Shown: positions 1 through 40,060 of the stretch, piece after piece
Numbering within the stretch: the stretch's first letter is position 1
Layout: every line of letters begins with the position of its first letter
Source: Archaeoglobales archaeon
GTDB taxonomy: Archaea; Halobacteriota; Archaeoglobi; Archaeoglobales; Archaeoglobaceae
DNA length: 40,060 nt
Direction: 5' to 3'
Assembly: GCA_003662995.1 (NCBI GenBank)
Contig: QMZC01000009.1
Coordinates: 1-40,060 of the forward strand
Notes under the pieces: model-generated
Database searches by the model: none
The model's input: the letters and a program-made list of their open reading frames with translations, nothing else
Told to the model about the DNA's origin: nothing
Translations under genes and position numbers: made by a program

Positions 1-771
1 TATGGATCGCAGGGAACGGGCAAGACATCATACAGTTTGCATGTTGCGGCAGATGTTTACGGTTGTTGGAACACAGCTTTGAAGCACCTCTTCTTTAGTC
101 CCCTTGATGCAATTGATAAAATGCTGAAGACATTAGAGAGGCTTGAAGCTGGAGAGGGAGAAAGGATAAAGGTACTGATAATGGATGATGCGGGAATTTG
201 GTTGAGTAAATCCACATGGTGGGAAGATAGCAAGCAAGAGTTTGCCGAATTGTTCGATCTGATAAGGTCAGTATGTAGCTGCGTAATCTTCAACAGTCCC
301 GGAAACAATGTCATCGGGCGGATCATGAATGAGATCATGCTGAGGGTAAAAATTACTGAAATTGATGCTAAAATGAGTGAGATGCTAAGAGACATGGGTT
401 ACAAAATAGATTCTACTAAGTATAGACTCGCAGTTCTTTACAGCCACAAGCTTACGCCAAAGTTTCAGGGATACATCAAGAAGGAGGCTTATGACGTCTT
501 TCCTCTCCACTATCCTGTCTATGAGGAATACAATAGGATCAGGCTGAAGGTTGTGAAGCAGAAGCTCATTAATGTCAAACAAGTGCTTGAGACAAAGAGA
601 AAAGAAAGGATGATTGTAGAAGGGCAGATAAATGAGAATTTACTGGACGAACAGATTGTTGAACTGTTAAAGCTGGGATTACCCAAACACAGGATAGCCA
701 AAATCTTAGGAATTTCATCAAGAACACTTTATGACAAGTTAAAAAAATTAAGAATCAACTCACTTCAATAA
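1..771 (+). CDS. P-loop ATPase with C-terminal helix-turn-helix, 5' truncated
   Basis: The reading frame is open from the first base, so the start codon lies outside the window. Residues just inside the edge read GSQGTGKTS, a Walker A loop (bases 4-30). A Walker B-like strand VLIMDDAG follows near bases 172-195. The last ~40 residues look like a Fis/resolvase-type helix-turn-helix (GLPKHRIAKILGISSRTLYDKL). Small ATPases of this shape with a terminal HTH are typical of archaeal plasmids, viruses and integrated elements; that assignment is inference. The first ATG inside the window (37) lies after the P-loop and is not the true start. The gene converges with and overlaps the next one by 12 bp. 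The exact role (replication, partition or packaging) cannot be told. Confidence 0.7.
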   Translation, partial: YGSQGTGKTSYSLHVAADVYGCWNTALKHLFFSPLDAIDKMLKTLERLEAGEGERIKVLIMDDAGIWLSKSTWWEDSKQEFAELFDLIRSVCSCVIFNSPGNNVIGRIMNEIMLRVKITEIDAKMSEMLRDMGYKIDSTKYRLAVLYSHKLTPKFQGYIKKEAYDVFPLHYPVYEEYNRIRLKVVKQKLINVKQVLETKRKERMIVEGQINENLLDEQIVELLKLGLPKHRIAKILGISSRTLYDKLKKLRINSLQ

Positions 772-963
772 CCCCTTATCCCTCAAAAACATCTCCAAGC
801 CAATGTTTACTGCCATTGAAATCGTTATGCCATTCTTTTTTAAAATTTTTATAAAGTCTTCATATACATATACTCCTATAGTTATCTTCTTAGGTTTTAC
901 TAAACCCAGCTTATCCAAAACTGCAAGGTATTCGTGTGTACCGACTTCACCCTGTATCATCAT
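760..963 (-). CDS. small ribbon-helix-helix-like protein
   Basis: A 67-residue protein starting ATG-ATG with a good ribosome binding site (GAGAGGTGG, directly upstream) and a possible TATA element further up. The middle reads KKITIGVYVYEDFIKILK, a beta strand then helix, followed by a second helix (ISMAVNIGLEMFLRDKG). That is the order of a ribbon-helix-helix DNA-binding fold, here with a short N-terminal extension. It converges with the P-loop ATPase gene and shares its last 12 bp. Small RHH regulators beside such ATPases are common in archaeal mobile elements. The fold call rests on pattern only. Confidence 0.5.
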   Translation of the reverse strand: MMIQGEVGTHEYLAVLDKLGLVKPKKITIGVYVYEDFIKILKKNGITISMAVNIGLEMFLRDKGLLK

Positions 964-1348
964 CCACCTCTCACAGGTAATTAAACACCTCGCAACAGTT
1001 TAAAACCAAGGCACTCTCATCTCCAACCAGTCTCGTTATTCCAAGTAAGATGTAATACTAAGAGTATATAAAGGGTGCAAGTTTGTTACTTATCTATCTA
1101 TCGAGAATTACAATAAATAAACTTCATCTTTTTATTTTGTTTCAATAAATTATTAGCTGTTGTTATAATTTATCTTATCCTTTCTTTGGTGTTACTCTAC
1201 AACTATATTCATCATGATTTGTTACATACCAAAAATAGGGATGTAACCCTACGTTACCAATACTGGGAGGCGGGACTAAAACGCTGGGGTGACTCCCTAC
1301 TATTTTTTACTTTTACTTTCACTTTAAAACAGTTAAAAATTTACAAAA
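964..1348. other. gene-free region with a TATA-like box and two hairpins
   Basis: No convincing gene is seen in these 385 bases. A strong TATA-like element (tatataaag, 1065-1073) points rightward but no open frame follows it. At 1236-1251 TAGGG and CCCTA flank a six-base loop. At 1265-1297 GGGAG and CTCCC bracket a G+C-rich insert, followed by T runs at 1302-1320. The second half is much richer in G+C than its surroundings. It may be a small structured RNA, a terminator for rightward transcription, or a scar of the element to the left. Confidence 0.35.
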
Positions 1349-2437
1349 TTAAAATTTTTTTAACATATCCACAAACCTGTCAAAGAAAAAGTAAGTGTCA
1401 TGTGGTCCAGGTCCAGCTTCAGGATGATACTGCACAGTTATCAACGGAAAATCTTCATGAACCATACCCTCAACAGTGTGGTCATTAAGGTTTATCTGCG
1501 TGACTTTCAAACGCCTTGGCAAACTTTTTTCATCAACTGCAAATCCATGATTCTGGCTTGAAATGAAAACCCTTCCAGTCTCAAAATCTTTGACGGGTTG
1601 ATTTGCTCCTCTATGCCCAAATTTCAGCTTGAACGTTTTTGCCCCCAAAGCTAAGGCAGTTAATTGATGTCCTAAGCAAATCCCAGCCATTGGTAGCTTT
1701 CCAGCTAATTTTGCGATCGTTTCAATCGTCTCCTTAACCCTTGCTGGGTCTCCCGGGCCATTTGACACAAAAACTCCGTCGGGATCCATTTCCAAGATTT
1801 TATTGGCTGGATAGTTGTACGGAACGAGAGTTACGTTCACTCCCCTCTTCAACAACTGCCTTAATATGCTTAGCTTTATTCCGCAATCAATCAAAACGAC
1901 CTCAAATTTTGGCTTCTCAGCTTCGTATTTTTTAGGTTCTTTAACGCAAACTTTGTCTACTAAATCAATCTCGGTTATTGATGGCTGTTCAACAGCCCTC
2001 TTTAACAGTTTCTCTTTATCCAAATCATCTCCAACTGCTAAAACAGCCTTCATCGCCCCATAAATTCTCGTTTTCTTTGTTAAAGCTCTAGTATCAACTC
2101 CTTCAATTCCCGGAACATCGTACTGCTTAAGCAGTTCATCAACGCTCATCTCACTTCTCCAATTGCTTGGGTGTTTGCACAACTCCTTAACTACAAAACC
2201 CTCAACCTTAACACCATCACTCTCAAAATCTTCTGTGCAAACACCGTAATTTCCAATTAATGGATAGGTCATCATCAGTATTTGCCCAGCATAGCTTGGG
2301 TCTGTTAGAGCTTCAACGTATCCAGTCATTGATGTGTTGAAAACTAACTCCCCTTCAACAGTCTTTTCTGCTCCGAATGCTATTCCTTCCACATACGTTC
2401 CATCTTCAATTGCCAATGCTGCCTTCATGCTATTCAT
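1349..2437 (-). CDS. carA: carbamoyl-phosphate synthase small (glutaminase) subunit
   Basis: This subunit hydrolyses glutamine and feeds ammonia to the large subunit, for pyrimidine and arginine synthesis. The N-terminal CarA domain (ALAIEDGTYVEGIAFGAE, FNTSMTGYVE) is followed by a class I glutamine amidotransferase domain with SNGPGDP, GICLGHQ (nucleophile Cys about residue 254) and QYHPE. I chose ATG 2437 because GGAGG lies six bases ahead of it; ATG 2428 is the alternative. A longer in-frame start at 2473 would run deeper into purC and lacks support. With the 2437 start it has 362 residues, a normal length, and overlaps the purC stop by 8 bp, so translation is probably coupled. No carB lies next to it in this window. 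Confidence 0.95.
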   Translation of the reverse strand: MNSMKAALAIEDGTYVEGIAFGAEKTVEGELVFNTSMTGYVEALTDPSYAGQILMMTYPLIGNYGVCTEDFESDGVKVEGFVVKELCKHPSNWRSEMSVDELLKQYDVPGIEGVDTRALTKKTRIYGAMKAVLAVGDDLDKEKLLKRAVEQPSITEIDLVDKVCVKEPKKYEAEKPKFEVVLIDCGIKLSILRQLLKRGVNVTLVPYNYPANKILEMDPDGVFVSNGPGDPARVKETIETIAKLAGKLPMAGICLGHQLTALALGAKTFKLKFGHRGANQPVKDFETGRVFISSQNHGFAVDEKSLPRRLKVTQINLNDHTVEGMVHEDFPLITVQYHPEAGPGPHDTYFFFDRFVDMLKKF

Positions 2438-3440
2438 ACTTTTCCTCCAACTCCTTAATCGTTTTAACAACATCCTTCAAGCTTGGCACATCAAAGAACC
2501 TTATTGATGTAATTTCATTGCACAAAGCCTTGTACATGTCCTCAACAACCATCCTCAATTCACTTGGTAGTTTTGGTGGAATTCCAATCTTTTCCCTCCA
2601 ACCACTAGCATCAGTACCTTTAACCATTTCAAGCTTTTTATACCATTCAGTGGTTTTGTAATATGCCCTCAAAACCTCCTTACTCATCTCTATGCCATTG
2701 TAGCTGAACCTGCACTCATCTGGTGTGCCAAGAGCATCAACAACCATGAATTGCCTTTTATCATCAAAAGCAACCTCAATTTTCCCATCTTCGTTTGTCA
2801 GTCCAACTTTCTCCACCTCTTTCGTTATTATATCGTCAACTTTCAACGTTAGCTTGATTAGCTCATCAAACTCATCATCACTCAGTCCTGCAATGCTTTT
2901 AGCCTCTTCATAGCTTAGATATCTGTCTTTATCTTCAAGCTTTGTACTGAAATCAACGATTGGCTTTTCGAGTTTTTTGTCTATAACCAATTCATCCAAG
3001 CCAAACTGCTCCAAGCTGATTTCCTTATTTTTCAACCTCCTCAAAAAACTTGAGCCTTTTGTTATTACATTTCTGTAAATAATCTCCAACGGAATCAGAA
3101 AATTTGATTTCTCAACTTTAAATATATCATAGCCACTTTCGGGCTTTATGACCCTTACCAATTTAACCTCCATCACGTTTGTTGGACTCTCCAACTCCTT
3201 TAAGCTTTTAACCTCATCGTTTTCTATCAAACCCACATAGTGATTTTCTATTCCCTTCTTGTTTAAAATTTCAAAGAAGTGTGATGTGATTAAGCATAAG
3301 CTTTTTCCTTTGCCCTCGATTTTGTCGGGCATCTCACCATAATCGAAAACGGAGTATCTGTCGCTGAATACAAATCTACCTAAGCCCAACTGGTTGTCTT
3401 TTGCCTCCTTTAAAACGACCAAATCCTTTACGCTACCCAT
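2430..3440 (-). CDS. purC: phosphoribosylaminoimidazole-succinocarboxamide (SAICAR) synthase
   Basis: Converts CAIR plus aspartate and ATP to SAICAR in purine synthesis. The family signature is visible as IPLEIIYRNVITKGSSFLRR, with VDALGTPDECRFS further on and an N-terminal strand-rich ATP-grasp-like region (GSVKDLVVLKEAKDNQLG). At 336 residues it is the longer archaeal/eukaryotic-type version. ATG 3440 is chosen over the in-frame ATG 3461 because a TATA-like box (gttttaaagt, 3461-3470) sits about 25 bases upstream, as in a leaderless archaeal transcript. It is the first gene of a two-gene operon with carA, pairing a purine and a pyrimidine enzyme. Confidence 0.93.
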   Translation of the reverse strand: MGSVKDLVVLKEAKDNQLGLGRFVFSDRYSVFDYGEMPDKIEGKGKSLCLITSHFFEILNKKGIENHYVGLIENDEVKSLKELESPTNVMEVKLVRVIKPESGYDIFKVEKSNFLIPLEIIYRNVITKGSSFLRRLKNKEISLEQFGLDELVIDKKLEKPIVDFSTKLEDKDRYLSYEEAKSIAGLSDDEFDELIKLTLKVDDIITKEVEKVGLTNEDGKIEVAFDDKRQFMVVDALGTPDECRFSYNGIEMSKEVLRAYYKTTEWYKKLEMVKGTDASGWREKIGIPPKLPSELRMVVEDMYKALCNEITSIRFFDVPSLKDVVKTIKELEEKYE

Positions 3441-3460
3441 CGAACTATGTTTTGCTAGCA

Positions 3461-3470
3461 ACTTTAAAAC
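3461..3470 (-). promoter_or_regulatory. TATA-like box of purC-carA
   Basis: On the minus strand the sequence reads gttttaaagt. It is centred about 25 bases before the purC ATG at 3440, the spacing expected for a leaderless transcript, and supports the shorter purC start. Confidence 0.5.
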
Positions 3471-3607
3471 TTTTCTCGAATTGATTTGTTTTTTGAGAGA
3501 TATATACGCTAATTAATATCTCTGGCAGTCAAATTTAAATTTTAAAAACGAGTTTCGTTAAAATTTATCTAAAATTTATTTAATCTCTCAACAGAGCGTA
3601 AGTGAGT

Positions 3608-5414
3608 TCATAAAAATCCAAAACCCTTAGTAAGGAACATTATGAATAGCATAACTCCAAATCTCATTAAGTAGTCTACAGTTGAGATTGCCCTACCACT
3701 TTGCAAAATTGCATTCCTAAAACCTAGTAATTTTTGAATTTTCTTTTTTATTATCGTTACCCTCATTAAGTTGTAGCTCTTTTTGGATTTCCCTAAGTTG
3801 TGCGAACTTTATATTTCTAACAGTGCTACTAATTGCAAAGAATACTAGTGATGAAGGCAACAAAATGAATAATCCAAATAACGTAAGCCTTATGTATTTC
3901 CAGTCTAATATCTTTGAAAGTTTTAAGTTAATACCACTTTCCAACGCTAAGAGCAATTTGTTAAAGGATCCATCTAAAACAACTCTGAAAGATTCACTAG
4001 TGTAATATACTATCTTCAAAACATCGGTAAAGACTAAAAACGTCGTAGTTGCTATGACCGATACATATATCGCTACTTCAACTATTTTATTGAAAAATTC
4101 AATTGTAAACAAATCATTATATTTGTGTAGTCCCATCTCCCCAGAACGATACCCCCATTCTAAATAGCAAAGGTAAGGTAAAGTTATCAAATGCTGAAAA
4201 ACTGCTATAAAAAACGGAAAAAGTGGAATAAAGTATACGAAGACTATTAATAACGTTGTTATATCTGCTATCCTAGAACCTAAATAGAAGTAAATTAATG
4301 CAATTACAACGAATAAAACTAAAGCAACAAAGGGTTGGAGAGTTAGATTCTGTCCATACACTTCTATTATTTTTTCGCCTAGTATTCTCTCCTTTTCACC
4401 GTAAATCTTTATTAAATTTTCAATAAACAATCTGCACCACAGTAACCAGGGTATGAGCATAAAGATCAATAATATTGAGAGAATTGAACAAAAAAAGGAA
4501 GTGTCTTCTTTAAGTAATGGTAACAGCAATGGATTTAAAATTAGATTGTAAAGTGAGATAAGTAGAATCGGGTAACCAACTATATCAACGAGCCATGATG
4601 TCCATGAACTTATTGTGAGCCACGAAAATGCGAATCCGCAGACCATTTTTATTCGTGAAATCCTTAGAAATTTTTGAAATACGAGGAAAATACAAAATAA
4701 GATGAAGCTAAATACAAGGGTTAGTTCCAAAGTAAACTTAAAAAAAGGCAGAGGTAAAACATTAAGGATAAGATAAGTTGGGAAAACAAAGAAAATGATG
4801 TAAATAAAAGTAGAGGAAACTAATACTTTTGGATTAAGATTTGATCTAAAATTTTTAAATGTAACTATTTTTCCATTACCAAACAAATCTAACAGCTTTT
4901 TTGTTATGGGTCTGACCAGAAGTTCTTCGGTGTAGTGGTAAAACCAATCACTGTATCCAAAGGTTTTAAACGAATTTTCACCAGCGACGACTCTAAGACA
5001 GTTTATTGTGCCACACTCACACGAATCAATCACTACTTCGCTTGGAAGAAGTTTCGACCAATATTTAAATCTGCACTTACATTTTGCAAAAAACCAATCT
5101 TCATCTTTAATATCACACTCTTCATTTTTTTTCCACAGCTCCGATATTTAAATTCACATACATTTGAAGGTAAATAATTTTGAAACTCGTAAACTTGAAA
5201 ACCTTGTGGGATTACGGCTTTATTTTCAGCATTACAAATTAAACAGCGATAGCTTACTATATTCATTGGTATTTCTTTTTCACAATTGGAGCATCGGTGA
5301 GTATATAGCTGAATGTTTTTTTAGCCTTTCCCTTTTTATTGTTAATTCTATTGTTTCCCCACATTCGGGACAACAAAATTTTATTCTGATATTTTCGTTT
5401 TGTGGTGATCTCAT
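3608..5414 (-). pseudogene. zinc-ribbon/multispan membrane protein gene with two compensating frameshifts and a possible third
   Basis: Three overlapping frames read as one protein. From ATG 5414 the frame gives CPECGETIELTIKRERLK. After an A7 run (5316-5322) a +1 shift is needed to continue with HRCSNCEKEIP, CLICNAENK and CEFKYRSCGKK. After an A8 run (5125-5132) a -1 shift returns to the first frame with NEECDIKDEDWFFAKCKCRF, SCECGTINC and then eight or nine hydrophobic segments down to a stop at 3717. Joined, it is about 565 residues: several CxxC zinc ribbons, then an integral membrane domain. Near the end, removing one T in the TTTT before the stop would add 36 residues with a further hydrophobic helix, ending at 3608. 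Separate short starts (5266, 5033) are probably artefacts of the shifts. I do not recognise the family. It may be a true pseudogene, slippage-rescued, or affected by read errors. Confidence 0.6.
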
Positions 5415-5562
5415 TCTCTATAAACTAATTTATTGCTTTGTTAAAAAGCTTATGATAACCAAACACCAAGAGATACGTCAACATTTAATTCTACACAATA
5501 GCTCAACTACAAACAGGATTCCTATTGGAAATAAGAATTGATTATTAACTTTCTGGAGAAGG

Positions 5563-5570
5563 TTTATATT
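5563..5570 (+). promoter_or_regulatory. TATA-like box of pyrD
   Basis: The element tttatatt is centred about 26 bases ahead of the pyrD ATG at 5592, which suggests a leaderless transcript and argues for that ATG rather than the TTG six bases earlier. Confidence 0.5.
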
Positions 5571-5591
5571 CTCGCCAATTAATTTTTGCCA

Positions 5592-6473
5592 ATGCTTGAA
5601 GTTGAGCTTTGCAATCTAAAGCTAAAGAACCCCATGATACTCGCAAGTGGCGTGTTGGGAAATACATCAGCATCTTTATACAGAATGGCTGAGGATGCTG
5701 GGGCAGTTGTAACGAAATCGGTTGGATTGGATGCAAGAGAGGGTTACAAAAATCCGACTGTAATTAATTACGCTCACGGCTTGATTAATGCAATTGGATT
5801 GGCATCACCCGACGCTAAAACGTTTGCCAAGGAGCTTGAAAAATACGTGAAGATTTCGCCACTCATCGTAAGCCTTTACGCCTTCTCTGCTGAAGAGTTT
5901 GCTGAATTGACCAAATTTTTCCCCATGGCTGATGCGTTTGAACTGAATTTGAGTTGCCCCCATGTAAAGAAAGCTGGCTTGGAGATAGGTAGTGATGCCG
6001 AATTGGTTAAAGACGTTGTTTTGTCTGTAAAAAAGAGTACAAACAAACCTGTGTTCGCAAAGCTGTCTGCTATGACAAACGTTGTTGAGATTGCTAAGGC
6101 TGCTGAGGAGGCTAAAGCTGATGCAATCGTTGTAACAAACACTCTAAAAGGCATGGCTATAGACATAATGAGCAGAAAGCCAATTTTGAGCAATATTAGT
6201 GGTGGTGTGAGTGGGGAGGCGATAAAGCCAATATCCTTAAAGTGCGTCTGGGATTTGTATGAGGAGTTAAGCATTCCAATAATCGGCGTTGGAGGCATAA
6301 CAACTTGGAAAGATATCGTAGAATTTATGTTAGCTGGGGCAACAGCCGTTCAAATCGGTTCAGCCATCTTCTACAGCTCAAGGTATTTTTACAGCTTAAA
6401 GGAGAGTTTGATAGCCTATACAAGATGGACTAAGGAGAGCTTGGCTGATTTAATTGGGAAGGCCCACAGTTGA
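5592..6473 (+). CDS. pyrD: dihydroorotate dehydrogenase, class 1B-type catalytic subunit
   Basis: Oxidises dihydroorotate to orotate, the fourth step of pyrimidine synthesis, in the cytoplasm with FMN. The TIM-barrel features are clear: an N-terminal LKLKNPMILASGVLG, the active-site loop LNLSCPHVKKAG with the catalytic Cys of class 1B, KPVFAKLSA, VVTNTLKGMAID, and the FMN phosphate region IIGVGGITTWKDIVEFMLAGA then VQIGSAIF. It is 293 residues, normal for the family. The start follows a TATA-like box by about 26 bases; the TTG two codons upstream is less likely. Class 1B enzymes usually pair with a PyrK electron-transfer subunit; none lies beside it here. Confidence 0.93.
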   Translation: MLEVELCNLKLKNPMILASGVLGNTSASLYRMAEDAGAVVTKSVGLDAREGYKNPTVINYAHGLINAIGLASPDAKTFAKELEKYVKISPLIVSLYAFSAEEFAELTKFFPMADAFELNLSCPHVKKAGLEIGSDAELVKDVVLSVKKSTNKPVFAKLSAMTNVVEIAKAAEEAKADAIVVTNTLKGMAIDIMSRKPILSNISGGVSGEAIKPISLKCVWDLYEELSIPIIGVGGITTWKDIVEFMLAGATAVQIGSAIFYSSRYFYSLKESLIAYTRWTKESLADLIGKAHS

Positions 6474-6595
6474 TTATTTGAGGTTTGATTGTTCAATACC
6501 GTTTTACAACTTTTGGTTAATTTACTTTCCTAAGATTCTTATTTCTTATTATTATATTATTACTATATTTGAAACTGTAGTATCCAAAATAATCC

Positions 6596-7204
6596 TCAGA
6601 TTTTAACGAATCTTACGGCAATTTTATCAAATTTTTTGTCAAAATCGACAATAGCAGCCTCACCACTATACGCCATCCCTACTTTGACGATAAGTGTGTT
6701 TTTGTATTTGGCTACTCCCTGATGCTCGTGGACATGAGCACAAAAAACGATCTTTGGTGTCTTCTCTTCAATCCAATTCATTATTGCTATACTTCCAATT
6801 GATCTGCCGTTTACATCATCAAAAAAACCATAGGGTGGAGTGTGAAATAATGCGACTTCTCCACTCAATTCTGCAATACTCCACTCTATTTCAACTTCGT
6901 CAAACTCTAAGGGTGTGTGAAGGGGAGTAATGTTGCTCCCACCAAATCCCACGAATTTTATTCCTTCAAATTCTTCCTCTTTCATGTGCAGTGAAACCCC
7001 CCTCTGTTCTAACACTTTGACAACCTCATTTGTATCAACATTTCCTGGAATTGCGAATACTTTACAATCGAAATCCAAAACGTGTTCAACTAAGGATACG
7101 TCACCCACCCCGGTAATATCACCAAGAATAAAGACAGCATCAAACCCTTCTTTTGGCTTCCCAATCAACCTATCGTGTATGTCGGCTATAACCAAGACTC
7201 TCAT
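6596..7204 (-). CDS. calcineurin-like metallophosphoesterase
   Basis: A 202-residue two-metal phosphoesterase. The metal-binding blocks appear in order: DIHDR near the N-terminus, GDITG, GNVD, HTPPYG and HVHE. Members of this archaeal group (YfcE/MJ0936-like in outline) act on phosphodiesters or phosphomonoesters; the substrate here cannot be told. The start at 7204 rather than the in-frame 7225 is supported by a TATA-like run (ctatttattttg on the minus strand, 7224-7235) about 26 bases upstream. It stands alone, with pyrD ending before it on the other strand. Confidence 0.8.
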   Translation of the reverse strand: MRVLVIADIHDRLIGKPKEGFDAVFILGDITGVGDVSLVEHVLDFDCKVFAIPGNVDTNEVVKVLEQRGVSLHMKEEEFEGIKFVGFGGSNITPLHTPLEFDEVEIEWSIAELSGEVALFHTPPYGFFDDVNGRSIGSIAIMNWIEEKTPKIVFCAHVHEHQGVAKYKNTLIVKVGMAYSGEAAIVDFDKKFDKIAVRFVKI

Positions 7205-7353
7205 AAATTTAGACCAAATTTGCAAAATAAATAGGCTACGGTTGGATTTCTATAAATTTCTTGTAACTCAAATAATACAACGTTCTGTAATCTATTATTT
7301 TCCAATCTTTGGCAGTATTATCAAAAAAATGAATGGGTAGGGCAACTTTACAA

Positions 7354-7587
7354 CTATCGAGGTGTTGTTTGACGGGAGCTTGTATTCACTACAATCTCCC
7401 TTAGTAATAACTTCCCTATCTTGATCTCTAACCTCATTTTCTCTGGCAGATCTACTTTGTTCAGAGGTTTAAAACACATCAATTCGGTGAAAACTATTTT
7501 TGCAATCCTCGAAACAAAAACACCGCATGTTAGTTTTGTGTTTAGCGAAACACTAACAAGCTGGTTTAGCAATGATAATAAAAGCAA
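7354..7587 (-). pseudogene. remnant of a DUF104-type antitoxin / PIN toxin pair
   Basis: A 77-codon frame whose middle reads FKPLNKVDLPEKMRLEIKIG, very like the core of DUF104 (AF2212-type) antitoxins, which normally begin ENGVFKPL. The expected upstream part is out of frame: DVF appears in the neighbouring frame just before a TTTT run at the junction. After the antitoxin-like core it runs into REIVVNTSS, similar to the first strand of a PIN-domain toxin, and then stops. I read this as a decayed VapBC-like pair fused and truncated by small deletions. It could instead be a chance frame; the resemblance is limited to about 30 residues. Confidence 0.4.
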
Positions 7588-7603
7588 GGTTTAAATTCTT
7601 GAG

Positions 7604-8194
7604 ATGCATGTTGAGATAGGAATGCAGATGGGGGAGAGGTTCATAAAGTTCCTTCAGAAAATTGAGGAGCACATCAAAATTCTTCAAAGGGAGATAGACC
7701 TGAATCAAGTTAAGGAGATGATTGGTGTAATTGAAAATTCTGAGTCGATTTTTGTCATGGGTGCTGGTAGGAGCGGTTTCATTGCAAAAGCCTTTGCGAT
7801 GCGTTTGATGCACCTCGGCTATAACGTCTATGTTGTTGGAGAAACAGTAACCCCAAGGATTGGTAAAAATGACGTTTTGATAGCCATTTCTGGATCAGGA
7901 GAGACAACGTCTGTCGTAAATATAAGTAGAAAAGCTAAGGAAATTGTAAATTCAAAGATAATAGCTGTAACGAACAACAAAAATTCTACACTCGCAAAGT
8001 TAAGTGACGTTGTTGTGCTGTTAAAGGGGAAAATAAAAACTGAGAGGAATGAAGAAATTGCGAAGATAGCTCCATTAGGAACAATGTTTGAGCTGACAGC
8101 AATGATCTTCCTCGACGCAATTATCGCAGAATTGATGGCAATTAAGCATTTAACCGAGAAAGATCTGGAGGCAAAACATGCTGTTTTAGAGTAA
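7604..8194 (+). CDS. hxlB: 6-phospho-3-hexuloisomerase (SIS domain)
   Basis: Interconverts hexulose-6-phosphate and fructose-6-phosphate. With hexulose-phosphate synthase it forms the ribulose monophosphate pathway, which archaea lacking the oxidative pentose phosphate route run backwards to make ribulose-5-phosphate. The SIS fold shows FVMGAGRSGFIAKAFAMRL, AISGSGETTSVV and VTNNKNSTLAKLSD, and the family C-terminus (HLTEKDLEAKHAVLE) is intact. At 196 residues it matches the usual length. No hexulose-phosphate synthase gene is next to it. Alternative in-frame ATGs at 7622 and 7628 exist; 7604 is kept as the longest. The stop codon lies in an 18-bp tandem duplication. Confidence 0.85.
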   Translation: MHVEIGMQMGERFIKFLQKIEEHIKILQREIDLNQVKEMIGVIENSESIFVMGAGRSGFIAKAFAMRLMHLGYNVYVVGETVTPRIGKNDVLIAISGSGETTSVVNISRKAKEIVNSKIIAVTNNKNSTLAKLSDVVVLLKGKIKTERNEEIAKIAPLGTMFELTAMIFLDAIIAELMAIKHLTEKDLEAKHAVLE

Positions 8195-8213
8195 TTGGCT
8201 GTTTTAGAGTAAT
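8180..8213 (+). repeat. 18-bp tandem duplication over the hxlB stop
   Basis: gctgttttagagtaat occurs at 8180-8195 and again at 8198-8213, a period of 18. The second copy repeats the last four codons and stop of hxlB in frame (AVLE-stop, L, AVLE-stop). It looks like a recent slippage duplication and gives a back-up stop codon. Confidence 0.85.
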
Positions 8214-8230
8214 CAATTGTATCATCGTAA

Positions 8231-8240
8231 AATTTATTAT
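8231..8240 (+). promoter_or_regulatory. TATA-like box of the cysteine-rich gene
   Basis: aatttattat is centred about 26 bases before ATG 8261. It supports a leaderless transcript starting at the signal peptide ATG, upstream of the first frameshift. Confidence 0.45.
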
Positions 8241-8260
8241 TGATTGTGTAAACCTATAGT

Positions 8261-10672
8261 ATGGGGTATATAAGAGTTGCTTTGCTGCTTTTGCTGGGTA
8301 TTTGGATTGCCGCAATGGCAACTGCTTTGGCGGAATGTCCTGATGGTTGCAGTTGTTTGACAAAAGAGGAGGCAAAAAAATTTGGATGTCAAATTTGCGA
8401 TAAAGGGAGATAAAGAAATTCAATGTGATAAGGATAAATACTGCTTTAAATGTGAGTGCCCAGAAGGATGCGTTTGTTTAGATAAAGAAACTGCATACAA
8501 ATACGATTTGGAAAAACTCTGTGGTGGCGAGGAAACAATCTGTGGTGAAAGCTCAGCAGGACCAAAATACTGCTGGCAGGGTTATGAATGTCCAAAAAGC
8601 TGTGCATGTTTGACTGAGAAAGAAGCTGAGGAGAAAGGGTTGGAGCTGTGCAATGGTAAAAAGACAGTTTGTGGAGAAAGTGATGGTTTGCTCAAGTTCT
8701 GCTTTGCGGAAAAGGTTTGTCCCAAGGATTGCGTTTGTTTAACAAAAGAGGAGGCTGAGAAAAAGGGCTATACAGAGATGTGCAGCGATAATGTTTGTGG
8801 CTATGAATCAACCACAGCAACCACAGCTCCAACTCCAAAGTACTGTTACAAAGAGGGTTGTGTGCCTCTCTGTCCGGTTAACTGTAAGTGTTTGACTGAA
8901 GAGGAGGCTAAGAAGGTATTTAATTGCCCTGAAAAATGCAGAGATACGAGATGCGGAAGTAAGACTGTTGATGGTACGGAAGTTTCAATGTACTGTTACA
9001 AGGAAACTTGTAATGCAACCGTTCTCTGTCCTGTGGGTTGCGAGTGCATGACGGAAGAGAAGGCTAAGGAACTTGGTTACAACGTCAGATGTGGTAATAC
9101 AGAATGTGGAAACTTAAAAGACAACGTTGTTGAGAATACTGCTACAAGAAACTCTATACTTGCCCAGAAGATTGTGACTGTCTGAGCGAAGAAGAAGTCA
9201 AGAAGTACGAAAGTGCAGGCGTAAAACTTGAGAGATGCAGTGACAAACCGTGTGGAGATGGAAAGTACTGCTACAGGAAGGTGGAGTGGACATATCCCCA
9301 AGATTGCATTTGTTTGAGCAAGGATGAGGGGTTAAAAGAGGGTTACGACTTCTGCATAGATTCTGCTGGGAATCTAATAAGGTGTGGAGTTGTTAATGAA
9401 AAAACAGGAGAATACAAGTACTGTTTTAAGAAGAAGGTTGAGAAGTGCCACTATGACGAAAATAAGCAGATTTGCATAGGTTACTGTGCTGAAAATGCCA
9501 GATGCGTAATGAAAACGGACTATGAGATTTGTTACGAGGAGTGTAAGAAGAAAGTTGAGGATTGCATGTCAACAATGTCATCTGAGGAGTGCAGAAAGGT
9601 GTATGATGAATGCATTTCACAGTGTAAGCCATCCTGCAAATGCATAGGCTACGCTTGCCCCGAAGGGTGTAGGTGTCTGGATACCAATGAGGTTGAAAAA
9701 TACAAGGAGGAAGGATTCAATGTTGTGAGATGCAGTGACAAACCGTGTGGAGATGGAAAGTACTGCTACAAGGTTGCAAAAGAATGCTACTTTGATTATG
9801 AGAAGGAGCAGTGTGTTGGAAGCTGTAAAGTGGGTATTTGCAACTTGAACACGATACACAGGGATCCTGACACCAACAAAATCGTCTATGCTGAGTGTCG
9901 TTGCAAACCAATAAGTGTTTGTAGTGAGGGTTGCGCTTGTTTAACAAGAGAAGAGGCAATTGAGAAGTTTAGTAATCCTGTGCTATGTAATAATCAGCCT
10001 TGTGGAGTAGAGTCAGCTGGGCTTGCAACTGCTAACGCATACATCAACAAGTACTGTTTTAGAGAGGGTATGGAAGTCTGTCATTATGACAGGGAAAAGC
10101 AGCAGTGTGTTGGAAGCTGTGAGAAGGGAGAGTGTAAAATGTTTGAGGATGCTTACGGCAATCCTTTCTGCGGATGTTTAGCGAAGCTTGAGGCTGTGAG
10201 TGGAACGATCGTTGAGAGGGTTCTTCCAGACACTGCCCAGCCATTAACGTGCATACCAGTAAAATTGGTTGTAAAACCCGGAAGGGATTTGAAGAGACTG
10301 TCCATAGTCGAAACGTATCCTTCAGACTTCACATTTAAGGGAGCAAACGTACCAACTTTTTACTATCCGAGCATAATCTTCTTCTCACTGGAAGATGAGA
10401 ATGGTTTAGATAAACAGACAATAGAATACAAGCTTTGTTTACCGAGAGATGCAATGGGTGAGTACTACTTCAAAGGAATATGGGAAAGTGAAAATAAGTC
10501 GAAAGAGATAACTGGGGACAATACGTTGAGGGTCGTTCCACAATTGACCAACTGGCCCCCATGCCCAGTAACAGATCAAATGTTGGGCAGCTTTCTCGAC
10601 CAATGGTCAAAAGGAGAGTTGTCGGATCTTGAGTTGTTGCAAGCAGTAGAAGTTTGGAGCGAGGGGTGTTGA
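8261..10672 (+). pseudogene. secreted cysteine-rich repeat protein, about 803 residues, with two compensating frameshifts
   Basis: ATG 8261 opens a signal peptide (VALLLLLGIWIAAMATALA, cleavage before ECPDG). Ten modules follow, each built on CPxxCxCLTxEEA, then one or more C and CG, then YCYK; residue count is near 90 Cys. Modules 8-10 add a second unit (C-x-Y/F-D-x3-K-x2-C-x-G-x-C). After the repeats comes a beta-rich domain (VERVLPDTA to GDNTLRVV) and a dockerin-like end (PVTDQMLGSFLDQWSKGEL, LLQAVEVWS). The first frame stops at 8410; removing one base in AAAGGG (8402-8407) joins it to the frame running to 9185. That frame must gain one base near 9130-9137 to join the last frame, giving EYCYKKLYTCPEDC. 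Parts without the shifts are 8382-9185 and 9281-10672. Function unknown; an extracellular, disulfide-rich or metal-binding surface protein is inferred. It may be intact in the cell if the shifts are errors. Confidence 0.7.
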
Positions 10673-10674
10673 AG

Positions 10675-11178
10675 ATGAAAAAGCTACTTCCAATTTTTTT
10701 GGTGTTGATAATGGCTACAATGGTTACCGCTTCAGCCCAAGTAACTATTACGAGGGACTTGCCAGATTCTGCAACGATTGGTGAAGAGGTGACTGTTACC
10801 CTATCAATAAAAATTGGCAGTGATAAGCCTGCTGGAGCAATAATTGAGGAGAACATTCCTGATGGTTTTGCCTACGTTTCAAGCAGTCCAGAGGCAACTA
10901 AAAGCGGAAATACGCTAAAATGGGCGTTTTATGGATCTAACTTAAAGGACATGGAAGTCAAATATACGTTAAAGGCTGAAAAAGCAGGAAAGGCTGAGTT
11001 TGAAGGAACCGTAACAACTTTGCTTGGAGTTGAGAAGATTGGTGGAGATAATACAACAGAGGTTATTGCTAAGGCAGAGGCGACAAAAACTTCTCCACAA
11101 GAAAAAGGTACACCGGGCTTTGAGGAGGCGTTTGCTGTCATAGCCATACTCGGCGCATTAGCTGCTAGGAGATTTTAA
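10675..11178 (+). CDS. PGF-CTERM-anchored surface protein
   Basis: A 167-residue protein with an N-terminal signal peptide (MKKLLPIFLVLIMATMV), a beta-rich domain, and a C-terminal tail of PGF, a hydrophobic helix (AFAVIAILGALAA) and ARRF. That tail is the PGF-CTERM signal cut by archaeosortase A, so the protein should be held at the cell surface through a lipid. The domain (RDLPDSATIGEEVTVTLSIK to GDNTTEVI) looks homologous to the penultimate domain of the cysteine-rich protein just upstream. ATG 10675 lies two bases after that gene's stop and has GAGGGG upstream, so the two are an operon. It may act as the anchor or receptor for its neighbour; that is inference. Confidence 0.8.
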   Translation: MKKLLPIFLVLIMATMVTASAQVTITRDLPDSATIGEEVTVTLSIKIGSDKPAGAIIEENIPDGFAYVSSSPEATKSGNTLKWAFYGSNLKDMEVKYTLKAEKAGKAEFEGTVTTLLGVEKIGGDNTTEVIAKAEATKTSPQEKGTPGFEEAFAVIAILGALAARRF

Positions 11179-11240
11179 TAAATTTTAAAATTTTTAATTT
11201 TTATTTTGTTATTTTTAATTAAATATCCATCAAACTAAAG

Positions 11241-11447
11241 TCAAAATTCGTAAAGTTCCATGTTTATTGTTTTGATTTTCTTAATTGTTCCTATCCTTTT
11301 GCAATCCATGCATTGAACCTCTAAGAACACCCTATATTTATCCTCAAATTTTTTCAAAACTTTTGCCTTGTGTTTTTTGTTATCATTGCACACTGGACAA
11401 TCAAATTCGATTTCCTCAATTTCTTTGATTTCCTCACTTTTATCCAT
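11241..11447 (-). CDS. small zinc-ribbon protein
   Basis: A 68-residue acidic then basic protein with CPVC and CMDC pairs about 35 residues apart, the arrangement of a zinc ribbon. It resembles small archaeal elongation-factor-like (Elf1-like) zinc ribbons, but I would not assign it. ATG 11447 is preferred over 11459 because a TATA-like element (tttataag on the minus strand, 11469-11477) is centred about 26 bases upstream. It is transcribed away from the RecJ-like gene, with which it shares an upstream region of about 90 bases. Confidence 0.65.
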   Translation of the reverse strand: MDKSEEIKEIEEIEFDCPVCNDNKKHKAKVLKKFEDKYRVFLEVQCMDCKRIGTIKKIKTINMELYEF

Positions 11448-11537
11448 GTATCCAATCATTCACACAGCCTTATAAACTTTCTTGATTTTCTTTCATAAAT
11501 CACAAAGTTTATGTGTGAGGATAACAACAAACAATAA

Positions 11538-12956
11538 ATGGAAAATTTGGAGGCAGATTTTAAAAATCTGACCAAAAAAGCCATTCAATTAGCAAGTTTA
11601 ATCAAAAAGCAGGATGAGATTTTGGTTGTAACACACATAGATGCGGATGGCATAACCTCTGGGTGCATAGCCTTAGAATCTCTAAAAAGGTGTAACATTG
11701 ATGCAGACATAATTTTTTTGAAACAAATTGATGATGGAGCTTTGCAGCAAATTTCAGACAAATTTGTGTGGTTTACGGATTTGGGGAGCGGTTATGTTGA
11801 TTTAATTGAAAAATACAAAATTGAGTGTGTCATCACAGACCACCACGTTCCACAAAAGCCCTTTGAAAATCAGCTCAACCCACACGATTTTGGATACGAT
11901 GGCAGCATTAACCTCAGCGGCTCAACTACAACGTATTTGGTTGCTAGAAATCTCGGATTAGTTGACGGAAACCTTGGATTGAACTACGATTTATCAGCCA
12001 TATCAATTGTTGGGGCTGTTGGAGATTTGCAAGATTCAAAGCATGGCAGATTGATGGGTTTAAACAGATTTGTGTTGAATGAAGCAGTAAAAAACGGGTT
12101 CATTAAAGTTATCAAAGACCTGAGATTTTTTGGAAAGCAGACAAGACCCGTTTACAAAATGCTCGAATACACCTTCAACCCTTACTTGCCGGGAATAAGT
12201 GGAAATGAGAAAGGAGCTATGGAATTTTTGGAAAGTCTAGGCATTTCATTGAAGAATGGAGAATGGAGAAGATGGATTGATTTGAGTGATGGAGAAAGAA
12301 GAATGGTGATATCTGAGATTGTAAAAGTTTGCATCGAAGCAAGGATGCCAGTAAGTTTAATCAAAAAACTGGTAGGCGAATCGTACATCATCAGTTACGA
12401 GGAGGAGGGTACTGAGTTGAGGGATGCAATGGAGTATTCAACGTTGCTAAATGCCACAGCCCGCTATGCGAAAAAATATGGTGAAGAATCGTGTTACATA
12501 GGACTGAGGGTTTGTCAGGGTGATAGAGATGCATACAAAAAAGCGAGAAGTTTGCTGCAAAATCATAGAAGGAATCTTTCTGACGGAATAAGGTACGTTG
12601 ATGAAATTGGGATAGTTGAATTGAGAAACATACAGTACTTCCATGCAAGGGATGAAATAATGGATACAATTGTCGGAATCGTTGCTGGAATGTGTTTTTA
12701 CAAGGCAAACTTGAAGAAGCCGATAATAGCATTTGCAAACAACGAGGATGGTATCAAAGTTTCAGCCAGAGCTACCCAATGGCTTGTTGAGAAAGGTGTT
12801 CATTTAGCAAAGGCTTTAACGATTGCAGCAGAAAAAGTTGGGGGTAAGGGTGGAGGACACAGTATTGCTGCTGGGGCAACAATTCCAGAGGGAAGTGAGG
12901 AGAAATTTTTGAAATATCTGGATGAGTTGATAGGCAAGCAACTAAAAAGGTTTTGA
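11538..12956 (+). CDS. archaeal RecJ-like DHH phosphoesterase
   Basis: A 472-residue DHH-family phosphoesterase. Motif I is HIDADG (residues 33-38), followed by WFTDLGSG, TDHHVP (DHH at 101-103), GAVGD and the DHHA1 glycine-rich loop GGKGGGHSIAAG near residue 435. This size and set fit the archaeal RecJ group (single-strand exonucleases; some, named GAN, bind the GINS complex of the replisome). Other archaeal DHH proteins with RNA or dinucleotide substrates are possible. The ATG follows an AT-rich TATA-like stretch (11504-11513). The winged-helix gene 13011 follows on the same strand after a new TATA-like box. Confidence 0.82.
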   Translation: MENLEADFKNLTKKAIQLASLIKKQDEILVVTHIDADGITSGCIALESLKRCNIDADIIFLKQIDDGALQQISDKFVWFTDLGSGYVDLIEKYKIECVITDHHVPQKPFENQLNPHDFGYDGSINLSGSTTTYLVARNLGLVDGNLGLNYDLSAISIVGAVGDLQDSKHGRLMGLNRFVLNEAVKNGFIKVIKDLRFFGKQTRPVYKMLEYTFNPYLPGISGNEKGAMEFLESLGISLKNGEWRRWIDLSDGERRMVISEIVKVCIEARMPVSLIKKLVGESYIISYEEEGTELRDAMEYSTLLNATARYAKKYGEESCYIGLRVCQGDRDAYKKARSLLQNHRRNLSDGIRYVDEIGIVELRNIQYFHARDEIMDTIVGIVAGMCFYKANLKKPIIAFANNEDGIKVSARATQWLVEKGVHLAKALTIAAEKVGGKGGGHSIAAGATIPEGSEEKFLKYLDELIGKQLKRF

Positions 12957-13010
12957 ATGTGGTTTAGAAAAACGAGAAAAAATTATAAAACTTCATTTTA
13001 GACTGGATTT

Positions 13011-13277
13011 ATGGCAGAAAAAGTTAGGGATAGGGCGCATCATGAAAAGCTTTTCAAAGCATCTATGAGTCCAATAAGGAGGAAAATGATTGCAACAATT
13101 GGAATTTACGGTAAAACGAGGGAAGAGCTTAAAGAAGAGCTTAAACAGGAAATAAAGTTGTCGGATTTCCAGTTCAAGTTCAACTTAGACTGGTTGATGA
13201 GGGAGGGTTTTGTTGTTGAAAAAGACGGAAAGCTTGTTTTGACCGATGACGGTATAGAGTTGCTTGAAGCTGGCTAA
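13011..13277 (+). CDS. small winged-helix DNA-binding protein
   Basis: An 88-residue protein with helices around [21 protein letters not shown], a helix-turn-helix region ([18 protein letters not shown]) and a wing-like end ([18 protein letters not shown]). The pattern is that of a stand-alone winged-helix regulator. A TATA-like box (attataaaac) sits about 25-30 bases upstream, so it probably has its own leaderless transcript. It converges with the acyl-CoA ligase gene and overlaps its stop by 4 bp. Target unknown. Confidence 0.7.
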
Positions 13278-14981
13278 CCTCTAGCTCTTCCCATCTCCTC
13301 CTCCTTCAACACCCTCCTCAAAACCTTTCCAACAGCTGACTTTGGAAGTTCATCCCTAAATTCAATTATTCTTGGAACTTTGTATGCAGCCAACCTTTGC
13401 CTGCAAAATTCTGTTATGTCTTCTTCCGATATTTTCTCCTTAAACTCATCTTTCAGAACGATGAAAGCCTTTACAGTCTCACCCCTATACTCGTCTGGCA
13501 CACCAATAACAGCAGCCTCAACAACTGCCTCATGTTCATACAATACTTCTTCAATCTCCCTCGGATACACGTTGTAGCCACTCGATATTATGACATCCTT
13601 CTTCCTATCCACAATGTAGAAGTAGCCATCCTCATCAAACCTTGCCACATCTCCAGTTAACACCCATCCGTTAATCAAAACCTTCTTTGTCTCATCCTCC
13701 ATCTTGTAATAGCCTTTCATGACTTGTGGCCCTTTAATAGCTAACTCCCCAACCTCGCCTACGGGCAAAATTACCCCTTCATCATCAACTACCACACTTA
13801 AAGTGTCTGGAAACGGAATTCCAATGCTACCCTCCTTGTTAACTCCATAAATCGGATTTCCGTGGTAACGGGAGAGGTTTCAGATAACCCATAACCTTCA
13901 ACAAGTTTTCCACCCGTTATCCTTTCAAATTCCCTCTTGACTTCAATTGGTAATGGGGCAGAACCGCTTATGCAAGCCTTTATGGAACTTAAATCGTACT
14001 TTTCAACGCCCGGATAGTTGTTTATCGCATTGAACAACGTTGGAACTCCACAAAATATCGTAACCCTGTGTTTCTGTATTGATTTAAGTACCCTTGGTAT
14101 ATCCCTTGGGTCTGGAAGCAAAACTATCTTTGAGCCTAACAGAATTGGAGCGTTCATGCTCGTTGTCATCCCATAGACGTGGAAGTATGGCAATACACCT
14201 AAAAACACATCATTGTGACTGGCATCAACCACCCATTCAATCGTCTGATATGCATTTGCAACTAAGTTGTAGTGAGTTAACATAACAGCCTTGGGCAAAC
14301 CTGTTGTACCGCCTGTGTACTGGAACACTGCAACATCTTCTTTCGGGTCTATATCTACCTCTTTCCTTTTTGCATTGTATTTCATTACATCCTTCCAGTA
14401 AACTACCTCCCTCCTACCCTCAACCTTTACTTTAGGTTTTTTAAGTGGATATAGTAAGATTAATGGGAAAGGCAGATAATCCTCAATCTTGCAGACAATT
14501 ACTTTTTCAATCAAACCATCATCGATGAGTGGTTTAATGTTTGGATAAACGAATTCTACTGCAAAGGCTATTTTAGCCTCGCTGTTCTCTGCTAAATATC
14601 TCAACTCTCTTTCAGTATACATCGGATTTCCTTGAACCACAACACCTCCAGCCTTTAGAATTCCGTAATATCCAGCTATGTAGTGTGGCGTATTAGGTAA
14701 AACCAATATAACCCTGTCATTTTTTCCACACCCTCATTTATCAAAAAATTTGAAACTCTATCGCCCATCTCATTCAATTCTTTGTAACTTATTTTTCTGC
14801 CTAAAAAGTCTATTGCTACCTTTTGAGGATATTTTTTAGCGGAGCTTTCTAATGAAACAAATAGGGGTTCCTCGGGATAATCAATATGCTCCCTAACACC
14901 TTTATCGTAATGCTTTAGCCAAATTTTGTTAATCTCATCCCCGTTAACATCAACTATGTTCTTCCCCTCAACACCCAACAT
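13274..14981 (-). pseudogene. long-chain acyl-CoA synthetase (AMP-forming), disrupted by two frameshifts
   Basis: Three frames together give one ANL-superfamily ligase of about 569 residues. The first (from ATG 14981) covers the N-terminus to NEGVEK; after an A6 run (14720-14725) one base is missing and the next frame continues NDRVILVLPNTPHYIAGYYG. It holds the P-loop YTGGTTGLPKAVMLTH and [10 protein letters not shown]. Near 13861-13872 one more base is missing, after which the third frame gives [39 protein letters not shown] and the catalytic Lys region [11 protein letters not shown]. All catalytic motifs survive, so decay is recent or the breaks are read errors. Both shifts go the same way, so the product is not restored. 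ATG 14981 is chosen from the TATA-like box 25 bases upstream. An intact enzyme would activate fatty acids for beta-oxidation. Confidence 0.85.
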
Positions 14982-15001
14982 TAATATGAATAGTAAACAA
15001 T

Positions 15002-15010
15002 ATCTTAAAT
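15002..15010 (-). promoter_or_regulatory. TATA-like box of the acyl-CoA synthetase gene
   Basis: On the minus strand it reads atttaagat, centred about 25 bases before ATG 14981. The promoter therefore looks intact although the coding region is broken. Confidence 0.45.
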
Positions 15011-15152
15011 AATTTTCCACGATTTATTTTTACAAATTTTGTTTTATTGAATGTTACATGGGATATTTTACTCAATTTTCAAATTAAAGCAATTGAAAAT
15101 GATATGCATGAAACAACACAAACTACTTATTTAATCTCAATAAACTTAAGTT

Positions 15153-16334
15153 GTGGAGAGTGAAAATGAAATTAAGCAGGAAAAAGCTTTAAAAATCCTA
15201 AAAGCTTTTGGTGTAGACGCTTATGATGAATACGAGTGGTGGAGAAGGAAAAAAAAGATGGGTTTTATAGTTAATCCAATTGCTGGGATGGGAGGTAAGG
15301 TTGGGCTTAAAGGAACGGATGGAAAGTATAAAGAGGCATTAAAGCTTGGAGCAAAGCCAATTGCACCATTAAAAGCCATTGAATTCCTCAGCTTTTTAAA
15401 ATCGTATGTGGGAATGTTTGAACTCTATACTTATCCAAAAATGATGGGGGAGTATGAGGCACTACACATCAGACTCAAACCAACTGTTGTTGGGGATGGA
15501 AGTATAGGTGAAGTGGATGAAACTACTGCTGAAGATACAAAAAAAGCAGCAAGGTTGTTGATGGATACGGATATCATAGTCTTTGTTGGTGGAGACGGGA
15601 CTGCAAGAGACATCTACAGCGTGGTTAAAGATAGAATACCAGTTTTAGGTGTACCTTCTGGCGTAAAAATGCATTCAGCTGTTTTTGCTTTGAATTCAAG
15701 GGCAGCAGCAAACATTATTTTAGATTTTTTAAGAGGGAAAACTAACTTTGAACTCAGGGAAGTTGTAGATATTGACGAGGACGCCTTCAGGCAGGGCAGG
15801 ATTTCTGCAAAAATTTACGGATACATGAAAGTTCCCGTCACAAATTTAATTCAGCCATTTAAGCGGAGCTATTCGAGTGATGCCACAAAAATAATTGAGA
15901 TTACAAAAAACATAAAACTGGATGCAAACACAATTTACATTTTTGGTCCGGGCACGACTACGTATTACATAGTGAAACAAATGGGTTTGGAGAAAACACT
16001 TTTGGGAGTAGATTTAATAATGAACGGTGAAATTATCGTAAAAGATGCCAAGGAAAGCGATATACTATCGGCAATTGAAAACAGAAAAGCAAAGATTATA
16101 GTTACACCAATAGGAGGGCAAGGATTTATTTTTGGAAGGGGTAACCAGCAGATAAGTGCTGAAGTAATAAAGAGGGTGGGAAAGGAGAACATAATTGTAG
16201 TCGCAACTAAAACAAAACTTAGAGAACTTAATGCCCTAAGGGTTGATACTGGTGATTTAAAGCTTGATGAAGGGCTTAAAGGTTACATTGACGTTATAAC
16301 AGAGGATGGAATTGTCAAGTTCAATGTAGAGTGA
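15153..16334 (+). CDS. ATP-NAD/AcoX kinase family protein (COG3199-like)
   Basis: A 393-residue protein with a diacylglycerol/NAD kinase fold. It shows GFIVNPIAGMGGKVGLKGTDG near residue 40, the kinase loop FVGGDGTARDI near residue 145, and GVPSGVKMHSAVFA after it, with a long C-terminal domain (GPGTTTYYIVKQMG, TPIGGQGFIFGRGNQQ). This is the layout of the archaeal COG3199 family, annotated as predicted NAD kinase or AcoX-like; the substrate is not settled. The start is GTG 15153, about 25 bases after a TATA-like element (cttatttaat), which suggests a leaderless GTG start. Its stop lies two bases from the stop of a small gene on the other strand. Confidence 0.78.
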   Translation: MESENEIKQEKALKILKAFGVDAYDEYEWWRRKKKMGFIVNPIAGMGGKVGLKGTDGKYKEALKLGAKPIAPLKAIEFLSFLKSYVGMFELYTYPKMMGEYEALHIRLKPTVVGDGSIGEVDETTAEDTKKAARLLMDTDIIVFVGGDGTARDIYSVVKDRIPVLGVPSGVKMHSAVFALNSRAAANIILDFLRGKTNFELREVVDIDEDAFRQGRISAKIYGYMKVPVTNLIQPFKRSYSSDATKIIEITKNIKLDANTIYIFGPGTTTYYIVKQMGLEKTLLGVDLIMNGEIIVKDAKESDILSAIENRKAKIIVTPIGGQGFIFGRGNQQISAEVIKRVGKENIIVVATKTKLRELNALRVDTGDLKLDEGLKGYIDVITEDGIVKFNVE

Positions 16335-16335
16335 T

Positions 16336-16515
16336 TTAACAGTTGTAATGCCTTCTGTATCTTTTCACACCTTCGACGCTTAAAGATTTTTCATCCTTTA
16401 CCCTCACTATGTAGTGATAATCGTAAAAAACCTCATGGACTTCGTCGCAAAGTTCTCTAAGCTTTTCCTCAACCTCCCCTTTCCTTGACAAATCAATCCA
16501 AATTTCAAAGTACAT
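16336..16515 (-). CDS. 59-residue protein of unknown function
   Basis: An open frame beginning ATG 16515 (MYFEIWIDLSRKGEVEEKLR) and ending TAA at 16336. It alternates a strand, an acidic helix (EVEEKLRELCDEVHEV) and a second strand pair (YDYHYIVRVK), ending in a basic tail with RYRRHYNC. Composition is that of a real soluble protein and it fills the gap between the flanking genes exactly, ending two bases from the neighbour's stop. AT-rich sequence suitable for a promoter precedes it. I do not recognise a family. Confidence 0.6.
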   Translation of the reverse strand: MYFEIWIDLSRKGEVEEKLRELCDEVHEVFYDYHYIVRVKDEKSLSVEGVKRYRRHYNC

Positions 16516-16562
16516 GTTGCTTATAAAATTATTAGTAAATTAATCTTTCCAAATTTTAAAAA

Positions 16563-16597
16563 ATTAATTCGAAATTCGAAACAAAAATTTATAAAAT
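16563..16597 (+). promoter_or_regulatory. promoter and probable operator of the flavodiiron operon
   Basis: Two copies of the palindrome ttcgaa (16568-16573 and 16575-16580) sit immediately upstream of a TATA box, tttataaaa, starting at 16588. The start codon is about 30 bases further on. The block attaattcgnnattcga (from 16563) is also found in the same place ahead of the XRE/HMG-CoA synthase operon. A regulator binding site is inferred. Confidence 0.5.
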
Positions 16598-16622
16598 TTG
16601 ATACTCGGTTTTTAATGTGACC

Positions 16623-17804
16623 ATGAAACCGATGGAGATTCTAGAGAATGTTTATTGGGTTGGCGTGATTGATTGGGATGAGAGGGATTTTCACGGATTT
16701 GAGATTGTTAGAGGAGCGACATACAACGCATATTTAATTATAGATAAAAAGATAACTTTGGTTGATACAGTTAAACACAAGTTCTTCCCAGAGATGATTG
16801 AAAGGATAAAACAGGTAATAGACCCATCACAAATTGATTACATCATTTCAAATCATGTTGAGATGGATCACTCTGGAAGCTTGGTTGGTATGAAGAAGAT
16901 TGCAAAAGATGCAACGATTGTTTGTACGCAGAAGGGGAAATATGGTTTGTGCAAGTATTTTGATTGTGGAGATTGGGAATTCAGAGTTGTAAGAACGGGA
17001 GATGAAATTAAAATTGGTAAAAGAACGTTGATGTTTTTGGAGATGAGAATGTTGCATTGGCCTGATAACATGGCTACATACGTTAAAGAAGATAAGCTTT
17101 TGCTATCAAACGATGCCTTTGGACAACACATAGCAAGTGTTGAGAGGTTTGATGAAGAGATTGGGGTTGATGAAGCCATAAAATGGGCTAAAATTTATTA
17201 TGCAAACATCCTGATGCCGTTTGGCAATTTGATTAAGAAAAAGCTTAAAGAGATTGGAGATTTAGGCTTACAATTCAATATGATTGCCCCCAGTCATGGT
17301 GTTATCTGGAGAAATCCTGAGAAAATTATCGAAAGTTATGCCAAATGGGCAAATTTTGAAAATGAAAACAAGGTTGTGATTGTTTACGACACGATGTGGA
17401 AGAGCACTGCTAAGATTGCGAAAGCCATTGCTGATGGGGCAGCAACAAAGGCTAAGGTCAGGATGTTTCATGTAAGGAGAGATGCTTTGAGCGAAATAAT
17501 GACCGAAATCTTGGATGCTAAGGCAATTGCCATTGGCTCTCCAACAATGCACAACACCGTCTTTCCACCCGTTGCAGGTTTCTTGGCTTATATGAAAGGT
17601 TTGAAGCCAAAGAACAAGATTGGATTGGCTTTTGGCTCGTACGGATGGAGCGGAGGTGCGACGAAGGAGATAAACAGGGTTTTTGAGGAGTTGAGATTCG
17701 AGGTCATGGAGCCTTTGGAGGTGATGTACAAGCCTACAAGGGAGGAACTAGAGATGGCTTACGATGTTGGTGTGGAATTAGGCAAAAGAGCGAGTAAAAC
17801 GTAA
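16623..17804 (+). CDS. fprA: flavodiiron protein, F420H2 oxidase (FprA) type
   Basis: Reduces O2 to water, probably with reduced coenzyme F420, to protect an anaerobe. The N-terminal beta-lactamase-like domain carries the di-iron ligands NHVEMDHSG (H80, E82, D84, H85 counted from GTG 16617), LHWPDNM, SNDAFGQH and PSHGVIW. The C-terminal flavodoxin domain starts VVIVYDTMWKSTAKIAKAI and includes GSPTMHNTVFPPVAG and GSYGWSGGA. Length (about 393) and full-length similarity to methanogen FprA make the call firm. GTG 16617 or ATG 16623 could be the start of a near-leaderless message; I give the ATG. It leads an operon with the iron-sulfur flavoprotein (5 bp gap) and archaeoflavoprotein. Confidence 0.92.
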   Translation: MKPMEILENVYWVGVIDWDERDFHGFEIVRGATYNAYLIIDKKITLVDTVKHKFFPEMIERIKQVIDPSQIDYIISNHVEMDHSGSLVGMKKIAKDATIVCTQKGKYGLCKYFDCGDWEFRVVRTGDEIKIGKRTLMFLEMRMLHWPDNMATYVKEDKLLLSNDAFGQHIASVERFDEEIGVDEAIKWAKIYYANILMPFGNLIKKKLKEIGDLGLQFNMIAPSHGVIWRNPEKIIESYAKWANFENENKVVIVYDTMWKSTAKIAKAIADGAATKAKVRMFHVRRDALSEIMTEILDAKAIAIGSPTMHNTVFPPVAGFLAYMKGLKPKNKIGLAFGSYGWSGGATKEINRVFEELRFEVMEPLEVMYKPTREELEMAYDVGVELGKRASKT

Positions 17805-17809
17805 AAAAT

Positions 17810-18397
17810 ATGATACTCGGTATTTGTGGTAGTCCAAGGAAGAAGGCAACCGAATACGTTTTGAAAGAAGCGTTGAAGATGCTTGAAGAGAGGGGTTTTG
17901 CAACACAATTTTTTAGTGTTAGGCAGAAAAACATTGGATTTTGCCAGCATTGCGATTATTGCTTAAAGAAAAAGGAGTGCAGAATTAAGGATGACATGTA
18001 TGAACTTTATCCACTGCTGAGGGAGGCAAGGGGAATTATAATTGCTACACCAGTTTACAATGGCGGTATTAGCGCGCAGATTAAAGCTGTAATGGATAGG
18101 TGCAGGGCTTTAGTGGCTAAAGACTATTACTTCTTCAAAAACAAGGTTGGAATGGCTATTGCGGTTAGTGGGGATAGAATTGGTGGTCAGGAATTAGCAA
18201 TTCAGCAAATCATCACGTTTTACATTCTCAATGGGATTATTCCAATAAGTGGTGGCTCTTTTGGGGCAAACTTAGGTGCTACATTCTGGTCAAAGGATAC
18301 GCTTGAAGGGGTGAAGGAGGATGAAGAGGGATTTAGAAGTTTGAGAAAGACTATTAAGAGGTTCGCCGAAGTTTTGGAGAGTTTTGGTGAAAAATAA
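17810..18397 (+). CDS. isf: iron-sulfur flavoprotein (Isf type)
   Basis: An FMN and [4Fe-4S] redox protein. It opens with the flavodoxin-like phosphate loop GICGSPRKKATEYVL and carries the compact cluster motif CQHCDYCLKKKEC (Cys 45, 48, 51, 57), the hallmark of Isf, then IIIATPVYNGGISAQIKAVMDR. Methanosarcina Isf accepts electrons from ferredoxin and can reduce O2 and peroxide. The 195-residue length is typical. It follows the flavodiiron gene by 5 bp. The same three gene types lie together in Archaeoglobus fulgidus (recalled as AF1518-AF1520), which supports both the annotation and the taxonomic guess. Confidence 0.88.
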   Translation: MILGICGSPRKKATEYVLKEALKMLEERGFATQFFSVRQKNIGFCQHCDYCLKKKECRIKDDMYELYPLLREARGIIIATPVYNGGISAQIKAVMDRCRALVAKDYYFFKNKVGMAIAVSGDRIGGQELAIQQIITFYILNGIIPISGGSFGANLGATFWSKDTLEGVKEDEEGFRSLRKTIKRFAEVLESFGEK

Positions 18398-18418
18398 AAC
18401 TTATAAAGAGGTGAATTT

Positions 18419-19012
18419 ATGATTGCTGAATTGGTGGATAGACAGGAAGAAAAGAAAAAGAAGAGAGTTGCTTGGGGAATTACAGGGAGTGGAGATAGGT
18501 TGATTGAGACTGTTGAGGTTATGAAGGACGTGAAAGAGCAGTATGATGACGTTGTCAACATAAAAGTTTACCTGTCGAGAGCTGGTGAGCAGGTCATAAG
18601 GTACTATAAACTCGTCAATACATTGAATGAAACTTTTGGAAAATTTTCAGTTGAAAAAAATCCAAACACACCGTTTTTAGCTGGACAACTTCAAGTTGGA
18701 AGGTTTGAATTTTTGTTGATTGTCCCAGCCACCTCTAACACTGTGGCAAAGATAGCAATGGGAATTGCCGATTCTTTGTTGTCAAATTCGGCAATCATGG
18801 CTCTAAAAACATTTGTTCCTGTTTACATTATGCCATCAGACTATGAAGAAGGTATAGTTTTAACAAAGCTCCCAGATGGAAAGGATTTAAAATTGAGAAT
18901 CAGAAAAGAGGACGTGGAGCACGTGAAAAAGTTGGCAGAGATGGATGACGTTTACATTTTGGAGAAACCTGAAGACATCTACAAAGTCTTTGAGAAACAT
19001 TTTGGAAAATAG
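18419..19012 (+). CDS. afpA: archaeoflavoprotein AfpA
   Basis: An FMN-binding flavoprotein of the archaeal AfpA family, a dihydromethanopterin reductase/flavoprotein fold. The core reads RVAWGITGSGDRLIETVEVM, SRAGEQVIRYYK, VPATSNTVAKIAMGIADSLLSN and VPVYIMPSDYEEG. The family protein from A. fulgidus is reduced by ferredoxin and is thought to pass electrons to Isf. A clear ribosome binding site, GAGGTGA, lies five bases before ATG 18419. A stretch cttataaag just upstream could be an internal promoter. It closes the operon begun by fprA. Confidence 0.88.
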   Translation: MIAELVDRQEEKKKKRVAWGITGSGDRLIETVEVMKDVKEQYDDVVNIKVYLSRAGEQVIRYYKLVNTLNETFGKFSVEKNPNTPFLAGQLQVGRFEFLLIVPATSNTVAKIAMGIADSLLSNSAIMALKTFVPVYIMPSDYEEGIVLTKLPDGKDLKLRIRKEDVEHVKKLAEMDDVYILEKPEDIYKVFEKHFGK

Positions 19013-19107
19013 GTGTTTTCCAGTTTTTGATTTGTTATGATTAAAAAGAAAAAGACCATCACTAATTTTATTTACTAAACAATTCAAACAATTAATGGTG
19101 TTAATTT

Positions 19108-19437
19108 ATGCATGCGAAGCTTGTGAAGGTTGGAGAGGAGCTAGAAAAGAGAATTTTAGATGGTGTGACTTACAGAATAAAGTCAAAGTCAGACAAGTTG
19201 CTTGTTTTAAAAGCTGAAATGGACGTTGGGGCTGAAACAGATTTGTATGAGCACGAGGGAGAGGAGATAAGAATATTGTTGGAGGGAAAGATTGAATGTA
19301 CTATTGGTGGTGAAATCTACATAATGGAGGAAGGAGATGTTTTGTGGCACCCATCAAATGTTCCACATAAGATAAAAAACGTTGGAAACTCGAAGGCTGT
19401 TTACATTACCATTGGCACACCATCAACCTTCATCTGA
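19108..19437 (+). CDS. small cupin-domain protein
   Basis: A 109-residue single-domain cupin. The first motif is [18 protein letters not shown], the second [20 protein letters not shown], with His and Glu metal ligands in place but the first His pair reduced to one (YEHEGEE). Such proteins bind a metal and a small ligand; the role cannot be told from sequence. GGTG ahead of ATG 19108 is a weak ribosome binding site. Its end overlaps the convergent dCMP deaminase gene by 15 bp. Confidence 0.75.
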
Positions 19438-19875
19438 TGGCATGTAGGTAATTTCAATTCCAGCTTCCTTTAAAAACTCCAAGCCCCTCTCATCAGCGTA
19501 CCTCTTCCCGTAAACGACCCTCACTATTTTTGCATTGATTATCATCTTTGCGCACATTATGCACGGTTGGTGGGTTGTATACAAGGTTGCACCAGCAATG
19601 CTCACACCATGCAATGCAGCCTGAATTATTGCGTTCTGTTCAGCATGCACGGCTCTACACAACTCCTGTCTTTCACCTGAAGGCACATTCAATTGCTCCC
19701 GTAAGCAGCCTATCTCCAAACAATGCGGTAAACCAGATGGAGCACCGTTATACCCAGTTGTTAAAATCCTTTTATCCTTAACGATAACAGCCCCAACGTT
19801 TTGCCTTAAACAGGTTGATCTCTTAGCAACAACCCTTGCAATCTCCATAAAGTATTCGTCTAAGTTAGGTCTCAC
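19423..19875 (-). CDS. deoxycytidylate (dCMP) deaminase family protein
   Basis: A 150-residue zinc deaminase. It shows the proton shuttle and zinc sites HAEQNAI and PCIMCAK, an N-terminal [18 protein letters not shown], and the added Cys/His-containing insert ([12 protein letters not shown]) usual in dCMP deaminases of the ComEB type. It should turn dCMP into dUMP for thymidylate synthesis. The start at 19875 leaves only the AT-rich 160-base gap to the MazG-like gene, which is read the other way, so the two share an upstream region. It overlaps the cupin gene tail to tail. Confidence 0.88.
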
Positions 19876-20036
19876 GAAGGCAGCTTGATGGCAATTTAAT
19901 TAAATTTTTAGGAAATTGGGTTTAAGTAGTTTTATTTTGATTTTAATAAAAATGTTTTTAGATTAATCTGTCAGATTGATCCCTTGACAAAATCATAAAG
20001 AACAACGTTTTTCTGGTTTATCTCACTAAACCCTTC

Positions 20037-20306
20037 ATGAAAGAGGTTTTAAGTGAGGCCATTGAAAAATGGGGTGTAAACGCAAATCTGTGGGTTTTTA
20101 TGGAGGAAATCGGTGAATTAACCAAAGAAATCTCGAAAGCTATTAGGTATAAACCGAACTATGATAGAATTTCGGAAGAGGTTGCAGATGTTGAGATAGC
20201 TATAGAATTGGTGAAGATAATCTTTAATCTGGATCAAAAGCGTATTGAAGAGATAAAAAGACACAAAATTGAGAGATTGATGAAAAGGTTGGAAGGTTTG
20301 GAGTAG
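20037..20306 (+). CDS. MazG-like nucleotide pyrophosphohydrolase
   Basis: An 89-residue all-helical protein with EEIGELTKEI and EVADVEIAIEL, the EExxE/ExxD magnesium site of the MazG/dUTPase-like superfamily. Single-domain members cut NTPs or dNTPs to monophosphates, a house-cleaning role. It is read away from the dCMP deaminase gene, another nucleotide enzyme, and ends nine bases from the stop of the convergent TatD-like gene. Substrate not determined. Confidence 0.78.
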   Translation: MKEVLSEAIEKWGVNANLWVFMEEIGELTKEISKAIRYKPNYDRISEEVADVEIAIELVKIIFNLDQKRIEEIKRHKIERLMKRLEGLE

Positions 20307-20315
20307 TCAGTAAGC

Positions 20316-21065
20316 TCAAATTCTGAAAAATCTCATCCCATTCTCCCAAGCAACCCTTTTTACATCTTTTTTATCGAATTTTTCAATCAAAACATTAACT
20401 GTTTTTACAACGGCAAACATATCAGACGGGCTAAAACCCGTATCGCTATTGAGGATGAAATTTTCAAAGCCATGTTCTTCAACGATTGTCACAACTTCCT
20501 CTTCTCTCAACTTACCAGGCTGCACAGTTAATCCAGCAATGTAATTCGCTTTCAAAACCGTTTCAACGGTCTCAAGGCTTACGTGATCAATTACAGCCAA
20601 AGTTTCAGGAAATCCAATTTTTTCAAGAATCCCAAATGTTTTCTTTGTAACCTCCTTTTTGTTGTTTCTTGGGGTGTGAATTATACAGGGCTTGTCAACC
20701 CTTATCGCAAGCTTTAATTGACTCTCAAAAACCTCGATTTCTTCTTGCGTCGCATCTTCCAACCCAATTTCACCGAAGGCAGTTGAATCCATACCTTCCA
20801 TCATTTCAAGTACCTTGGTGTAAGTCGGTGGAATGCACCTTGGATGGATGCCAATAGCAGTGTGGATCTCCATCCCAGTCTTCTTACCCCTGTATTTCTC
20901 AAAATCAATTAGTTTTCTGAACAGATCAATAAGTGTTTCTTGAAACATTGGTTTTATTGGGTAAAATGCACACGTTATTGCTGCTTTAATTCCCTCATTT
21001 GCCATTGCTGTGAGATCCTCAACACTTCTACCCTCAGAATGAATGTGAGTGTCAAAACATTTCAT
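20316..21065 (-). CDS. TatD-like metal-dependent hydrolase
   Basis: A 249-residue amidohydrolase-fold enzyme. Metal ligands are visible in order: DTHIHSE at residues 5-11, GEIGLE, IIHTPR, DHVS and LNSDTGFSP. The family includes TatD DNases, but this archaeal branch (with the HTPRNNK and NSDTGF variants) has no known substrate that I can name. Length is normal. It is read away from the XRE/HMG-CoA synthase operon, leaving a 248-base gap. Confidence 0.78.
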   Translation of the reverse strand: MKCFDTHIHSEGRSVEDLTAMANEGIKAAITCAFYPIKPMFQETLIDLFRKLIDFEKYRGKKTGMEIHTAIGIHPRCIPPTYTKVLEMMEGMDSTAFGEIGLEDATQEEIEVFESQLKLAIRVDKPCIIHTPRNNKKEVTKKTFGILEKIGFPETLAVIDHVSLETVETVLKANYIAGLTVQPGKLREEEVVTIVEEHGFENFILNSDTGFSPSDMFAVVKTVNVLIEKFDKKDVKRVAWENGMRFFRI

Positions 21066-21256
21066 GGTTTAAATAACAAACGACTCTTTAAAAATTTTTT
21101 GAGCATTGATAGCAGTCAAATTTATTTGAAAAACGTTAGAATTGCGAATTTAAAAAACCTATGATCATTTTCTGTTGTCGAAATGTTCAAGACCATGATA
21201 TGAGGATTTGATAACTATTTACATCCTTAAAGACCTTCTACAACAGCTCGTCTATC

Positions 21257-21293
21257 AACGAACATTAATTCGTTATTCGATAAATTTATATAA
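21257..21293 (+). promoter_or_regulatory. promoter and palindromic operator of the XRE-HMG-CoA synthase operon
   Basis: The inverted repeat aacgaa-N6-ttcgtt occupies 21257-21274. Just after it comes attcga, then a TATA box (tttatataag, from 21285) centred about 25 bases before ATG 21314, so the message is probably leaderless. A palindrome touching the TATA box is well placed for autoregulation by the XRE protein encoded first in this operon. Confidence 0.55.
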
Positions 21294-21313
21294 GATTTAA
21301 TAAAACAGATTTC

Positions 21314-22009
21314 ATGGACACAAAATTTCTGGCAGAGAAGATCTCGGGCGATATAGTGTTTTCAGAACATCCCGGAAAGACTTTGAGAAAGTGGAGGCAG
21401 ATTTTTGAGATATCACAAAAGGAACTTGCATTAAAGCTGAATCTGTCACCCTCAGTAATAAGCGATTACGAAAGCGACAGAAGAAAGTCTCCCGGCATTG
21501 CATTTGTTAGAAAGGTCATTGAAGCTCTGTTGGAAATTGATAGGGAAAAGGGATATAAAACTGTCTCAAAATACCGAGAAATCCTCGATGGTTTTCGTAT
21601 GGATGTGATTCTCGACATGATGGAGTATCAGATGGCGATAGAATCTTCAAAGTTCGTAGAGATAATTAATGGAACACAGCTAAACGATTTTGAGAGGTAC
21701 GTCAATGGACACACGATTGTTGATAGTATTAAAGCAATACTAACCTTAAACTCCTACGATTTCTACAAACTCTACGGATTGACGAATGAGAGGGCGTTGG
21801 TGTTTACTAAGGTTTCAACTGGAAGATCGCCACTTGTAGCTGTAAGAGTGGCAAATTTGAAGCCCGCTGTTGTTGTTTTACACGGTTTGAATGCCAATGA
21901 GGTTGACAAGATAGCGTTGAAGATAGCTGAAATTGAGAAAATTCCGCTAATTGTTACGAACATGGGGTTGGATGAGATGATTAAGGCTATAAGGAGGAGT
22001 ATGAGATGA
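21314..22009 (+). CDS. XRE-type transcriptional regulator upstream of HMG-CoA synthase
   Basis: A 231-residue protein with a Cro/CI-type helix-turn-helix ([37 protein letters not shown]) at residues 20-70 and a C-terminal domain rich in strand and helix ([38 protein letters not shown]). This matches the archaeal regulator family (COG1709-like) often found ahead of HMG-CoA synthase genes. Its stop overlaps the start of HMG-CoA synthase as ATGA, so the two are translationally coupled. Control of the mevalonate operon, including its own promoter, is the likely role; the ligand of the C-terminal domain is unknown. Confidence 0.8.
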
Positions 22010-23040
22010 AAGTTGGTGTAGTTTCTTATGGCACATACATTCCAATTTACAGGATTAAAGTTGAAGAGATTGCGAGAATCTGGGGGGAGAATGCGGAGGC
22101 AATAAAAGGTGGATTGGGCATTTATCAAAAATCGGTTCCAGATGTTGATGAGGATACTGCTACAATCTCCGTTGAGGCTGCGAGAGAAGCCGTTTATAGA
22201 GCCAACATAAATCCAAAGGACATTGGAGCAATCTACGTTGGTTCGGAAAGTCACCCCTATGCTGTAAAACCAACTGCTACCATTGTTGGTGAGGCTTTAG
22301 GAGTAGGAAACGACTTCTTTTCTGCCGATTTGGAGTTCGCATGCAAAGCGGGAACCGCTGGAATGCAGATGTGCATTGGCTTTGTAAGATCGGGAATGAT
22401 AAAATACGGTTTGGCAATAGGTGCAGACACAAGCCAGAGTAAGCCGGGAGATGCTTTGGAGTATTCTGCTGCTGCCGGAGGTGCAGCATTCATAATCGGC
22501 AAAAATCCGATTGCTGAGGTTGAAGAAACTTATTCTTTCACATCAGACACTCCAGATTTCTGGAGGAGGGAATTGCAACCATATCCAAGTCATGGTGGTA
22601 GATTTACGGGTTTGCCAGCTTACTTCAGGCATGTAACATCTGCTGCCCAAGGTTTGATGGACAAGATGGGGTTGAAGGCTAGTGATTTTGATTATGCAGT
22701 CTTCCATCAACCAAATGCAAAGTTTCCGGTTAGGGTTGCAAAGATGCTTGGATTTACGAATGAACAAATCAAACAGGGATTACTAGTGCCTTACATCGGC
22801 AACACGTACTCGGGAGCTTCAATTCTTGGATTTGCAGCGATTTTAGATGTAGCAAAGCCTGGGGATAGAATACTGCTGGTTTCATTTGGAAGCGGTGCGG
22901 GAAGCGATGCGTTCTCAATTGTTGTTACAGATGCCATTGAAAACTTTGAAAGAAACCCAACTGTTTGGGATAAAGTCAATCAAGGCGTATTCATTGACTA
23001 TGGGGAATATTTGAAGCATAGAGATAAAATAAGGATGTGA
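22006..23040 (+). CDS. hydroxymethylglutaryl-CoA synthase
   Basis: Condenses acetoacetyl-CoA and acetyl-CoA to HMG-CoA, which feeds the mevalonate pathway and so all isoprenoid lipids. It has the archaeal family features: [20 protein letters not shown], the catalytic Cys at residue 113 in [28 protein letters not shown], the His region [14 protein letters not shown], and GNTYSGAS. Length 344 is typical for archaea. In archaea it forms a complex with the thiolase and DUF35 protein encoded next, passing acetoacetyl-CoA directly between sites. It overlaps the regulator gene by 4 bp and the thiolase follows after 4 bp. Confidence 0.95.
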
Positions 23041-23044
23041 TAGC

Positions 23045-24199
23045 ATGAACAGGGTTGCGATAATCGGAGTTGGATGCAGTAAATTTGGTGAGATGTGGGA
23101 TAGTGGCTTTAGGGACATAGTTATCTCTGCTGGCGTTGAAGCTTTGGAGGATGCTGGGTTGGAGGGCAAAGAAATAGAGGCGATGTTTGTGGGAAACATG
23201 AGTGGTGGAAGGTATTTAGCTCAGGAACACATTGCAGCGCTGATAGCTGATTACGCTGGATTGGCAGAATTCAATATTCCGTCAACAAGGGTTGAAGTGG
23301 CAGATGCCAGTGGTGGGTTGGCGTTGAGACAAGCGTACATGGCTGTAGCATCAGGAATGCATGACATAGTCATTGCTGCTGGAGCGGAGAAGGTTACGGA
23401 TGTTGGAAATCCAATGGATATAATGACTTCCTCAATTGACAGGGAATGGGAAGGTTTTGTTGGTGCAACTTTGCCAGCGTTGTATGCAATCATTGCCCGA
23501 TTACACATGGAAAAGTTTGGGACTAAAGAGGAAGATCTGGCGTTGATTAGTGTCAAAAATCACAAAAATGGTGCGTTAAATCCAAAAGCCCAGTTTAGGA
23601 GGGAAATTAGTCTCGAGACGGCGTTGAACTCAACGTATGTAGCAGAACCTTTGAAGCTCTTTGATTGCGCTCCAATTTCAGATGGTGCGGCTGTAGTTAT
23701 TCTGGCAAGTGAAGATGTGGCTAAAAATTACACTGACACACCTGTCTTTATTGAGGCGTGTAGCCAAGCAAGCGATTATTTGGCCATTCAAAACAGGAAA
23801 GACATCTTAACAATGAGTTCAGTGGTTGCAGCAGCAAAGCAGGCTTACAAGCAGGCTAAGGTTGAGGTTAAGGACATAGACATTGCAGAAGTTCACGATT
23901 CTTTTACAATTGCTGAGATCATGGCTTACGAAGATTTAGGCTTTGCAAAGAAAGGCGAGGGTGCAAAGCTGATTAGAGAAGGAGTTACCGAGCTAAATGG
24001 AGATTTGCCAGTAAACACCTCAGGTGGCTTGAAGGCTTGTGGTCATGCAGTTGGTGCAACAGGCGTAAGACAAGCAGTAGAGATCACTTTACAGCTTAGG
24101 GGGGATGCTGGAAAAAGACAGGTGGATGCTGAAAAGGGTTTAGCATTAAACATAGGTGGGACTGGCGCAACAGCCATCGTAACCATATTTTCGAGGTGA
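23045..24199 (+). CDS. acetyl-CoA acetyltransferase (archaeal thiolase) with Asp at the expected nucleophile
   Basis: Makes acetoacetyl-CoA from two acetyl-CoA for the HMG-CoA synthase encoded just upstream. It is 384 residues with the thiolase layout: [46 protein letters not shown], the His motif [17 protein letters not shown] and the end [11 protein letters not shown]. Where relatives carry a nucleophilic Cys before ASGG, this protein reads VEVADASGG, with Asp 88 (codon GAT). If the alignment is right, normal Claisen chemistry would be affected. The rest of the protein looks intact, and genomic context still supports the archaeal thiolase/HMG-CoA synthase/DUF35 complex. Confidence 0.9.
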
Positions 24200-24203
24200 T
24201 TTT

Positions 24204-24593
24204 ATGCTTCCAAGGTTTTGGAGAAAGATAAAGTATAGGTACGATTTGGTCGGGAGTTACTGCGAGAACTGTCAAAGTTTTTTCTATCCACCAAGAAATC
24301 TTTGCCCGCACTGCAGAAGGAGGAGTAAGATAAAAGAGATACCATTCGATGGAAAAGGAAGAGTTTTAAGTTACACCGTCGTCCACGATGCTCCTGAGGA
24401 ATACAAGGAAGAGAAGCCGTACGTTGTTGCTTTGATTGAGTTGGAAAATGGTGTCAGAGTTATTTCACAACTCGTTTGTGATCCAGAGGAAGTTGAAATT
24501 GGAATGGAGGTTAAAAAAGCCTTCAGGAAATACGGAGAGGATGGAAACAGCGGAATAATTTACTATGGAACGAAATTTGTTCCAGATAATTAA
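24204..24593 (+). CDS. DUF35 OB-fold/zinc-ribbon partner of thiolase and HMG-CoA synthase
   Basis: A 129-residue protein with an N-terminal zinc ribbon (Cys 20, 23, 34, 37) and an OB-fold (GRVLSYTVVHDAPEEY, PYVVALIELENGVRVISQL). In the archaeal acetoacetyl-CoA thiolase/HMG-CoA synthase complex a DUF35 protein bridges the two enzymes and helps form the shared CoA tunnel. It lies four bases after the thiolase stop and ends the operon. Downstream is T-rich sequence. Confidence 0.9.
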   Translation: MLPRFWRKIKYRYDLVGSYCENCQSFFYPPRNLCPHCRRRSKIKEIPFDGKGRVLSYTVVHDAPEEYKEEKPYVVALIELENGVRVISQLVCDPEEVEIGMEVKKAFRKYGEDGNSGIIYYGTKFVPDN

Positions 24594-24893
24594 TTTTTAA
24601 TTTTTTAAATGGATATTTATTGTAACCGTAGAGCCAATCTGAAGATTACCCACCGCTTGCAGTTTTGTAGCTAAAGCTTACGATAAGCCGGTTGCTGAAT
24701 TTATTAACTCCAATCGTGCGACTCTATTTTGTAAACTATTAATTATGTACTAAACTCCCAAGTACGTTGGTTACAGAGAAGTGGTTTGGTGTACGTGTAG
24801 AATTGAAAAACAGCATACCGAGGAAACAACGAAATCTTGATATATCTCTTTCTCCAACTTTTTACTATAAAAATTCCTTCTGGAGGTGTAGAA
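24594..24893 (+). other. intergenic region with a possible gene remnant and the promoter of the next gene
   Basis: No intact gene is seen. One frame from 24640 to about 24838 codes for plausible protein (SFVAKAYDKPVAEFINSNR, then a TAA at 24751, then TPKYVGYREVVWCTCRIEK) with only that internal stop, which could be a decayed gene or element fragment. I do not recognise it. From 24864 an actataaaaatt box and then GGAGGTG seven bases before ATG 24894 give the promoter and ribosome binding site of the radical SAM gene. Confidence 0.35.
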
Positions 24894-26432
24894 ATGGGAG
24901 AAATCAAGTTACCTTATAAAACCCTTTCACTCTGCCCTGAATGCCTAAAAAAATTAACCGCTGAGGTTTATGAAGAGAACGGAAAGGTTATGATAAAAAA
25001 AATATGCCCTGAGCATGGTGAATTTGTTGAAGTGTATTGGGGAGATGTTGAGTTGTTTAAAAAAGCATCAAGATTTTCGTATGAGGGTAGAGGTTTAGAG
25101 AACCCGTTGATTGATGAGGTGGACTGTCCATTTACCTGTGGTCTTTGCAAGATTCACAAAAGTCATACTGCATTGCTAAACATAGTTTTAACGAACAGGT
25201 GTGATCTGGCTTGCTGGTACTGCTTTTTTTATGCTAAAAGAGCAGGTTACGTGTACGAGCCCAGCATTGAACAAATAAAAGAAATGGTCAGAATTGCAAG
25301 AAACGAGAAGCCCATAGGCTGTAATGCCGTGCAGCTTACTGGCGGAGAGCCAACCTTAAGGGATGATTTGATTAATATAATAAAATCGATAAGGGAGGAA
25401 GGAATAGAGCATGTGCAGCTCAACACCAATGGCATCAGGCTAGCGTTAGAGGAGGGTTTTGCAACAGAAGTTAGGGAAGCTGGCGTTAATACTGTTTATT
25501 TATCCTTTGACGGTGTCGATGAAACAACAAATCCAAAAAACATTCGTGAAGTTCCGAAGATTCTAGAAAATTGCAGGAGGGCTGAATTAGGTATTGTTTT
25601 GGTTCCAACAGTAATTAAAGGTGTCAACGATCATCAACTTGGCGACATGATCAAGTTTGGGGCTGAAAACATCGATGTGATAAGGGGGGTAAACATACAA
25701 CCTGTAAGTTTGGTTGGAAGCATGCCGAGGAAAGAGAGGGAAAAATTTAGAATTACCATTCCAGACGTCATCATGAGAATTGAAGAGCAAACGGATGGTG
25801 AGATCAGCAGGGATGACTTTTATCCAGTTCCAAGTGTTGTGCCGATCTCATACTTCGTTGAATCTTTAACGGGGCAACCACAGTATGAATTAACAACGCA
25901 CTTTGCGTGCGGAATGGCTACCTATGCCTTTAAAGAGAACAACAAACTAATTCCAATTACGAGGTTTTTGGATGTTGAAGGGTTGTTTGAGTTTCTTATG
26001 GAAAAATCCGAGGAGCTAAAGCATAGTAGAATCAAAACAATAAGGGCTTTGAAGGGAATAATTGATTTAAGGCGTTTTGTGGATTTTGATAAAGCACCCA
26101 AAGAGTTTGATATCAGTAAGATTTTGTTTGACGTCTTAGTTAGGCACGACTACACGACACTCGGCGAATTCCATATCAGGAGTTTGTTTATTGGTATGAT
26201 GCACTTTCAAGATTTGTACAACTACGACATTTCAAGAGTTAAGAGATGTACCATACACTATGCAACACCGGACGGCAGAATAATACCATTCTGTGCCTTT
26301 AACGTGATACCTGAGATGTATAGAGATAAAGTTCAGGCTGAATACGGAATACCACTGGATGAATGGGAGAGAAAAACGGGTAAAAAATTAAAAGATGACA
26401 TATACAGAGTTGTGAGAAGGCCGAGAACATGA
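24894..26432 (+). CDS. tes: radical SAM protein of the tetraether lipid synthase (Tes) type
   Basis: A 512-residue radical SAM enzyme with the layout of the Methanocaldococcus MJ0619/tetraether synthase family, which joins two archaeol tails to make macrocyclic archaeol and GDGT membrane lipids. An N-terminal Cys-rich part (LCPECLKKL, KKICPEHGEF, then CPFTCGLCKIH) is followed by the SAM cluster motif NRCDLACWYC (Cys 103, 107, 110), LTGGEPTLRDDL, LNTNGIRL and LSFDGVDETT. The C-terminus CTIHYATPDGRIIPFCAFN is typical of the family. ATG 24894 is chosen for GGAGGTG just upstream; a longer in-frame start at 24837 lacks one. Next gene overlaps by 4 bp. The older label for this family is thiamine/MoaA-like radical SAM protein. 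Confidence 0.85.
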   Translation: MGEIKLPYKTLSLCPECLKKLTAEVYEENGKVMIKKICPEHGEFVEVYWGDVELFKKASRFSYEGRGLENPLIDEVDCPFTCGLCKIHKSHTALLNIVLTNRCDLACWYCFFYAKRAGYVYEPSIEQIKEMVRIARNEKPIGCNAVQLTGGEPTLRDDLINIIKSIREEGIEHVQLNTNGIRLALEEGFATEVREAGVNTVYLSFDGVDETTNPKNIREVPKILENCRRAELGIVLVPTVIKGVNDHQLGDMIKFGAENIDVIRGVNIQPVSLVGSMPRKEREKFRITIPDVIMRIEEQTDGEISRDDFYPVPSVVPISYFVESLTGQPQYELTTHFACGMATYAFKENNKLIPITRFLDVEGLFEFLMEKSEELKHSRIKTIRALKGIIDLRRFVDFDKAPKEFDISKILFDVLVRHDYTTLGEFHIRSLFIGMMHFQDLYNYDISRVKRCTIHYATPDGRIIPFCAFNVIPEMYRDKVQAEYGIPLDEWERKTGKKLKDDIYRVVRRPRT

Positions 26433-26941
26433 GGGGGTTTTTTATTGGTAGATTTCAACCCTACCATCTGGGGCACCATGAGGTTATAAAGAACATAATA
26501 AATGAGGTAGATGAGTTGATAATCGGGATTGGTAGTGCTCAAGAAAGCCACAGCTTTGAAAATCCATTTACCGCTGGTGAAAGAGTCTTGATGATTTCGA
26601 TGGCTTTGAATGAGTTAGATATTAAAAAAAGGGTGTACATAATTCCTTTGGAAGATATTAAGAGAAATAGTCTGTGGGTTGCACATGTCAGGGAGATGGT
26701 CCCACCCTTTGATGTTGTTTATTCGAACAATCCACTTGTGAAGAGACTGTTTAAAGAAGCTGGGATGGAGGTTAAAGGTACGCATATGTACAACAGAGTG
26801 GAATACCAGGGAACAGAAATTAGGAGGAAAATGATAAATGGAGATGACTGGAAGAGATACGTTCCAAAAGCTGTCGCTGAAGTCATTGAAGCGATAGACG
26901 GCATAAACAGGATTAGAGAAATAATTGGCAAGGACGTCTAA
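26429..26941 (+). CDS. nicotinamide-nucleotide adenylyltransferase, archaeal type
   Basis: Joins NMN and ATP to NAD. The nucleotidyltransferase signature GRFQPYHLGHHEVIKNI (HxGH) opens the protein; IIGIGSAQESHSFENPFTAGER, VWVAH-like NSLWVAHVREM, VYSNNPLVKRLF and YQGTEIRRKM follow, as in archaeal NMNAT. At 170 residues it is the usual size. It overlaps the tetraether synthase-like gene as ATGA and the ogt gene by one base (TAATG), so the three form one transcription unit. Confidence 0.93.
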   Translation: MRGFFIGRFQPYHLGHHEVIKNIINEVDELIIGIGSAQESHSFENPFTAGERVLMISMALNELDIKKRVYIIPLEDIKRNSLWVAHVREMVPPFDVVYSNNPLVKRLFKEAGMEVKGTHMYNRVEYQGTEIRRKMINGDDWKRYVPKAVAEVIEAIDGINRIREIIGKDV

Positions 26942-27390
26942 TGTGCGTGGAGCAATTTTCTGTTGAATGGTTGACCTACGTTAACGTTATTGTTCAAGAT
27001 AAAAAAGTTATTTCGGTAAAATTTGATAGAAAACCAGTTGATGAGAGAATCGAGTCGAGGCTGGTAAAGAAATTAAAAAAAGATTTGGAGAGGTATTTTA
27101 GTGGGAAAAAAGTTGAATTTAATTACCCTATTGTCTTAAAAGTGTCTGAATTTGTTGAGAGGGTTTTAAATGAGACGTCAAAAATACCGTACGGTAAAAC
27201 TATGACTTACAAGGGGTTGGCAGAGAAGTTGAACAGCAAAGCATACAGGGCAGTGGGAATGGCACTAAGTAAAAATCCAACTCCAATTCTAATTCCTTGC
27301 CATAGGGTTGTATCAAAAAGAGGTTTGGGTGGTTATAGCAGTGGTGTTGAGATAAAGAGGGAGTTGTTAAGGTTGGAAGGTATTCTATGA
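26941..27390 (+). CDS. ogt: methylated-DNA-[protein]-cysteine S-methyltransferase
   Basis: Repairs O6-alkylguanine by taking the alkyl group onto its own Cys. The active-site motif IPCHRVV puts the acceptor at Cys 120; IPYGKTMTYKGLAEKL, the recognition region AYRAVGMALSKNPTPI, and GLGGYSSGVEIKRELL complete the C-terminal domain. A short N-terminal domain gives 149 residues, normal for archaeal Ogt. It starts on the last base of the preceding stop codon. Confidence 0.92.
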   Translation: MCVEQFSVEWLTYVNVIVQDKKVISVKFDRKPVDERIESRLVKKLKKDLERYFSGKKVEFNYPIVLKVSEFVERVLNETSKIPYGKTMTYKGLAEKLNSKAYRAVGMALSKNPTPILIPCHRVVSKRGLGGYSSGVEIKRELLRLEGIL

Positions 27391-27458
27391 ATAGCCAACA
27401 GAAAAATTAAAATAATAGTAAAGAAAAGGGGAGGGAAATGGAATAGGTGGTTAAAAAA

Positions 27459-27815
27459 ATGGTAGAAGATTTGGTAAAAGAAAAAGCGTTGGCTCTTGCT
27501 GATGCAATTCTTGAATTGGACGTGTATAAGGAGTTTTTGGAAGTTGAGGCTAAGTTGAAAGAAGATGAAGTTGCTCAGGAGTTATTGGCAGAATTTCAGC
27601 AAAAACAGCAGAGTTTTGTTACAAAACAACTTTCTGGAGAATTCGATCAGCAAATACTAGGTGAATTAACAGAGATTCAATCAAAACTGAATACAAGAGA
27701 GAGTGTTGTCAACTTTTTAGAAGCGTACAACAGACTTCTGAGTGTTCTGGGAGAGATTACAGATTTAATTAGTGAAAGAATACAGTTGGATCTGGGAGAA
27801 GTTTACAGGAAATAG
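27459..27815 (+). CDS. YlbF/YmcA-family helical protein
   Basis: An all-helical protein of about 118 residues: ALALADAILELDVYKEFLEV, then KEDEVAQELLAEFQQKQQ, and an amphipathic second half. The pattern fits the YlbF/YmcA (DUF964) family, known in Bacillus as part of a complex affecting mRNA maturation; its archaeal role is unknown. ATG 27459 follows AGGTGG by eight bases. GTG 27447 in frame is the alternative start. Its end overlaps no other gene if the next one starts at 27847. Confidence 0.65.
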   Translation: MVEDLVKEKALALADAILELDVYKEFLEVEAKLKEDEVAQELLAEFQQKQQSFVTKQLSGEFDQQILGELTEIQSKLNTRESVVNFLEAYNRLLSVLGEITDLISERIQLDLGEVYRK

Positions 27816-27846
27816 TTTTTTTATTGGACTTTTCTCTTTTTATTTT

Positions 27847-28665
27847 ATGCTGTTTGGTGTAGCTGGTGTTCCGCACTCTTCAAAAGGGAGATCAACGATT
27901 GACGGGGTTAAAACCATCAAGGAACTTGGCTTGGATGCAATGGAGGTACAATTCGTTAGGGGTGTTAAAATGGGGGTTAAAACAGCAGAGGAACTAAAAA
28001 AGGTAGCCGAAAAACTTGATGTTAAGCTTACAGTCCATGCCCCGTATTACATAAATCTGAATGCAAGTGATGAGAAAAAGTTTGAGGAGAGTGTTAAAAG
28101 GATTGTTGACTCTTGCAGGATTGGAAGCTTGTTCAATGCAAGGAGTGTAGTTTTCCATGCGGGCTATTACATGAAATTATCAAAGGAGAAAGCGTACGCC
28201 AAGGTTAAGCTTGGAATTCAGAAGGTGATTGAGTTTTTGAATGAAAACGGAATAGATATTATTTTAAGACCGGAAACCACGGGAAAGCCGACGCAGTTTG
28301 GAGATTTAAATGAAGTTGTTAAACTATCTCAGGAACTCGAGAGGGTTTTACCTTGCATCGACTTCAGTCACATTCACGCAAGGTACAGAATTTATAACAG
28401 CTATGACGAATTTTGCTCAATACTTGAAAAAGTTGAGGAAGTTGGAAAGAATGTCATAAAAAACATGCATATACATTTGAGTGGTATTGAATACGGATTG
28501 AAAGGGGAAAAGAGCCATCTGAATTTAAAAGATTCGGACATGAGGTACAAAGAATTGCTCCAAGCATTAATCGATTTTGGTACTAGTGGTATTCTGATAT
28601 GCGAGAGCCCAAATCTTGAGGAGGATGCTTTGTTGTTGAAAAAAACTTATAATGAACTGAAGTAA
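27847..28665 (+). CDS. endonuclease IV-like TIM-barrel protein
   Basis: A 272-residue xylose-isomerase-like barrel closest in pattern to apurinic endonuclease IV. Metal-binding pieces appear in order: TVHAPYYINL, VVFHAGYYM, RPETTGK, CIDFSHIHAR, MHIHLSGIEY and CESPN. Such enzymes cut DNA 5' of abasic sites. ATG 27847 gives the normal N-terminus (FGVAGVPHSSKGRST); the longer in-frame start at 27772 would overlap the YlbF-like gene and add residues not seen in the family. A repair role fits the nearby ogt gene, but other isomerase-like activities are possible. Confidence 0.78.
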   Translation: MLFGVAGVPHSSKGRSTIDGVKTIKELGLDAMEVQFVRGVKMGVKTAEELKKVAEKLDVKLTVHAPYYINLNASDEKKFEESVKRIVDSCRIGSLFNARSVVFHAGYYMKLSKEKAYAKVKLGIQKVIEFLNENGIDIILRPETTGKPTQFGDLNEVVKLSQELERVLPCIDFSHIHARYRIYNSYDEFCSILEKVEEVGKNVIKNMHIHLSGIEYGLKGEKSHLNLKDSDMRYKELLQALIDFGTSGILICESPNLEEDALLLKKTYNELK

Positions 28666-28980
28666 CTATTTCTCGATTATTCCCTCTTTGACGGCTATCC
28701 TCTCAACTCCGTCCCTCAACTCCTCCAGCGTATCCATCAGCTCCTTCCAGTACTGAAACTCCGTATTTTCATCAAATTCTCCGAGTTTTCCTCTTAATTC
28801 ATTCAGTCTCAGCTTTATCCTCCTAACCTGATCGGCGTAGATGTCTTCTTTTGGTGTTCCATAGAAAATGTTTGAGAGTCTGCCAATAGCACTTCTCAAG
28901 AGCCTTATTCTTTCCTCAACACTGTCCGAATAATCGAACGACTCAAGCAAGTTAACAAACGATTCCCTCAAACTCATCAT
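28666..28980 (-). CDS. helical protein of unknown function
   Basis: A 104-residue charged, mostly helical protein (SVEERIRLLRSAIGRLSNIF, VRRIKLRLNELRGKLGEFDE, WKELMDTLEELRDGVERI), probably forming a coiled coil or helical bundle. No cysteine, metal motif or membrane segment is present. It lies tail to tail with the endonuclease IV-like gene, its stop directly next to that gene's stop, and head to head with hisG, so it probably has its own promoter. I do not recognise a family. Confidence 0.6.
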   Translation of the reverse strand: MMSLRESFVNLLESFDYSDSVEERIRLLRSAIGRLSNIFYGTPKEDIYADQVRRIKLRLNELRGKLGEFDENTEFQYWKELMDTLEELRDGVERIAVKEGIIEK

Positions 28981-29042
28981 GATTTTGTGTAGCCCAACAC
29001 TTTAAAAAAGTTTACTAGCAAACGTCAAACCAGCGAAAAAAG

Positions 29043-29050
29043 TTATAAAA
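29043..29050 (+). promoter_or_regulatory. TATA-like box of hisG
   Basis: ttataaaa is centred about 25 bases before ATG 29071. There is no ribosome binding site between them, which fits a leaderless message. Confidence 0.5.
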
Positions 29051-29070
29051 AGTATCAATTAATTGCTCTC

Positions 29071-29976
29071 ATGCTCAAGATTTACTTCCCTGACGGTCAC
29101 CTTGAAAAACCCGTATGGGATGCGTTGTGCGAAGCGGGTTACAAGCTAAAGAAAAGTGAAAGAGGATACCTTATCGGAGTTGACCATCCAGAAATAGTTT
29201 TCAAGCAGGTCCGTCCCCAAATAATGCCGTTTTATATAATGAAAGGTAAGGGGGATGGTGGATTTACTGGAGAAGACATATTTGAAAATTCCAAACTGAG
29301 ATACGGATTGGAGAACGTTGTATTGGTTGAAAAATTGCCTTTAAGACCAACAAAACTTGTTGTTGCAGTTTCAGAAGAAATTTATCCTGAGGTAAAGACA
29401 ATAGAGGATTTTAAGGAGGTCGTTGGAGATAAAGAGGTTTTATTTGCATCTGAATTTCCTGAATTGGCAAAAAGCTACGCTGAGAAAGTCGGACTGAATG
29501 CTATAGTCTTTGATCCAATCGGTAAGACTGAGGCATCACTATTGCCACCAATGCCTGAAGCTGATTTGATTTTGGAGGTTACTGAATTTGGTACGACTTT
29601 GAGGGCTAATGGGTGCAGAATAATTGATGTTGTTATGAAAGAAGTATATTCAGTTTTTATTGCAAATTCTGAGTCATTCAAAGATCAAAAGAAGAGAAGA
29701 CTGATGGAAAATTTGATTACAGATTTAAAGGAGGTGTTAGATTCAAGGAATTTGGTGAGCTTATACTTCAACGTTCCCGATGAAAATGCAATACCAAAGT
29801 TACTTGAGTTTTTGACTGCTGAAGGTTTCGATCCTACAGTCTCCAAATTAGCTAAGAGCGGTGTGGCTATGCACATAATACTTGACAAAGCCAAGGTTAA
29901 ATTTTTAAAGCCAATTTTGAGAGAATTGGGGGCAAAGAGGATTGCAACTTCCCCAGTTATAACGTTTGGAGATTGA
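29071..29976 (+). CDS. hisG: ATP phosphoribosyltransferase, long form
   Basis: Catalyses the first step of histidine synthesis, ATP plus PRPP to phosphoribosyl-ATP. Two periplasmic-binding-like catalytic lobes are followed by a regulatory ACT-like domain (LVSLYFNVPDENAIPKLLEF to ITFGD). Recognisable blocks are DGGFTGEDIF, VEKLPLRPTKLVVAV and ADLILEVTEFGTTLRANG with the PRPP loop. At 301 residues it is the long form, which is usually inhibited by histidine and does not need HisZ. No other his gene is next to it. Confidence 0.9.
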   Translation: MLKIYFPDGHLEKPVWDALCEAGYKLKKSERGYLIGVDHPEIVFKQVRPQIMPFYIMKGKGDGGFTGEDIFENSKLRYGLENVVLVEKLPLRPTKLVVAVSEEIYPEVKTIEDFKEVVGDKEVLFASEFPELAKSYAEKVGLNAIVFDPIGKTEASLLPPMPEADLILEVTEFGTTLRANGCRIIDVVMKEVYSVFIANSESFKDQKKRRLMENLITDLKEVLDSRNLVSLYFNVPDENAIPKLLEFLTAEGFDPTVSKLAKSGVAMHIILDKAKVKFLKPILRELGAKRIATSPVITFGD

Positions 29977-30028
29977 TTTCATTTTGGTCTTTATTAATGA
30001 GAATAGGAAAACTTTAAACCATACCGTC

Positions 30029-30775
30029 TCACAAACCAGTCGGAATATCAATAAATTCAACTTCAACACCAAGTCCTTCAACAACATCCATTAAAGCTTT
30101 AACGCCCAACGTTTCTGTTGCATAATGTCCAGCGAAGATTACGTTTAATTTTCCTTCCTTTGCAGTGTGGTATGCTTCATGCTCCGCCTCACCCGTAATA
30201 AGCAAATCTACATCGCTTTCCACCGCTTCATTGATCGCAAAAGCCCCCTTTCCTGAGACTGCTGCCACCCTTTTAATGTCTCCACCAAAATCCAAAACTA
30301 CAGCCCTAACGTTTAGGTTATCTTCTATTAACCTCACAATTTCATCAAGTGGTTTTGGTTCATCAAATGAATCCATCCACCCAATTTTTACACCTTTATA
30401 CTCTCCAAACGGATTGTTGGCATTTAAACCTAAAATTTTCAACAGCATTGCATTGTTTCCCACTTCCTTATGCACATCCAATGGCAAATGTGCCGCATAC
30501 AACGAGATTCCATTCTCAATCAAGAATTTCAATCTTCTAAAGACGATTCCTTTGACATAACTTATTCCGCCCCAAATCAATCCGTGGTGGACTACAACAA
30601 GGTTGGCATTAATCATAGTAGCCCTTTTAAACACCTCAAGGCAAGCATCAACCGCAAATGCAACCTTTTTTACCTCCTTTACCCCTTCAACCTGAAGTCC
30701 GTTGTTTGATGAGTCTTTAAACTTCTCCAATTCCAAGTATTCATCCAAGAAACTTACAATTTCTTCCAATCTCAT
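30029..30775 (-). CDS. Nif3-like dinuclear metal protein
   Basis: A 248-residue member of the NIF3/YbgI family, sometimes labelled GTP cyclohydrolase I type 2. Metal ligands show in VVVHHGLIW, AAHLPLDVHKEVGNN and GHYATETLG; the N-terminus RLEEIVSFLDEYLELE and NNGLQVEG are typical. The real activity of the family is uncertain. It lies three bases downstream of the integrase-like gene on the same strand, so the two are co-transcribed. Confidence 0.85.
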   Translation of the reverse strand: MRLEEIVSFLDEYLELEKFKDSSNNGLQVEGVKEVKKVAFAVDACLEVFKRATMINANLVVVHHGLIWGGISYVKGIVFRRLKFLIENGISLYAAHLPLDVHKEVGNNAMLLKILGLNANNPFGEYKGVKIGWMDSFDEPKPLDEIVRLIEDNLNVRAVVLDFGGDIKRVAAVSGKGAFAINEAVESDVDLLITGEAEHEAYHTAKEGKLNVIFAGHYATETLGVKALMDVVEGLGVEVEFIDIPTGL

Positions 30776-30778
30776 GCT

Positions 30779-31402
30779 CTACCTCCTTGCTAAAACATAA
30801 TCAATTCTTTTTACATCTTCATTCAGCAATTCTGCTATCGTTTTTGCATCCCTAATCCCAGTAACCTTTGAGAAATTCAAAACAAAGTCCTCCAAAACCT
30901 CATCATCATCTAAATCCCACATTCCTGAGTACATTGGATGAAAGTCTTGCAGGAAATTGGCAGTTTTATCCAAGTCTTCCCCAAACTCAATGCTCCCAAA
31001 GAACATACAATCCTTCAATATCTCAATCACTCCACTTCTAAGCTTTTCAACGTTGTAGGTTTTGTCTGGAGGCGAATTTTTATCAACTATCTCATCCATT
31101 TCTCTGGAAGTATAGTTAAACACTCTCTCTTTGTTTCTCTTGTTTTTGCAGATTTCTGAGACTATATTGTAAGTTTTACCATCTATCGGCATAATTCTCG
31201 TCTTCGTTCCAGTAAGCTTAACTGTATAAAATTCAAATCCATTCCTTTTCACCCTCTTGAAGTCCCTCTTTGTAACGTTCAAAATCTCCTCTTTTCTTGC
31301 GAGAGATGAAACGATAATCCTTATCAAGGCATGTTCATCGATATTTCTTCTTGAAACTGCCAGAATGTGCCTTATGTCGTATTCTGTCCTCAATAAGTCC
31401 AT
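30779..31402 (-). CDS. protein with a tyrosine-recombinase-like core, function unknown
   Basis: A 207-residue protein. Residues 20-75 (LIRIIVSSLARKEEILNVTK, then VKLTGTKTRIMPIDGK) read like the first catalytic box of a tyrosine recombinase, where the Arg sits in an LR.EE pattern followed by KTR and P. A later YNVEKLRSGVIEIL recalls the H-x-L-R box but has no His, and no clear Tyr box follows. A non-catalytic DNA-binding relative is possible; so is chance similarity. It is the first gene of a pair with nif3 (three-base gap). Confidence 0.5.
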   Translation of the reverse strand: MDLLRTEYDIRHILAVSRRNIDEHALIRIIVSSLARKEEILNVTKRDFKRVKRNGFEFYTVKLTGTKTRIMPIDGKTYNIVSEICKNKRNKERVFNYTSREMDEIVDKNSPPDKTYNVEKLRSGVIEILKDCMFFGSIEFGEDLDKTANFLQDFHPMYSGMWDLDDDEVLEDFVLNFSKVTGIRDAKTIAELLNEDVKRIDYVLARR

Positions 31403-31426
31403 TAATTAGATTATCTGTGAGGATAT

Positions 31427-32269
31427 TTAAGGATTATTCGTAACTACATCAGCAACGTGTTTTAACAACCTCATGGAATTTGCATCCCTAAAAAACGGAT
31501 CGCTCAAGATTACATGGTTGCAGTGTTCTAGCAAATCTTTAATTCTGATTGTAATGCTATTTACATCCCCACTGATCGTAAAGTTTTCAAGTAAAATGTT
31601 TGAATATCTGTCTAAGATTTTGTAATCCGGAGTGTGTTTTATGCTTTTTCCCATTTGTCTGATCTCGACGAGCTTTTGAAAGTCAATTTGCCTTATTTCT
31701 TCAAACAACTCATCAAAGCCAAACTCCTTTACAAACGCTTTGCTTGAAACAACAATGGCTGAGGCTATCAACAAATCTTCAAAAAACTCGCTTGGCAGAA
31801 TAAGACTTGGCCCATAAGCCGCTATAAACAATTTCTTTTTAACAAATTTGGAAATCCACCGGATATATTCAGATTTCACGTAATTGAACAGAATCCCATC
31901 AGCCATTTCCGATGACTTTTTCGTTATGATTGGTGAAGAGCAACCAGCCAAGACTGGCACTTCTAAACGTTTTTTTAGATACTTGATGCAGTCAATGGTC
32001 ATTTCCAATGCCTCTTTTGGATTGTTAAAGTTGCCAGGAGCAATTCCAACAACGATTTTTCTATCAAATTTGCTTAAAAGCCTAAAAATCTCGTTATATT
32101 TTCTCTTTATTGGGGATAAGATGCCAAACCCAACAAAATCAACAAAATCAGCAATTAATTCGGCAACATAAAATGGGTCCTTAAATCCCTCGAACTCTCC
32201 AATCCAAACAATTTTAATTCCAGCTTCACTCGCAATTTTAGCTCTTTTAATTAATTCCCCATCTTTCAA
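31427..32269 (-). CDS. luciferase-like (F420/flavin-dependent) TIM-barrel protein, likely mis-started
   Basis: A barrel protein of the bacterial luciferase/methylene-H4MPT reductase type: KIASEAGIKIVWIGEFEGFK, VGFGILSPIKRKYNE, KIVVGIAPGNFN and VLAGCSSPI. Strand patterns match but no family can be named. The standard start here is TTG 32269, which drops the first barrel strand. Upstream in frame the sequence gives GKIGLNING, the expected strand, beginning after an ATT codon at 32302 that lies six bases behind GGTGA. The upstream gene stops at 32310, so initiation at ATT with coupling is plausible and would give 291 residues. Confidence 0.6.
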   Translation of the reverse strand: MKDGELIKRAKIASEAGIKIVWIGEFEGFKDPFYVAELIADFVDFVGFGILSPIKRKYNEIFRLLSKFDRKIVVGIAPGNFNNPKEALEMTIDCIKYLKKRLEVPVLAGCSSPIITKKSSEMADGILFNYVKSEYIRWISKFVKKKLFIAAYGPSLILPSEFFEDLLIASAIVVSSKAFVKEFGFDELFEEIRQIDFQKLVEIRQMGKSIKHTPDYKILDRYSNILLENFTISGDVNSITIRIKDLLEHCNHVILSDPFFRDANSMRLLKHVADVVTNNP

Positions 32270-32309
32270 ATCGCCGTTAATGTTTAACCCAATCTTACCA
32301 ATATTGATG

Positions 32310-32843
32310 TCACCAATTTTCCAAAAGCTTTTTCACCCCCTTCTTAGAGATAGCTCTCGGTTCAACATCTTTCTCATCTATACTCTCATCTACTACAAAC
32401 TTTGGCTTGTATCCCAGTTTGTCACCATAAACCTTTACTACAAACTTAGCAGCAAGTTTTGCAAGCTCGTACATCTTCGCTTCACTCAACTCCTTAAACT
32501 CAACTTTCTTTTTATCCTTGCGCCTATCAACAAAATAGGGACAGAACAAGCACTTGTAGGGTGAAATTAATTCCGGCTCTTTTTCAGCAAATAAATCATC
32601 AAAAACTTCAACTGCACAATAACTTCCATCACTGTACTTGCAGTACTTCACCCTCTCCATCCCACACTTCTTTGCAGTCTCTAAAAATTCGTTGAGTTCA
32701 GACCTGTTTACTTTATCTTTCCTTCTGTAGAAATACCATTCCAATAAAGAATAAACAAATTCTGATGGTGAGACTCCTACCTTATCACATTTCTCAATTA
32801 ACTTACTCTCTAAATCTGATGGAATGTCAATTATAATTCTCAT
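32310..32843 (-). CDS. ribbon-helix-helix protein with Cys-rich C-terminus, ParR-like position
   Basis: A 177-residue protein. Residues 1-42 fit a ribbon-helix-helix DNA-binding domain (strand RIIIDIPSDLESKLIEKCDK, second helix SPSEFVYSLLEWYFYRR). The middle has several Cys (KKCGMERVKYCKYSDGSYC, KCLFCPYF) that could bind zinc, then a helical part (ELAKLAAKFVVKVYG). It follows the actin-like gene by 29 bases on the same strand, the order of parM then parR in plasmid segregation operons. A ParR-like adaptor role is inference; it could simply be a regulator. It is longer than usual ParR. Confidence 0.65.
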   Translation of the reverse strand: MRIIIDIPSDLESKLIEKCDKVGVSPSEFVYSLLEWYFYRRKDKVNRSELNEFLETAKKCGMERVKYCKYSDGSYCAVEVFDDLFAEKEPELISPYKCLFCPYFVDRRKDKKKVEFKELSEAKMYELAKLAAKFVVKVYGDKLGYKPKFVVDESIDEKDVEPRAISKKGVKKLLENW

Positions 32844-32872
32844 CTATCGTATATAATCCCTAATAATTTATA

Positions 32873-33889
32873 TCATTTGCCCTTCTTTTTCTTCTTTTCC
32901 CCCTTTTCCTCTACTGTCTCCTCAACTTTTTCCACTTTTTCTTCTTTCAACTCCTTGGTTTCGACCTCACCTGCCAACGTTTTAGCTAACATGTAATAGC
33001 CCTTGGAGTTGGCAATTAGCGGGTCATCAGGTCTTTTCAGTTCTACAATTTCCTCGAAACTCTTGCTGAATTCTTCAAATACTCCTGGAAGTGCACTTCC
33101 GCCGCCAGTCAACACAATGTTCTCGACGATTGAGGTCGAGACACCTTCAAGCAACATCTTGACCCTGTTTGAAATTCTGTCAACCCAAGACTTCATAAGC
33201 TCGTAGTATTCGCCCATAATACCCTCGTGCGAGACAGAAATCTTCTTACCACTTCTAACTCTGCCTATCTCGTAATTTTCGATAGTCAACAGTTTTGTCA
33301 TCTCCTCTGGTGTCAAGCTTATACCTATCTTGTTTCTGATTGTGATTTCCAAATTCTCATAGAGCTTATCTACACCTATCAACATCGTGTCTCCTTTCAA
33401 GTACTCCATATAGCTCAAAACAACAGTATCTGTTGTACCAAAACCGATATCAATACAAACCCCCGTCTCCACACCCATATAAGCCAATGTACCTACCGGC
33501 TCTGGAAACAGTAAAACTTTGGCAGATAAGTTTTCTTCTAGTGTTTTAATCAATTGCTCTCTCTCCTTTTTTGAAGATTTAACAGGCAATCCCGTAGCAA
33601 TAATCAAGTTCTCCTTAGCCTCTAATCTGTTTAGAGCATATTTAGCAAGTTCCAAGTATGAGTCGTGAATTAGCCTCCCTTCGTGCAACGGTCTCAAAAC
33701 TTCAATGTTTTCCAGATTTTGAACTATTGCTAGAGCATCTTCACCAATATAAACATCTCTAGTCTCTCCTTTTAGACTCCAGTCCTTCTCTTCGCCAAAA
33801 ACAACAATGCTGGGAAAAATGGTCACATTCTTACCATCCTTAGTTGCCTTTGTATAATTAGTCCCAATGTCAAGTCCAACAACGTTCAT
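32873..33889 (-). CDS. actin-like ATPase (ParM/Ta0583-like)
   Basis: A 338-residue actin-fold ATPase. Nucleotide-binding blocks are GLDIGTNYTK (phosphate 1), VCIDIGFGTTD (phosphate 2) and IVLTGGGSALPG (adenosine). The body lacks the large insertions of DnaK and resembles ParM and the Thermoplasma Ta0583 protein. After about residue 305 comes a charged tail of Glu and Lys ending in a Lys run, which may bind DNA, membrane or partner. A TATA-like box (gttaataaaa on the minus strand) lies about 25-30 bases before ATG 33889. It is first in an operon with the RHH gene. Polymerisation and DNA segregation are inferred. Confidence 0.8.
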   Translation of the reverse strand: MNVVGLDIGTNYTKATKDGKNVTIFPSIVVFGEEKDWSLKGETRDVYIGEDALAIVQNLENIEVLRPLHEGRLIHDSYLELAKYALNRLEAKENLIIATGLPVKSSKKEREQLIKTLEENLSAKVLLFPEPVGTLAYMGVETGVCIDIGFGTTDTVVLSYMEYLKGDTMLIGVDKLYENLEITIRNKIGISLTPEEMTKLLTIENYEIGRVRSGKKISVSHEGIMGEYYELMKSWVDRISNRVKMLLEGVSTSIVENIVLTGGGSALPGVFEEFSKSFEEIVELKRPDDPLIANSKGYYMLAKTLAGEVETKELKEEKVEKVEETVEEKGEKKKKKGK

Positions 33890-33971
33890 GGTTAGAATGT
33901 AACGTTTATTTTATTAACTTTTTGGATATGCTTTTGTGAATTGGTGTTAAATAAAAAAATAAGAATGAAGG

Positions 33972-34006
33972 ACACAAAATTTTCAAAACTGAAAAATAAT
34001 TTGTGT
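33972..34006. repeat. inverted repeat upstream of the actin-like operon
   Basis: acacaaa (33972-33978) and tttgtgt (34000-34006) face each other across 21 bases in the gap between the cis-prenyltransferase stop and the actin-like start. It could be an operator, a terminator stem for the gene before it, or a partition-like site. The repeat is short and could be chance in AT-rich DNA. Confidence 0.3.
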
Positions 34007-34043
34007 AATCGAATTTCTTCAAATTTCTTTGTACAGTTTACTG

Positions 34044-34805
34044 TTAAATTTGATATGTAGTATTTTTCCTAAACTGCCAAGTCCTTATAGCCCTCAGCAA
34101 ATCGATTTTCCTAAATTCTGGCCAATAAACATCGCAGAAATATACAACTGAGTTTGCAGACTGCCAGGGCAAAAAGTTTGATAGCCTTTGCTCTCCACCA
34201 GTCCTTATAACCAAATCAACTTCTGAATACCCATCTTCCCCATACAAATTTTGTTCAATCAATTTTGAGTCTATTTTATCCGCCTTTACCAACCCATCCT
34301 TGACTTTCCGCAGTATACTCCTAACAGCATCTACTATCTCCTGCCTACCACCATAAGCCAATGCTATGTTCAAAAAGTGGTTTGAATACTCCTTTGTTCT
34401 CTCTTCCACATATTTAATTGCATCTAAAACGTTCTTTGGCAGTAAATCCTTTCTACCAACAACCTTAACCTTAACCTTACTTTGATGGATTCTCTTATCG
34501 TTTGCAAGCCTTTTCAATTCTCTTTCAACCAGATTGAAGATGTTTTTCTTTTCATCCTCACTCCTGTTAAAATTCTCAGTTGAGAATGCATAGACCGTCA
34601 CATTCTTTATCTTCAATTCCCAGCACCAGTTTAAAACCTCTTCCGCCTTCTTTGAACCAAAAATATGGCCAATTTTTGGTGGTAAACCCATTTTCTTAGC
34701 AAACCTCCTATTCCCATCCATTATAATTGCTATGTGTCTCGGCAAAACATTTTTCTTTATTTCTTCAATTAATTTTTTTTCATATATCTTGTAAATCAAC
34801 TTCAT
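34044..34805 (-). CDS. uppS: cis-prenyltransferase (polyprenyl diphosphate synthase)
   Basis: Extends isoprenyl diphosphates in Z configuration to make the long polyprenol carriers used in archaeal surface glycan assembly. Hallmarks: HIAIIMDGNRRFAKKMGLP near residue 25, GSKKAEEVLNWCWELKI, VYAFSTENFNRSEDE, LNIALAYGGRQEIVDAV, DLVIRTGGEQRLSNFLPWQ and YWPEFRKIDLLRAIR. At 253 residues it is normal. Its ATG sits on the last base of the DUF2551-like gene's stop region (overlap one base), so the pair is co-translated. Confidence 0.92.
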   Translation of the reverse strand: MKLIYKIYEKKLIEEIKKNVLPRHIAIIMDGNRRFAKKMGLPPKIGHIFGSKKAEEVLNWCWELKIKNVTVYAFSTENFNRSEDEKKNIFNLVERELKRLANDKRIHQSKVKVKVVGRKDLLPKNVLDAIKYVEERTKEYSNHFLNIALAYGGRQEIVDAVRSILRKVKDGLVKADKIDSKLIEQNLYGEDGYSEVDLVIRTGGEQRLSNFLPWQSANSVVYFCDVYWPEFRKIDLLRAIRTWQFRKNTTYQI

Positions 34806-35110
34806 TATCGTTCAAATTCCTTTAAAATTGACCTAACTAAATCAGCATACTCTTCCTTCAAGTAGTACTTGTTTTTTTCTCCTAACTCCATTTTTAAAAT
34901 TCCCAACCTTGCACTCATCAATCCAACCATCGCTGATACGCCTCTTGCCTTCAAATCCAAATCTTTATCCTTCAATTTTTGATATATTTCATCAGTTGTG
35001 TACTTTTTGTTATCCAAGAGTAACTTGAGTAATTCCTTTCTAATTCCCTTCTTATCCCTTTCAAGGTATCTTCTGAGCCTATACTCAATCTCCTTTTTTG
35101 TTTCCTTCAC
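34805..35110 (-). CDS. DUF2551-like archaeal protein
   Basis: A 101-residue basic protein: IEYRLRRYLERDKKGIRKEL, YTTDEIYQKLKDK, then ARGVSAMVGLMSARLGILKM. That pattern fits a small winged-helix-like archaeal family labelled DUF2551, with YTTxEI and RGVSAMVGLM as the conserved parts. It may bind nucleic acid. It starts 12 bases after the stop of the radical SAM gene and ends on the start of uppS, so it belongs to the lysK-to-uppS run. Confidence 0.72.
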   Translation of the reverse strand: MKETKKEIEYRLRRYLERDKKGIRKELLKLLLDNKKYTTDEIYQKLKDKDLDLKARGVSAMVGLMSARLGILKMELGEKNKYYLKEEYADLVRSILKEFER

Positions 35111-35122
35111 ACCTCCACCTCG

Positions 35123-36127
35123 TCATAGTGGAATAACCTCAACGACAGTTCTCTTTGATGTGGGGTACCTCTCAATTACACTAAGACTTAGCCCCTCAGC
35201 TTTTAAATATTCGCCCAACTTTTCAATTGTTGATATTGAAACTTCAATGCCATTCTCGACCTCAACAAATTCAAGTCTATTTTCTCTTAAAATTTTCTTT
35301 GCTTTGCTAATGTTTTTAGCATTCCCTTCAACAAACCCACAAACTATTGTGCCATCATCCGTAACCTCATAAATTTTTGAATTGTTAGCTAATTTGTGAG
35401 CCATTCTTAAAAGTCTCCTTCTAAACTGAACTGAATCCTTAAATCTTGCTGTGCAGTAATGAAATTTCTCAACGATTTCGTATTTCTTGGCTATTTCATT
35501 GCAATCAACATAGTAGTCTTCTATTTCAAAATTTCTGGTTATTAGAGCTTCAAAGTTTGTTGGAGAGCATTCCAACTCATTTAGATTTAAAAAGGCATCA
35601 TGCCTGTTTAAAATTTCAACAACTTGGCTGTTGTAGTCTATTGCAGGAATTTCAAAACCAGCCTCAATTCCATGTTTTTTTGCTAATACCAAAGATTCTT
35701 CGTATTTCCCAACGTTCTTTAGCTCGACGGGATGAAATCTAATCTCATCCAAGAACTTCGATAGACTTTCAATTACACTCTCTTTGGCTGGAATTGATGT
35801 ATAGAGGTGGGAGTGTAAGCCTAAGGAATCTGAAAGTTTCAAAAATTCTAAGACCCTCTCAAGCTTAAGTAACGGCTCTCCACCAGTTATCGCAACACCT
35901 TCAGCATCCATTAAATTAACTTCCTCAACAAAGTCATCAATGGTAACCACTTTCCTTTCATTTGCAAACACCACATCTTTACCCCTCTTCTCCTCTGAAA
36001 TCGGGCAGTAAAAGCATGAATTGTTGCACAATCCAGTTATAAATAAAACAAGCTTTGCCCCTTCTCTGCAGAGCTTACAGCCTTCGGTTAAATAGCTGTA
36101 ATAGCTACCAGCCTCAATTTGCCTCAT
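35123..36127 (-). CDS. radical SAM protein, archaeal COG2108-like
   Basis: A 334-residue radical SAM enzyme with cluster motif CNNSCFYC and the glycine loop VAITGGEPLLKLERVLEFL. Ahead of it a CKLC pair (EGCKLCREGAKLVLFITGL) is typical of the archaeal group related to pyruvate formate-lyase activating enzyme (COG2108). The C-terminal third (residues about 240-330) is a separate domain of strands and helices ending VVEVIPL. The substrate is unknown. ATG 36127 is preferred: the longer in-frame start at 36199 lies deep inside lysK. With this start the overlap with lysK is 14 bp. Confidence 0.8.
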   Translation of the reverse strand: MRQIEAGSYYSYLTEGCKLCREGAKLVLFITGLCNNSCFYCPISEEKRGKDVVFANERKVVTIDDFVEEVNLMDAEGVAITGGEPLLKLERVLEFLKLSDSLGLHSHLYTSIPAKESVIESLSKFLDEIRFHPVELKNVGKYEESLVLAKKHGIEAGFEIPAIDYNSQVVEILNRHDAFLNLNELECSPTNFEALITRNFEIEDYYVDCNEIAKKYEIVEKFHYCTARFKDSVQFRRRLLRMAHKLANNSKIYEVTDDGTIVCGFVEGNAKNISKAKKILRENRLEFVEVENGIEVSISTIEKLGEYLKAEGLSLSVIERYPTSKRTVVEVIPL

Positions 36128-37622
36128 ACAGGCTTTTAAACCTCTCTTTAACCCAGTCGATGCCCAACGATTTAATGAAGTATCCCGCTCTGGGCCCAAA
36201 GGTTTTACCGAGTATTGCTTTATAAATTGCTTGGAAGGCTTTTGAGGGCTTAATCGTTATCTCATTTGCCACATCGTAAACCAAGGTGTGAATTTGCTCA
36301 GGTGTCATCTCACTATTTAACCTTTTAGCATAATTTATTAGGAATTCCATTTCTTTTTCGTTGAATTCATTCTTGAGACTGCTAACGTCATCGACAACCT
36401 TGAACTTTATCCTTTCTGGGGCAAATCTCTCCAGCCATCTCTTGGCATACACAATTCTCCTCTCTACATCCCTCCTTGCTATCTCATCTATTTTATAACT
36501 CGTTCTTGCCAAAATCTCCAAAACCCTTTCAACATCCCAGTTTGCTATTTGCCCAACAATAACTAAATGTCTAAATGAAACGTCGGAATATTCAACTTCT
36601 TTAACCGTTGAAAGTTCTACTGCTCTATCTTTTAGCTTCGAAGCTCTCTCAAATTCGTCAATTAGATCGAGCAAGCCTATACCAGGGTCAAATTCTATGT
36701 GTCTTTCAGGCTTAACTTTTATTATAATATACCTAACAATTTCAGGAGGTAAAACATCAACCATGTCTCTAACCGGTATGACTATACCCTTAGAGCTTTT
36801 CATCGCCCCCACGCCTTTAAGATTAATCCATTCGTAAACAACTGGAAATGGTGGCTCAATCCTAAAAATCTCCTTTGCAAACCTCTTTCCAGTGTCGTAG
36901 CTCCCTCCAGCAGCAGCATGGTCTTTGCCGAAGGGTTCGCAAGTTATGCCCAAAATCCACCATCTTGCTGCCCAGTCAACACGCCAAGTTAACTTTCCCC
37001 CTCCATTGTACGATGCTTTGCCCTCATACCCACAATCGCATTTGTAATGAATCCAATTGTCATCGTAACCAACAACCTTTGTTGTGTTCATCCTCCCACA
37101 TTTCTTGCAGATTGCCAAGTATGGATACCAGTCATCCTCTACCTCTCTACCAGTAACCCCCCTGATAATCTGAATAATCTGATCCCTTTTTTCAAAAGAA
37201 ATCCTTATTGCTTCATTGTATCTCCCCTGTTTGTACATTTCATCAGCCTTTTCAAGAATTACATCAATTCCGAGTATCTCCAAGGATTCCAAAAACGGTG
37301 TTAAGAAGTGGTCTGAATAGTTTTTGTGGCAACCTTCTGGATCGGGGATCTCGCTTAGTGGCATTCCAACGTAATTTTCGTATTCCTGTGGCAAAAATGG
37401 ATATCTCTTCCTTAAAGGGTCAAACGTGTCAGCAATAAAAATTAACTCTGCCTCGCCATCAGCATCAATCAAAGCTCTTCTGACTGCATCGGCTGTAAGC
37501 ATCTCCCTGAGGTTTCCCATGTGGATGTGCCCAGATGGTGAAATGCCGGTAGCTATTCTGTGTTCTTTGCTTTTCTCAAGCAACCTCTTAGCAACTACAT
37601 CAGCCCAGTGGATTTCACCCAT
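36114..37622 (-). CDS. lysK: lysyl-tRNA synthetase, class I
   Basis: Charges tRNA-Lys. This is the archaeal class I type, unrelated to the common class II enzyme. The Rossmann signature is SGHIHMGNLREMLTADAVRR (HIGH equivalent HIHMGN), and the KMSKS equivalent is AMKSSKGIVIPV. Between them lie two zinc-like CxxC pairs (CKKCGRMN and CDCGYEG). The C-terminal helical domain includes EKEMEFLINYAKRLNSEMTP. At 502 residues the length is right. It leads a minus-strand run with the radical SAM, DUF2551-like and uppS genes. Confidence 0.95.
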   Translation of the reverse strand: MGEIHWADVVAKRLLEKSKEHRIATGISPSGHIHMGNLREMLTADAVRRALIDADGEAELIFIADTFDPLRKRYPFLPQEYENYVGMPLSEIPDPEGCHKNYSDHFLTPFLESLEILGIDVILEKADEMYKQGRYNEAIRISFEKRDQIIQIIRGVTGREVEDDWYPYLAICKKCGRMNTTKVVGYDDNWIHYKCDCGYEGKASYNGGGKLTWRVDWAARWWILGITCEPFGKDHAAAGGSYDTGKRFAKEIFRIEPPFPVVYEWINLKGVGAMKSSKGIVIPVRDMVDVLPPEIVRYIIIKVKPERHIEFDPGIGLLDLIDEFERASKLKDRAVELSTVKEVEYSDVSFRHLVIVGQIANWDVERVLEILARTSYKIDEIARRDVERRIVYAKRWLERFAPERIKFKVVDDVSSLKNEFNEKEMEFLINYAKRLNSEMTPEQIHTLVYDVANEITIKPSKAFQAIYKAILGKTFGPRAGYFIKSLGIDWVKERFKSLYEAN

Positions 37623-37712
37623 TGAACAGCCTATTAAAATTGCGTTTTAAAAGTTTATCTTTACCACAAATCTTTACCACAAGAGTTTTAGGTTGTTAAA
37701 TCAACTACTAAT

Positions 37713-37973
37713 GTGATTTTGGTTAAGACAGTGTTATGGCTGGAATTGAAATTTCCAAGGTTTAAAGAAATATTGGATGAAATCCTGCCAAAAAATTCCG
37801 TTATCAGGGTTTATGAAAAGAGATATAATGGAGAAATCGTAATATACGTAGAAATTGAATGCAACAGGAAGAGTGTGAGATATGCCTTTTTGCCAATTGA
37901 GGATAAAGAAAGATTTTACAGGAGTTTGGAAGATGATTTAAAGAGAATCGTGGAGAAAGAGTTTTGTGTTTGA
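37713..37973 (+). CDS. small archaeal protein of unknown function
   Basis: An 86-residue protein starting GTG 37713, with LELKFPRFKEILDEILPKNS, a pair of strands (SVIRVYEKRYNGEIVIYVEI) and a helix (KERFYRSLEDDLKRIVEKEF). It looks like a compact alpha/beta domain of the kind seen in KEOPS Pcc1-like or other small archaeal proteins; the resemblance to Pcc1 is weak and I do not assign it. It is read away from lysK across a 90-base AT-rich gap. Confidence 0.55.
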   Translation: MILVKTVLWLELKFPRFKEILDEILPKNSVIRVYEKRYNGEIVIYVEIECNRKSVRYAFLPIEDKERFYRSLEDDLKRIVEKEFCV

Positions 37974-38077
37974 AGTAGCCTTTTTTGGGAACAAGTGGAT
38001 CAAAGGATTAGATTTATTAAAAATCTTGGTAAATTGTTGCTTGTGAAATCCCTAAATAGTTTAATTCCAATAAACCA

Positions 38078-38150
38078 AGCCGCCGGCGGGATTTGAACCC
38101 GCGACCTGGTGATTACGAATCACCCGCTCTGCCAGCTAAGCCACGGCGGC
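38078..38150 (-). tRNA. tRNA-Thr (anticodon CGU)
   Basis: On the minus strand the acceptor stem GCCGCCG pairs with CGGCGGC at the other end. The D arm (GCTTAGCTGGCAGAGC), anticodon stem GGTGA/TCACC with loop TTCGTAA and the T arm GCGGG-TTCAAAT-CCCGC all fold. Anticodon CGT reads ACG (Thr). There is no intron and no encoded CCA. Confidence 0.95.
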
Positions 38151-38234
38151 TAGAAATTAGCAAGAAGTAGCCACAATTGAAATTTAAAAATTGCGATTAA
38201 AAATCTTTTTATTTCAGGGGTTGAGCTAAAAACA

Positions 38235-38732
38235 ATGAAATTCAGGGGGACAGCTTGGAAGTTTGGTGATGACATATCTACTGACCACATTACACCAGGC
38301 AGGTACTATCACTTGAGGAGCAAAATGGAGGAGTTGGCGAAACACGTGATGGAGGATGCTGATGAGGAATTCCCAAAAAAGTTCAAAAAAGGCGATTTTA
38401 TCGTTGGGGGTAAAAACTTTGGAATGGGTAGTAGTAGGGAACACGCCCCCCTGGCAATAAAGATTGCAGGAATTTCAGCAGTTCTAGCAAAATCGTTTGC
38501 TAGAATATTTTTCAGGAATGCGATAAACGTTGGACTGCCAGTTGTTATCGTTGACACAGATTCAATAAACGATGGAGATGAACTGGAAGTTGACCTGTCT
38601 GAAGGAATTATAAAGAATCTAACGAGTGGTAATGAGATAAAAATTAGACCACTACCCGAAACGATGATTAAAATTCTCAATGAGGGTGGGATGGTGAATT
38701 TTATCAACAAACATGGAGATTTGGAGTTGTGA
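38235..38732 (+). CDS. leuD: 3-isopropylmalate dehydratase/homoaconitase small subunit
   Basis: The swivelling small subunit of an aconitase-family isomerase. Family marks are DDISTDHITPGRY, IVGGKNFGMGSSREHAPLAI, AKSFARIFFRNAINVGLPVV and the terminal INKHGDLEL-type end. It is 165 residues. The loop after TPGRY, which sets substrate range in the archaeal enzymes, reads YHLRSKM and differs from the two forms I recall (YLVY/YLRT), so leucine versus other 2-oxoacid pathways stays open. Its large subunit is not next to it. A TATA-like ctttttattt precedes ATG 38235 by about 25-30 bases. Confidence 0.88.
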   Translation: MKFRGTAWKFGDDISTDHITPGRYYHLRSKMEELAKHVMEDADEEFPKKFKKGDFIVGGKNFGMGSSREHAPLAIKIAGISAVLAKSFARIFFRNAINVGLPVVIVDTDSINDGDELEVDLSEGIIKNLTSGNEIKIRPLPETMIKILNEGGMVNFINKHGDLEL

Positions 38733-38740
38733 ACTAAAAT

Positions 38741-39880
38741 TTAATTCTTTCCGTCTAAAAATCTGATGGATAAAGCTAACATAGCCATAATTAAAAAGAG
38801 GAGCACAAATATCCAGAAGGGGATTTTAAATGTTCCATATACATCCATCAAGTATCCCGTCAGGTATGGTGCAATTATTCCCCCAACCCTTCCAACACTT
38901 GCAGCAGATCCAACGCCCAATCCTCTGATTGATTGCGGATAGCTTTTCTGAGTTGTTAAGATCAACAGAACCCAACCGCCAATGCTGAAAAACGAAGTGG
39001 TCAGCATTCCCACAAACATCAGAGTCTTAGAATATATGAAAAGCAAAGTTGAAATTGCTGCCACAAAAGAATAAGCTGCTAGCAACCTCTCCGTGTTGTT
39101 CTCTTTTATGATCAACGACAAAACAAGTGGAGATACGATTTGAATACCATAAATTGGTATGAGTATTGTATTACCAATTGTGTATCCCATCTCTGACATC
39201 ATTATACTGGGAAGCCACAAAAACACGCCGTAATATGTGAAAACACCACAAAACCAGATACTCCAAATAATGATGGTTATTTTACCGTAACTGAATATTA
39301 AATTCCTTACATTCCCTGACACGCTCTTTCTTTCCTCCACCCTAACATCTGGAAGTTTATAAAACAGAGGTAATAGAGCTATAGGCAAGGCACCAATCAA
39401 AAAAAGCTCTGCTAAAGGACTTTGTACAAGAAAGTACGAGGCTGTAACGATACTTAAAGCCCCTACACCCCAAAAAGATTCGAAGTAGCACATGTACTTG
39501 TCTAAGGATTCTTCAATTACTTCAGGCAAATAGGCTATGCTTAAAGTCAAACCACCACCAAGTCCAAATCCAGAGCTGAAGAGAAAAACTGCAAAGAATG
39601 AATAGCTTCCAGTAAAACTCAACAAGCCTGTAGACAGTGTAAAAATAATGATAGATGAAAATATAACCTTCCTTCTGCCAACAACATCCGATAAAGCTCC
39701 AAGCACAACCGCTCCAACACCCACACCTGCCATTAGTATGGTTCCAAGGAGACCCGCAGCAGAGTGAGAGAAGCCATACTCCGATATCAATCGGGGTATG
39801 GCAAATGCGAGAAGTAGTGTGTCAAAGGCCGTTATCCCAAAAAGGGTGCCGAGTATTATGAGGTTGAAACGGGACGACAT
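38741..39880 (-). CDS. major facilitator superfamily transporter
   Basis: A 379-residue membrane protein with about 12 hydrophobic segments. The MFS loop 2-3 signature is GALSDVVGRRKVIF; the second half contains FFSIGGWVLLILTTQKSYPQ and RGLGVGSAASVGRVGGIIAP, typical of the sugar/aromatic-acid proton symporter groups. Substrate is not clear; an aromatic or organic acid is a guess from general resemblance. It converges with leuD, with eight bases between the stops. Confidence 0.82.
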   Translation of the reverse strand: MSSRFNLIILGTLFGITAFDTLLLAFAIPRLISEYGFSHSAAGLLGTILMAGVGVGAVVLGALSDVVGRRKVIFSSIIIFTLSTGLLSFTGSYSFFAVFLFSSGFGLGGGLTLSIAYLPEVIEESLDKYMCYFESFWGVGALSIVTASYFLVQSPLAELFLIGALPIALLPLFYKLPDVRVEERKSVSGNVRNLIFSYGKITIIIWSIWFCGVFTYYGVFLWLPSIMMSEMGYTIGNTILIPIYGIQIVSPLVLSLIIKENNTERLLAAYSFVAAISTLLFIYSKTLMFVGMLTTSFFSIGGWVLLILTTQKSYPQSIRGLGVGSAASVGRVGGIIAPYLTGYLMDVYGTFKIPFWIFVLLFLIMAMLALSIRFLDGKN

Positions 39881-39989
39881 AATAGTGGTCGTTCAACTTT
39901 GGATTTAATTCTATCTTTTTTATTCTTATTTTATCTCAGACCTGTCCACATTAGTATAAAACTATAGATACTTAAAATCATGCATTATT

Positions 39990-40060
39990 ATGCTAAAAGT
40001 AAAGGAAATTGTAGAAGAGCTAAAAATCTTCGAGAGAAACAAAGTACCTCTGGAAATAAA
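39990..40060 (+). CDS. start of a gene cut by the window end
   Basis: From ATG 39990 a frame stays open to the window edge, beginning MLKVKEIVEELKIFERN. A TATA-like run (tataaaact near 39955) lies about 30 bases upstream. Another open frame begins at ATG 39979, but its composition is less protein-like. Only 23 residues are visible, too few to name. Confidence 0.4.
   Translation, partial: MLKVKEIVEELKIFERNKVPLEI

Follow-up and report, generated by a model that had tools for sequence, protein, structure and literature searches.

A cysteine-rich repeat protein and its anchored neighbour in an Archaeoglobales archaeon: a candidate surface-held rod built from an undescribed six-Cys module

What might an archaeon do with a secreted, cysteine-rich repeat protein that belongs to no described family, and is the gene that encodes it intact? 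The question is raised by a locus in the window, the whole 40,060-nucleotide stretch analyzed here (contig QMZC01000009.1 of assembly GCA_003662995.1). A preliminary description, made from the sequence, had placed at 8261-10672 a protein with a signal peptide, about 90 Cys in about 800 residues, ten copies of a repeated module, a beta-rich domain and a dockerin-like end. The analysis confirms the position, the signal peptide, the ten copies and the beta domain, and gives the actual size as 803 residues with 92 Cys, ending in a helical C-terminus. The features of the locus are listed in Table 1.

Table 1. Features of the repeat-protein gene and of the partner gene, in window coordinates.
Feature	Position	Strand	Comment
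Cys-rich repeat-protein gene	8261..10672	+	803 aa, 92 Cys once two single-base frame shifts are bridged; intact 816-aa A. fulgidus ortholog
Putative signal peptide MGYIRVALLLLLGIWIAAMATALA	8261..8332	+	Assigned from sequence
Module A1 (six-Cys)	8336..8447	+	Spans break 1; without counterpart in A. fulgidus ortholog
Frame break 1	8407..8409	+	One surplus base between frame 2 and frame 3
Module A2	8457..8576	+	
Module A3	8589..8705	+	Structure modelled
Module A4	8718..8849	+	Structure modelled
Module A5	8871..8999	+	
Module A6	9027..9145	+	Spans break 2
Frame break 2	9134..9137	+	One base short, return to frame 2
Module A7	9161..9274	+	
Module A8	9293..9427	+	First Cys changed to Tyr (TAT)
Module B1	9446..9643	+	Carries inserted CxxxC-type stretch
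Module A9	9656..9769	+	
Module B2	9785..9904	+	CxFDxxKxxCxGxC...LNTIxRDP...CxC
Module A10	9920..10060	+	
Module B3	10079..10177	+	
Beta-sandwich domain	10208..10540	+	Homologous to DUF11-like domain of partner; predicted fold like cohesin and fibrillar-adhesin domains
Duplicated helix pair, Cys at either end	10562..10669	+	Dockerin-like, without Ca loops; C-terminal
Partner gene	10675..11178	+	Signal peptide, DUF11-like domain, PGF-CTERM membrane anchor; also adjoins the ortholog in A. fulgidus

As assembled, the region has no single open frame from 8261 to 10672, and two one-base shifts, at about 8408 and 9135, have to be bridged, so that the protein is read as 8261-8407 in frame 2, 8409-9134 in frame 3 and 9137-10672 in frame 2 again. 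The A. fulgidus ortholog is a single frame of 816 aa with 56.5% identity to the window protein, and it retains 83 of the 84 Cys of the window protein that are aligned. Both breaks are probably assembly errors, because a neighbouring enzyme gene is likewise broken and the ortholog is intact. This enzyme, of AMP-binding (acyl-CoA synthetase-like) type at 13277-15020 on the minus strand, is split into three frames that jointly cover one Pfam profile, which would reflect either indels in the assembly or decay of nearby genes as well. Programmed frame-shifting was rejected, as the two shifts are opposite, no slippery site was seen and the ortholog has no break.

The alternative that the gene is decaying, and with its two frame shifts and lost Cys is a pseudogene in this organism, is unlikely. 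The two breaks and the Cys-to-Tyr change in module 8 agree with it, as do the homologous protease-type genes on contig C22 of the window genome and in A. fulgidus, which are also frame-broken. However, the split of an unrelated enzyme in the window points to assembly indels, and the piece between the breaks is free of internal stops and is conserved (57.1% identity to the ortholog) like the piece after them (56.7%).

With the frames joined, the protein consists of ten A modules, three B modules that sit among and beyond the last A modules, the beta domain and the helical C-terminus. The A module is a six-Cys domain of about 40 residues with the consensus C-P-x2-C-x-C-[LM]...A...C...C...Y-C-[YF], and all six Cys are present in every window copy except A8. 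A loose form of the six-Cys pattern finds eight full modules in the window protein, compared with at most one in any of 2000 shuffles of the same residues. The motif CPxxCxCLTxEEA, around which the ten copies had been described, is too narrow: the copies are there, but only three of the ten match it strictly and copy 8 lacks the first Cys. Within B1, the insert at 9530-9643 shows a repeated CxxxC spacing and resembles a disulfide-cross-linked helical hairpin.

The regularity of the A module extends beyond this protein. The six Cys all align in 70 pattern matches from 17 proteins, and in 29 aligned module pairs all twelve Cys columns are invariant. AlphaFold2 applied to these 29 sequences gave a mean pLDDT of 81 and compact modules, each consisting of a strand, a helix and a hairpin. 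The preliminary description had named the modelling of one module and a search for it in other archaea as checks. A profile of the A module detected it in 23 of the 393 genomes sampled from the phylum (17 of 136 genera). Neither the protein nor the module alignment has a meaningful match in Pfam, NCBIfam or PDB sequences, in keeping with the earlier remark that the architecture has no assigned function, and Foldseek of the module model against PDB folds returned no match, a method that is weak on domains so small. The papers searched included none that treats the A. fulgidus gene or modules of this kind. The A module is thus a recurrent secreted domain that lies outside all the family libraries and structure collections searched.

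Among named genomes, carriers were found with a four-row alignment, a ten-row alignment being too diverse, in ANME-1-THS, Archaeoglobales, Methanoregula, Methanoculleus and Chloroflexi, together with a weak Altiarchaeales record; a scan of the named genomes with the window protein as query gave no match, its seed patterns being too specific. The view that such a protein is special to an anaerobic thermophile is not supported by this distribution, since the module occurs in mesophilic methanogens and Chloroflexi, and Methanoregula has a 101-Cys equivalent. The Chloroflexi proteins (loci L055, L062 and L063) carry four to eight A modules after an unrelated N-terminal region, and judged by sequence the presence of A modules there suggests transfer between domains of life.

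The module is often N-terminal in secreted proteins with CARDB, papain-type protease (Peptidase_C1), transglutaminase-like or M64-like domains, the last two assigned from Pfam scores below the cut-off, and it also builds enzyme-free repeat proteins such as the 101-Cys protein of Methanoregula. The window genome itself has, on contig C22 (L006:2864-6692), a frame-broken papain-type protease gene with the same A module and CARDB-like repeats. A module/CARDB-type gene of A. fulgidus with an HEYGH metallopeptidase-like motif (L038:1784-4982) lies in three frames though the genome is finished, and frame breaks recur in this family of module proteins.

Beyond the modules, the C-terminal part of the protein leads to the adjoining gene. 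The partner gene starts two bases past the stop of the repeat-protein gene, and its product ends in a PGF motif, a hydrophobic helix and a basic end, which score 19.9 bits against PF18204 (cut-off 18.8) and 17 against NCBIfam TIGR04126, below the cut-off of 24.5. PGF-CTERM motifs are predicted to tie proteins covalently to membrane lipids (PMC9012536). The match of the partner to DUF11 (PF01345) has an E-value of 1.2e-4 and 22.8 bits, where the cut-off is 24.6. The beta domain of the repeat protein is homologous to this partner domain (E 3e-6).

The predicted fold of the beta domain was compared with known structures using the single confident model of five; for the beta/tail region the best model reached a pLDDT of 80 and the others were near 40, with an alignment of two rows. 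Foldseek with this model gave a fibrillar-adhesin domain (E 2e-6) and, as the second match, the A. fulgidus cohesin 2xdh (E 8.9e-6, TM 0.52/0.59), followed by many immunoglobulin domains at lower rank. At the profile level the likeness of the beta domains to archaeal cohesins is weak (hhalign probability 5.8%), and the Cohesin family (PF00963) has no match across the window genome.

The dockerin-like terminus of the preliminary description holds in part. The tail consists of a helical repeat of 17 residues in tandem copies, which forms two helices in the predicted model. For the two orthologs, the self match at an offset of 17 was reached in 35 and in 8 shuffles, out of 5000 each. The likeness to a dockerin is limited to this duplicated helix pair: the DxNxDG calcium loops are absent from the repeats VTDQMLGSFLDQWSKG and LSDLELLQAVEVWSEG, and Dockerin_1 (PF00404) matches neither the tail, even at an E-value of 10, nor any other part of the window genome. 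The same search recovers the A. fulgidus dockerin. The tail is not clearly related to that dockerin, and is weakly related to Trp-bearing repeats with a DxNxD-type loop in archaeal proteins of two other genomes (G020 and G286). Two proteins (L086 and L107), one from the Archaeoglobaceae family and one of PKD type from a different family, have such Trp-bearing C-terminal helix repeats with a DxNxD-type loop, and by their sequence these repeats may connect dockerins with the tail of the window protein.

In A. fulgidus the partner gene also lies directly behind the ortholog, the gene ends overlapping. Strong matches to the partner gene and to the end of the repeat protein were found only in the window genome and A. 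fulgidus, 2 of 55 family genomes, and the cassette is therefore patchy; a search of viral contigs with the partner protein gave no match. It is common for a module gene to have behind it a gene for a short protein with a C-terminal membrane anchor, and the ends of the two genes often overlap. Across archaeal loci, a short C-terminally anchored protein is encoded directly downstream of 12 of the 21 module ORFs counted as anchorless (the window's included) and of 24 of 276 other genes, the partner genes themselves being counted within the 24 (Fisher p 2e-7, a value that overstates independence because the loci share ancestry and some are near relatives). The module proteins of two ANME-1-type loci bear their own anchor, and no recognizable anchored partner was found at the loci of the Methanoregula relatives. 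The partners of transglutaminase-like proteins are PGF-CTERM proteins or weak DUF11-like matches, and those of module-bearing proteases are DUF333 proteins; behind the C22 protease gene of the window genome, past a frame break, lies a gene for a DUF333 protein whose end resembles an anchor. DUF333 proteins lie directly behind papain-type proteases in three genomes (L038:9079-9717, L006:2864-3550 and L049:8233-8775), where they may serve to tether the protease to the surface or to inhibit it.

We propose, and give about an even chance, that the protein is a disulfide-hardened rod which its partner keeps at the cell surface and which acts in adhesion or scaffolding. The repeat protein would be exported and its modules oxidised to rigid beads, presumably with three disulfides per A module; the disulfides are argued from the fact that the six-Cys modules are invariant in secreted proteins. 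The beta domain and the duplicated helix pair may then dock onto, or assemble with, the small co-encoded surface protein, which an archaeosortase would fix to the membrane through its PGF-CTERM signal, so that the repeats project from the cell surface as a rod for multivalent adhesion or scaffolding. On secreted enzymes, proteases among them, the A module would likely serve as a targeting or tethering part for that same surface or matrix. The modules, the conserved Cys, the pairing of the genes, the homology of the domains, the PGF-CTERM match and the reuse of the module in enzymes are observed; disulfide formation, docking between repeat protein and partner, and a function in adhesion or scaffolding are inferred. 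A role in surface adhesion or scaffolding is the most economical reading, because the module is reused on very different secreted enzymes and the single-chain ANME-1 versions are self-anchored. The preliminary description had pointed the same way, to an extended protein rich in disulfides that is secreted to the surface and ends in a docking-type part, and the six invariant Cys per module, the signal peptide and the anchored partner gene support this.

A structural matrix or sheath, in which disulfides between chains lock them into a fibre or coat and the anchored partner serves only in assembly, would also suit a Cys-rich, repetitive and surface-linked protein, and the module-bearing transglutaminase-like relatives could cross-link proteins. 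This reading is rather improbable, as the even and invariant Cys count per module suggests pairing within the module and leaves few free Cys. Less credit still is given to multi-headed protease inhibitor or regulatory modules, by which the repeat protein would restrain the nearby papain-type protease of A. fulgidus in the manner of Kazal or TIL chains. The small Cys-rich modules stand in tandem, and in A. fulgidus a papain-type protease with the same module is encoded two genes upstream of the repeat-protein gene; however, the A module is also present on transglutaminase-like, M64-like and enzyme-free proteins, the protease gene of the window genome is on a different contig (C22), and searches of Pfam inhibitor families and PDB folds gave no match. 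An extracellular metal-binding protein, whose Cys clusters would keep thiophilic metals such as Fe or Zn at the surface of the cell, is very unlikely: the 92 Cys, a CPxxCxC spacing able to coordinate metals and the largely anaerobic carriers fit it, but six invariant Cys per secreted module are the usual sign of three disulfides, the protein has only three His and the module is fused to hydrolase-type domains rather than redox proteins. A multiheme cytochrome c, and with it c-type heme binding, is unlikely because CxxCH occurs nowhere in the protein.

If the reading as a surface-held rod is extended, the A module may be a widespread surface domain of archaea that has so far gone undescribed. 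Module protein and anchored partner may then form a general two-gene system of Halobacteriota that holds secreted enzymes and adhesins at the cell surface, through a docking pair that works without calcium and is a parallel to cohesin and dockerin. This generalization is offered as a possibility on the doubtful side. The gene pairing predicts how these archaea retain secreted proteases and other enzymes at the surface, and since A. fulgidus is culturable and has an intact copy, localisation and binding are directly testable.

Among known domains, Kazal, TIL and LRRNT domains are comparable in being short, Cys-rich and extracellular, LRRNT also in its CPxxCxC-like opening. The A module differs from them in spacing and matches none in sequence or fold in Pfam or PDB.

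The closest counterpart is the A. fulgidus ortholog (genome G129, C1:1749869-1752319; L038:9870-12320), which has ten A modules, B modules, the beta domain, the helix tail and a downstream DUF11-like/PGF-CTERM gene as in the window. It differs in its one intact frame, in having gained one module and lost another compared with the window protein, and in the protease genes adjacent to it.

Non-cellulosomal cohesins and dockerins have been described from archaea, with binding verified, and ANME archaea have numerous proteins of both kinds (PMC9012536). Genome G129 is recognized as A. fulgidus because it contains the cohesin sequence of PDB 2xdh, a structure attributed to that species, and its cohesin and dockerin genes follow the order of the window pair, a long secreted protein ending in cohesin and dockerin and then a cohesin with a PGF-type anchor. 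The predicted beta fold of the window pair may be similar to that of this non-cellulosomal system. The window pair is unlike it in lacking DxNxDG loops, in matching neither cohesin nor dockerin in Pfam, in its weak profile similarity and in a tail that is a Trp-bearing repeat.

Two Methanoregula proteins with 101 and 84 Cys (L064 and L066) resemble the window protein in being enzyme-free and in running from several to ten A modules into B modules, but they have an amphipathic end in place of the beta/helix tail, and an anchored partner was not found for them. The ANME-1-THS module protein (L052) is secreted and carries A modules in tandem like the window protein, and differs in joining its own beta-type domain and PGF-CTERM to them in a single chain.
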